Shown here: piece by piece, positions 1 to 43,831 of the stretch
Numbering within the stretch: the first letter of the stretch is position 1
How the letters are laid out: each line of letters opens with the position of its first letter
Source of the DNA: Thermodesulfobacteriota bacterium
GTDB lineage: Bacteria > Desulfobacterota > BSN033 > UBA1163
DNA length: 43,831 bases
Direction of reading: 5' to 3'
Assembly: GCA_026415035.1 (NCBI GenBank)
Contig: JAOAHX010000004.1
Span: 118,308-162,138, forward strand
Made by a program: the position numbers and the translations under genes
The notes under the pieces: generated by a model
Seen by the model: only the letters and a program-made list of their open reading frames with translations
What the model was told of the DNA's origin: nothing
The model's database searches: none

Positions 1-1
1 G

Positions 2-238
2 AGAGGCCAGCCCCGTGAGGAGGAAGCTGAAAGGGTCGAGCCCTCGGAGACCCGTCTCTGCCCGGAAGGATTCTTCCTCCTCAGGCCCGGCATGAAGGTG
101 AGGCATCCCAAATTTGGCGAAGGAAGGGTGAAGGCCGTCGAAGGGATGGACGAAGACCAGAAGGCGACCATCCTCTTCGCAACCGATGGGCTCAAACGTC
201 TCAAGACCCGTCATGCCCATCTCGAAATCCTTGAGTGA
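2..238 (+). CDS. UvrD/PcrA-like helicase, C-terminal fragment
   Basis: Only the last 78 codons are inside the window; the frame is open to the left edge and ends at TGA 236-238. The readable tail has an acidic linker followed by a compact C-terminal module with GMKVRHPKFGEGRV and a strand ending near DGLKRLKTRHAHLEIL. This pattern (basic residues, H-x-x-F/W-G-x-G-x-V, then a Val/Phe strand before G-x-K-x-L) is the usual C-terminal end of superfamily 1 UvrD/PcrA DNA helicases, where it contributes to partner binding. The helicase core is not visible, so the assignment rests on this module alone. The next gene starts 17 bases downstream. Confidence 0.6.
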   Translation, partial: RGQPREEEAERVEPSETRLCPEGFFLLRPGMKVRHPKFGEGRVKAVEGMDEDQKATILFATDGLKRLKTRHAHLEILE

Positions 239-255
239 AACCGGAGGCCATAGCG

Positions 256-795
256 ATGAAGACCTACTTCATCCTCTCAGCGATCGGAAAGGACAGGCCA
301 GGGATCGTGGCCGATGTCTCGGAGGTCATTTATGAATGCGGGGGCAATATCGAGGATTCGAGCATGACCCTGCTTCGGAACCACTTCGCCCTCCTCCTCC
401 TCTTTTCGACCGAAAAGCAGGAGATCCAACAGAGGCTTTCGGCCGACCTGAAGCGGCTCGAATGGGAGAAGAACCTGAGCGTCTTCTTCTCTCCCGTCAC
501 CTTCGAAGAGGCCCATCCGGAGGCGAGAAAAGAGACCGACCGTTTCAAGATCCACACCTCAGGGATCGACCATGCGGGCATCGTCTTCCGGGTCTGCCGT
601 CTCCTGGCCGATCGATCCATCAACATCGTCGACATGAAGACCCACCGTCTCATCTCCGCGGAGAGCGGAACCCCCTTCTTCGAGATGGAGATCGAGGTCG
701 ATGTCCCCCGGACGATCTCGGAAGAGGGGTTGAGGCAGGACCTCCATCGCTTGGCAGACGACCTGAAGATCGACCTCGTCCTGCGAAGGCTTTAA
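256..795 (+). CDS. Two-ACT-domain regulator, GcvR-like
   Basis: A 179-residue protein made of two ACT domains (about residues 3-75 and 95-172). Both begin with the typical strand followed by D-R/H-x-G-I-V (KDRPGIVADV and IDHAGIVFRV), the ligand-binding turn of ACT domains. This is the architecture of GcvR, the protein that modulates glycine-cleavage gene expression in gammaproteobacteria, and of related small ACT proteins. I chose ATG 256 because GGAGG at 243-247 lies 8 bases before it; a GTG at 235 in the same frame would overlap the upstream stop and has no good ribosome site. A large glycine cleavage operon lies elsewhere in this window, but I see no GcvA-type partner regulator, so the target is unknown. 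The gene converges on porB with a 4-base overlap. Confidence 0.75.
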   Translation: MKTYFILSAIGKDRPGIVADVSEVIYECGGNIEDSSMTLLRNHFALLLLFSTEKQEIQQRLSADLKRLEWEKNLSVFFSPVTFEEAHPEARKETDRFKIHTSGIDHAGIVFRVCRLLADRSINIVDMKTHRLISAESGTPFFEMEIEVDVPRTISEEGLRQDLHRLADDLKIDLVLRRL

Positions 796-1829
796 TTGGG
801 GCCCGAGGGCTCGATCTCCATCGTCAGGGACGTGGCGAATGGCTCCCGGGGATAAGAAGGGGTGGGTTCCTCTTCGAGGCCTTCCTGGCGGCAACGTCTC
901 TGCAATCTGGCCCAGTCGAGGTCAACCTGGCTCTGGAGCGCGGCCACCAGATCCTCATAGCCCGGCGAGAGGAGGTGGCTGAACCTACCCTGCGAGGCGA
1001 ACCAATCCGTGAGGGGCCTCTTCGTCTTCGGTTGGTAGTTCAGCCTCCACTCCCCCTCCTCGACCTCGTAGAGGGGCCAGACGCAGGTCTCGACGGCGAG
1101 CCTCGAAAGGCGGTTGAGGTCCTTCGGATCGTATCGCCACCCCCGGGGGCAGGGGCTCAGGACGTTGAGGAAGGCCGGGCCATCCGCAGAAATCCCTTTT
1201 TTCACCTTCCTCATCAGATCCTGCCAGGCATGGGGAGCGGCCTGGGCCACGTAGGGGATATTATGGGCCGCCACGATGGCCGTCATATCTTTTCGGTGCT
1301 GGATCTTGCCGGCCATGGCCTTTCCCACAGGGGTGGTGGTGCTCCAGGCCGCTTTCGGCGTGGCCCCGCTCCGCTGGGTTCCCGTGTTCATGTAGGCCTC
1401 ATTGTTCAGGCAGACGTATAGGAATCGATGCCCCCTTTCGAGGGCGCCGCTCAGCCACTGGAACCCGATGTCATAGGTGGCGCCGTCCCCCGCGAAGACG
1501 ACGAACCGGATCACCCGGTCGTCGATCTTCCCCTGCCTCTTCAAGGACCGGTAGGCCGCCTCCACACCCGAGATGATGGAGGCGGCGGTTTCGAAGGCGC
1601 TGTGGATCCAGGGGACCCGCCATGCCGTGTAGGGAAAGATGGCCGTCGTGATTTCGAGACAACCGGTTGGCGTGGCCACGACCACCGGTTCTTCGATGGC
1701 GTGGAGGATTTGGCGGACGATGACCGCCTCTGCACAGCCGGAACACATCCGGTGGCCGGGCGCCAAACGCTCCGGCTGCCGCGAAAGCTCCTTGAGATTG
1801 GTCCTCTTTCCCCTCTCCTCGAATCCCAT
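792..1829 (-). CDS. porB: 2-oxoacid (pyruvate-type):ferredoxin oxidoreductase, beta subunit
   Basis: A 345-residue thiamine-diphosphate-binding subunit of a four-subunit 2-oxoacid:ferredoxin oxidoreductase, which decarboxylates a 2-oxoacid to an acyl-CoA and passes two electrons to ferredoxin in the cytoplasm. Visible features: C29-x2-C32, C57 and C227, matching the ligands of the [4Fe-4S] cluster in PorB; GDG at 115-117 starting the TPP/Mg motif, with the following Asn pair at 142-143. Length is slightly above the common 300-320 because of a C-terminal extension. It is the last gene of the porG-porD-porA-porB set, 19 bases after porA. Pyruvate is the likeliest substrate from the subunit order and motifs; 2-oxoisovalerate cannot be excluded by eye. 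Confidence 0.9.
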   Translation of the reverse strand: MGFEERGKRTNLKELSRQPERLAPGHRMCSGCAEAVIVRQILHAIEEPVVVATPTGCLEITTAIFPYTAWRVPWIHSAFETAASIISGVEAAYRSLKRQGKIDDRVIRFVVFAGDGATYDIGFQWLSGALERGHRFLYVCLNNEAYMNTGTQRSGATPKAAWSTTTPVGKAMAGKIQHRKDMTAIVAAHNIPYVAQAAPHAWQDLMRKVKKGISADGPAFLNVLSPCPRGWRYDPKDLNRLSRLAVETCVWPLYEVEEGEWRLNYQPKTKRPLTDWFASQGRFSHLLSPGYEDLVAALQSQVDLDWARLQRRCRQEGLEEEPTPSYPREPFATSLTMEIEPSGPN

Positions 1830-1848
1830 GGAAGGCTCCTTTCTTTAT

Positions 1849-3048
1849 TTATTCTCTCAGGCCGAGGTAACGGAGGGTCGGCCCGACCTCTCCAGATCGA
1901 ACGATCCTCAACAGGTCTTCGAAGACCGAGCAGATCTGCTCAGGAACCGTATCCCTTCCTCCGATGCCGAAGATATAATCGACCAGATGGGGCCGCTCGC
2001 CCTTCAGATATAATGCGGTTGCCACCTCGGTGAAGACCGGGTTTCCTTGGCCGCCGAAGAAGGCCGTCCGTTCCAGCATGGCCACCGCCCTCTTTCCCTT
2101 CAAGGCCGTCGCGATCGCCTCAGCAGGAAAAGGCCTGAAGCAGCGGACCTTGAGCATCCCTGCCCTCACCCCCTTCTTCCGCATCTCGTCGACCGCAACC
2201 CGGACCGCACCTGCGGTCGCCCCCAAGATCACGATCGCGACCTCTGCATCCTCCAGCCGGTAGGGCTCGATCAACCCATAGGGACGACCCGTAAGCCTCC
2301 CATAGGCCTCGCCGACCTCGGAGACGACCACCCCTGCCTTCTCCATCGCCTCCCACTGGGGACGCTTGTGTTCGAAGTAGTAATCGGTGAAGTCGGCCGC
2401 CCCATAGGTGACCGGATGATCCACGTCCAGGACCGAAAAGAGGGGCCTGTAGCGGCCGATCCAGTCCCTGACCGTCTCGTCGGGCAGGATTTCAACAGGG
2501 GTGAGGGTGTGGCTTAGGACGAAGCCATCGAGACAGCACATCACCGGCAGGAGCACGTCCGGGTGTTCGGCGATCCGGACCGCCTGGAGGACGTTGTCGT
2601 AGGCCTCCTGCTGGGTCTCGGCATAGAGCTGGACCCAGCAGGCATCCCGGGCTCCCATCGAGTCGTCGTGACTGCAGAGGATGTTGAGGGGGGTGTTGAA
2701 GGCCCGGTTGGTGATGTGCATCACGATCGGAAGCCGCCATCCCGAGGCCACCCAGAGCATCTCCCACATCAGGGCCAATCCAGGCCCGCAGGTGGCCGTC
2801 TGGGTCCTGGCCCCGGCCAGGGCCGCTCCGATGCAGGCGCTCAGGGCGGCGTGTTCGCTCTCGACCGGAATGAACTCGGTATCGACCCGACCCTGACTGA
2901 CGAACTCGCTGAAGGTCATCACGATCTCGGTCTGCGGGGTGATGGGGTAGGCCGCCACCACATCGGGGTTGATCTGGCGCATCGCCTCCGCAACCGCATT
3001 GTCTCCTTCGAGGGCCATTCGCAAGCCTTTCACCGGACGCTCGATCAT
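1849..3048 (-). CDS. porA: 2-oxoacid (pyruvate-type):ferredoxin oxidoreductase, alpha subunit
   Basis: A 399-residue alpha subunit holding the pyrimidine-binding half of the TPP site. The N-terminus has the family motif AAYPITPQTEI, followed by the conserved Glu-Ser-Glu-His region (PVESEHAA), the TATCGPGLALMWEM stretch and a C-terminal transketolase-like domain. The frame stays open well upstream, but the start is ATG 3048: a GGAGGGAGG ribosome site precedes it, and it overlaps the porD stop in an ATGA arrangement (3045-3048), indicating translational coupling. It would form the catalytic core with PorB. Confidence 0.9.
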   Translation of the reverse strand: MIERPVKGLRMALEGDNAVAEAMRQINPDVVAAYPITPQTEIVMTFSEFVSQGRVDTEFIPVESEHAALSACIGAALAGARTQTATCGPGLALMWEMLWVASGWRLPIVMHITNRAFNTPLNILCSHDDSMGARDACWVQLYAETQQEAYDNVLQAVRIAEHPDVLLPVMCCLDGFVLSHTLTPVEILPDETVRDWIGRYRPLFSVLDVDHPVTYGAADFTDYYFEHKRPQWEAMEKAGVVVSEVGEAYGRLTGRPYGLIEPYRLEDAEVAIVILGATAGAVRVAVDEMRKKGVRAGMLKVRCFRPFPAEAIATALKGKRAVAMLERTAFFGGQGNPVFTEVATALYLKGERPHLVDYIFGIGGRDTVPEQICSVFEDLLRIVRSGEVGPTLRYLGLRE

Positions 3049-3350
3049 CGATCCTCCCTCCTCATCAGGTGCTCCTCGACCATTGCGATCGCCTGCCGGG
3101 GGCACTCCTCCGCGCAGATGGCGCATCCCTTGCAGTACCCCAGATGGACGCCCACCACCCTGCCCTCCTCGACCCGAATGCTCCCATCCGGGCAGAAGAG
3201 CCAGCAGAGCATACAGTGGGAACATCTCTCAGGATCGATGAGAGGCCGAAGGGCCCTCCAGCTTCCGGTTTCGTACCCGACGGAGTTTCCCGCCTCGAGG
3301 ATCAACCCCCTCATCGGCAACTCTCTCCAGCCTTTCAATGTTTGAGACAT
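3045..3350 (-). CDS. porD: 2-oxoacid:ferredoxin oxidoreductase, delta (ferredoxin-like) subunit
   Basis: A 101-residue 2[4Fe-4S] ferredoxin subunit. Two C-x2-C-x2-C-x3-C-P motifs are present: C43, C46, C49, C53 and C73, C76, C79, C83. It relays electrons from the PorAB active site to external ferredoxin. ATG 3350 follows an AGGAGG ribosome site; the longer open frame to about 3491 runs antisense-like over the end of porG and lacks a start signal. It overlaps porA by four bases. Confidence 0.9.
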   Translation of the reverse strand: MSQTLKGWRELPMRGLILEAGNSVGYETGSWRALRPLIDPERCSHCMLCWLFCPDGSIRVEEGRVVGVHLGYCKGCAICAEECPRQAIAMVEEHLMRREDR

Positions 3351-3366
3351 CCTTCCTCCTCCGGGA

Positions 3367-3954
3367 CTATCCGATCTGACATTCTTGATAGGCCTTTTCA
3401 AAGGCCTCGATATTGGCCTCGGCCACCTTGGGAGAGAAGGTGGCCACGAGCTTCGTCCTGATCGTCTCGATGAGGCTCTTCTTCTGCACAACGGGTGCCG
3501 CCTTGACCAGGGCCCCTAACATGGGCGTATTCGGGATGTTTCTCTTGAGCGTATGAAGGGCGATCGAGGTCGCATTCACCACGGCCACCTTCCCCTTGCC
3601 GAAGGAAATCTTCTTCCGCACTTCCTCCGGGGTGAGGGGGGTGTTGGTCACGAGGACGCCTCCCTCCGGAGGGAGGCCCTCCGTTACATCGACAAATTCG
3701 ATGAGAGTGGGATCGATCACCACCACGATATCGGGTTCGGTCACCTGACAGTGGAGGAGGATCGGATCGGAGCTGATCCGGGTATAGGCCCGGACAGGCG
3801 CTCCCATCCTCTCGCCACCGTAATCGGGCAGGGCCTGGAAGTACTTCCCTTCCTTCATGGCGGCCTCGGCAAGAAGTTTGGCAGCCGTGACCACGCCCTG
3901 TCCTCCTCTTCCGTGGAATCGAATCTCGCTCACATCCCTCCCTGTCGCTTTCAT
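3367..3954 (-). CDS. porG: 2-oxoacid:ferredoxin oxidoreductase, gamma subunit
   Basis: A 195-residue gamma subunit. The N-terminus has the signature IRFHGRGGQGVVTAAKLLAEA (about residues 11-31) shared by PorG, KorC and IorB, followed by the DYGGERMGAPV segment typical of pyruvate-type gamma subunits. It forms part of the CoA-binding and assembly interface. It is the first por gene, 40 bases after the GAF-domain gene and with no separate promoter I can see in that gap, so the two are probably co-transcribed. Confidence 0.88.
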   Translation of the reverse strand: MKATGRDVSEIRFHGRGGQGVVTAAKLLAEAAMKEGKYFQALPDYGGERMGAPVRAYTRISSDPILLHCQVTEPDIVVVIDPTLIEFVDVTEGLPPEGGVLVTNTPLTPEEVRKKISFGKGKVAVVNATSIALHTLKRNIPNTPMLGALVKAAPVVQKKSLIETIRTKLVATFSPKVAEANIEAFEKAYQECQIG

Positions 3955-3994
3955 GGGTTCCCTTCCCGATCCTCGAATCTGATAGGAATCGATT

Positions 3995-4567
3995 TCAAAG
4001 GCTTCGACGGTATCCGTAGAAGTGGTAGAGGTCCTTCACGACAAATTCGTAATCCTTCCGGATGGTCTCGTACTTCTTCGCATTCTCGATGGCGATCGCG
4101 CCCATCTCCGAAAGCGATTTCAAAAACCCGATCTCTTCCGGCGAAAAACTTCGTGGCTCCGAGCTGTAGAGGCGGAGCGCACCGATCACCTGCCCTCCCA
4201 CCGTGAGAGGGAGAGAGAGGATCCCGACGATCCCCTCTTCCTTGGCCTCATCCCGGTACTGGACCCTCGGGTCCTGAGAGGCATCAGGAATCCAGACCGT
4301 CTTCCCCTCCATGGTCTCAGCGATGCTCCGGTCGGCATCGACAGGCCCTTTCAAAAGGTAGCGATCGCTCAACCCTTGGGTGGCCACCAACTCGAGGCGC
4401 CTCCTCCCCCTGTCGAGCAGGTAAAGGGAGCATCCCTTGACTTTCATCACCTCCACGACTTTGGTGACCAGCGATCTAAGGACTTCGTGGAGGTCGAGAG
4501 AGGAATGGATCGATTTTACCACTTCCCTGAAAGAGTCTATCAAAAACGATTTTGCCTCCATATCCAT
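3995..4567 (-). CDS. GAF-domain protein upstream of por genes
   Basis: A 190-residue cytoplasmic protein with a short N-terminal helix (LIDSFREVVKSIHSSLDLHEVL) leading into one GAF domain (about residues 25-165; GCSLYLLDRGRRRLELVATQGL and GILSLPLTVGGQVIGALRLYS are typical strands). GAF domains bind small ligands or sense redox state; no output domain follows, so it may act by protein contact. ATG 4567 is preceded by AAGGAGGT with 9-base spacing; the frame continues upstream to 4678 but that part is AT-rich and holds the promoter. Its place ahead of porGDAB in one predicted transcript suggests a sensory or accessory role in oxidoreductase activity; that is inference. Confidence 0.7.
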   Translation of the reverse strand: MDMEAKSFLIDSFREVVKSIHSSLDLHEVLRSLVTKVVEVMKVKGCSLYLLDRGRRRLELVATQGLSDRYLLKGPVDADRSIAETMEGKTVWIPDASQDPRVQYRDEAKEEGIVGILSLPLTVGGQVIGALRLYSSEPRSFSPEEIGFLKSLSEMGAIAIENAKKYETIRKDYEFVVKDLYHFYGYRRSL

Positions 4568-4661
4568 CGAAACCCTACCTCCTTCAATTATTGAGAAATG
4601 ATGTGATAGGCGTTCGAATTGAAAAAAAGCAAATTGGATGCCAAGCATAGTAAACCAAAAA

Positions 4662-4690
4662 AATATAATGATTTTCAATAACTATATCAA
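4662..4690 (-). promoter_or_regulatory. Sigma-70-like promoter for GAF-porGDAB
   Basis: On the minus strand, -35 TTGATA (4685-4690), a 17-base spacer, and -10 TATATT (4662-4667). A start near 4655 gives a leader of about 85 bases before ATG 4567. The upstream stretch 4711-4759 is very AT-rich with three TAGAAATTT-like repeats, and 4689-4711 holds an AAAGCC/GGCTTT inverted repeat. Confidence 0.6.
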
Positions 4691-4810
4691 AGCCAGAAGG
4701 CCGGCGGCTTTAGAAATTTAGAAAAAATTCGAAAATAAATTAGAAATTTTTAGAAATCTCAGAATGGAGGTTGAGGCGAGCCGCCTAAGGGGGATTTTTT
4801 TCGGGGGCTT

Positions 4811-6199
4811 TCAAGATATATTCAATTTCTTCCTGCGATACCGGAAGGTATGGTGATTCAGATGGAGCAACCTCGCTGCCTTGCTCTCGTTGCCCTCTGC
4901 GATGCGGAGGGCCTCCTCAAAGTAAGCTTTTTCCAAGGATTGCAAAAGAGCCGTAAGGTCAATCCCTTCCGGTGGAATTGAAGGGACCTCTTTGGAGAGG
5001 GGGAGGCGGTCTGGAAGATGGCCTGAAGGGGGCTTTTCGATCCCGAGATCTTTTGGGGTCAAAGTGGGCCCTTTTCCGATCAACACCGCCCTCTCCACCA
5101 TGTTCTTAAGCTCCCGTACATTGCCGACCCAGTGGTGATCCATGAGGGCCTTCTCCGCCTGAGGAGAGAAACCGGTGAAACTCTTTCCAAACTTCTTGTT
5201 GAACCGGAGGAGGAAGAATTTGGCAAGTGGGATGATGTCCTCTCGCCGTTCGCTCAACGAAGGGATCTGGATCTTGATCACGCCCAGACGGTAATAGAGG
5301 TCCTTTCGAAACTGGTCCCTCTCGGCCAGGCTCTCAAGGTCCTTGTTGGTGGCGGAGATCACCCGGACCCGGACCTGGAGTTTCTTGGTTCCCCCTATCC
5401 GATAAAACTCTCCTGCTTCGAGGAAACGGAGGAGCTTGGCCTGCGACTCGAGGCTCAAATCGCCGACCTCATCGAGGAAGAGCGTCCCATTGGCCGCCTC
5501 CTCGATCAGGCCTTTCTTGCCCGAGAGGCTCGCTCCGGTGAAGGCCCCTTTCTCATAACCGAAAAGCTCGCTCTCGATCAGTTCTTTGGGAAAGGCGGCA
5601 CAGTTGACCTTTATAAAAGGGCCCATGAAGTTTGGGCTGTGGTAATGGATGGCGCTGGCCACAAGCTCCTTCCCCACCCCTGTCTCCCCGAGGATCAGAA
5701 CGGGGGTGTCAGGGCTTCTCGCCACCATCTCCACGAATTCCATCACGTCGTGAATCACGTTGCTCTCGCCGATGAAGCAGGGAAGGTTCTCCTTCAGATA
5801 CTTCTCCTGCAGGACCTGGACCTCCTTCCTCAACCGGATCGTATCGATCGCATTGCGGATGGTGATGGCCAGGCCCTCCATGTAGATCGGCTTGACGATA
5901 TAGTCGCTCGCCCCCAGTTTCATCGCCGAGACGACCGTGTCGGTCTCCTCATAGGCGGTGACCACGATGACCAGGGCCTCCGGCAGGAGGGCCTTGATCC
6001 TCCGAAGCGCCTCGAGACCATGCATGTCGGGCAGCCCGATGTCGAGAAGAACCAGGTCCGGAGGATCCTTCGGGAGGGCCTCCAGGGCCGCCTTGGCCGT
6101 AGAAAAGGTCCTCACCCGATAATCCTTCTCCAGGGCCATGGTGATCCCCTCCCTGATGGTCTCCTCGTCGTCCAGAACGTAGATGCAATAGGAGATCAT
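4811..6199 (-). CDS. Sigma-54-dependent response regulator (NtrC family)
   Basis: A 462-residue NtrC-type activator. Receiver domain 1-120: acidic D10/D11, phospho-acceptor D53 (LVLLDIGLPD), T81 and K103. AAA+ domain about 142-375: Walker A GETGVGKE (171-178), sigma-54 contact loop GAFTGA (218-223), Walker B TLFLDE (239-244). Fis-type helix-turn-helix at the C-terminus (NESKAARLLHLNHHTFRYRRKKL). Because the GAFTGA loop is intact, it should activate sigma-54 promoters. ATG 6199 overlaps the kinase stop (ATGA, 6196-6199), so kinase and regulator are one operon and very probably partners. The signal and target promoters are unknown. Confidence 0.92.
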   Translation of the reverse strand: MISYCIYVLDDEETIREGITMALEKDYRVRTFSTAKAALEALPKDPPDLVLLDIGLPDMHGLEALRRIKALLPEALVIVVTAYEETDTVVSAMKLGASDYIVKPIYMEGLAITIRNAIDTIRLRKEVQVLQEKYLKENLPCFIGESNVIHDVMEFVEMVARSPDTPVLILGETGVGKELVASAIHYHSPNFMGPFIKVNCAAFPKELIESELFGYEKGAFTGASLSGKKGLIEEAANGTLFLDEVGDLSLESQAKLLRFLEAGEFYRIGGTKKLQVRVRVISATNKDLESLAERDQFRKDLYYRLGVIKIQIPSLSERREDIIPLAKFFLLRFNKKFGKSFTGFSPQAEKALMDHHWVGNVRELKNMVERAVLIGKGPTLTPKDLGIEKPPSGHLPDRLPLSKEVPSIPPEGIDLTALLQSLEKAYFEEALRIAEGNESKAARLLHLNHHTFRYRRKKLNIS

Positions 6200-7368
6200 G
6201 TTCGCCTTCTCTCCCTCTTCACCGGGAGTTCGATCCGGAATTCGGCGCCGCCCCAACGGCTGGTCGAGACGCTCAGCTCCCCTCCGTGGTCGTTGACGAT
6301 CCGCTGGCAGATGCTGAGCCCGATGCCCGTGCTTCCGTCCTTCGTGGTGAAGAAGGGGTCGAAGATCTTCTTTCGAAGGTGGAAGGGAACGCCCGGCCCG
6401 GAATCGGAGAGGGTGATGACGATCCGATCCTCCCGACAGGAGGTGGCAATCTCGATCTGCCTCGCTCCATCCTGCCCCTTCATCGCCTCCGAGGCATTGC
6501 TGATCAGGTTGAGGATCACCTGCCCGAAGAGATGGGGATCGGCCAGGCAGGGCGGCAGGGAAGGGGCAAAAGAGCGGTGGAGGGTGACCCCGCTCCTTCG
6601 CAAGGCGACCGCCGAGAGGTCGATGGCCTCCTGGATGGGTTGGTGAAGATCGATCAGGACGAACCTCGGCTCGGTGGGCTTGGCGAAGTCCATGACCCGA
6701 CGGATCACCCCCTCGATCTTGATCGAGGCGGAGCGGATCTTCCTGAGAATCTCCTTCACCTTCTCCCCGCTTTGCTCCTCCTGGAGGGTCGTCTCGAGGT
6801 TGTTCAAAAATATGTTGATCCCCGAAAGGGGGCTCCGGATCTCGTGGGCGATGCCCGAGGCAATCCGTCCTAAAGAGGCCATCTTGTCCTCGATCCTCAG
6901 CAGATGCTCCATCTCTTTGGCCCGGGTGATGTCCAGTTTGCTGACCAGCAGAGCCTCCCGGCCCTGGTACTCGATCGCACTGGCCCAGCAATGGACCCAG
7001 ATCATATCCTTGTCTTCCCCTCCCTGTGTCCCGGAGTAGTACCGGAAGTCCATATCGAGGGATTTCACCTCTCCCGTGAGGATCTGACGAAATCCCCTTT
7101 CGACCTTCTCGTAATCGTCCGGATGGATGTTCTCCAGCTTTCCATTTTGGAAGAATTGTGTCAGAGGGCTTGGAAGCCTCTTTTCGACCCGGTTTTCGTA
7201 AACGATCTTACCTCCTTGGATGATCAGAATCCCGATGGGCGAGTTCTCCATCAGCGTCTGGAAACGCCGTTCGCTCTCGGTCAGGGCCTTTTCCGCCTCC
7301 GCCAGACGGCGCCGTAACGATTCCAGGTCATCCTGGGGTTGGGTTTGAACCGTCTTGGGGTGATCCAT
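6196..7368 (-). CDS. PAS-domain sensor histidine kinase
   Basis: A 390-residue soluble histidine kinase with no membrane segment. Order: N-terminal coiled helix (about 12-35), PAS domain (33-150; ENSPIGILIIQGGKIVYENR), HisKA dimerisation helix with H-box GIAHEIRSPLSGI (phospho-acceptor H175), then HATPase_c with N-box (LNLISNASEA), DSGPGVP, FFTTKDGSTGIGL and a final GGAEF-type G motif. It resembles NtrB/AtoS/ZraS-like cytosolic kinases paired with sigma-54 activators, consistent with the regulator that overlaps its 3' end. PAS ligand not predictable; no cofactor-binding residue is evident. Confidence 0.9.
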   Translation of the reverse strand: MDHPKTVQTQPQDDLESLRRRLAEAEKALTESERRFQTLMENSPIGILIIQGGKIVYENRVEKRLPSPLTQFFQNGKLENIHPDDYEKVERGFRQILTGEVKSLDMDFRYYSGTQGGEDKDMIWVHCWASAIEYQGREALLVSKLDITRAKEMEHLLRIEDKMASLGRIASGIAHEIRSPLSGINIFLNNLETTLQEEQSGEKVKEILRKIRSASIKIEGVIRRVMDFAKPTEPRFVLIDLHQPIQEAIDLSAVALRRSGVTLHRSFAPSLPPCLADPHLFGQVILNLISNASEAMKGQDGARQIEIATSCREDRIVITLSDSGPGVPFHLRKKIFDPFFTTKDGSTGIGLSICQRIVNDHGGELSVSTSRWGGAEFRIELPVKRERRRT

Positions 7369-7450
7369 CTTCTCTGCTAAAAAGAAAGGCTCAAGAGGTG
7401 CTTCACTTGGAAGAAGCGCCCCTTGTCAATGCAGGTGGGCGAGCGATATA

Positions 7451-7479
7451 AAAATATCATATACGTCCCTCGTTGTAAA
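7451..7479 (-). promoter_or_regulatory. Possible promoter for the kinase-regulator pair
   Basis: Minus strand: TTTACA (7474-7479), 17-base spacer, TATTTT (7451-7456). A small perfect inverted repeat GATAT-AAAA-ATATC (7445-7458) overlaps the -10. The leader to ATG 7368 would be about 75 bases. Only four of six bases match at the -10, so this is a weak call. Confidence 0.35.
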
Positions 7480-7509
7480 GCAAAGAGGGGAAGATTGCCG
7501 AAATTTCTC

Positions 7510-7536
7510 TTGACAAGCCGAAAAATTGTTGATAAT
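7510..7536 (+). promoter_or_regulatory. Possible promoter for trpB2
   Basis: Perfect -35 TTGACA (7510-7515) and -10 GATAAT (7531-7536), but the spacer is only 15 bases; TAATGG two bases further on would give 17. The leader to ATG 7655 is about 110 bases. I see no T-box, no attenuator and no Trp-rich leader peptide in it. Confidence 0.45.
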
Positions 7537-7654
7537 GGGAGACCAATATCTGGGGGGATTCAAACGGTCATTCTTGCGGAACCGAAGGGAGGTGAGAAGG
7601 AAGCGGACGTTCACACCTTAAGGGGGAATCTGTTTAAAAAGAAGGAGGATGGTT

Positions 7655-9046
7655 ATGAAGGAGTTTAAAGTCTTTCTGAAGGAAGAGGAAATTCCGAAGC
7701 AATGGTACAATATCCAGGCGGATCTCCCGTCTCCTCTGCAACCCCCGCTCCACCCCGCCACCGGTCAACCGATCGGACCCCAGGATCTCGCTCCGGTCTT
7801 TCCCATGAACCTCATCGAACAGGAAGTGAGCACCCAACGCTGGATCGACATTCCGGAGGAGGTCCTCGAAAAACTTCTCATCTGGCGGCCCACCCCGCTT
7901 CACCGGGCCTATGCCCTCGAAAAGGCCCTTGGCACCCCGGCCAGGATCTACTACAAGAACGAAGGCGTCAGCCCTCCGGGGAGCCATAAACCTAACACCG
8001 CGGTCGCCCAGGCTTACTATAATAAGGTCTTCGGGATCAAACGGATCACCACGGAGACGGGCGCAGGCCAGTGGGGAAGCGCCCTCAGCTTCGCCTGCTG
8101 CCTCTTCGGCCTGGAGTGCAAAGTCTATATGGTGAGGATCAGCTACGACCAGAAACCTTACCGTCGCCTGATGATGAATACCTGGGGCGCCACCTGCGTC
8201 CCCAGCCCGAGCAAGGACACCAACGCAGGCCGCAAGGTCCTCGAAGAGAACCCCGACTCCCCTGGAAGCCTTGGCATCGCCATCAGCGAGGCCATCGAGG
8301 ATGCGGTCACCTCGAAGGATACCCGCTATTCCCTCGGGAGCGTCTTGAACCACGTCCTGATGCACCAGACCATCATCGGACTGGAGGCGAAAAAACAGTT
8401 GGAGAAATTGGGCGAGAAGAAGGTCGACATCGTGACCGGTTGTGCAGGCGGGGGGAGCAATTTCGCCGGCTTGGCCTTCCCCTTCGTCCTCGACAAGATC
8501 AACGGCGCCGACATCACCATCATCCCTGCCGAACCGACCTCCTGTCCCACCATGACCCGGGCGCCCTTTGTCTACGATTTCGGCGATACCGCCGCGACGA
8601 CCCCGCTGATCCCCATGCACAGCCTCGGCCATAAATTCATCCCTCCCCCCATCCATGCCGGTGGGCTTCGATATCACGGCATCGCCCCGCTGATCAGCCA
8701 GCTCATCATCGAAGGGCTCGTCGAACCCCGTGCCTACAACCAGCTGGAGTGTTTTGCCGGTGCGGTCCTCTGGGCCAGGACCGAAGGCCAGATCCCTGCG
8801 CCGGAGACGAGCCACGCCATCGCCGTGGTCATCGAGGAGGCGAAGAAGGCAAAGGAGGAGGGGAAAGAGAAGGTCATCCTGCTCAACTGGAGCGGCCACG
8901 GGATCATGGACCTCGGAGGCTACGACTCCTACTTCAGTGGCAAATTGAGCGACTACCCCTTGCCCGAAGAGATCATGCAGAAGTCGCTCAAAGATCTCGA
9001 GGGACTTCCCAAACCCAAAATGATGAGGAGGGGGAAACCCATCTGA
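7655..9046 (+). CDS. trpB: Tryptophan synthase beta chain, TrpB2 type
   Basis: A 463-residue PLP enzyme that joins indole to a serine-derived aminoacrylate. The PLP lysine lies in GSHKPNTA (K112) and the phosphate-binding loop is GCAGGGSNF (262-270). The long N-terminal part ([14 protein letters not shown]) and the total length well above the roughly 400 residues of TrpB1 place it in the TrpB2 branch, which usually lacks a TrpA partner; indeed no trpA or other trp gene is near. I start at ATG 7655 because GAAGGAGG (7641-7648) touches the earlier ATG 7649 directly and gives proper spacing only to 7655. Some archaeal TrpB2 enzymes are known to use O-phosphoserine instead of serine. A strong terminator follows. 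Confidence 0.9.
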
Positions 9047-9052
9047 TCTCTT

Positions 9053-9086
9053 AAAACCTGCAGGAGCCCTTCCTGCAGGTTTTCTC
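9053..9086 (+). terminator. Rho-independent terminator after trpB2
   Basis: A perfect 13-bp stem AAAACCTGCAGGA (9053-9065) / TCCTGCAGGTTTT (9071-9083) with a 5-base loop, ending in a T-rich tail (TTTTCTCTT). Placed 7 bases after the trpB2 stop, it isolates that gene from the downstream cluster. Confidence 0.85.
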
Positions 9087-9129
9087 TTGAAGCTCCTTGT
9101 GCAAAAAGACTCAATCCCTCGGGTAGAAG

Positions 9130-9408
9130 ATGATCGAAGACTATGATGACCTGATCATCCGCTGTGGCCAGCTGGGCGGTGAGGTCCCCTTCAAATACTG
9201 CCGGGTCCTGAACGAAGGCCTTCCCTGCAGAAGGATCATCCTCTGCTGGGAGTTTAGGATGGATATCGGTCCCTTTTTAAGTCAATATTATACCCCCGAT
9301 CAGCTTCGGAAGGTCCTCGCCCCCCCCTCCAAGACGAGGGTCGAGACGATCGTGGAGCTGATCGAGCGGGCCAAGAAAGTCAAAGAGCACGAGGGGGAGG
9401 AATGCTGA
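9130..9408 (+). CDS. Small conserved-looking Cys-rich protein
   Basis: A 92-residue acidic protein with an N-terminal cysteine pattern: C12-x2-LGGEVPFKYC24-R, GLPC33, then C39-W. I know similar short proteins with a C-x2-LG-x2-V-x-F-x-YCR...GLPC...CW pattern from anaerobes, none with an assigned function that I can name; a metal or Fe-S site is possible. The C-terminal half is helical (TRVETIVELIERAKKVKEH). Its end overlaps the aminotransferase start by seven bases, so the two are translationally coupled. No strong ribosome site precedes ATG 9130. Confidence 0.6.
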   Translation: MIEDYDDLIIRCGQLGGEVPFKYCRVLNEGLPCRRIILCWEFRMDIGPFLSQYYTPDQLRKVLAPPSKTRVETIVELIERAKKVKEHEGEEC

Positions 9409-10499
9409 TCTCGGATCGACTGGCAAATCTCAAACCCTCTGGGGTTAGGCGGATCTTCGATCTCGCAAGGCAGATGAAGGATCCCATCAACCTGAGCATC
9501 GGAGAGCCAGATTTCGACATCCCCGACCCCATCAAGGAGGAGGGGATCGAATGGATTCGAAAGGGGTTCAATAAATACACGCCCACACAGGGCATTCCCG
9601 AGCTTCGGGAGAAGATCGCCTCCCATCTGAAAAAGAAGGGGATCCACTTTGAAGAGGTGATGGTCACCGCAGGGGTGACCGGAGGACTCCTCCTTGCCAG
9701 TCTCGCCCTGATCAACCCAGGAGACGAGGTCCTCATCCCCGATCCTTTCTTCGTGATGTTCGAATATCAGGTCCTCCTCATGGGCGGGGTCCCGGTCTTC
9801 CTCGACACCTATCCCGACTTCCGTTTGAGGGAGGAAGAATTGGTCCGGAAGCTATCGAAGAAGACGAAATTCATCATCATCAACAGCCCCAACAACCCCA
9901 CCGGAGCGATCTATCCGAAGGAAGACCTCGAAATGGTCGTCCGACAGGCGCGGAAGCGGGACCTCCTCATCCTCTCGGACGACACCTATGACGCCTTCGT
10001 CTACGACGAACCCTCTTGTCCCACGATCGGCCAGCTCTATGAGAAGACCCTGACTTTGGGAGGCTTCTCGAAGACCTGGGCCATGACCGGCTGGAGGCTC
10101 GGATATGTGGCGGGTCCAAAAGAGATCCTCCAACAGATGATCACCCTTCAGCAGTATACCTTCTCGAGCGTCAACTCCGTCGCCCAGAAGGCAGCCCTTA
10201 AGGCCCTCGATCACCCCATGGGAGATTACATCAAAGAACAGTACCGGAGGAAAAGGGACCTGATCTACGAGGGATTGAAGGAGAAGTTTCAAGTTCAGAA
10301 GCCGAGGGGAGCCTTCTATATCTTTCCCGAGGTCCCGGGGGGGGATGGAGAGGCCTTTGTGGAGAAGGCGATTCGAAACAATCTCTTCATCGTCCCCGGC
10401 AGCGTCTTCTCGAAAAAGAAGACCCACGTGAGGATCTCCTTCGCCGCACCCGAGGAGACCCTCCTCAGGGGAATTGAAGTGCTCAACCGGATTGGTTAG
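9402..10499 (+). CDS. PLP-dependent aminotransferase, class I/II
   Basis: A 365-residue fold-type I aminotransferase. Visible residues: SPNNPTG (162-168, cofactor ring Asn), SDDTYD (D193, Y196 contacting PLP), and PLP lysine K224 in GGFSKTWAMTGWRLGY; a carboxylate-binding Arg lies in HVRISFAAPEE near the C-terminus. Length is slightly short for aspartate aminotransferases (about 390) but normal for archaeal-type aromatic or broad-range enzymes. It sits just before iorAB, which oxidise aryl pyruvates, so an aromatic amino acid is the likeliest donor; that is inferred from context. The small Cys-rich gene overlaps its start. Confidence 0.88.
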   Translation: MLISDRLANLKPSGVRRIFDLARQMKDPINLSIGEPDFDIPDPIKEEGIEWIRKGFNKYTPTQGIPELREKIASHLKKKGIHFEEVMVTAGVTGGLLLASLALINPGDEVLIPDPFFVMFEYQVLLMGGVPVFLDTYPDFRLREEELVRKLSKKTKFIIINSPNNPTGAIYPKEDLEMVVRQARKRDLLILSDDTYDAFVYDEPSCPTIGQLYEKTLTLGGFSKTWAMTGWRLGYVAGPKEILQQMITLQQYTFSSVNSVAQKAALKALDHPMGDYIKEQYRRKRDLIYEGLKEKFQVQKPRGAFYIFPEVPGGDGEAFVEKAIRNNLFIVPGSVFSKKKTHVRISFAAPEETLLRGIEVLNRIG

Positions 10500-10580
10500 A
10501 ATTCTTAAAAAGCCCACGGAAAACCCCCTCCTCCGGTCCTCGGCGATTTGGAGGGCTCAGAGGGTGATAAAAGGAGAGTC

Positions 10581-12686
10581 ATGTCAACGAGCGTTGAAAA
10601 AGTGGTCCTTGGAAATGAGGCGATCGCCCGAGGCGTGGTGGAGAGCGGATGCCACTTCTTCGCCGCCTACCCCGGAACGCCCAGTTCGGAGATCCTGCCG
10701 GCCATCGTCCGATTTAAAAAAGAGCACAACCTCGACATCTACGTGGAGTGGTCGATCAACGAGAAGGTCGCCTTCGAAAACGCCCTGGTCGCAACCTACA
10801 CGGGCAAGCGGGCCGCGGTGGCGATGAAGCAGGTGGGGCTAAACGTGGCCGTCGACCCTTTGATGAGCTCTGCCTACATCGGAACGGTGGGCGGGTTCGT
10901 GATCATCAGCTGTGACGATCCAGGCCCCTTCTCCTCCCAGACCGAACAGGACACCCGTTTCCTGGCCATGTTTGCGAAGGTCCCGGTCTTCGACCCGGCC
11001 AACCCCCGGGAGGCCCAGAAGATGCTGCCCTTCGCCTTCGAGCTATCGGAACAGTACCAGATCCCCGTGATCCTCAGGCCGGTCCTGAGGGTCTCCCATG
11101 CCCAGCAGAGCATCACCTTCAACCCCATTGTGAGGATCGAGCGAAAGGCCCATTTCGAACACAACCCCGAGCGCTGGAGCGCCACTCCGAGATACCGGTA
11201 TTTTTTGCACAAGCAGCTGAACCAGAAGCTCCGAAGCATCGCGGAGGCCTTCAATTCGATGTCCCACCTCAACTTTATCGAGAATGAGAGGGAGGGGGCT
11301 CCTCTCGGGATCATCACCAGCGGCATCGGCTACTCCTTCGCACGGGACATTCTGACCGAGCTGGGACTTCTAAAGGAGATCCCCATTCTCAAGATCGGCA
11401 CCCCCTATCCCCTTCCGGTGGAGCTTGTGGAGTCTTTCATCGAGAAGTGTGATCATGTCCTCATCCTCGAGGAGACGGAACCGGTCGTCGAGTTTCAGAT
11501 CCGGGACAAATCGAAACTCATCGGAAGGCTGGACGGCACGATCCCCAGCGAAGGGGAGATGCTTCCCGAGGTCGTCACCCGTGTGATCTCGGACCTCTGC
11601 TCGAAGTTTTCGATTCCCGTGCCACCGATCGTCTCCACCGCCCCGCTTGAAAAGATGGTGGCCGATCTCGGCCTGACCGTCAGGCGGCCCACCCTCTGTT
11701 CCGGCTGTGCCCATCGGGCCTCCTTCTTCGCCTTCAAGCGGGCCTTTCCGAACGGGATCTTTCCGAGCGACATCGGCTGCTATACCCTCGGGATGAACCT
11801 CGACTCCGTCGATACGTGCCACGACATGGGTGCGGCCATCACCTTTGCGAGCGGTCTCTACCATGCCTATCATCAGGACGGCATAGATATCCCCATCGTG
11901 GCCACGATCGGCGATTCGACGTTTTATCATTCCGGTGCCCCGGGGCTCCTCAACGCCGTCTATAATGGGTCGAAATTCATCCTGGTCATCCTCGACAATT
12001 CGATCGTGGCCATGACCGGGATGCAGCCCACGCCCGAGTCTGGGATCACGGCCGATGGACACCCGGGCAAGGCCCTCTCGATCGAGGAGCTGGTCAAGGG
12101 CTGTGGCGTCCAGTACCTCAAGGTCCTCAATCCCTACGATATCAAGGGGATGATCCGAGAGGCCCAGAAGGCCTACGCCTACACCTTGAAAAAAGATGGG
12201 GGGATGGCGGTCCTCATCGCCCGCTACCCCTGCATCATCAACCAGAAGGATCAGCTCAAGGTCAACCCGATCAAGGTGGAGATCCGCCACACGCCGCCGC
12301 CTGAGAAGGGGCTTCCGCCGGTCAAGAGCGGGGAGATGCCCCTCTCCCTTTTGCCGGCCTATCATGAAGACCGGTGCGTCCAGTGCGACACCTGTGTGAT
12401 CCAATGCCCGGTCGGGGCCATCTCGAGGCAGGGAGACACTTACGTCATCGATTACGACCGATGCAGGGCCTGTCGCGTCTGTGCCCAGGAGTGCCCGACC
12501 TCAGCGATCGAAATGCCGGCCGTGGGGGCCTGCGTGGCCTGCGGTTACTGTCTCAGGCGATTCGAATGCCCCTCCCTCATCCCGGCAGAGGACGGCCGCG
12601 TCACGATCAATCGCCTGACCTGTGTGGATTGCGGCCTCTGTCTGGAAGTCTGCGGCCAGGAGGCCATCTATCGGGTCAACCCTTAA
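10581..12686 (+). CDS. iorA: Indolepyruvate ferredoxin oxidoreductase, alpha subunit, with four Fe-S motifs
   Basis: A 701-residue TPP enzyme that oxidatively decarboxylates aryl pyruvates to aryl-acetyl-CoA, reducing ferredoxin. N-terminal pyrimidine-binding domain (AAYPGTPSSEILPA, about 29-42), central domain, C-terminal TPP domain (LCSGCAHRASFF, SDIGCYTLG, IGDSTFYHS). The tail has four cluster motifs: C599/602/605/609, C628/631/634/638, C651/654/657/663 and C681/684/687/691. Known IorA proteins end with two motifs, matching the last pair here; the first pair looks like an extra 2[4Fe-4S] ferredoxin module inserted before it, which explains the extra length. ATG 10581 has AAGGAG just upstream; an in-frame TTG at 10548 is less likely. 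IorB follows after 113 bases. Confidence 0.9.
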   Translation: MSTSVEKVVLGNEAIARGVVESGCHFFAAYPGTPSSEILPAIVRFKKEHNLDIYVEWSINEKVAFENALVATYTGKRAAVAMKQVGLNVAVDPLMSSAYIGTVGGFVIISCDDPGPFSSQTEQDTRFLAMFAKVPVFDPANPREAQKMLPFAFELSEQYQIPVILRPVLRVSHAQQSITFNPIVRIERKAHFEHNPERWSATPRYRYFLHKQLNQKLRSIAEAFNSMSHLNFIENEREGAPLGIITSGIGYSFARDILTELGLLKEIPILKIGTPYPLPVELVESFIEKCDHVLILEETEPVVEFQIRDKSKLIGRLDGTIPSEGEMLPEVVTRVISDLCSKFSIPVPPIVSTAPLEKMVADLGLTVRRPTLCSGCAHRASFFAFKRAFPNGIFPSDIGCYTLGMNLDSVDTCHDMGAAITFASGLYHAYHQDGIDIPIVATIGDSTFYHSGAPGLLNAVYNGSKFILVILDNSIVAMTGMQPTPESGITADGHPGKALSIEELVKGCGVQYLKVLNPYDIKGMIREAQKAYAYTLKKDGGMAVLIARYPCIINQKDQLKVNPIKVEIRHTPPPEKGLPPVKSGEMPLSLLPAYHEDRCVQCDTCVIQCPVGAISRQGDTYVIDYDRCRACRVCAQECPTSAIEMPAVGACVACGYCLRRFECPSLIPAEDGRVTINRLTCVDCGLCLEVCGQEAIYRVNP

Positions 12687-12698
12687 CGTTTAAAGGTA

Positions 12699-12759
12699 GG
12701 GTGGATCAAGCGAAGCGGATCCACCTCAAATGGTTGGATCGAGCTTAGCGGATTGGGCC
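12699..12759 (+). repeat. REP-like palindromic repeat, two diverged copies
   Basis: Copy 1 is a hairpin with 8-bp stem GGTGGATC (12700-12707) / GATCCACC (12718-12725) and loop AAGCGAAGCG. Copy 2 (12732-12759) is a decayed version in the same orientation (GGTTGGATC, GAGCTTAGCG, GATTGGGCC). The pattern resembles the intergenic GGTGGAT-AAGCGAAGCG-ATCCACC repeats seen in many proteobacterial genomes. It fills the gap between iorA and iorB. Confidence 0.6.
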
Positions 12760-12799
12760 ACGAGATTCGAATTTCAAAATTTAAATAGAGGATTTTGAG

Positions 12800-13384
12800 A
12801 TGAACATCCAGATGATCATTTCCGGCGTGGGAGGGCAGGGTGTCCTTTTGGTGACCCGGATCATCTCCGATTACGTCCTCCGGGAGGGCTACTCCCTTAT
12901 CGGTTCCGAAGACCACGGGATGAGCCAGCGGGGAGGCTCGGTCATCACCTACCTGAAGATCGGAGACTTCAACAGCCCCCTGGTCAAGAAGGGAAGCGCG
13001 GACTTTCTTCTCTCCCTTGAGAAGAGCGAGGCCTTAAAGACCCTTCATTATCTTCGACCTTCTTCGAACGGCCAGGCCGGAGGCATCGGCTTCATCAACG
13101 CCCCGGACCCCCATTACATGAAGGAGCCGATCCGAAACTACCTGAGGGAGAACGGGATCGAGATCTATATCTTCTCCGCCGACCGCATCGCCGTCGAGAT
13201 GGGCTCGGTCCAGTCTACCAACATCGCCCTGATGGGCTTTGCCTCGGCCCACCCCAGATTTCCCTTCAAACCCGAGAAGTTGAGAGAATCGATCGATCGC
13301 ATCACCCCGCCCAAATTCAAAGAGATCAGCTTGAAGATCTTCGACCGGGGCTTGGCCGAAGGCGTAAAGCTCATTCAGTTGTGA
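12800..13384 (+). CDS. iorB: Indolepyruvate ferredoxin oxidoreductase, beta subunit
   Basis: A 194-residue IorB/PorG-type subunit. The N-terminus carries the family glycine motif ISGVGGQGVLLVTRIIS, followed by SEDHGMSQRGGSVITYLKIG, which is diagnostic for IorB rather than PorG. It completes the IorAB enzyme with the alpha subunit just upstream. ATG 12800 is in an AT-rich leader with GAGGATTTTGAG before it. Length is normal for the family. Confidence 0.9.
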   Translation: MNIQMIISGVGGQGVLLVTRIISDYVLREGYSLIGSEDHGMSQRGGSVITYLKIGDFNSPLVKKGSADFLLSLEKSEALKTLHYLRPSSNGQAGGIGFINAPDPHYMKEPIRNYLRENGIEIYIFSADRIAVEMGSVQSTNIALMGFASAHPRFPFKPEKLRESIDRITPPKFKEISLKIFDRGLAEGVKLIQL

Positions 13385-13446
13385 TCCCGATCTCCGATTG
13401 CCCCAATCCTCGGACAAACCTGCAAAAAACGAGGAGGAGACGTAGC

Positions 13447-13463
13447 CCTTGGAGTTGCCAAGG
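13447..13463. terminator. Hairpin between convergent iorB and hydrolase genes
   Basis: CCTTGG (13447-13452), loop AGTTG, CCAAGG (13458-13463), possibly extended by a GACG/CGTC pair outside. It lies in the 164-base gap between converging genes, where a terminator is expected, but no T-run follows on either strand. The rest of this gap shows nothing I can name. Confidence 0.3.
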
Positions 13464-13548
13464 AGCCGGCGTCCTCTATGTTCCCCCTTTTCCGGGCGTG
13501 AGGCGGCCGAAGGGAGAGGCCGAGGAGAAGGCGGGTTTGGCTTCGGTT

Positions 13549-14337
13549 CTATTCAGATTCGGAAGGGATGGGGTTTTGGACAAACTCCCTGACCTTCTCG
13601 TTGAAGATCGAGGGGGCCTCCATCATCACCATATGGCCCGCCCCAGGGATGATCTCCAGCCTCGAACCTTTGATGCGTTGATGGAGGAATTGGGAATATT
13701 TCACGGGGGTCAACCGGTCCTCATCCCCGCAGAGGATCAGGGTGGGCAGGTTGATCCTCTCCACTTCCCTCATGAGGTCGAACCGATCGCAGGCCGTAAA
13801 GTCCCCATGGACGACCTCGGGCCGGCAGCGCCTCATCCCCGTCAGGCCCTGTTCGACCAGATGGGCAGGCGCCTTCGGGGAGAAGGCGAGTTCGTTGATC
13901 CTTCGTACCGCCGCCTCGTAATCCTCTCGAATCCCCTGGAGGATCTCCGGGAGGACCCGGAGCCTTGCCCCGGTCCCAACCAGGACGATCCCTCCGATCG
14001 CTTCGGGATACCTCAGGGCCATCGTCTGGACGATTGCGCCTCCCATCGAGTGGCCGACCAGAAAGGGCTTCGGTAGATCCAGGGCCTTCAAAAAACGGTA
14101 GGCCTGTTCTGCATAACGTCCGATCTCTTGCTCCCCGTCGCCTTCCGAATCTCCATGGCCCGAAAGCTCGAGGATGATCGGGTTGAATTCCCTCTCAAAA
14201 AAAGCCTTCTGGAAACTCCAGGTATACTGTCCGCCTCCTGCTCCGTGGATGAAGAGGAGGCAGGTCCTCCCCTCCAGAACCCCTTTCCTTCCCGCCCAGT
14301 AACTGATCCTCCTTCCCCCGACGTCGATCACCGCCAT
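13549..14337 (-). CDS. Alpha/beta hydrolase
   Basis: A 262-residue single-domain alpha/beta hydrolase. Oxyanion motif FIHGAGGG (29-36), nucleophile S97 in GHSMGG, acid Asp in GDEDRLTP (205 or 207) and H235 in GAGHMV make a complete triad. A cap segment (about 120-190) precedes the acid. The substrate is not predictable; esters, lactones or C-C bonds are all possible. ATG 14337 has GAGGAGGGGG just upstream and overlaps the end of the dihydrouridine synthase gene by 10 bases, so it is the last gene of the Fur-Cbi-Dus transcript. Confidence 0.8.
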   Translation of the reverse strand: MAVIDVGGRRISYWAGRKGVLEGRTCLLFIHGAGGGQYTWSFQKAFFEREFNPIILELSGHGDSEGDGEQEIGRYAEQAYRFLKALDLPKPFLVGHSMGGAIVQTMALRYPEAIGGIVLVGTGARLRVLPEILQGIREDYEAAVRRINELAFSPKAPAHLVEQGLTGMRRCRPEVVHGDFTACDRFDLMREVERINLPTLILCGDEDRLTPVKYSQFLHQRIKGSRLEIIPGAGHMVMMEAPSIFNEKVREFVQNPIPSESE

Positions 14338-15296
14338 GGCCCCCTCCTCAGCAAGGAATCGAAATAGGAATCCGCCGCCTCTCTCACCTGTTCTTTCTCT
14401 TTCAGGGCGAAGAGGCGAGCATGGAAGATGGTACAATGGGGAAGCCCTTTCGTATACCAAATGAGGTGCTTTCGCATCTGAAAGGCCACCTCCCTCTCCT
14501 CGTAATAGTCCTCGATCAACGAGAGATGGCGAAGGAGGGTCAATCGTCGGGTTTCGAAGGGAAGGGGGGACTTCCCCTCGCCAGAGTCAGAAGAACCTTC
14601 ATGGAAGATCCAGGGATTTCCGAGGGCCCCCCTTCCGATCATGACGCCGTCGCAACCCGTCTCGTCGACCATCTTCCGGATGAGAGAGTGACTTTTGACA
14701 TCTCCGTTCCCGATCACCGGGATCCGGACCGTCCTCTTGACCGCCTCGATCACTGTCCAGTCGGCCTTTCCCCGAAAACCCTGTGTCCTCGTCCTGGGAT
14801 GGACCGTGATGGCATCGACCCCGCAATCCTCCGCGATCCGGGCGATCTCGACGGCATTCTGCTCCTCCTCGCTCCATCCCGAACGAATCTTCACGGTCAG
14901 GACACCGCAGATCCTCTTCCGCATCGATTGCAAAATCCTCCTGACCTTCTCCGGAGAACGCATCAACGCCACGCCCGCCTCCGCCTGGATCACCTGCTTG
15001 GCCGGGCATCCCATGTTGAGGTCGATCCCATCGGCACCCATCGCCTCCGCCATCGCCGCAGCCTCGGCAAGCACCTCCGGGTTGGAACCGAAGAGCTGGA
15101 CCAAAAGGGGATGCTCCCCGCGCACCCTTTTGAGAAACGAGGGCCCCTTCCGGACAAGGCCGTCTGCGCTCACCATCTCCGTCACCGTCAGGCCGCAGCC
15201 CATCTCTCTGGCCACCTGTCTGAAGGGATAATCCGTAATCCCGGCCATGGGTGCGAGAACGAGGTTGTTGGAAAGCTGAAGAGGACCGATTCTCAT
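14328..15296 (-). CDS. dus: tRNA-dihydrouridine synthase
   Basis: A 322-residue FMN-dependent tRNA-dihydrouridine synthase. The TIM barrel starts with NLVLAPMAGITDYPFR; the catalytic cysteine is C97 in DLNMGCPAK; the FMN phosphate site is IGRGALGNPW; ITVHPRTRTQGF and PVIGNGDV are also typical. Closest in pattern to DusB. ATG 15296 fits the usual N-terminus (MRIGPLQLSNNLVLAPM); the frame extends 49 codons upstream but that part is not conserved-looking. The ribosome site (GGGAAG) is weak. It sits between metal transport genes and a hydrolase, probably only by operon continuity. Confidence 0.88.
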   Translation of the reverse strand: MRIGPLQLSNNLVLAPMAGITDYPFRQVAREMGCGLTVTEMVSADGLVRKGPSFLKRVRGEHPLLVQLFGSNPEVLAEAAAMAEAMGADGIDLNMGCPAKQVIQAEAGVALMRSPEKVRRILQSMRKRICGVLTVKIRSGWSEEEQNAVEIARIAEDCGVDAITVHPRTRTQGFRGKADWTVIEAVKRTVRIPVIGNGDVKSHSLIRKMVDETGCDGVMIGRGALGNPWIFHEGSSDSGEGKSPLPFETRRLTLLRHLSLIEDYYEEREVAFQMRKHLIWYTKGLPHCTIFHARLFALKEKEQVREAADSYFDSLLRRGPWR

Positions 15297-15372
15297 CTTC
15301 CCTGAAATTCGGGACCTCGGATTTAAAGCCCCGAGTGGAGAGCCAGAGAGGGCCTCCTGCCGGCCCGACCCT

Positions 15373-16224
15373 TCACTTCCGGAGTCCTTCCCAATGTCTC
15401 TTAATCGCCGAAATGGCCTCCTCAATCTTAAGGGGCTCTCCAAAATCGAGGCCCTCTCGTTTCAACCCTTTGAAAAGTTTCGTCAAAGTGGGCACTTCGA
15501 GATTGAAACTCTCCAAATCCTCCACCTTCCCGAAGATCTCTTCGGGCGTCCCCCTCTCTCCCAGGTCTCCGTGGCCATGCATCAGGTAGAGGATGTCCGC
15601 GACCTCCGGTACGAGGTCCACCTCATGAAGGGTCATGATAAAGGTGATCCCTTTCGACCTGTTTAAATCGTTCAGGAGGCCGATCAACTCCCTCCTGGAA
15701 AGGGGATCGAGCCCGGTGAAGGGCTCATCGAGGATCAGAAGCTCGGGTTCCAGGACCAGGGCGCCGGCCAAGGCAACCTTCTTCTTCTCTCCTCCCGAGA
15801 GGTAATGGACGATCTTGCCTTGGATCGGTCCAAGATTCAAAAGGTCGATGACCTTTTCCGCAAGCCTCTCGGCCTCTTTTCGTTTCATCCCATAATTGAG
15901 GGGGGAAAAGAGGATATCGTCATAGACCGTGGGTCCGAGGATCTGTTCATCCACGTCTTGCATCACCACCCCGATCCTCTCCCGAATCCTGAAAAATTCC
16001 TTTGCCGGGTCGATCCCTAAAACTCTCACGCTCCCTTCCCTCGGGACCAGGATGCCTAAGAGATGCTTAAGGAGGGTCGTCTTTCCACAGCCGTTCGATC
16101 CGAGGATCGCCACCCGCTCCCCCCGATTGACGACGAAGTCGAGACCGCAGATCTGGACTTTGGTCCGGTCCGGATAGACATGGGTGATACAATCGACCTG
16201 AATCAATCGTTCCCCTCGGGGCAT
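15373..16224 (-). CDS. cbiO: Energy-coupling factor cobalt/nickel transporter ATPase
   Basis: A 283-residue ABC ATPase. Walker A GSNGCGKTT (42-50), Q-loop VVMQDVDEQI, signature LSGGEKKKVALAGAL, Walker B LLILDEPFTGLD, and switch His in TLHEVDL. The Q-loop form and FSPLNYGMKRKEAERL segment are typical of CbiO/EcfA ATPases. It would energise uptake through CbiM and CbiQ at the inner membrane face. It starts 4 bases after the cbiQ stop. The C-terminal 50 residues form a helical extension common in this family. Confidence 0.9.
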   Translation of the reverse strand: MPRGERLIQVDCITHVYPDRTKVQICGLDFVVNRGERVAILGSNGCGKTTLLKHLLGILVPREGSVRVLGIDPAKEFFRIRERIGVVMQDVDEQILGPTVYDDILFSPLNYGMKRKEAERLAEKVIDLLNLGPIQGKIVHYLSGGEKKKVALAGALVLEPELLILDEPFTGLDPLSRRELIGLLNDLNRSKGITFIMTLHEVDLVPEVADILYLMHGHGDLGERGTPEEIFGKVEDLESFNLEVPTLTKLFKGLKREGLDFGEPLKIEEAISAIKRHWEGLRK

Positions 16225-16228
16225 CCTC

Positions 16229-16855
16229 TCAGGCTCCTCGATGACGGATCTTGTGCCGAAACCCGCGGATCACCATCGCCTCATACATCTTTTCGCTCTC
16301 GTCGATCCCTTTGAGAATGAGATGGCCCAAGGCATGGGCGATATTGTGCAAGCTCCTCAGAGGATGCCTCCACCGTATCCCGCCTCGGAGGTAAAGGGAA
16401 TGATGGGTCTCCTCGAGCACCTTCAAAAGGAGAAAGGTGGAGCGGTAGGTCAGAAAGAGGGCGGTGACGAAGAGGGACGGGAGGAACCGTTCGAGGGTTG
16501 CGAAGATCATCGGGTACGGGGTGCTTGCCAGCAGGAGGACGACGCCGGTCGACCCGGAAAGGACCTTCAAGAAGACCAGGAGGACGAATCGGAGCTGAAA
16601 GTCGGAGAGGAAGAGGAAGAGGGTTGCGAAGAGGAGGGGGTAGAGGGTGAGGGGAAAGAGTTTCAGGGGAAGGCGACAGGCGAAGAAGAGGCCGAGGAGA
16701 AGGCCATAGAGGAGGAAAAGACCTAAAGGATCCTTCAGGAGGACCACGCCGCTTAAGACGGCGAGCAGGCCTGAGATCTTCAGCAAGGGAGAGCGACGAT
16801 GAAGAAAACCCCTTCCTTCGACCGCCAGATAATCGAGGTAAGAGAGTTGAATCAT
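16229..16855 (-). CDS. cbiQ: Energy-coupling factor transporter transmembrane protein
   Basis: A 208-residue membrane protein with several hydrophobic helices (about 27-60, 68-112, 120-150) and a charged cytoplasmic C-terminal part ending in MYEAMVIRGFRHK, the coupling region conserved in CbiQ/EcfT. It connects the substrate-binding CbiM to the CbiO ATPase. Seven bases separate it from cbiM. Confidence 0.88.
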   Translation of the reverse strand: MIQLSYLDYLAVEGRGFLHRRSPLLKISGLLAVLSGVVLLKDPLGLFLLYGLLLGLFFACRLPLKLFPLTLYPLLFATLFLFLSDFQLRFVLLVFLKVLSGSTGVVLLLASTPYPMIFATLERFLPSLFVTALFLTYRSTFLLLKVLEETHHSLYLRGGIRWRHPLRSLHNIAHALGHLILKGIDESEKMYEAMVIRGFRHKIRHRGA

Positions 16856-16862
16856 GAGCTCT

Positions 16863-17582
16863 TCACTCCAGCTTCAACAGGTCCGGCCTCAACCGATGGA
16901 GATATCGCAAGATCAGGGTGGTGAGGACTCCCTCCAGGCACCACCCGATGAGGCTCAGGGGGAGGAGAAGGGCGATGAACCGTTCGAAATGGACCGCTTC
17001 ACCCTTTTCTCCCCTCCCGTGGAGGTCGTCATGTCCTTTGAGGAGTTTGAACTCAAAGAGTCCATGGGCCTCGCCTCGATGGAGCAGCTCCTCGTAATGA
17101 GAAAGGCCAAGCCTCACCACGCCGACCATCGAAAAGGTAGATAGGCAGAGGGCGAGAAAGGTGGCGAGGAATGCGGCCGGGGTGAGCCTTCGCCACATCT
17201 TCCATAACAGTCTAAAGAAGAGGTACCCCCCTATCCCTTCGATCGAGAGGATGAGCGTGTTCAACCCGATCACCGTCACCCCGCCATGGCCAAAAAGGGC
17301 CAGAATGACGTTGACGACGAAGGTCGCCAAGAAGATGAGGGAAGGACCCAAGAGAATCCCCGAGACGACCATCAGATTGACATGGTAGGCGATGGGGACG
17401 ATCTCCACCGAAGCGCCGAGGACCATCGTGGCCGCCATCATCCCCAGCAGGGGAAGCCTCCGGCCGAGCACCTCCTTGTTCCTCCTCCGAACGAGGATAA
17501 ATCCCATCAGGATCGCAAGAATAAATCCCGAGGCCCACAACCACACGGGCAGAATCCCGTCGGGAAGATGAATATGGGACAT
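16863..17582 (-). CDS. cbiM: Cobalt/nickel-type substrate-specific transporter component
   Basis: A 239-residue membrane protein starting MSHIHLPDGILPVWLW, the metal-binding N-terminus of CbiM/NikM (His residues near the free N-terminus coordinate Co2+ or Ni2+). Six or seven hydrophobic segments follow, with GHGGVTVIGLNTL in the middle. A His/Asp-rich loop (KGHDDLHGRGEKGEAVHF) lies between the last helices. No separate cbiN gene is present; the loop may replace part of its role, but I cannot show that. ATG 17582 is preceded by GAGGAGAGAGG. Upstream Fur-family control suggests metal-responsive expression; the metal is undetermined. Confidence 0.88.
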   Translation of the reverse strand: MSHIHLPDGILPVWLWASGFILAILMGFILVRRRNKEVLGRRLPLLGMMAATMVLGASVEIVPIAYHVNLMVVSGILLGPSLIFLATFVVNVILALFGHGGVTVIGLNTLILSIEGIGGYLFFRLLWKMWRRLTPAAFLATFLALCLSTFSMVGVVRLGLSHYEELLHRGEAHGLFEFKLLKGHDDLHGRGEKGEAVHFERFIALLLPLSLIGWCLEGVLTTLILRYLHRLRPDLLKLE

Positions 17583-17658
17583 GACCCTCTCTCCTCAGAG
17601 CCCCTTCGAGAAATCCCCCGTCTGATCTCATTTCAGGGGCTTGGGGAAGGTCCGGTTT

Positions 17659-18096
17659 TCACCCCTGAGCTTGGGGCGGACCCTTGCAGGCCTGACAGAA
17701 TCCATAAAAATTCAGTTCGTGGTCCGTCACCTCATAACCGGTGGTTTCGGCCACCCGCTTCGACCAGTCGGAAATCTCGCAAAGTTCGATGTCGACCACC
17801 TCTCCACATCCTTTGCAGACGACGTGGTGGTGGTGCTGCTCCGTCTCGCAGAATTTATACCTGACGCTCGAACCTTCGACGATCCGGAACACGATGCCGA
17901 GGGATTCGAAGAGATCGAGACAACGATAGACCGAGGTGAGCCCCACCCTTCTCCTCTTCTTCAGCAGACCTCGATAGACTTCCAGTGGGCTCAACGGTGC
18001 CTTAGAAGCTGAAAGCTCTTCGAAGACGAAAAGCCTGGGCCGGCTCATCCTCAACCTCTTTTCGGAAGAGATCGTCTTTAAAACCTCTTTTGCCAT
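17659..18096 (-). CDS. Fur-family metalloregulator
   Basis: A 145-residue Fur-family repressor. The N-terminal winged helix spans about 12-82 (VGLTSVYRCLDLFESLGIV is the recognition region), followed by the dimerisation/metal domain with ETEQHHHHVVCKGCGEVVDIE and a second FCQACK pair, giving the two C-x2-C zinc-structural pairs. It could be Zur-, Nur- or Fur-like; sequence alone does not settle the metal. It leads the transcript containing cbiMQO, making nickel, cobalt or zinc plausible. There is no clear ribosome site before ATG 18096; ATG 18048 has AGAGG upstream but would cut into the first helix. Confidence 0.85.
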   Translation of the reverse strand: MAKEVLKTISSEKRLRMSRPRLFVFEELSASKAPLSPLEVYRGLLKKRRRVGLTSVYRCLDLFESLGIVFRIVEGSSVRYKFCETEQHHHHVVCKGCGEVVDIELCEISDWSKRVAETTGYEVTDHELNFYGFCQACKGPPQAQG

Positions 18097-18112
18097 AATA
18101 AGTTAGGAGAAG

Positions 18113-18130
18113 AATGAAAAATTTTTCATT
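18113..18130. promoter_or_regulatory. Perfect 18-bp palindrome, probable Fur-family operator
   Basis: AATGAAAAATTTTTCATT is perfectly self-complementary. It begins 2 bases downstream of the -10 of the regulator's promoter, covers the expected transcription start, and ends 16 bases before the regulator's ATG. The TGA...TCA arms with an AT core resemble Fur-family boxes, so autorepression and control of cbiMQO are likely. Confidence 0.7.
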
Positions 18131-18132
18131 TA

Positions 18133-18161
18133 AATCTAAACCCCTTCCCTCCTTTTGTCAA
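18133..18161 (-). promoter_or_regulatory. Promoter of the Fur-cbiMQO-dus operon
   Basis: Minus strand: perfect -35 TTGACA (18156-18161), 17-base spacer, -10 TAGATT (18133-18138). The start would fall near 18126 inside the palindrome, leaving a leader of about 30 bases. Confidence 0.65.
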
Positions 18162-18235
18162 GGCGTGTGGGAGCCCATCGGCCAAAGGACGATTGAAGCC
18201 ATTGTTACGGGGAGGAAAACCGATCGAGGAAGGGG

Positions 18236-18799
18236 CTAACTTCCCTTTTTTTCTTCGATCTTTCCGGTCAGTTTACCGATCCAGTCCATGAGGCGATCGA
18301 TCACTGTGGGACCCTTCACCTTCAGAGTGGTCTCGGCGCTCAGGGGAGAGAGCATGCTATTGACCCTCACCTTGTAATCCCCTGTGGGAATCGGGGGCTG
18401 GCTGATGACCACCACCGGTTCGAACCTCTCGTTGGGGACGATATCCGCTTTCAAGATCTCCATGGCCTTGGTCAACTTGGCGATGGGCGATTTCCCCAGT
18501 TCCGCCCTGAAGGTCCCGTCGGGCTGGATATTGGCCTCTGCCACGATGGCCTTCGTCTCTTGTGGACCGTGGAGGGAGATGAAGATGGAATCCCCCGGCT
18601 TAAATCCCGATCCTTCGAAGACGATCACCGTATCCATCAGCTTGGCCACTCCCAAGCGGATCGACCCGGGATGGACAACCACCTGCGGACCGCTGAGGGT
18701 CCGATCGAGGGTGTTGGGCGTATTGGAACATCCGGCCAAAAGGATAAAGAGAACGAACCCCCAAAAACCCCAATTCCTCCGCTTTGTATTCTCCATCAT
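18236..18799 (-). CDS. Small exported lipoprotein, function unknown
   Basis: A 187-residue protein with a lipoprotein signal peptide: basic start (ENTKRR), hydrophobic stretch (WGFVLFILL) and lipobox LAGC with C24. The mature part is beta-rich (VVVHPGSIRLGV, VIVFEGSGFKPGDSIFISL, GDYKVRVNSMLSPLSAETTLKV), like an Ig/IPT-type fold that opens with a GSGFKPGD turn. A short amphipathic helix with a Lys-rich end follows. No family I can name. It starts 34 bases after the GcvT-SHMT gene and is probably the last gene of the glycine operon. Confidence 0.7.
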   Translation of the reverse strand: MMENTKRRNWGFWGFVLFILLAGCSNTPNTLDRTLSGPQVVVHPGSIRLGVAKLMDTVIVFEGSGFKPGDSIFISLHGPQETKAIVAEANIQPDGTFRAELGKSPIAKLTKAMEILKADIVPNERFEPVVVISQPPIPTGDYKVRVNSMLSPLSAETTLKVKGPTVIDRLMDWIGKLTGKIEEKKGS

Positions 18800-18833
18800 C
18801 GTTCCCCCCCTTTTTCCCTCTTTCGTCCGATTT

Positions 18834-21548
18834 TCACACGACTGCCTCCAGCAGACCCTGCACCATCGCTTTGGCTTCCGACTCCGAAAGACAGTATCTC
18901 ACCTCGGCAAATCTCTTCCGGAACCGGACCACCTCCTCGGCCACCGACCGACCATAAAGGATCACCTCGGCCAACAACTCGGCCAATTGTCCGAAGTCCT
19001 CCTCCTTCATCCCGAAACGGGTCATCTCCTGAACCCCCATCCTCAGACAGCTGGCCGCAGTGAAGGCCTCGTCGTCAGGGGCGGCCTGGTAGTTGACGAT
19101 GATGTTGTTCCGCTCCAGCTGCTCGGCCACGACAGGTCCTTTCCCATAACCGACCCGGACGATCACCTGATGGGTCTCGGTGTATCCTTTTTCCGGATCG
19201 CCCTCCACCATGATCCCCTGTTCCCTCAGGGACCGCGCAAAGGCCTTCGCATTGGAGAGAACCGCCTTCTGATACTCTTCCTTAAAGGCGTTCATCTCGT
19301 AAGCGGCCATGAGCAATCCCAAGAGGGTCCCGAGGTGGTGATTGCTGACACTGCCCGGAAAGACCCTTCGGACAATGGCCTCCCAGAGGTCTTCGTAAGG
19401 CGTCCCTTCGGACATGTTGCTTCCGATCACTCCCCGCTGGGGACCGAAGAAGGTCTTGTGGGTCGACCCGGTGACGAGATCTGCCCCCTCTTCGAAGGGC
19501 TCCTGAAAATAGGGCCCGATCAACCCGAGCACATGGGCCATATCGTAGTGGATGATCGGCCTCGGCTTCAGGGTTGAGGCCATCCGGACGATCTCCCTCA
19601 CGGGCTCTCGGTAAATGACCATGCTCTTTCCGAGGATGATCAATTCGGGTTTATGGACATCGATCAACTCCTCCGTCTTGACGAGGTCGATCTGATAGGG
19701 ATCGTCCTTCAGCACGGGAAAAGGGACGACCGAAGGCCGCTCGGTCAAGGGATCGATGGCGACGAAATCCCTGAGCGCGCCCATGGGCTGGGCGCTGAGA
19801 TGCCCTCCTCTCCCGAGATGGTGATTCATCACCTTCCGGATCCTTCGAGGCTCGCTCTTTCGGTCGAACCGATTGAGGAAGTCCACGATGCCGCTGAAGA
19901 CGGCGGTGTTGGCCATCTGGCCGCTGATCACCCTCACCTCGACCTCGGAACATCCGAGGAAACGGCGCATCTCCTCAACGAGCAAGGCTTCCACCTCTGC
20001 GATCAGTCTCGTCCCTTGGTAATAGAAGATGTCCCTCTCCCCCAGGGCCTTCACCACCCGGTGCTCCCCGTAGCGGTGCGAGGGGTCCATGATGGTGAGA
20101 AGCCTGACCAGAGGCGAAACCGTCTGCTCCGAGGGGATAAGGTTGATCGTCTCTTTCTGGCGCCAACGGGTGTTGTCGATCGCCTTTTCGACCAACCGCT
20201 TGGCCCGCGTTCTGAAATCCCTTTCGGCCTCTCCCCGGGCCTGGGTCTTTTTGGAAAGCAGGATGGGACGGGCATAAGGAGGAGCCTCTCCGGAGAGGTG
20301 TTTCTCCACGATAGCCCCCTCAAACGTCTTTCCTTTCTGTCGGATCTCCACCTTCTGTCCCGCTTCAAACTCGGCATCGATATAGGCCAATCCGATCGCC
20401 CTCATCCCTCTGTCTTCCGTAGGTCTGGAGAGGATCCCCTCGTCCGAGAAATGCCAGTATGGGATCAGCGTCCCGCTGGTCACAAAACCGACGCTCCGGC
20501 CGTCGATCGTGACCTCTGCGCCCGGCCTTGCGATGGCCTGTCTGCCCTCCCCACCACAGACCGCGAAGGGGACGATCCTCCTCGGGACGGCCTGTTTCTC
20601 GCGGGGAGGAAGGAGCTGCCCTTCTGCCCTCGCCTTCAACTCCTCGAACTGCCTTCGGAGGGCAGCCCTGCCGATGAACTCCCCCTTCAGGGGAGAGAAG
20701 CTGACGGCCAGACCCGCCGAATAGACGGCGAAGATGGGAATCTCTTTCCCCTCCTGGTCCGTCCCCAGTTCGTGCCCATAGAGGGGAAGGCCCGCCTCGA
20801 TCCTCAGGGTATCCCTTGCCCCCAACCCCACAGGCACGATCCCCTCTCGCTCTCCCGCGGCAAGGATGGCCTCCCAGATCATCCTGATCTTCTCGCTCTC
20901 GGAAAAGAGTTCGAAGCAGATCGGCTCTCCCGTATATCCGGTCCGCGAGATGGTGACCGCCACCCGAACCCCCTCGATCTCGCAGACCCTCAACCGGTTT
21001 CTCCAGGGATCGGGAAGCTTCGAATGGCTTTCGATGACGAGCTTCTCGAGCACCCTCTTCGTCGAGGGACCCTGGAGGGCAATCATCCCCATCGCTTCGC
21101 TCCGATCTTCGAGAACCACCCCTCGAAACCGCCTCTTATGTTCGATGAGCCAGTTCCAGTCCCTCGTGTGATTGGCGGCGTTGACCACCAGAAGGTATCT
21201 CGACTCCGAGGGAAGGTTCCCCATGTCGAGCCGGTAGAGATAGGCATCGTCGATGGCCTCGCCCCATTCGTTCTGGATCAAGGTGTACTGGGCCATGCCG
21301 TGCTCCAGGGCCAGGACGTTGTTCGTCAGGACCTGCTGAAGAAAAGGGATGGCCTCCTCTCCGTAGATCAGGAAGCGCCCCATATGGGAGATATCAAAGA
21401 GCCCCCCGTATTTCCGGGTCGCCAGGTGCTCCTCGATGATCCCCCCCGGATAGGAGATGGGCATCTCCCAACCCGCAAATTCCGCCATCTGCGCCCCGTG
21501 TTCCTTATGCCAAGCATGGAGGGGGGTGCGTTTCAATTCTTTTCCCAT
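18834..21548 (-). CDS. Fused aminomethyltransferase (GcvT) - serine hydroxymethyltransferase
   Basis: One uninterrupted 904-codon frame. Residues 1-430 are a GcvT/T-protein: FAGWEMPISYPGGIIEEH near the start, catalytic Asp in GEAIDDAY (100/101), RTGYTGE (202-208) and GLGARDTLRIEAGLPLYGHEL (241-261). Residues about 440-904 are SHMT fold: LIPSEQTVSPLV, a Y-G-E-H substitute for the usual Y-A-E-G (Glu495), YYQGTRLI, DMAHVLGLI (669-677) and PLP lysine K698 in GSTHKTFFGP. Both active sites look complete, though the SHMT half is divergent. The product would release methylene-THF from aminomethyl-H-protein and use it with glycine to make serine, or run in reverse. ATG 21548 has AAGGA 8 bases upstream. 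No separate gcvT or glyA is in the window. Confidence 0.9.
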   Translation of the reverse strand: MGKELKRTPLHAWHKEHGAQMAEFAGWEMPISYPGGIIEEHLATRKYGGLFDISHMGRFLIYGEEAIPFLQQVLTNNVLALEHGMAQYTLIQNEWGEAIDDAYLYRLDMGNLPSESRYLLVVNAANHTRDWNWLIEHKRRFRGVVLEDRSEAMGMIALQGPSTKRVLEKLVIESHSKLPDPWRNRLRVCEIEGVRVAVTISRTGYTGEPICFELFSESEKIRMIWEAILAAGEREGIVPVGLGARDTLRIEAGLPLYGHELGTDQEGKEIPIFAVYSAGLAVSFSPLKGEFIGRAALRRQFEELKARAEGQLLPPREKQAVPRRIVPFAVCGGEGRQAIARPGAEVTIDGRSVGFVTSGTLIPYWHFSDEGILSRPTEDRGMRAIGLAYIDAEFEAGQKVEIRQKGKTFEGAIVEKHLSGEAPPYARPILLSKKTQARGEAERDFRTRAKRLVEKAIDNTRWRQKETINLIPSEQTVSPLVRLLTIMDPSHRYGEHRVVKALGERDIFYYQGTRLIAEVEALLVEEMRRFLGCSEVEVRVISGQMANTAVFSGIVDFLNRFDRKSEPRRIRKVMNHHLGRGGHLSAQPMGALRDFVAIDPLTERPSVVPFPVLKDDPYQIDLVKTEELIDVHKPELIILGKSMVIYREPVREIVRMASTLKPRPIIHYDMAHVLGLIGPYFQEPFEEGADLVTGSTHKTFFGPQRGVIGSNMSEGTPYEDLWEAIVRRVFPGSVSNHHLGTLLGLLMAAYEMNAFKEEYQKAVLSNAKAFARSLREQGIMVEGDPEKGYTETHQVIVRVGYGKGPVVAEQLERNNIIVNYQAAPDDEAFTAASCLRMGVQEMTRFGMKEEDFGQLAELLAEVILYGRSVAEEVVRFRKRFAEVRYCLSESEAKAMVQGLLEAVV

Positions 21549-21608
21549 GGGTTCATCCTTTCTGTCCCGGTCTTCGATGCCTCTCTCTAACACATTTATC
21601 GACAGGGA

Positions 21609-22025
21609 TCATTCCCCGATGATCTTCACCAGGACCCGCTTCCTCCTCCTTCCATCAAACTCGCCATAAAAGATCTGCTCCCAGGGGCCCAAATCGAGCC
21701 TCCCCTCGGTCACGGCCACGACGACCTCCCTGCCCATCACCTGCCTCTTCAAATGGGCATCCGCATTGTCCTCTCCGATGTTGTGCCGGTACTGCCTCAC
21801 CGGCTCATGAGGCGCCAGCCTCTCAAGCCAGACCTCGAAATCGTGATGAAGGCCGGGCTCGTCGTCGTTGATGAAGACGGAGGCCGTAATGTGCATCGCA
21901 TTGACGAGGACCAACCCTTCGCGAATCCCGCTCTCCCGGAGGCAGGTGGCGACCTCCGGGGTGATGTTGATAAAGGCCCTCCGCGTGGGCACCTCGAACC
22001 AGAGCTCCTTCCGGTAGGACTTCAT
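21609..22025 (-). CDS. YjbQ/UPF0047 family protein
   Basis: A 138-residue member of the YjbQ family, annotated in databases as secondary thiamine-phosphate synthase from weak complementation data; its real role is uncertain. Family features visible: [51 protein letters not shown] and [14 protein letters not shown]. The conserved His/Asp/Glu residues suggest a metal-dependent active site. Length is exactly typical. ATG 22025 overlaps the patatin stop (ATGA, 22022-22025). Confidence 0.85.
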
Positions 22026-22915
22026 TCCAGCCTCCTTTCGATTCGAAGTCGGTTGAGGATCTCGAGGATCTTCGGAAGGGCCTCGGTGGCCGCTTTTTCT
22101 CCCTCCAAGATCGCCTCGTGTCTCTTCGAGAAGTCGGCAGACCCGATGTAGCCCACCTTCGGCCGAATCACCACATCGGCCTGCGACAGTTGAATTGCGG
22201 CCAGCTTCGAATACATGATGGTGATCGACTGAAGGAGCGTTTCGATCGTGTGCGTAGGGGGGGTCCGCTCCGAACTGGCCGAGATGTCCACGGCGATGAC
22301 CACATCCGCCCCCAGTCGCCTGGCCGCCTCAACGGCCACGGGGCTGACCACCCCGCCATCGACATAGAATCTTTCCCCGATCTTGACCGGTCTGAAAACC
22401 CCGGGGATGGCACAGCTGGCCCTCACCGCCTGGCCGGTGTTTCCTTTGCCAAAGACGGTCTCCTGACCGCTCTGGATCTCCGTGGCCACGGCATAAAAAG
22501 GGATCTTCAACCTCTCCATCGGCGTATGCTTCACCGTGCGGTTGACGAACTCTTCCAGTTTGTCTCCTCGGATGAACCCGTTCTCGGGCAAGACGAGGTC
22601 CACGATATCCTTCTGCTCAATCGTAAAGGACAACCTTTGGAGGTCAAAACCGCTAAGCCCATAGGCGTAGAAACTTCCGACCACACTGCCCACGCTCGTT
22701 CCGACGATCAGATGGACGGGGACCTTGTTCGTCTCGAGGACCTTGAGCACCCCGACATGGGCAAATCCCTTGGAGGCCCCCGCCCCCAAGACCAGGGCGA
22801 TCTTAGCCGGCCTGGGGAGGGGTTCGACCACCGGGGGAGGTTGGGTCTCCCTCACCGTGCAGGCCATCAGACATAGGAGAAATATCCCTGACGAGAAATA
22901 GATGAATCGCTTCAT
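22022..22915 (-). CDS. Patatin-like phospholipase lipoprotein (RssA-like)
   Basis: A 297-residue serine acyl hydrolase. A lipoprotein signal ([19 protein letters not shown]19) precedes a patatin domain: oxyanion loop [13 protein letters not shown], nucleophile S74 in GTSVG, and catalytic Asp186 in YVDGG. It belongs to the RssA/YlbK-like bacterial group and would act on phospholipids or acyl esters at the membrane. ATG 22915 was chosen because it starts the signal peptide and has GAGG 9 bases upstream. Its place among glycine/lipoate genes is unexplained. Confidence 0.85.
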
Positions 22916-23008
22916 TTCCGATTTCCTCACCTCCGCGGCCTTTTTAAGACATCCACCCTCCAGGCCCGATTCCATGGCCAGAGGTCTCTTTAAAAGATTC
23001 GTTCAAAA

Positions 23009-23036
23009 ATATATCACTGCGGGGGGAATTAGCAAG
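23009..23036 (-). promoter_or_regulatory. Possible internal promoter before the patatin gene
   Basis: Minus strand: TTGCTA (23031-23036), 16-base spacer, TATATT (23009-23014) with a TG just before the -10. It lies in the 142-base gap between lipA and the patatin gene, the widest gap inside this operon. The -35 matches only four of six bases. Confidence 0.35.
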
Positions 23037-23057
23037 GCCTCTTTAGGGGAGGAGGGG

Positions 23058-23921
23058 TTAAGAGAATCGGAGGCCGACCGATGCGAGCATCTCGGAGGCA
23101 TGGAAGGAACTTCTCACGAAGGGGCCCGAGGCCACCGCCCGAAAACCCATCTCCATGCCCATCTGTCGATACCGTTCGAACTCCTCAGGAGGGAGATACC
23201 TCCTAACGGGGAGACGGTCGATACGGGGCTGGAGATACTGGCCGATGGTCAGGAGGTCGCATCCCGCCTCCCGGAGATCTCTCATCACGTCCCGAACCTC
23301 TTCGGGTCTCTCCCCCAGGCCGAGCATGAGGCCCGATTTGGTGAGGATTTGAGGAGAGAGGTCTTTTGATCGATTCAATAGGCAAAGAGAGCGCCCGTAG
23401 TCGGCCTGCGGTCGGACCATGGGATAAAGCCGGGGGACGGTCTCGAGATTGTGATTGAGGACATCGGGCGAGGCCCCGAGCACCCGCTCGAGGGAAGAGA
23501 GGTCTCCCCGAAAATCCGGGATGAGGACTTCGACGCCGATGGCAGGGTCCTTCCTCCGGATCGCCTCGATCGTCCTCGCAAAGAAAGAGGCCCCCCCGTC
23601 TGGCAGGTCGTCGCGGGTGACGGAGGTGATGACCGCATAGCGGAGGCCCATCTGGGCCACGGCCTGGGCAACCCGCTCGGGCTCGTCTTCTTCCGGAGGA
23701 GAGGGGATGCCGTGACGAATCGCACAGAACCCACAGTCCCTCGTGCAGATCTCCCCCAGGATCAAAAACGTGGCGGTGCCCTGTGAAAAGCATTCGCCGA
23801 GGTTGGGACAGCGGGCCTCCTCGCAGACCGTGTGAAGAGCGGTCCTCTCAAGAAGGCCTTTCACCTTCAGAAGATCCGGATAGGGAGGAAGTCGCTTCTT
23901 CAGCCAAGGGGGTTTGACCAT
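23058..23921 (-). CDS. lipA: Lipoyl synthase
   Basis: A 287-residue radical SAM enzyme that inserts two sulfurs into octanoyl-protein. Auxiliary cluster motif C33-x4-C38-x5-C44 (CEEARCPNLGEC), radical SAM motif C59-x3-C63-x2-C66 (CTRDCGFC), and the C-terminal RSSFHA segment whose Ser ligates the auxiliary cluster. ATG 23921 follows GAGG at 9 bases and lies 16 bases after the lpd stop. It modifies the GcvH encoded in the same operon. Confidence 0.95.
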   Translation of the reverse strand: MVKPPWLKKRLPPYPDLLKVKGLLERTALHTVCEEARCPNLGECFSQGTATFLILGEICTRDCGFCAIRHGIPSPPEEDEPERVAQAVAQMGLRYAVITSVTRDDLPDGGASFFARTIEAIRRKDPAIGVEVLIPDFRGDLSSLERVLGASPDVLNHNLETVPRLYPMVRPQADYGRSLCLLNRSKDLSPQILTKSGLMLGLGERPEEVRDVMRDLREAGCDLLTIGQYLQPRIDRLPVRRYLPPEEFERYRQMGMEMGFRAVASGPFVRSSFHASEMLASVGLRFS

Positions 23922-23937
23922 GGGCGATGGCCTCAGC

Positions 23938-25341
23938 CTATCGTTTGGGGTGTAAGGGTCTGGGGAGGTGAAGCGCCAAGCCCTCCGCATCCAGACAGGC
24001 CTCCCTCAGCGCCTCCGGAAGGGTGGGATGGGCCTGGATGAATTGGGCGGCCTCCCTCAGCTTCCTTCCCAACATCGCCGAAGCCCAGGAGACGAGAAGG
24101 GTCGCCTCTGGGCCGACGATGTGGATCCCGAGGATCTCTCCTCCCTCGCGGTCTGCGACCACCTTGATCAGGCCATCGGTCTCTCCGGAAAGGACGGCTT
24201 TCGGATTGGACCGGAAAGGAAAGCGGCCGATCTTGACCTCTCCCCTCTTTTTGGCCTCGGCCTCGGTCAAACCGATGGAGGCCACCTCGGGAAGGCTGAA
24301 GATACAGAGGGGTATGGGAGGCGATTCCCACTCCCTCGGAAGCCCCAGGGCATGTTCGGCCGCCAAAATCCCCTGCTCCATGGCCACATGGGCCAGCATG
24401 ACCCCTCCGGTGGCGTCTCCGACCGCATAGACACGGGGGAGGGTCGTCTCCATGCTCGACCCGACCTTGATTCCCTTTGGAGAGACCTCGATGCCCACCT
24501 TCGAGAAGTCCTGTTCCAGCCGGGCGACCCTTCCGACGGCCACCAACAACTTCTCGGTGACTGCCTCCTCGAGCCCCTGAGGCGTCCGAAGCAGAAGCCT
24601 CAATCCCTCCCCATCGGATGTCACCTCTTCGACGGAGGACCGGGTCAAGATCCTGATCCCGTCTCGCTCCATGAAACGGCTGAGATGCCGAACCAGCTCG
24701 CCCTCCAGGCCTGGAAGGATCGTATCGAGGATCTCGACCACCGTCACCTTCGTCCCTAAGAGGTTGAAGAGGGTGGCGAACTCCACGCCGATGTAACCCC
24801 CTCCGAGGATCACCATCTGCCTGGGCAGGTCGGTAAGTTCCAGGGCCTCGTCGCTGTGAAGGACCTTGACTCCGTCATGGGGGATATGGGGGAGCTCCTT
24901 CGCCTTCGATCCCGGGGCGAGGATGATTGCGTCTGCTTCGAGCCTCTCCTCTCCCCCCTCCCGAGGAAAGAGGGCCACCCGGTCGGAGCTCAGAAGATCA
25001 GCCCGGCCTCTTCTCACCAAAACCCGATGAGATTCGAGCAGTCCTTCAACCCCTTTGGTCAGCTCCTCGATCACCCTCGCCTTCCGCTCCCTCATCGCCC
25101 CAAAGACCTCGGAAGGATCGATCGAGCAGGCCTTTCGAAACACCGGAGATCTCTTGATGGCGCCAAGGAGCTTGGCTTCGTGGAGAAGGGTCTTGGTGGG
25201 AATACATCCCCGGTGGAGACAGGTCCCGCCGATCTTCTCCCTCTCGATCAAGCTCACCTTTGCTCCCAATTGCGCGGCCCGAAGCGCGGCCACGTAGCCG
25301 CCCGGCCCGCCACCGATCACGATGATTCTCTTCGAGTCCAT
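23938..25341 (-). CDS. lpd: Dihydrolipoyl dehydrogenase (glycine cleavage L-protein)
   Basis: A 467-residue flavoprotein disulfide reductase that reoxidises dihydrolipoyl-GcvH with NAD+. FAD motif IIVIGGGPGGYVAA (6-19), redox disulfide C41/C46 in GGTCLHRGCIPTKT, NAD motif VILGGGYIGVEFA, second FAD motif YAVGDATGG, and C-terminal His-Glu pair in AHPTLPEAL. The first 25 bases overlap the end of lipB, indicating tight coupling. The likely substrate is the lipoamide of GcvH, as no 2-oxoacid dehydrogenase genes are nearby. Confidence 0.95.
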   Translation of the reverse strand: MDSKRIIVIGGGPGGYVAALRAAQLGAKVSLIEREKIGGTCLHRGCIPTKTLLHEAKLLGAIKRSPVFRKACSIDPSEVFGAMRERKARVIEELTKGVEGLLESHRVLVRRGRADLLSSDRVALFPREGGEERLEADAIILAPGSKAKELPHIPHDGVKVLHSDEALELTDLPRQMVILGGGYIGVEFATLFNLLGTKVTVVEILDTILPGLEGELVRHLSRFMERDGIRILTRSSVEEVTSDGEGLRLLLRTPQGLEEAVTEKLLVAVGRVARLEQDFSKVGIEVSPKGIKVGSSMETTLPRVYAVGDATGGVMLAHVAMEQGILAAEHALGLPREWESPPIPLCIFSLPEVASIGLTEAEAKKRGEVKIGRFPFRSNPKAVLSGETDGLIKVVADREGGEILGIHIVGPEATLLVSWASAMLGRKLREAAQFIQAHPTLPEALREACLDAEGLALHLPRPLHPKR

Positions 25342-26063
25342 GGGCGTCCCAGTGTCGGAGGAAGGCTCAACGTTTCTCTGCCCTCAGGGGTCCCGAGGAG
25401 CTCGTCCGGTCCTTTTTCCTCCCATTCCTTTGGAAAGGCCTCTTTGAAACGGAAAGAGAACCGCTCCACCAACCTCTGCCTCGAGACCGACTCCTTGAGG
25501 ATCTTCGCCATCGAAGTCATCCCTTGACCCTCGAGGCCACAGGGGTGGATCAGGTTGAAATATTTTAGGTCGGTCTCATAATTCAAGGCCAACCCGTGGA
25601 GGGAGACCCAACGTTTGATGGCCACACCGACCGAGGCGATCTTCTCCCCACCGACCCATACCCCGCGATGGGAAGGATCCCTCTTGCCGTCGATCCCGAA
25701 ATCCCTCAGGACGGCGAGGACCACTTCTTCCAGTTGGCTCACATAGGGATGGAGACGGTAACCATAGTGCCTCAGACCGAAGATCGGATAGGCAACCAGT
25801 TGGCCAGGACCGTGATAGGTGACATCCCCTCCGCGGTCCGTGTGGAAGACGGGGATCCCCAAGGCCTCTAAGACCTCCGGCGAGACGAGCAGATGGGCGA
25901 GGTCTCCCCGGCGGCCGAGGGTGATCACGTGGGGGTGCTCGAGGAGGAGCAGCAGATCCGGCAGCCGGCCCTCGACCCGCATCGACCAGAGCCGATGTTG
26001 AAGATCCCAAGCCTCTCCATAAGCCATCAGGCCGAGGTCGACCACGTATCCCTTAGGCTCCAT
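25317..26063 (-). CDS. lipB: Octanoyltransferase
   Basis: A 248-residue LipB that moves octanoyl from acyl carrier protein to the lipoyl domain lysine. Motif RGGDVTYHGPGQLVAYPIF (77-95), conserved K141 in GGEKIASVG, and acyl-accepting C175 in IHPCG. ATG 26063 is used; an upstream in-frame TTG is unlikely. The C-terminus is longer than usual by about 25 residues and overlaps lpd. Confidence 0.93.
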   Translation of the reverse strand: MEPKGYVVDLGLMAYGEAWDLQHRLWSMRVEGRLPDLLLLLEHPHVITLGRRGDLAHLLVSPEVLEALGIPVFHTDRGGDVTYHGPGQLVAYPIFGLRHYGYRLHPYVSQLEEVVLAVLRDFGIDGKRDPSHRGVWVGGEKIASVGVAIKRWVSLHGLALNYETDLKYFNLIHPCGLEGQGMTSMAKILKESVSRQRLVERFSFRFKEAFPKEWEEKGPDELLGTPEGRETLSLPPTLGRPWTRRESS

Positions 26064-26129
26064 CGGAGGACCCCTCCCTCCCAATATCGAATCTCGAAGG
26101 AGGCGCAGGTTCGAACGCCGCTTTCGATC

Positions 26130-27602
26130 TCAGGGATTGGGAGTCCATCTCAGCTTCGGCCTCCTCGCTGCCAACACCTCGTCAAGCCTCCTCGTCTTCA
26201 CCTTCGTCGGAGCCTGCCGGAGAAGCTCCGGGTTTTCCTCGGCCTCCCTTGCGATGGTGAGCATCGTCTCGACAAAACGGTCAAGCCCCTCCTTGCTCTC
26301 CGTCTCCGTCGGTTCCATCATGAGGGCTCCCTTCACCACGAGGGGGAAATAGATCGTGGGCGGGTGAAACCCATAGTCGATCAGTCGCTTGGCGATGTCG
26401 AGGGTCGAGACGCGGTGCTTCTCCTGATATCGGTCGGTGAAGACGCACTCGTGCATGCAGAGACGGTCGTAGGGGAGGTGGTAAGTTCCTTTCAGCCTCT
26501 TCATGAGGTAGTTGGCATTCAGGACCGCCATCTGGCTCGCCCTTTTGAGACCGTCGGCCCCCATGGAAAGGATGTAGGCATAGGCCTTCAGGGCCACCCC
26601 GAAATTTCCATAAAAGGCCTTCACCTTTCCGATGCTTTTGGGTCGGTCATAATCGAAGCGATACCGCTGTCCCTCCTTTTGGATCACCGGGACGGGCAGG
26701 TAGGGGGCGAGTTCCTTTTTGACCGCCAGCGGACCTGCCCCAGGACCCCCTCCTCCATGGGGCGTGGAGAAGGTCTTGTGTAAGTTGAGGTGAACCATAT
26801 CGATCCCCAGATCGCCCAGCTTGACCATGCCCATCAGGGCGTTCAGGTTGGCGCCGTCGCAGTAGACATATCCTCCCTTGCGGTGGACGATCTCCGCGAT
26901 CTCCGGAAGGTGCTCTTCGAAGAGCCCGAGGGTGTTCGGGTTGGTTACCATCAGGGCGGCCACATCCTCGTCCATCAAGCGGGCCACCTGCTCCGGACTG
27001 AGGATTCCTCTCTCGTTCGATTTGAGCTCGACCATCTGAAAGGAGGCGAGGGTCGAGGTGGAGCAGTTCGTTCCATGGGCCGTGTCCGGAACCAAGATCT
27101 TCTTACGACCTTCGCCCCGCTCGACCAAGGCCTTCCGGATCATCATCAGACCGGTCAGCTCTCCATGGGCCCCGGCAGCCGGCTGGAGGGTGACCTCATC
27201 CATGCCAACGATCTCGGCAAGGAATCTCCCCAGGTCGTAGAGAAGTTTGAGAACACCCTGGATCTGTTCCTCGGTTTGATAGGGATGGAGCTCGGAAAAC
27301 CCCTTCATCCTCGCAATCTCTTCGTTCACCTTCGGGTTGTACTTCATGGTACAGGAACCCAGAGGATAGAATCCGCTGTCCACCCCGTAATTCCACTGAG
27401 AGAGGCGGGTGAAATGGCGGACGACCTCCACCTCGCTCAGTTGAGGAAAGCCTTCGATCTCTCCCCTCAAGAGATGGGAGGGGATGCAAGATTCCTTTTC
27501 CACGGCTTCCACATCCCATGCCGGAAGGGAGTCGCCCCTTCTCCCCTCGCTCCCCTGCTCAAAAATCAAAGGCTCCTCCTGCAGAAGACCGTTATCCCTC
27601 AT
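26130..27602 (-). CDS. gcvPB: Glycine dehydrogenase (decarboxylating) subunit 2
   Basis: A 490-residue PLP subunit of the split P-protein. PLP lysine K276 lies in HLNLHKTFSTPHGGGGPG; YCDGANLNALMG, PAAGAHGELTGL and GSCTMKYNP are family signatures. With GcvPA it decarboxylates glycine and loads aminomethyl on lipoyl-GcvH. The split form is common in archaea, Firmicutes and many anaerobes. It starts 28 bases after gcvPA. Confidence 0.95.
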   Translation of the reverse strand: MRDNGLLQEEPLIFEQGSEGRRGDSLPAWDVEAVEKESCIPSHLLRGEIEGFPQLSEVEVVRHFTRLSQWNYGVDSGFYPLGSCTMKYNPKVNEEIARMKGFSELHPYQTEEQIQGVLKLLYDLGRFLAEIVGMDEVTLQPAAGAHGELTGLMMIRKALVERGEGRKKILVPDTAHGTNCSTSTLASFQMVELKSNERGILSPEQVARLMDEDVAALMVTNPNTLGLFEEHLPEIAEIVHRKGGYVYCDGANLNALMGMVKLGDLGIDMVHLNLHKTFSTPHGGGGPGAGPLAVKKELAPYLPVPVIQKEGQRYRFDYDRPKSIGKVKAFYGNFGVALKAYAYILSMGADGLKRASQMAVLNANYLMKRLKGTYHLPYDRLCMHECVFTDRYQEKHRVSTLDIAKRLIDYGFHPPTIYFPLVVKGALMMEPTETESKEGLDRFVETMLTIAREAEENPELLRQAPTKVKTRRLDEVLAARRPKLRWTPNP

Positions 27603-27630
27603 CGTTCTCCCTCTTTAAGGCCAAGAGGAC

Positions 27631-28980
27631 TCACCGGAGTTCCCCTTCGAGGAGTTCCGCCCACCGATCGATCTCCTCCCTCGTATTCATCTCCGTCACC
27701 GTGACGAGGAGGTGACGATCCAGCTCCGGGTAGAAACGGGCCAGAGGCAATCCGCCCAAGATCCCCTCGGCCTGCCACCGATGGAGAATCTGCTCCGGCT
27801 CCTCCTCCACCTCCAGGACGAATTCATTGAAGGTGGGACCGGAGAAGGCCAGGCGGCATCGCCCCATCCGAGAAACCCTCTTCTTGAGGTACTCGGCCTT
27901 GCTCAGGTTGATCCAGGCCAATTCCTTTAATCCCTCTTTTCCAAGGCAGGAAAGGAAGATCGTGGCCATCAGGGCACAGAGCCCCTCATTGGTGCAGATG
28001 TTGGAGGTCGCCTTCTCCCGACGGATATGCTGCTCCCGGGTCGCCAGCGTGAGGACGAAACCCCGCCTTCCCTCAAGATCGACGGTCTCCCCAACGAGAC
28101 GGCCGGGCATGCTCCGGACGAACCTCTCGCGGGTGGTGAAGATGCCGAGATAAGGGCCGCCGAAGGAGAGGGGAAGGCCGAGGCTTTGACCTTCGCCGGC
28201 CACGATATCCGCCCCGAATTCGCCGGGCGGCCTCAGGAGGCCATAGGCGATCGCCTCGGAGAAGGTGACGATCAGAAGCCCCCCTGCCTGATGGACCCTC
28301 TCCCCGATCGAAGAAAGGTCCTCAACGACGCCGAAGAAGTTGGGATTCTGGAGGATGACCGCGCTGACGTCCTGGTCGAGATGGCGGAGGAGGCTCTCCA
28401 TGTCCGTCCTGCCTTCCCCCCTAAGATAGGGAATCGGAACAATCCCCTCCAGCTCCGGATAGAGATAAGTCTTAACGACCTGACGGTATTCCGGATGGAC
28501 GGCCTCCGAGATCAGGATCTTTCTCCTTCCCGTAATGCGATGGGACATCAGGACCGCCTCAGCCAGGCTCGAGGCGCCGTCATACATGGAGGCATTCGAC
28601 ACCTCCATCCCGGTCAGTTGGCACATCAGGGTCTGGTACTCGTAGATGGCCTGGAGCGTGCCCTGACTGATTTCGGGCTGATATGGGGTATAGGCGGTGT
28701 AGAACTCGGAGCGGGAGGCGAGGTGAAAGACCACGGCGGGGATAAAATGGTGGTAGGCCCCGCCCCCGAGAAAACGAATGGGGCGACTTCCTTGAAGCCC
28801 TTCGAGATGGCCCAGGAGATCCTTTTCGGAAAGGGGCTCAGGAAGGTCCAAGGGCTCGTTGAGCCGATACGGTCTCGGAATGGCCTCGAAGAGGTCTTCG
28901 AGGCGATCGACGCCGATCGTCTCGAGCATCTCCCGGACCTCTGCCTCGGTCTGGGGAAGGTAGCGATGGGGACGCTTCAT
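27631..28980 (-). CDS. gcvPA: Glycine dehydrogenase (decarboxylating) subunit 1
   Basis: A 449-residue non-PLP half of the split P-protein. Typical features: RYLPQTEAEVREMLETIG start, LGGGAYHHFIPAVV, FYTAYTPYQPEISQGTLQ, EYQTLMCQLTGMEVSNASMYDGA and EGQSLGLPLSFGGPYLG. It pairs with GcvPB. Overlaps the gcvH stop (ATGA, 28977-28980). Confidence 0.95.
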   Translation of the reverse strand: MKRPHRYLPQTEAEVREMLETIGVDRLEDLFEAIPRPYRLNEPLDLPEPLSEKDLLGHLEGLQGSRPIRFLGGGAYHHFIPAVVFHLASRSEFYTAYTPYQPEISQGTLQAIYEYQTLMCQLTGMEVSNASMYDGASSLAEAVLMSHRITGRRKILISEAVHPEYRQVVKTYLYPELEGIVPIPYLRGEGRTDMESLLRHLDQDVSAVILQNPNFFGVVEDLSSIGERVHQAGGLLIVTFSEAIAYGLLRPPGEFGADIVAGEGQSLGLPLSFGGPYLGIFTTRERFVRSMPGRLVGETVDLEGRRGFVLTLATREQHIRREKATSNICTNEGLCALMATIFLSCLGKEGLKELAWINLSKAEYLKKRVSRMGRCRLAFSGPTFNEFVLEVEEEPEQILHRWQAEGILGGLPLARFYPELDRHLLVTVTEMNTREEIDRWAELLEGELR

Positions 28981-29366
28981 GCGTTCTCCTCCAAGATCTT
29001 TCCTCGATAGGCCTCTGCGGTGAGGAGGCCTTTGAGCTCCTCCCGATCCTCAGGCTCCATCCGGAGGAACCACCCCCGACCGTAAGGATCGCTGTTGACC
29101 CATTCTGGATGGTCTTTCAATTCGTGATTCTTTTCGACCACTCTCCCCGAGACCGGCGCATAGACATCCGCAACGGTCTTGACCGATTCGACCGCCCCCA
29201 TCGTCTCCCCTTTCTTGAATTCTGCGCCGACCTCCGGGAGATCGACATAGACGATGTCCTTCAATTGACTCTGGGCATAGTCCGTGATCCCCACGGTCGC
29301 GAGTCGCCCATCGTCTCTCACCCATTCATGCTCTTCCGTGTAGAGCAGGTCTTCGGGGAAGTTCAT
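28977..29366 (-). CDS. gcvH: Glycine cleavage system H protein
   Basis: A 129-residue lipoyl carrier. The lipoylated lysine is K63 in GAVESVKTVADVYAP; the N-terminal YTEEHEWV and the YGRGWFLRM stretch are standard. It shuttles the aminomethyl group from GcvPAB to the GcvT part of the fusion and electrons to Lpd. ATG 29366 has a strong AGGAGGAG ribosome site. Confidence 0.96.
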   Translation of the reverse strand: MNFPEDLLYTEEHEWVRDDGRLATVGITDYAQSQLKDIVYVDLPEVGAEFKKGETMGAVESVKTVADVYAPVSGRVVEKNHELKDHPEWVNSDPYGRGWFLRMEPEDREELKGLLTAEAYRGKILEENA

Positions 29367-29420
29367 GCTCTCTCCTCCTGTCGTTGAACTCTTGGGCGTC
29401 TGCCGCCCCCTGAACCGGGC

Positions 29421-29837
29421 CTATTTCAACTCCTCCAGCGGGACGTTGATCGTCACCTCGAGGCAGGAGATGTGTCTCAACTCCCCTTCCACCCGGACCA
29501 TATGTCTGGACGTCTTGGGAGCCATCCTCTTGCCGCTCAGGGCGGTATGGATGATCATCTCTTTGGTGATCACCTCGCCCTCCCGCCAAGGAAGGACCTC
29601 GATCTCGGGAGAGCGGTAATCGACCAAGATGGCTGGGATCCTTTTACACCCGATCCTTTTCAAGGCGTGGAGACGATGGTGCCCGTCCAGGATGATGTAG
29701 GTGTGGCGATCCACAGCGATGGGCATTTTGAGGATCCCATCGGAGAGGATTTCGTTCTTCAGCTCCTCGAGGTACTGAGGTCGAATCTCCTCATGTTCTC
29801 TCAGTGAGTCAATGCTGAGGTAGACGACCTCCACCAT
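29421..29837 (-). CDS. ParB/SerK-like protein, possible serine kinase
   Basis: A 138-residue ParB N-terminal-domain protein: YLSIDSLREHEEI (E16/E17), YLEELKNEILSDGILKMPI, then ILDGHHRLHALKRIG (DGHHR 51-55) and a C-terminal APKTSRHMV. This arrangement, with HEE followed by DGHHR and a PKTSRH segment, is what I recall for SerK/SbnI-type free-L-serine kinases rather than for plasmid-partition ParB, and there is no helix-turn-helix. It is shorter than archaeal SerK (about 240 residues), so activity is not certain. It is the first gene after the glycine riboswitch and lies 54 bases before gcvH. If it phosphorylates serine it would link glycine cleavage to O-phosphoserine. ATG 29837 has GGAG/GAGG upstream. 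Confidence 0.6.
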   Translation of the reverse strand: MVEVVYLSIDSLREHEEIRPQYLEELKNEILSDGILKMPIAVDRHTYIILDGHHRLHALKRIGCKRIPAILVDYRSPEIEVLPWREGEVITKEMIIHTALSGKRMAPKTSRHMVRVEGELRHISCLEVTINVPLEELK

Positions 29838-29859
29838 CCTCGGCTCCGCCAGAAACAGC

Positions 29860-29900
29860 ACAGGGGGAGGGCAATCGAATCCCGATCTCCCTCCCCCTGT
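29860..29900 (-). terminator. Riboswitch expression-platform hairpin
   Basis: A perfect 12-bp stem, ACAGGGGGAGGG / CCCTCCCCCTGT (arms 29889-29900 and 29860-29871), starts 5 bases after the second aptamer and is followed by TGTTTCT, a weak T-rich tract. It is placed as an attenuator between the aptamers and the first gene. Confidence 0.65.
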
Positions 29901-29905
29901 CTTTT

Positions 29906-30103
29906 GACCTGAGAGATTATCCCTCTGAGGGATTTGTCCCCGTCGGTGTCCCCTCCTCCGTACCATCGTCGGTCCTCTACAGGCGAAGGCGGGAGCTTTC
30001 CAGGGGTCAGCTGGGTTACAGTCCTTTTGCCTGAGAGTTTCCTTCCGAAAAGCTCGGAACTTGCCCCTTCGGCGTCCCTTCCGAGGGATCTCTCCTGTAA
30101 CCC
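29906..30103 (-). promoter_or_regulatory. Tandem glycine riboswitch
   Basis: Two glycine aptamers in series on the minus strand. Aptamer 1 (30013-30103) is closed by a 9-bp P1, GGGTTACAG / CTGTAACCC, and contains GGAGAGA, GCCGAAGGGGCAAG and ACTCTCAGGCAAAAGGAC. Aptamer 2 (29906-29974) has GACC/GGTC ends, ACACCGACGGGGACAAAT and AATCTCTCAGGTCAAAAG. These are the conserved cores of the gcvT RNA class. It controls the SerK-like gene and the downstream gcv genes; most such riboswitches turn genes on with glycine. Confidence 0.93.
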
Positions 30104-30112
30104 TTAATCGAT

Positions 30113-30141
30113 ATTCTGTTTCAAACCTCTTTCGATGTCAA
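30113..30141 (-). promoter_or_regulatory. Promoter of the glycine operon
   Basis: Minus strand: perfect -35 TTGACA (30136-30141), 17-base spacer, -10 CAGAAT (30113-30118). The start would be near 30106, just ahead of the first P1 stem, as expected for a riboswitch transcript. Confidence 0.65.
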
Positions 30142-30185
30142 GCCGAATGTTTGGGAGCCCCTGACCCTCGGCCCGAGGTTTCCGT

Positions 30186-30214
30186 TTGATAAAAAGGGGC
30201 AAATAGGGTAGAAA
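30186..30214 (+). promoter_or_regulatory. Candidate promoter for fixCX
   Basis: TTGATA (30186-30191), 17-base spacer, TAGAAA (30209-30214), about 30 bases before the fixC start. Divergent from the glycine operon promoter in the same 147-base gap. Confidence 0.5.
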
Positions 30215-30250
30215 TAGGTTCAGGACGACCCCGCAGGTGAGGTGAGATAG

Positions 30251-31540
30251 ATGGAGAAGGTCGATGTGATCATCGTGGGTGGAGGCCTGGCCGGGCTTTC
30301 CTGTGCTTATGAACTGGCCGACTCGGGGATGACCATCCTCGTCCTGGAGCGAGGAGATTTCCCGGGCAGTAAGAATGTGACCGGAGGCAGGCTCTATCTC
30401 CGACCGATCCTTCCCTATCTTCCCGATATTTGGAAGGACGCCCCCTTCGAACGACACGTGACAAAGGAGAGCTTCACCGCCCTGGGCAAGCAGAGCTCGA
30501 TCACCTTCGACTTTTATAGCGATCGCTTCCATGAAAAGCCTTACCCCAGTTACACGATCCTCAGGGCCACCTTCGACCGATGGCTGGCCGATCTCGCCAC
30601 CGAAAGAGGGGCCTTTGTCATCCCCCAGAAGGCGGTGGACGATCTGATCAAGGAGAATGGGAAAGTGATCGGGGTGAAATCCGGCGATGAAGAGATCGGG
30701 GCCGATTGCGTGGTGGCGGCCGATGGCATCCTCTCCTTTCTCGCGGAGAAGGCTGGGCTTCGAGCTCCGTTCCATCCCAAACATTTCGGCGTGGGGTTTA
30801 AGGAGGTGATCCGCCTCGGTTCGGCCACGATCGAGGACCGATTCGGTTTGGCCGAAGGGGAAGGGATGGCCCGGCTCTTCTTCGGCTCCCTCACCGAGGG
30901 GATGATGGGCGGAGGCTTCCTCTATACCAACCGGGACACCCTCTCCCTCGGCCTGGTCATTGGCCTTGCCTCCCTCAACCAGAAAGAACCCCGCCAAGAG
31001 GTCTATCAACTCCTCGATCGCTTCAAAGACCGTCCCGAGATCCGGCCCCTGATCAGAGGGGGCGAGACCTTAGAATATTCGGCCCATCTCGTGACCGAGG
31101 GCGGGATCCATCTCATGCCCAAGCTCTTCACCGACGGGATGCTGGTCGTAGGCGATGCCGCGGGTCTGGGACTCAATATGCTTTTTACCGTCAGGGGAAT
31201 GGAGTATGCCATCGTCTCCGGCGTGTTGGCAGGCCGGACCATCAAGAGGGCCAAGGAGAGAAACGACTTCTCCGCCTCCTCCCTCTCCGAATATGAGAGG
31301 ATGCTCAGGGAGAGTTTCATCCTGAGGGAGATGAATACCTTCAAGGAGATCCCCCTGGTCTTGGAGAATCGAAGGCTCTTCGAAAAGTATCCGCAGGTGA
31401 TCTGCGATCTCTTCGAAAAGATCTTTTGGGTGGACGAAGGCCCCAAAGAAAGGCTCTATCAGACCAAAATGGCCGAACTGAAGAAGGCTTTCTTCAATTT
31501 CGACACGCTGAGAGACTGGTGGCTGTTCAGAAAGATCTAA
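30251..31540 (+). CDS. fixC: FixC-like electron-transfer flavoprotein:quinone oxidoreductase
   Basis: A 429-residue FAD flavoprotein of the FixC/ETF-QO family. N-terminal dinucleotide motif VDVIIVGGGLAGLSCAYEL (4-22), GSKNVTGGRLY, CVVAADGILSFLA and the C-terminal FAD motif DGMLVVGDAAGLGLNMLF. It accepts electrons from an electron-transfer flavoprotein and, with the ferredoxin-like FixX, passes them to quinone or ferredoxin. No nitrogen fixation genes are present; the EtfBA in the same region is the likely donor. ATG 30251 follows GAGG at 8 bases. FixX starts 11 bases after its stop. Confidence 0.88.
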   Translation: MEKVDVIIVGGGLAGLSCAYELADSGMTILVLERGDFPGSKNVTGGRLYLRPILPYLPDIWKDAPFERHVTKESFTALGKQSSITFDFYSDRFHEKPYPSYTILRATFDRWLADLATERGAFVIPQKAVDDLIKENGKVIGVKSGDEEIGADCVVAADGILSFLAEKAGLRAPFHPKHFGVGFKEVIRLGSATIEDRFGLAEGEGMARLFFGSLTEGMMGGGFLYTNRDTLSLGLVIGLASLNQKEPRQEVYQLLDRFKDRPEIRPLIRGGETLEYSAHLVTEGGIHLMPKLFTDGMLVVGDAAGLGLNMLFTVRGMEYAIVSGVLAGRTIKRAKERNDFSASSLSEYERMLRESFILREMNTFKEIPLVLENRRLFEKYPQVICDLFEKIFWVDEGPKERLYQTKMAELKKAFFNFDTLRDWWLFRKI

Positions 31541-31551
31541 GGAGGCAGCCG

Positions 31552-31824
31552 ATGAAGATCACCGAGAAACTGGCCCTCGATGCTATTAAAAACGACCAGG
31601 AGACCCATATCCTTCTCGATCAGAAGATCTGCCACGCCTGCAAGGAGAGGTTCTGCATCTATGCCTGTCCCGCCAACCTATATTCCCTGAACGAAAAGGG
31701 GGAGATGGTCGTGGAATACGCGGGATGTCTCGAGTGCGGCACCTGCATGATCGCCTGCATCTACGGCTCGGTTAAATGGCATTATCCGAAAGGGGGCTAT
31801 GGGGTCCAGTACCGTTTTGGATAA
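31552..31824 (+). CDS. fixX: FixX-like ferredoxin
   Basis: A 90-residue ferredoxin-like partner of FixC. Cys residues: C27-x2-C30-x4-C35-x3-C39-P, and C59-x2-C62-x2-C65-x3-C69, with the C-terminal GSVKWHYPKGGYGVQYRFG tail that is diagnostic of FixX/ETF-QO C-termini. In FixX proteins the second cluster is certain and the first is often incomplete; here all eight cysteines are present. GGAGG lies directly after the fixC stop; the longer frame upstream overlaps fixC and is not used. Confidence 0.92.
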   Translation: MKITEKLALDAIKNDQETHILLDQKICHACKERFCIYACPANLYSLNEKGEMVVEYAGCLECGTCMIACIYGSVKWHYPKGGYGVQYRFG

Positions 31825-31832
31825 CCGGGCCC

Positions 31833-31861
31833 TTGACAGACGGGGGCGGTTCGGTTAATAT
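31833..31861 (+). promoter_or_regulatory. Promoter of tetR and the acyl-CoA dehydrogenase cluster
   Basis: Perfect -35 TTGACA (31833-31838), 17-base spacer, -10 TAATAT (31856-31861), beginning 8 bases after the fixX stop. The start would fall near 31868, inside the inverted repeat described next. Confidence 0.65.
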
Positions 31862-31864
31862 TCG

Positions 31865-31903
31865 ACCGACCGATCGGATTTCAACCAGACGGTCGGTTTT
31901 TTT
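31865..31903 (+). promoter_or_regulatory. Inverted repeat: TetR operator and/or fixX terminator
   Basis: ACCGACCG (31865-31872) and CGGTCGGT (31890-31897) are perfect complements, separated by 17 bases and followed by seven T. A second small palindrome, CCGATCGG (31870-31877), overlaps the left arm. The position over the predicted start fits a TetR-family operator; the hairpin plus T-run also fits a terminator for fixCX read-through. Both may be true. Confidence 0.6.
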
Positions 31904-31928
31904 CTAAAAATATCTTTTTGAAATAACA

Positions 31929-32549
31929 ATGGAAATCGAAACCAAGGAAGCAAACTTCAAAGAGAGGGAAAAAAAGGAAAAGATCGCCAAGGCCGCCGCT
32001 CGGCTCTTCAATGAAAAGGGTTATCTTGAGACGAGCATGGACGACATCTCGATTGCGGCCCATTTAAGCAAAGGGGGTATCTATCACTACTTCTCGAGCA
32101 AGGACGAGATCCTCTTCTTCATCGCCTCGAAATTCATGGACCTCCTGCTGAGGGGGCTGGAGGATGAGCTGAACCGGTTTGAAGATCCCTCTGAAAGGCT
32201 CAAATACTTCATCTCCCGTCACATCACGTTTTACACCCGCTACCTCTCAGAAGCCAAGACCGTCATCCACGAAGCCCACCTCCTTCCCGCTGAATATTTC
32301 AAGGTGATCGCAGAGAAGGAAAGGCAGTATCACCGAATCGTCAGCCAAGTCCTCTACGCCCTCTTCGAAGGCAGGATCGAAAAGGAACGGCTGAAGGCCC
32401 TCGCCTTCATCCTCTTCGGAACCTGCAACGGCATCTACTACTGGTATCATCCCAAAGGGCCGATCGTTCCCGAGGAGCTTTCCGAAATGATCGGGACCAT
32501 CCTCTGCGTGGGGCTCACCGGGTATAAACAACAGATGGAGAGGGATTAA
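31929..32549 (+). CDS. TetR/AcrR-family transcriptional regulator
   Basis: A 206-residue TetR-family protein. The N-terminal HTH spans about 17-63 (IAKAAARLFNEKGYLETSMDDISIAAHLSKGGIYHYF, in which SKGGIYHYFSSKDE is the recognition helix and following turn). The C-terminal domain (about 70-205) is a helical ligand pocket without a recognisable specificity signature; FadR-like acyl-CoA sensing fits the context. It starts the run of acyl-CoA dehydrogenases, three bases before the first. No ribosome site is visible before ATG 31929, which is unusual in this window and suggests weak translation. Confidence 0.88.
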   Translation: MEIETKEANFKEREKKEKIAKAAARLFNEKGYLETSMDDISIAAHLSKGGIYHYFSSKDEILFFIASKFMDLLLRGLEDELNRFEDPSERLKYFISRHITFYTRYLSEAKTVIHEAHLLPAEYFKVIAEKERQYHRIVSQVLYALFEGRIEKERLKALAFILFGTCNGIYYWYHPKGPIVPEELSEMIGTILCVGLTGYKQQMERD

Positions 32550-32552
32550 GAG

Positions 32553-33740
32553 ATGACGACGCTCGATCCAAGGGATCTCCTTCCGACCGACGAATTAAGG
32601 CGTTTCCGCGATGAGGTTCACCAACTGGCCAAAGAGAAGATCGCCCCCCAGGCCTCTCTGGTCGATGAGGAGGAGTTCTTCAATCGCGAAGTGGAATCCC
32701 TTCTTTGGGATCGGGGGCTCCTCACCCTCACCTATCCGGAAGAATTCGGGGGATGGGCTCAGTATAAAACCACGGCCCTTTGCATCGCCGTGGAGGAGAT
32801 CGCCAAGTATTGCGCCTCCTCCGCGCTCCTCCTCATCATCCAGGCGGTCGGAAGCTTTCCGATCCTTCATGGCGGCTCCCCGGCCTTGAAACAGAAATAC
32901 CTGCCTCAAATGAGCGAAGGAAGAAAACTGGTGGCCTACCTGGTGACCGAACCCTCTTCGGGTTCGGACGTGGCGGGCATCCAGACGACGGCCAGGAAGG
33001 TGGGCGATCGGTATTTCCTCAAGGGATCGAAGTGCTTTTCAACCAACGGGGGCGTGGCCGAGCTCTACTCCGTCCTCGCCCGCACCTCTCCGGAGCGTGG
33101 GAAGTGTTCCTTTTTCTTGGTCGAAAGGGGCTCCAAGGGTCTTTCGATCGGGAGGACGGAGCGAAAGCTCGGACAGCGGGGATCCAACACGACCGAGGTC
33201 TTCCTCGACGAGGTGGAGGTCCCTGCCGAAAATCTCTTAGGCGAAGAAGGGGAAGGCTTTCTGATCGCCATGAAGGATTTCGACATGTCCAGGCCCGCCA
33301 TCGGCGCCCAGGCCCTGGGAATCGCCGAAGGGGCCCTGGAGACCCTTCTCACCTCATTGAGGGAGAAACTCCAGGGGGAGGTCTCCCTCAAAGAACTCCC
33401 GATCCTCCAATCCCTCATAGCGGAATCGGCCATCCTCGTCGAGGCCTCCCGGGGGCTCATCTATCGGGCCGCTTTGCTGAACGATGAAGGATTGAGCAAC
33501 ACGAAACTGGCCTCGATGGCCAAGTGCTTTGCCGCCGACGCGGCGATGAAGATCACCACCGAGATGATCGATGCCTTTCAGATGTTGAACGGATTCGGTT
33601 CGATGAAGGCCTCTTCCCTCGACCGGATGTTCCGGGACGCCAAACTGACGCAGATCTTCGAGGGGACGAATCAGATTCAGAGGCTGGTGATCTCGCGCCA
33701 GATCCTGAAGGAGCAACTGGGCAGGTCGATCAAAGTTTAA
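32553..33740 (+). CDS. Acyl-CoA dehydrogenase 1
   Basis: A 395-residue acyl-CoA dehydrogenase that introduces a 2,3 double bond into an acyl-CoA and reduces ETF. Conserved parts: AYLVTEPSSGSDVAGIQT (flavin/substrate loop, about 129-146), KCFSTNGGVAELY, KLGQRGSNTTEVFLDEV and IFEGTNQIQR with candidate base E370. It differs from the other two by its longer N-terminus and by lacking the R-K-x-F-G-K segment after the flavin-contact region. Substrate length cannot be read from the sequence. Confidence 0.9.
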   Translation: MTTLDPRDLLPTDELRRFRDEVHQLAKEKIAPQASLVDEEEFFNREVESLLWDRGLLTLTYPEEFGGWAQYKTTALCIAVEEIAKYCASSALLLIIQAVGSFPILHGGSPALKQKYLPQMSEGRKLVAYLVTEPSSGSDVAGIQTTARKVGDRYFLKGSKCFSTNGGVAELYSVLARTSPERGKCSFFLVERGSKGLSIGRTERKLGQRGSNTTEVFLDEVEVPAENLLGEEGEGFLIAMKDFDMSRPAIGAQALGIAEGALETLLTSLREKLQGEVSLKELPILQSLIAESAILVEASRGLIYRAALLNDEGLSNTKLASMAKCFAADAAMKITTEMIDAFQMLNGFGSMKASSLDRMFRDAKLTQIFEGTNQIQRLVISRQILKEQLGRSIKV

Positions 33741-33779
33741 AGGAAGGTTTGAGAGGCCGCCCCGACAGGGAGGGATGTC

Positions 33780-34928
33780 ATGGACTTCAGTTTGACCCCC
33801 AGGCAGAGGCTCTTAAAAGAGGCCGTCAGGGAATTTATGAGAGGGGAGTGCGACCCTTCCGTCACCCTCGAGCTGGCCAAAAAGAAGCAATTTCCCTGGG
33901 AGATCTACCGGAAAGCGGGCCAGCACGGTTATCTCGCCTCCTACTACCCGAAGGACCTCGGAGGTCAGGGGTTACCCCTTCTCGATTATTGCCTGATCAT
34001 GGAGGAGATGATCCGCTACGATCATCGGGTCGGGATGGCCCTGAGCCTCGGCTCCATCCCGGCCAAGGCCCTTCTCAGGTATGGAAACGAGGAGCAGAAG
34101 AAGAGGTACCTCCCTCGATTGACCAAAGGGGAGGCCGTGGCCTCCATCGCGGTGACCGAACCCAACCACGGAAGCGATATCCGATATCTCGACACCCGGG
34201 CCGAGCGAAAGGGCGATGAATACATCCTCAACGGAAGCAAGATCTTCATCACCAATGCCGACATCTCCGACTTCTACACCGTCTTCGCCCAGACCGATCC
34301 GGATGCCCCTCCTTATCGGGGCATCAGCGGCTTCATCGTCGAGAGGGACCAGCCCGGTGTCACCGCCATCGATCTCGGAGACAAGATCGGGTTAAAGACG
34401 ACCTCCTCCTGCAGCATCGAATTCCGGGACGTCAAGGTCCACAAACGGAATCTCCTGGGCAAGGAGAACCATGGCTTCACCTACATCATGGGCGCCCTGA
34501 ACGAGGGAAGGGCGGAGATCGCCAACGAGGCCATCGGCCTGGCCAGAGGGGTCTATGATCGGGCCCTGCAGCATTCGAAAACCCGGGAGCAGTTCGGCCA
34601 GAAGATCGGGAAGTTCCAGAACATCTCGCACATGATCGTCGAGATGTCCGAGGAGATCGAGTCGGCTGCCCTTCTGGCCTACAAGGCGGTCTGGCTGATC
34701 GATCAGGGCAAGATGGATCTGGCCACCTGCCTCCAGGCCAAAGTCAAATGCACCCTCACGGCGATCGACGTCAGCCTGAAGGCCATGCAGATCTTTGCGG
34801 GCTACGGGCTGTTCGAGGAACAGTTCATCGCCGGCTACTTAGGAGATGCCCTGGCCGCCTGGCTCCTCGAAGGCACGGGCCAGATTCAACGGAATACCGT
34901 GGCCGCCCAGATTCTCGGAAAACTCTGA
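33780..34928 (+). CDS. Acyl-CoA dehydrogenase 2
   Basis: A 382-residue acyl-CoA dehydrogenase. Signatures: ASIAVTEPNHGSDIRYLDT, KIFITNADISDFYTVFAQT, IGLKTTSSCSIEFRDVKV, SKTREQFGQKIGKFQNISHM and LLEGTGQIQRNTVA with candidate base E364. GGGAGG precedes ATG 33780. It differs clearly from its two neighbours, so the three are not recent duplicates; they may act on different acyl chains or form a hetero-oligomer. Confidence 0.9.
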   Translation: MDFSLTPRQRLLKEAVREFMRGECDPSVTLELAKKKQFPWEIYRKAGQHGYLASYYPKDLGGQGLPLLDYCLIMEEMIRYDHRVGMALSLGSIPAKALLRYGNEEQKKRYLPRLTKGEAVASIAVTEPNHGSDIRYLDTRAERKGDEYILNGSKIFITNADISDFYTVFAQTDPDAPPYRGISGFIVERDQPGVTAIDLGDKIGLKTTSSCSIEFRDVKVHKRNLLGKENHGFTYIMGALNEGRAEIANEAIGLARGVYDRALQHSKTREQFGQKIGKFQNISHMIVEMSEEIESAALLAYKAVWLIDQGKMDLATCLQAKVKCTLTAIDVSLKAMQIFAGYGLFEEQFIAGYLGDALAAWLLEGTGQIQRNTVAAQILGKL

Positions 34929-34967
34929 GCCTCGGACTTGCCATCCTGCGTTTAGAAGGAGGACGAG

Positions 34968-36113
34968 ATGGATTTCGAATTGACGAACCGCCAGAGACAG
35001 ATCCGGCAGGCCGTCCGGGAGTTCGCCGAAGGGGAAGTGGCTCCGGTGGCACAGGAGTGCGAGCTGAAAGAGGACTTCCCCAGGGACCTCCTCAAGAAGG
35101 CGGCCCAGCTCGGCTTCATCGGCGTCTTCATCAAAAAGGAGTACGGAGGCCTCGGCCTGGGGTTTCTGGAACACGCCATCATCCTTGAGGAGTTCTGGAG
35201 GGTCGACCCAGGGCTGGGCCAGGTCTTTTCCTCGGTCACCTTCGGCGCCGAGGAACTGCAGCTCTTCGGATCGGAGGAGCAGAAGAAGAAATACCTCCCC
35301 CGGCTGGTCAAGGCCGAGCAGATCATGGGCTTCTCCATCACCGAACCGGAGGCCGGAAGCGACACGGCCTCGGCTTCCACGACCGCCAAAAAGGAGGGAG
35401 AGGAATACGTGATCAACGGCAACAAGGTGATGATCACCAACGGGACCGTGGCCAATTTCATCCTGGTCTACTGCCTCACCCACCCGGAGGAGACCTCGAA
35501 GACGAAACGCCATAGCATCCTCCTGGTGGAGACGGACAGGCCGGGATATAAGGCCGATAAAATCCATCGCAAGATGGGCATCCGCGCCTCGGATACGGCC
35601 AACATCTACTTCAACAATGTCAGGGTGCCGAAGGAGAACCTGGTCGGGACCGAAGGAAACGGCTTTCTCCAGTTGATGAAATTTTTCGACCACTCCCGAT
35701 CCTACGTGGCGGCTCACGGGGTGGGGCTGGCCCAGGGGGCCATGGAACAGGCCATCAACTACGTCAAGAAAAGAAAACAGTTTGGGAAGTCGATCGCCTC
35801 CTTCCAGGCCACCCAGTTCAAGGTGGCCGACATGGCGACCCTCATCGAGACGGCTCGAACCCTCGTCCACAAATCCTGCTGGAACCTCGATCGAGGCCAT
35901 GTGGACCCTCAGCTTGCGGCCATGGCGAAATGGTGGGCCTGCAACGTGGCCGTGCGGGTGGTCGACGAGGCCCTCCAGATGCACGGCGGCTATGGCTACC
36001 TTGAGGATTATCCCATCGAACGTTTCTATCGGGCGGCCAAGATCCTCGAACTCTACGAGGGCACGAAGGAGATCGACAAGATGATGATCGGCCGCAAGAT
36101 GCTCGGGGTCTGA
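34968..36113 (+). CDS. Acyl-CoA dehydrogenase 3
   Basis: A 381-residue acyl-CoA dehydrogenase. Signatures: MGFSITEPEAGSDTASAST, KVMITNGTVANFILVYCLT, MGIRASDTANIYFNNVRV, KKRKQFGKSIASFQATQFK, MHGGYGYLEDYPIERFYRA and LYEGTKEIDKMMIGRKML with candidate base E364. The C-terminal part resembles enzymes acting on short, branched or cyclic acyl-CoAs, including cyclohexanecarboxyl-CoA dehydrogenases, but I cannot assign a substrate. AAGGAGG precedes ATG 34968; the stop shares one base with the hdrA start. Confidence 0.9.
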   Translation: MDFELTNRQRQIRQAVREFAEGEVAPVAQECELKEDFPRDLLKKAAQLGFIGVFIKKEYGGLGLGFLEHAIILEEFWRVDPGLGQVFSSVTFGAEELQLFGSEEQKKKYLPRLVKAEQIMGFSITEPEAGSDTASASTTAKKEGEEYVINGNKVMITNGTVANFILVYCLTHPEETSKTKRHSILLVETDRPGYKADKIHRKMGIRASDTANIYFNNVRVPKENLVGTEGNGFLQLMKFFDHSRSYVAAHGVGLAQGAMEQAINYVKKRKQFGKSIASFQATQFKVADMATLIETARTLVHKSCWNLDRGHVDPQLAAMAKWWACNVAVRVVDEALQMHGGYGYLEDYPIERFYRAAKILELYEGTKEIDKMMIGRKMLGV

Positions 36114-38059
36114 TGAAGAAGGTCGGCATCTATATCTGCCACTGCGGAACGAATATCGCCGCCACGGTCGATTGCGAGGCCCTCGTCCGCCTGGCCAGGA
36201 CCCTTCCCGGAGTTGGGATCGCCCGCGATTATCGCTACCTCTGTTCGGATCCGGGCCAGGACCTCATCAAAAAGGATATCCGGGAGGAGGGAGTGGAAAG
36301 GGTCGTCATCGCGGCCTGTTCCCCCCGGATGCATGAGGCCACGTTCAGAACCCTCCTGGCCTCGGAAGGGATCAATCCCTATCTCCTCCATATCGCCAAC
36401 ATCCGTGAACAGTGCTCCTGGGTCCATTCCGATCGGGAGAGGGCGACGGAGAAAGCGGGCCATATCTTGAGGGCTGCCCTGGCCAGGGTTCTCGCTCAGG
36501 AGGCGCTCACCCCGAGAAGATTCGGCATCAAGCCTTCGGTCCTCATCGTCGGAGGGGGGATCGCGGGCATTCAGGCCGCCTTGAACGTGGCCGAAGGGGG
36601 GATGAAGGTGATCCTGGTCGAGAAGGCCCCTTCCATCGGCGGACACATGGCCCAACTCGACAAGACCTTCCCCACCCTCGACTGCTCCTCCTGCATCTTC
36701 ACCCCCAAGACCGTGGAGGTGGCGAGACATCGGAGGATCGAGCTTCTGGCCCACTCCGAGGTGACGGAGGTGACGGGCTTTGTCGGCAATTTCAGGGTCA
36801 AGATTAAGAGGCATCCCACTTTCGTCGACGCCGGCCGATGCACGGGCTGTGGGGACTGCGTGGAGGCCTGCGTCTTGAAAAAGGGTGTCCCCTCCGAGTT
36901 CGAAGAGGGGATGTCCAGACGAAAGGCCATCTACATCCCCTTTCCTCAGGCCGTTCCCTTAAAAGCGGTCGTGGACCGGGAGAACTGCCTCTTTTTGAGC
37001 AGGGGGAAGTGCAAAAAGTCATGTGTCGAGGCCTGCAAGGCAGGGGCCATCGATTTTGAACAGCGAGAGGAAGAGGTGGAGAGGGAGGTAGGTGCCATCA
37101 TCCTGGCCACCGGCTATGACCCCTTCGACCCCCGTCACCTCCCCCAGTATGGATACGGGGTCTATGAGAACGTCATCACAGGGCTTCAGTTCGAAAGGCT
37201 CTCCAGCCCCTCGGGTCCCACGGGTGGGGAGATCCGTTTGGCTGACGGGACCGTCCCCAAAGCCATCGCCTTTCTTCACTGCATCGGAAGTCGAGACGAA
37301 AATGCCAATCTCCACTGTTCGAGGATCTGCTGTATGGCCTCGATGAAGCAGGCCCACCTGGCCAAGGAGAAGACCGGCGCGGAGGTCTACGAGTTCTATA
37401 TCGACATCAACGCCTTCGGAAAAGGTTATCAGGAGTTCTACAAGAGGGTCCGGGAAGAGGGGATCTACTTCATCCGGGGAAAGGGCTCGGAGGTCTTCAA
37501 GAGAGAGGGTCGTTTGGTGGTGGCCGCTGAGGATACCCTCCTGGGGACGCCTCTGGAGGTCTCCGTCGACATGGTCGTTTTGGGTACGGGATTGACCCCC
37601 CGCCGCGATGCCGAGCGGGTGGCCCAGGTCTTCGGGATCGGTCGGAGTTCGGAGGGCTTCTTTCTCGAAGCCCACCCCAAGCTCAGGCCGGTGGCGACAC
37701 AGGTCGAGGGCATCTTCCTTGCGGGATGCTGCCAGGGCCCGAAAGACATCCCGGATACGGTGGCCCAAGCCTCTGCGGCCGCTGCCGAGGTGATGAGCCT
37801 GTTGAATCGGGGGGAGATCGAGATCGAACCGACCACCGCCACGATCGACCCCGAACGATGTGCCGGCTGCAAATTGTGCATCGAGATCTGCCCTCACGGG
37901 GCGATCGAATTTCTCGAGGCCAAGAGAATCTCCTCGGTCCTCCAGGCCCTCTGCAAGGGCTGCGGGGCCTGTGCCGCGATTTGTCCAAACAAGGCGGCCA
38001 GGCAGAACCATTTCACCCCGCTCCAGGTCCTTTCGGAGGTGGAGGCGCTCTCCTCCTGA
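36113..38059 (+). CDS. hdrA: Heterodisulfide reductase subunit A-like flavoprotein
   Basis: A 648-residue HdrA. N-terminal domain with YICHCGTNIAATVD (residues 7-20), FAD motif VLIVGGGIAGIQAALNVA, GGHMAQLDKTFPTLDCSSC, then ferredoxin inserts CTGCGDCVEAC and CLFLSRGKCKKSCVEAC, a second flavin-domain part ending VEGIFLAGCCQGPKDIPD, and a C-terminal 2[4Fe-4S] module (CAGCKLCIEICP and CKGCGACAAICP). In methanogens HdrA bifurcates electrons; in sulfate reducers and syntrophs HdrA-like proteins pass electrons among NADH, ferredoxin and disulfides. Its start overlaps the stop of dehydrogenase 3 (TGATG). No mvhD, hydrogenase or flox gene is nearby. Confidence 0.93.
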   Translation: MKKVGIYICHCGTNIAATVDCEALVRLARTLPGVGIARDYRYLCSDPGQDLIKKDIREEGVERVVIAACSPRMHEATFRTLLASEGINPYLLHIANIREQCSWVHSDRERATEKAGHILRAALARVLAQEALTPRRFGIKPSVLIVGGGIAGIQAALNVAEGGMKVILVEKAPSIGGHMAQLDKTFPTLDCSSCIFTPKTVEVARHRRIELLAHSEVTEVTGFVGNFRVKIKRHPTFVDAGRCTGCGDCVEACVLKKGVPSEFEEGMSRRKAIYIPFPQAVPLKAVVDRENCLFLSRGKCKKSCVEACKAGAIDFEQREEEVEREVGAIILATGYDPFDPRHLPQYGYGVYENVITGLQFERLSSPSGPTGGEIRLADGTVPKAIAFLHCIGSRDENANLHCSRICCMASMKQAHLAKEKTGAEVYEFYIDINAFGKGYQEFYKRVREEGIYFIRGKGSEVFKREGRLVVAAEDTLLGTPLEVSVDMVVLGTGLTPRRDAERVAQVFGIGRSSEGFFLEAHPKLRPVATQVEGIFLAGCCQGPKDIPDTVAQASAAAAEVMSLLNRGEIEIEPTTATIDPERCAGCKLCIEICPHGAIEFLEAKRISSVLQALCKGCGACAAICPNKAARQNHFTPLQVLSEVEALSS

Positions 38060-38062
38060 CCC

Positions 38063-39205
38063 ATGGCGATGAAAATAGATCCCAAAAGTTTCCTGAAAGA
38101 TTACCAGCTCACCCTCTGCATCCAGTGCGGAACTTGCACCGGCGGGTGTCCGGTCAAATATCGTTCTCCTCTCAATATGAGAAGGCTCGTCCGGGAGACC
38201 GTCTTCACGGAAAATTTCCATTCCCTCTCGAAGCGACAGGAATTATGGGCCTGCACCACCTGTTCCACGTGCAGTCTGCGATGCCCCTCCGGGGTGAAGA
38301 ACGTCGAGCTGATCCTGGGGATCAGAAGCCTCCTCGCCAATCGGGGAGAAGTTCCCTCGACGGTCCGGGATGCCCTTGAAAATACCTTGCTGCAGGGCAA
38401 CCCCTGGGGGAGGTTCCGAGATCGAAGGGCCGATTGGGCCAAGGACCTCGGCGTGAAGGTCTTCGGCGAGGAGACTTCCGAGACGCTTTACTACGTCGGC
38501 TGCGCACCCTCCTACGATCCCAGAGTCCAGACCGTGGCCACCTCGCTCGTCAGGATCTTCCAACGGGCGGGGTTCGATTTCGCCATCTTGGGAAAGAAAG
38601 AGACCTGCTGTGGAAATGAGATCCGCAGGATGGGCGAGCAGACCCTCTTTAAAAAATTGGCCAAGGACAACACCGCCCTTTTCAGGAAGCTGGGGGTCAA
38701 AAGGATCATCACGACCTCTCCGCACTGTTACCATGCCTTTAAGAACGAATATCCGGACTTGAACCTTCCCGTTTTCCACTACACCCAGATCCTCACCGAT
38801 CTCATCGAGGCCGGAAGGCTCTCCTTTTCAAAGGGGATCCAGAGGCCGATCACCTACCATGACCCCTGCTTTCTGGGCAAGCAGAACAAGGTCTTCGAAG
38901 AGCCGAGAAAGATCCTCTCCTCGCTCCCAGGATATGAATACAGGGAGATGGAGAGGTCGAGGGAGAGAAGCCTCTGTTGCGAGGGAGGGGGAGGGCGGAT
39001 GTGGACGGAAGGGGGGACAGAAGGGAGAAGAAACGCCGAGATCCGGATTCGAGAGGCCCTGGCTGTGGGCGCAACGATCCTCGCCACAGCCTGCCCCTTC
39101 TGCCTTCTGACCTTCGAAGATTCCGTTAAAACCTCTGGCCTAACAGAACAGGTTGTTGTAAAAGATATTGCGGAGCTTATCGCGGAATCCATGGGGCCCC
39201 AATAG
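38063..39205 (+). CDS. HdrC-HdrB fusion, Fe-S oxidoreductase
   Basis: A 380-residue soluble protein. N-terminal HdrC-like dicluster: C19-x2-C22-x2-C25-x3-C29-P and C64-x2-C67-x2-C70-x3-C74-P. Residues about 138-375 are two HdrB-type CCG domains: GCAPSYD, ETCCGNE and SPHCYHAFKNEY; then HDPCFLGKQN, LCCEGGGGRMW and ACPFCLLTFEDS, which would hold noncubane [4Fe-4S] clusters. The layout equals HdrD and GlpC-type proteins but has no membrane segment. It starts four bases after hdrA and is the expected HdrA partner; its natural disulfide or other substrate is unknown. ATG 38069 (third codon) is an alternative start. Confidence 0.9.
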   Translation: MAMKIDPKSFLKDYQLTLCIQCGTCTGGCPVKYRSPLNMRRLVRETVFTENFHSLSKRQELWACTTCSTCSLRCPSGVKNVELILGIRSLLANRGEVPSTVRDALENTLLQGNPWGRFRDRRADWAKDLGVKVFGEETSETLYYVGCAPSYDPRVQTVATSLVRIFQRAGFDFAILGKKETCCGNEIRRMGEQTLFKKLAKDNTALFRKLGVKRIITTSPHCYHAFKNEYPDLNLPVFHYTQILTDLIEAGRLSFSKGIQRPITYHDPCFLGKQNKVFEEPRKILSSLPGYEYREMERSRERSLCCEGGGGRMWTEGGTEGRRNAEIRIREALAVGATILATACPFCLLTFEDSVKTSGLTEQVVVKDIAELIAESMGPQ

Positions 39206-39293
39206 GCCCCAAACTCGAAGGAGGAAATCCCCATTTCGAAAAAGTCCCAAAGGACCCGATTCAAACGCTTCCGAACCAGAGGGTTTAGAAACG

Positions 39294-39338
39294 TTGAATC
39301 CCGAAATTTGAAACGGGTTTCCGTTTCAGAGATTCCAA
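39294..39338 (+). other. Hairpin in the hdr-etf gap
   Basis: GAAACGG (39310-39316) / CCGTTTC (39321-39327) with a 4-base loop, and outer arms TTGAATC (39294-39300) / GATTCCAA (39331-39338) pairing with one bulge. It lies in the 164-base gap upstream of etfB; no T-run follows. It could modulate differential expression of hdr and etf genes. Confidence 0.4.
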
Positions 39339-39369
39339 ATCCGGATCCCTGATCCAACGGGAGGTTCCC

Positions 39370-40140
39370 ATGAACATCGTCGTCTGTGTCAAACGGGTCC
39401 CGAAGACGGCCGAGGCGGACATCATTATCGAGAAGGACGGGAAGGATATTAAGAAGGACCACCTGGTCTTCGCCCTCAACGACTGGGACGGTTATGCCGT
39501 TCGCGAGGCCGTCCGATTGAAGGAGGAGCTCGGAGGCGAGGTCGTGGTGATGACCGTTGGGCCTGAGGAGTCGAAGGAGGTGTTGACGAGATGTCTGGCC
39601 ATGGGTGCGGACAGGGCGGTCCGGATCGAAGAGCCCCTTCCGAACGACGGCCGGCTCATCGCTGAAATCCTTTCGAAGGCCATCCAGACCCAACCCTTCG
39701 ATCTCATCCTGACGGGCGTCCAGGCGGAGGACGATGGCTGGGGTCAGGTCGGGGTCGCCCTCGCCCAGATCTTGGGGATTCCCCATGCCTCCATCGTCAC
39801 CCACATCGAGGTCGCCGAGGGAAAGGCCAGGGTCCGAAGAGAGCTCGAAGGAGGTTTGGAGGAGCTTCTCGAGGTAAGGCTCCCAGCCGTCTTGACGATT
39901 CAGACCGGGATCAACGAACCCAAATATGTCTCCTTGACCGCCATCCTCGAGGCGGAGGAGAAAGAGACAAGGGAGTTGACCTTGGATGAGATCGGAACGG
40001 TTCCGAGCGCTTCCCTTGACGCAACGATCGAAGAGGTGGCCTTTCCTCCTGCGGGAAGGATGGCCGAGTTTTTGAGAGGCTCTCCGGAGGAGGTCGTGGA
40101 TCAGTTGACGGAGATCCTCAAAAAGAAGAAGGGGAATTGA
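39370..40140 (+). CDS. etfB: Electron-transfer flavoprotein beta subunit
   Basis: A 256-residue EtfB/FixA. MNIVVCVKRVPKT start, ALNDWDGYAVREAVRLKEE, VMTVGPEESKEVLTRCLAMGADRAV and LTGVQAEDDGWGQVGVALAQILG are the standard nucleotide-binding and interface segments. With EtfA it carries electrons from acyl-CoA dehydrogenases. Whether it holds FAD (bifurcating) or AMP in this subunit cannot be judged by eye. GGGAGG precedes ATG 39370. Confidence 0.93.
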   Translation: MNIVVCVKRVPKTAEADIIIEKDGKDIKKDHLVFALNDWDGYAVREAVRLKEELGGEVVVMTVGPEESKEVLTRCLAMGADRAVRIEEPLPNDGRLIAEILSKAIQTQPFDLILTGVQAEDDGWGQVGVALAQILGIPHASIVTHIEVAEGKARVRRELEGGLEELLEVRLPAVLTIQTGINEPKYVSLTAILEAEEKETRELTLDEIGTVPSASLDATIEEVAFPPAGRMAEFLRGSPEEVVDQLTEILKKKKGN

Positions 40141-40195
40141 ACCATCCGCGAGACGGGAATTCCAATTTCGGATCTTCATCGACCGGAGGAGAAGG

Positions 40196-41170
40196 ATGAC
40201 CGAGATATTCGTATTGGTCGAACACAGGCAGGGAAAGGTCCGGGAGATCACCTACGAGATGATCGGGCTGGGAGAACGCTTGATCCAAGAAAAGGGAGGC
40301 TCTGTGACCGCGGTTCTCCTGGGCAACGGGGTCAAAGATCTGGCCGAGGATCTATCGAGGAGGACCTCGAAGGTGCTCGTGGTCGAGGATGAGAACCTCG
40401 GGCATTTTAATTCCATCCCTTATCAGAAGACGCTCTCTCATCTCCTCTCGAGATATGAACCCGCCCTTCTCTTAATGGCCCATTCCGCTTTCGGGATGGA
40501 CCTGGCCCCAAGCCTCTCCGTGGAGATGGATTATCCCCTGGCGACCGATTGTATCGGCCTCTCCATCGAGGAGGGAGGGCTGAAGGCCACCCGATCCATT
40601 TATGGGGGGAAAGTCCATGCGAGGGTCGCTCTGAGACCCTCGAAGGGTTACCTCGCCACGATCCGACCGGGGGTCTTCCCCCCAAAATTGCCGGCCGAAT
40701 CGCGAGGGGGGATCGTGGTGGAATCTTCACCCCTTCAAGGAACCTCGGATGCGAAGAGGTTTATCGATTACGTCGAAGCCCCTGTGACCGGTGAAGACAT
40801 CGCCCAGGCCGAGATCCTCGTCTCGATCGGTCAGGGCATCGGTGGCCCGGAGCATATCCCGATGTTCGAAGAGCTGGCGAAACATTTGGGAGGCACGATC
40901 GCCTGCTCCAGGCCCGTGGTCGATCGGAACTGGCTTCCCAAGGAACGACAGGTGGGAATTTCGGGCAAGACGGTAAAGCCGAAGATCTATCTGGCCGTAG
41001 GGATCAGCGGGGCCTTCCAGCACGTGACGGCCATGCAGGGGTCGGAGACCATCATCGCCATCAACAAAGACCCCCGGGCCCCCATCTTCAGCGTGGCCCA
41101 CTACGGGATCGTAGAGGATTTTCAGAAGGTGATTCCGGTTTTAAAAGAGAAGATCAAGGGTTGGAGATAA
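40196..41170 (+). CDS. etfA: Electron-transfer flavoprotein alpha subunit
   Basis: A 324-residue EtfA/FixB. The C-terminal FAD domain is clear: ILVSIGQGIGGPEHI, GGTIACSRPVVDRNWLPKERQVGISGKTVKPKIYLAVGISG split across about 234-276, AFQHVTAMQGSETIIAINKDPRAP and SVAHYGIVEDF. It lacks a ferredoxin extension. GGAGGAGAAGG precedes ATG 40196. It is the last gene of this plus-strand region and faces the NfeD-like gene across 21 bases. Confidence 0.93.
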   Translation: MTEIFVLVEHRQGKVREITYEMIGLGERLIQEKGGSVTAVLLGNGVKDLAEDLSRRTSKVLVVEDENLGHFNSIPYQKTLSHLLSRYEPALLLMAHSAFGMDLAPSLSVEMDYPLATDCIGLSIEEGGLKATRSIYGGKVHARVALRPSKGYLATIRPGVFPPKLPAESRGGIVVESSPLQGTSDAKRFIDYVEAPVTGEDIAQAEILVSIGQGIGGPEHIPMFEELAKHLGGTIACSRPVVDRNWLPKERQVGISGKTVKPKIYLAVGISGAFQHVTAMQGSETIIAINKDPRAPIFSVAHYGIVEDFQKVIPVLKEKIKGWR

Positions 41171-41191
41171 GAGGCCTTTAGAATTCAAACG

Positions 41192-41602
41192 TCATCCCGT
41201 GGACTCCTCCTTCCGGACGAGCAGGACCCGTCCCCGGGTTCCTTCGACCCTGACGGTCTCTCCCTCTTCGACAGGAGGAGACCCCTCGACGATTTCCGCT
41301 TTCCATAGTTCACCGCGTATAAAGATATAACCTGACGGGTTCAATCGTTCCTTCGCCACGCCTTTTTGTCCGATCATCTTCTGCGAGCTCCTTTCCAGAC
41401 TTCGGTCATAGGCTCTCCAGACAAAGGGAAAGAGGAAGGCATCTTTGGCCACCCAGGCGAGCAGGACCCCCCAGAAAAACCAGGGGGGAAGATCGACATG
41501 TTTCTGAACCCCCCATAGGATGAGGACCAGAAGCAACAGGCTCGGGATCTGAAAAAGGGCATATCTGAGAACGGTGCGAGACGACCAAGGGGCTCTCTTC
41601 AT
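41192..41602 (-). CDS. NfeD-like membrane protein
   Basis: A 136-residue protein with two hydrophobic segments (about 14-31 and 39-59) and a C-terminal OB-fold (78-132: GQKGVAKERLNPSGYIFIRGELWKA, then GETVRVEGTRGRVLLV), the layout of short NfeD proteins, which associate with stomatin/prohibitin-like membrane proteins. No stomatin gene is adjacent. The ribosome site before ATG 41602 is poor. Confidence 0.8.
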   Translation of the reverse strand: MKRAPWSSRTVLRYALFQIPSLLLLVLILWGVQKHVDLPPWFFWGVLLAWVAKDAFLFPFVWRAYDRSLERSSQKMIGQKGVAKERLNPSGYIFIRGELWKAEIVEGSPPVEEGETVRVEGTRGRVLLVRKEESTG

Positions 41603-42532
41603 CCGTTTGGAGGACCCTTCTGACGTTGAAAAGGGAGGCTCCCCCTTGACCTCCTAAACCGCGGGAATTCAGGCCATACCCTATTCATTTTAAAATATTC
41701 TCTCGGGCCGTTTCCTCTCACGTCTCCCCCTCTTGGCCCTGAAAGAATTTCTCTGGCAGGGATCCTTTTTCACTTCTAATGAGCTCCTCCCGAGCCTCCC
41801 CTTTACGACAACTTCTTTCTGCACCCATGAACTGCCTTCCAAGGGCCTTCCCCATCTCTTCCCAAAACAGGCCGAATTTTCTTTGGGCTGCCCCTCCAAA
41901 GGAAGATAGGGCATGGCGAGCCATGAAATAGCATCTCATGGGTCTCGAGGATCTCTTTCTTAGGCCTTAGAAAAGTAGGAAAGGAGTCGTAAGAGAGATG
42001 CTTCCCAAACTCCAATCCAGACCTTAACGGTTGAAAAACTCACAGGGTTTCGAAAACCCATCCGGTCCGATGGGATAATATCATAACATCGATAAGGAAA
42101 CTTTGCATCGCCTCAACCACTCCCAGCCATTCTTGGAGCAGTGCAGAACGTAACGGAGAATGGACCAGACCGGGAACCCGGATTCTTTGGAAGGTGAGCC
42201 TTTCCTAAAGAGTGGCGGTGAGGGATCGAATGTCCTTAACGGGCCCTTCCGGTCTCTTTCTGAAACCCCGCCGATGGACCTCCTCTTACAGCCTCCTGGG
42301 GAGGCCTTCCCCGGTCTTTCATCGAAGTCCTTCTTTAAGGGGATCTCTTTTTCGGCAGCCTAAGTTGGAGGGAGCATAAACCCAAGGGTGGGAGCAAAGG
42401 GAGGAGAATCTGTCTCAGGGCCGATAAAAGGTGATCCTCCCGCGTTTTGAAATAGAAGGGGAAATCTTTTGGAGGGAAAGGGATTCTTTTGGGTCGGCTA
42501 AAGAGCTTAATAAATTTTTACACTCCCCCTGT
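41603..42532. other. 930-base region without a convincing gene
   Basis: Short open frames exist on both strands, all under 75 codons and without ribosome sites. The longest minus one, 41718-41939, has acceptable composition (AQRKFGLFWEEMGKALGRQF) but no recognised family. Composition is more AT-rich and irregular than in the coding regions. The features I see are hairpins at 42045-42074, an ATGGC/GCCAT hairpin near 41911-41922, and an inverted repeat at its right end. It could hold remnants of a decayed gene or an unrecognised RNA. Confidence 0.5.
42045..42074. other. Two adjacent hairpins in the gene-free region
   Basis: GGGTTT-CGA-AAACCC (42045-42059) and CCATC-CGGTCC-GATGG (42058-42074) lie back to back, sharing two bases, followed by an AT-rich stretch. 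No match to a riboswitch class I know. Symmetric, so strand is undetermined. Confidence 0.3.
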
Positions 42533-42550
42533 TTATTCTTTGGCCGACCC
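42491..42550 (-). terminator. Inverted repeat spanning the 3' end of the PKD-protein gene
   Basis: GGGTCGGC (42491-42498) and GCCGACCC (42543-42550) are perfect complements, with inner AAAGA/TCTTT and AATAAA/TTTATT pairing. The arms straddle the stop codon at 42533-42535. A terminator function is likely from position, but no T-run follows the outer stem on the minus strand. Confidence 0.4.
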
Positions 42551-43831
42551 CTGACCACTCCGTCGGTGGTCATGGGGGACGGTCACCGTCGTCACACAGG
42601 TGGCCGGATTCCCTGCCTGATCGAGAATCCTGTAGGTGAGTGTATAGACGCGATCCTTACCTTTTCCAGACCGTTCGGCTCGAAGTTGTCCCTGGATACA
42701 AGGAGTTCCAATGGCCCAGCCTTGAATGTCATTGGGACGATCTCCATCGCCAAGCCCGTTGTCGGGTTCGTTGCTGACGACACTCACCAATTGGAACCCG
42801 TGAGCTCCGGAGAGAACGTCACGGATGTTTAACAAGACGGTGATGTTGACCATTTGGTGATTCGGGGGCCATAGGAGGCTCGGCATCGCTCGGCAGGTGA
42901 TCACAGGAGGGGTTCTGTCAATCTTGACAAGAACCGTCTTGGGAAACTCCCTATTTCCCGCCTGATCGCTGGCAAAATAGTGGACAGCCGTCTCCCCTTC
43001 GGCCGAAAGGAGCACAGAAACGGTATGGCCGGCCTGAGTGGTGACGGGAAGAGATTGAGCCCCTGAAGTCCAATAGGTAATCTCCTTCACCCCTGCTCCG
43101 CTTTGGTCTGTTGCTCTGAGCGTGACCGTGACATCGCTCTTATTCCATCCCAACCCATTGGGCAAAGGCGAGAGCTCTACAAGTGTGATTGGGGGGATTT
43201 GAGGGACGATCACAGTTACCGCCACATTGTCATATCCAGCATCGATTCCATCAAATACCATGAGCTGCAAGACATAGACCCCTGCTACATCAGGGGTAAA
43301 GGAAGCCAATACGGAATTCGCATCGGAGATGGCTTCGTTTTTGAGTTTGCTTCCGTTCGGTATGCTTACCAAGGTCCAGAGGTAGGCAAGCGGACTCGGG
43401 CCATTGTCTGGGTCGTTGCTTGCCGATCCGTTAAGAATGGCCATTTTGCCGAGGTGGATGGTGAGATCCTCCCCTGCATTGGCATTGGGCGAAACATTGG
43501 GAGGGGTGGCGATGATTTGAACCGTATCCTCCGAAGAGAGATCACCATCGTTTACAATGAGCTTGAGCTCATAGAGGCCCGAGACATCCGGAGTGAACGT
43601 GGCATTGGGTTTATCTCTATTGAGAATGTCACGGTCAGTGAGAATGCTGTTGGAGGGTTTTGTGACAAAACCCCAGAGATAGCCGAGTGGATTTGGTCCT
43701 TGGTCGGGGTCATGGCTCAAACTGCCATCGAGTTGGGCAGACTTTCCCGTTAACACATTCTGATCAGGTCCGGCGTTGGCGTTGGGCGCTACATTGGGAG
43801 TTGAGGCATAGATGACCACTTCATCCGGATG
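42533..43831 (-). CDS. Exported PKD/Ig-repeat protein, C-terminal part
   Basis: The last 432 codons of a larger protein; the frame is open to the window edge, starting HPDEVVIYASTPNVAP, so the apparent GTG at 43819 is probably internal. Two PKD-like repeats are visible (each PNV-A/S-PNANAG-x-D, DPD-x-GP-P-x-YLW, ATFTPDV-x-G-Y-L). Then a bacterial Ig-like domain (GWNKSDVTVTLRATDQSGAGV, SAEGETAVHYFASDQAGN) and a C-terminal domain with LWPPNHQMVNITV, SNEPDNGLGDGDRPND and YRILDQAGNPATCVTTVTVPHD. Such modules build cell-surface or secreted proteins with binding or adhesive roles. No anchor, PEP-CTERM or sorting motif is seen at the C-terminus. Base composition is visibly less GC-rich than the metabolic genes. 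Confidence 0.8.
   Translation of the reverse strand, partial: HPDEVVIYASTPNVAPNANAGPDQNVLTGKSAQLDGSLSHDPDQGPNPLGYLWGFVTKPSNSILTDRDILNRDKPNATFTPDVSGLYELKLIVNDGDLSSEDTVQIIATPPNVSPNANAGEDLTIHLGKMAILNGSASNDPDNGPSPLAYLWTLVSIPNGSKLKNEAISDANSVLASFTPDVAGVYVLQLMVFDGIDAGYDNVAVTVIVPQIPPITLVELSPLPNGLGWNKSDVTVTLRATDQSGAGVKEITYWTSGAQSLPVTTQAGHTVSVLLSAEGETAVHYFASDQAGNREFPKTVLVKIDRTPPVITCRAMPSLLWPPNHQMVNITVLLNIRDVLSGAHGFQLVSVVSNEPDNGLGDGDRPNDIQGWAIGTPCIQGQLRAERSGKGKDRVYTLTYRILDQAGNPATCVTTVTVPHDHRRSGQGSAKE

Follow-up and report, generated by a model that had tools for sequence, protein, structure and literature searches.

A putative bifunctional fusion of GcvT and serine hydroxymethyltransferase in a riboswitch-headed glycine cleavage gene cluster of Desulfobacterota

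GcvT, the T-protein of the glycine cleavage system, finishes the breakdown of glycine to a one-carbon unit, and serine hydroxymethyltransferase (SHMT) joins such a unit to glycine to form serine. The chemistry of both reactions is well established, both steps are reversible, and the two enzymes are textbook neighbours with 5,10-methylene-tetrahydrofolate (methylene-THF) in common. GcvT-like folate domains fused to another enzyme are found in sarcosine and dimethylglycine oxidases and dehydrogenases, where the partner is a flavin amine oxidase. In Pseudomonas aeruginosa, the gcs2 cluster (gcv genes, glyA, and a serine dehydratase gene) provides a glycine-induced route from glycine to serine with separate proteins and under the control of the GcsR protein (PMC13104608). 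Of tandem glycine riboswitches, 81% precede genes of glycine catabolism, which they are supposed to activate (PMC13104608).

The locus described here would serve the same route as gcs2, but its T-protein and SHMT are fused and its cluster is headed by a riboswitch. In contrast to the sarcosine and dimethylglycine enzymes, the partner of the GcvT domain is an SHMT, which would be able to consume methylene-THF. The window, that is, the whole stretch of 43,831 nucleotides analysed, contains the gcvT-glyA fusion gene at 18834..21548 on the minus strand. It encodes 904 amino acids, starting with ATG at 21548 and with the stop codon ending at 18834; the frame is free of internal stops over all 904 codons, and the gene is kept in 35 aligned fusions. 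An alternative in-frame GTG start is possible at 21593, but the ATG agrees with the conserved starts of close relatives. Pfam domains GCV_T (residues 10-265, 256 bits), GCV_T_C (residues 383-417, 36.6 bits), and SHMT (PF00464, residues 453-858, 123 bits against a cut-off of 27) all score above their cut-offs. The frame, coordinates, domain limits, and pyridoxal phosphate (PLP) lysine K698 given in a preliminary description were all correct, with the minus strand to be added. Its statement that one polypeptide holds two normally separate enzymes, beside a full glycine cleavage gene set, is likewise borne out. No model for a combined GcvT-SHMT protein was found when the fusion was scanned against NCBIfam.

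The two halves are joined by a variable linker of 27 residues (426-452; 20193..20273, minus strand), recognised by divergence between relatives and by low model confidence at residues 434-437. Linker identity is 37-48% between congeners, with dN/dS of 0.24-0.50, and 27-33% in two other genera of the host's family. In both halves dN/dS is about 0.04-0.10 where dS could be estimated, and 0.04-0.09 against congeners, although dS is saturated and the ratios are rough. Both the GcvT and the SHMT halves are under strong purifying selection.

The GcvT half (residues 1-425; 20274..21548, minus strand) is defined by PF01571 and PF08669, by alignments to PDB structures, and by invariant columns. Its PDB relatives are the T-proteins of Bacillus subtilis, Thermotoga maritima, Pyrococcus horikoshii, and Escherichia coli. 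It scores 242.6 bits with TIGR00528, over the cut-off of 235.85, and 298 bits with PRK00389, just under the cut-off of 300. Residues Y83, D96, Y188, E195, and R227 of the T. maritima protein, which we take to be the conserved Asp and folate-pocket residues of T-protein, align with Y88, D101, Y205, E213, and R245 of the fusion. These residues, including the whole Asp pair D100/D101, are invariant in the aligned fusions. The half shares with ordinary GcvT (1yx2, 1wos, 3a8i) the full-length domain, the folate-site and catalytic residues, and the company of gcvH, gcvP, and lpd. It differs in its length (about 430 residues instead of about 360), in insertions in the C-terminal part, and in the attached SHMT.

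The SHMT half (residues 453-904; 18834..20192, minus strand) is placed by PF00464, by Foldseek matches to 4bhd and 4uqv, and by the residue map in an archaeal-like, divergent SHMT clade. It shares the fold of GlyA (PF00464, PRK00011) and all its catalytic residues. The 11 catalytic and PLP residues of E. coli GlyA (S35, E36, Y55, E57, Y65, H126, D200, H203, H228, K229, and R363) are invariant in all 35 fusions. The PLP Schiff-base lysine K229 aligns with K698 of the fusion (codon at 19455..19457, minus strand), which lies in the motif GSTHKTFFG, also in 35 of 35. At the folate site E495, Y509, and L584 are kept, while E. coli N347 is replaced by Q821 in every fusion. E. coli GG262-263 corresponds to SN, as in the Methanocaldococcus jannaschii SHMT (4bhd, 4uqv). 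This is the nearest solved relative, with the motifs VSNHH and GSTHKTFFG in common. Relative to both GlyA and the M. jannaschii enzyme, the half belongs to a divergent bacterial clade, marked by YG/AEH, by Q in place of N347, and by loops lengthened at about residues 496-508 and 553-568, and it has GcvT attached N-terminally. With PRK00011, the curated model of bacterial glyA, it reaches 247 bits where the cut-off is 335; to judge from its sequence, it is related to SHMT by fold but falls outside the canonical bacterial subfamily.

Altered specificity had been suggested from the motif YGEH in place of YAEG. This motif reads Y493-G-E495-H, of which Tyr and Glu are the invariant catalytic Y55 and E57 of E. 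coli, and YG/AEH is common to unfused relatives. The fusion is, moreover, the only SHMT in the host's family. Therefore, YGEH is rejected as a signature of specificity; YG/AEH marks a wider SHMT clade.

The monomer model of the fusion, built from the 35-sequence alignment, has a pLDDT of 83.7 and a pTM of 0.80. Its first half retrieves GcvT structures (1yx2, 1wos) with Foldseek and its second half SHMT structures (4bhd, 4uqv), with TMt up to 0.88 to 4uqv. The active-site loop 578-586, which holds H583, is poorly modelled. Note that SHMT active sites sit at the dimer interface.

The fusion gene lies downstream in a run of genes on one strand (minus). A tandem glycine riboswitch (29893..30111; RF00504, 69.1 bits against a gathering score of 32) heads the cluster, and both of its aptamers are covered by the two-aptamer model RF03166 at 30111-29893 (87.8 bits, below its gathering score of 110). 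It is followed by a gene for a SerK/ParB-fold protein with a DGHHR motif (29421..29837, partial NCBIfam match), whose start was set to the Met at 29837 because the riboswitch overlaps the start of the longer frame. Profile matches identify the next genes as gcvH (28977..29366), gcvPA (27631..28980), gcvPB (26130..27602), lipB for octanoyltransferase (25317..26084), lpd for the L-protein (23938..25341), and lipA for lipoyl synthase (23058..23990). Genes for a patatin-like (RssA-like) protein (22022..22975) and, directly upstream of the fusion, a YjbQ/UPF0047 protein (21609..22025) complete the run; they were assigned by profile matches and the neighbourhoods of relatives.

The cluster with its riboswitch is also found in congeners and in another genus of the family; in three of these four cases both aptamers exceed the RF00504 cut-off. 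Linkage of the fusion to gcvH or gcvP extends to several families and to a Spirochaetaceae genome. In family f70 (L148) a gap of some 60 nt separates the start codon of the fusion itself from the end of a glycine riboswitch (37.8 bits) upstream. By analogy with other tandem glycine riboswitches, the one in the window very probably switches its cluster on at high glycine. Since in some congeners other genes lie between the fusion and the rest of the cluster, we only infer that the riboswitch reaches the fusion by co-transcription.

Several neighbouring genes deserve mention. The match of the SerK/SbnI-like ParB-fold protein (REHEEIRP...DGHHR) to SerK is partial and far under the cut-off; the protein could phosphorylate serine from the fusion or be a regulator. 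In family f51 a longer SerK-like relative (L158:5131-6030) directly follows the fusion. The patatin-like and YjbQ/UPF0047 genes accompany the cluster across the family, and we know of no link between them and glycine metabolism. On the other side of the fusion, at 15373-18096 on the minus strand, there is a gene for a Fur-family regulator (17659-18096, NCBIfam match), followed by CbiM-type metal transporter-like genes, named from sequence only.

The fusion is uncommon but widespread. Among 395 genomes sampled evenly from the phylum, 33 carry a fused frame in which both halves were matched. These genomes belong to 12 families, and most of the frames are 884-972 aa long. In a sample from the phylum of Sporomusa the fusion is found in two of 398 genomes, and it is carried by the isolates Sporomusa ovata DSM 2662 and S. 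silvacetica DSM 10669. Together with the Spirochaetaceae genome, these occurrences answer the call in the preliminary description for a search for the same domain order. A scan of relatives with one genome per species gave 19 loci: 13 fused (contig-edge and split forms included), one GcvT from a draft genome in which the frame changes at the join (L021), and five unfused SHMTs.

The genome of the host (3.06 Mb, 97% complete) yields a single match to SHMT and a single match to GCV_T, and both are the fusion. A search that does pick up canonical GlyA next to the fusion in other genomes found no second SHMT or GcvT in this one; the separate gcvT and glyA that it had been proposed to look for are both absent. 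All 17 sampled genomes of the host's family have exactly one SHMT match. For 14 of these genomes the matched frame is 901-961 aa long; the remaining three have contig-edge or split pieces. The fusion is also the sole SHMT in families f21 (6/6) and f70 (1/1), and the sole ordinary GcvT there, with the exception of a GCV_T protein of about 770 aa in one genome (G169). Most other fusion-bearing families of Desulfobacterota have canonical GlyA too, with the fusion still their only ordinary T-protein; extra GCV_T matches in these families come for the most part from frames of some 800 aa, which are dimethylglycine-dehydrogenase-like by length alone.

Sporomusa and two further genomes (G525 and G062) have both a separate GlyA and a separate GcvT besides the fusion. 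Because of the separate canonical GlyA in Sporomusa and several Desulfobacterota families, and the separate GcvT in Sporomusa and G062, the role of the fusion there may be accessory or specialised. In the two Sporomusa loci (L008, L013), where the fusion stands besides canonical GlyA and separate GcvT, no glycine-cleavage genes were recognised within 8 kb. Among the genes scanned around the fusion in Sporomusa, Desulfatitalea, and family f21, none was recognised as a folate or glycine gene.

A quick tree (no bootstrap) unites all 35 fused SHMT halves in a single clade (SH-aLRT 97). Next to it stand divergent SHMTs without a fusion partner, from WOR-3, TA06, Aminicenantes, and Fermentibacterota, and canonical GlyA is distant. 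The sister clade consists of stand-alone YAEH SHMTs (WOR-3, TA06, Aminicenantes, Sabulitectum; L015-L018, L020), which are 53-58% identical to the fused halves and have no GcvT attached; those genomes have a separate, different GcvT gene. The fused GcvT halves also group together in a quick tree, with three stand-alone frames nested inside (two in family f4, and L021), and their sister group is made up of stand-alone GcvTs from gcvT-gcvH-gcvPA-gcvPB operons. Since the stand-alone GcvTs of family f4 (L128 and L129, in genomes G020 and G096) nest among fused ones, the SHMT half was probably lost secondarily in this family. Both of these genomes have a separate divergent SHMT elsewhere. The simplest reading of the trees would be that the fusion arose once and spread later to Sporomusa and to a Spirochaetaceae genome.

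We consider it likely that the single chain is bifunctional, combining GcvT (EC 2.1.2.10) and SHMT (EC 2.1.2.1) in a glycine-induced cluster that turns two glycines into serine. GcvP, GcvH, and Lpd of the same cluster would load the aminomethyl group onto lipoyl-GcvH. The GcvT half would take it from there, freeing NH3 and forming methylene-THF, and the SHMT half would pass the one-carbon unit to a second glycine bound to the PLP of K698 to give serine. At abundant glycine the net result would be serine, CO2, and NH3 from two glycines; in reverse, the SHMT half would convert serine to glycine and methylene-THF. We infer both activities, THF as the carrier, the ON logic of the riboswitch, and the net direction. 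Points that weigh against this reading are Q821 at the folate site, the poorly modelled active-site loop, the separate GlyA and GcvT of some fusion-bearing genomes, and the genes that part the fusion from its cluster in some congeners. The sole-copy status of the fusion points to THF-dependent interconversion of serine and glycine by its SHMT half. The host genome also encodes formate-THF ligase, acetyl-CoA synthase, and SerA with an adjoining SerC-like gene. Given these enzymes and the reversible steps, the Wood-Ljungdahl branch could also draw on methylene-THF or be a source of it.

Could the join be an artefact of sequencing or assembly? The majority of the genomes are metagenome assemblies, and broken frames do occur in a few drafts, all of them singletons: L011 is split inside GcvT, L021 changes frame at the join, and others are contig-edge fragments. 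The same join is, however, intact in dozens of assemblies made independently, as well as in the two Sporomusa isolates, and the fused SHMT halves are one clade. Full-length fused relatives occur in many species at 52-84% identity, with both GCV_T and SHMT in 35 of 35 aligned members, so that an artefact or a chance frame is ruled out for practical purposes. It is also highly improbable that one half is degenerate and retained merely as a scaffold. The apparent loss of the SHMT half in family f4 would fit such a role, but the catalytic residues of both halves are all invariant and purifying selection is similarly strong on the two. Slightly less remote, and still very unlikely, is an SHMT half that acts as a folate-independent aldolase or transaldolase, like threonine aldolase or fluorothreonine transaldolase, with no SHMT activity. 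The low PRK00011 score, the change to Q821, and the lengthened loop at about 496-508 would agree with this, as would a match to the fluorothreonine transaldolase model TIGR04506. This match is weak (155 bits against a cut-off of 650), and fluorothreonine transaldolase was rejected as an identity. Against an aldolase, the top matches are SHMT models, the top structures are of an archaeal SHMT, the folate-facing E495, Y509, and L584 are retained, and none of the sampled genomes of the host's family has another SHMT.

The other rival accepts the bifunctional enzyme and changes its direction. In a mainly reductive mode, methylene-THF, CO2, and NH3 would give glycine, and glycine with further methylene-THF would give serine, beside the Wood-Ljungdahl pathway. 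In its favour are the reversibility of both reactions, the formate-THF ligase and acetyl-CoA synthase of the host, and a working reductive glycine pathway in Desulfovibrio desulfuricans (PMC7547702). But the cluster is headed by a tandem glycine riboswitch, a type that is mostly an ON-switch of glycine catabolism (PMC13104608), and acetyl-CoA synthase and SerA of the host could supply C2 units and serine. We regard this mode as unlikely, and the conversion of two glycines to serine, one of the two directions in the preliminary description, gains support from the riboswitch. A stronger form of the glycine-to-serine reading is a dedicated synthase, in which the GcvT site hands methylene-THF to an SHMT site within the same chain or dimer, so that it bypasses the free folate pool. 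We propose this tentatively, as a possibility with less in its favour than bifunctionality itself. If true, glycine cleavage would be coupled to serine formation and the one-carbon pool kept separate.

The fusion is a new arrangement of known enzymes and not a new activity. No mention of it was found in the open-access papers searched on the reductive glycine and Wood-Ljungdahl pathways of Desulfobacterota, on D. desulfuricans, and on T. phaeum, nor in the main text of a 2026 study of SHMT and glycine cleavage system phylogeny in Desulfobacterota (PMC12827605). For annotation, genomes scored as having no glyA or no stand-alone gcvT may hold both in a fusion gene. With whole families that have no other SHMT, such a widely conserved natural fusion would offer a direct handle on possible one-carbon exchange between the two active sites, a matter that bears on plant photorespiration and on engineered reductive-glycine pathways.
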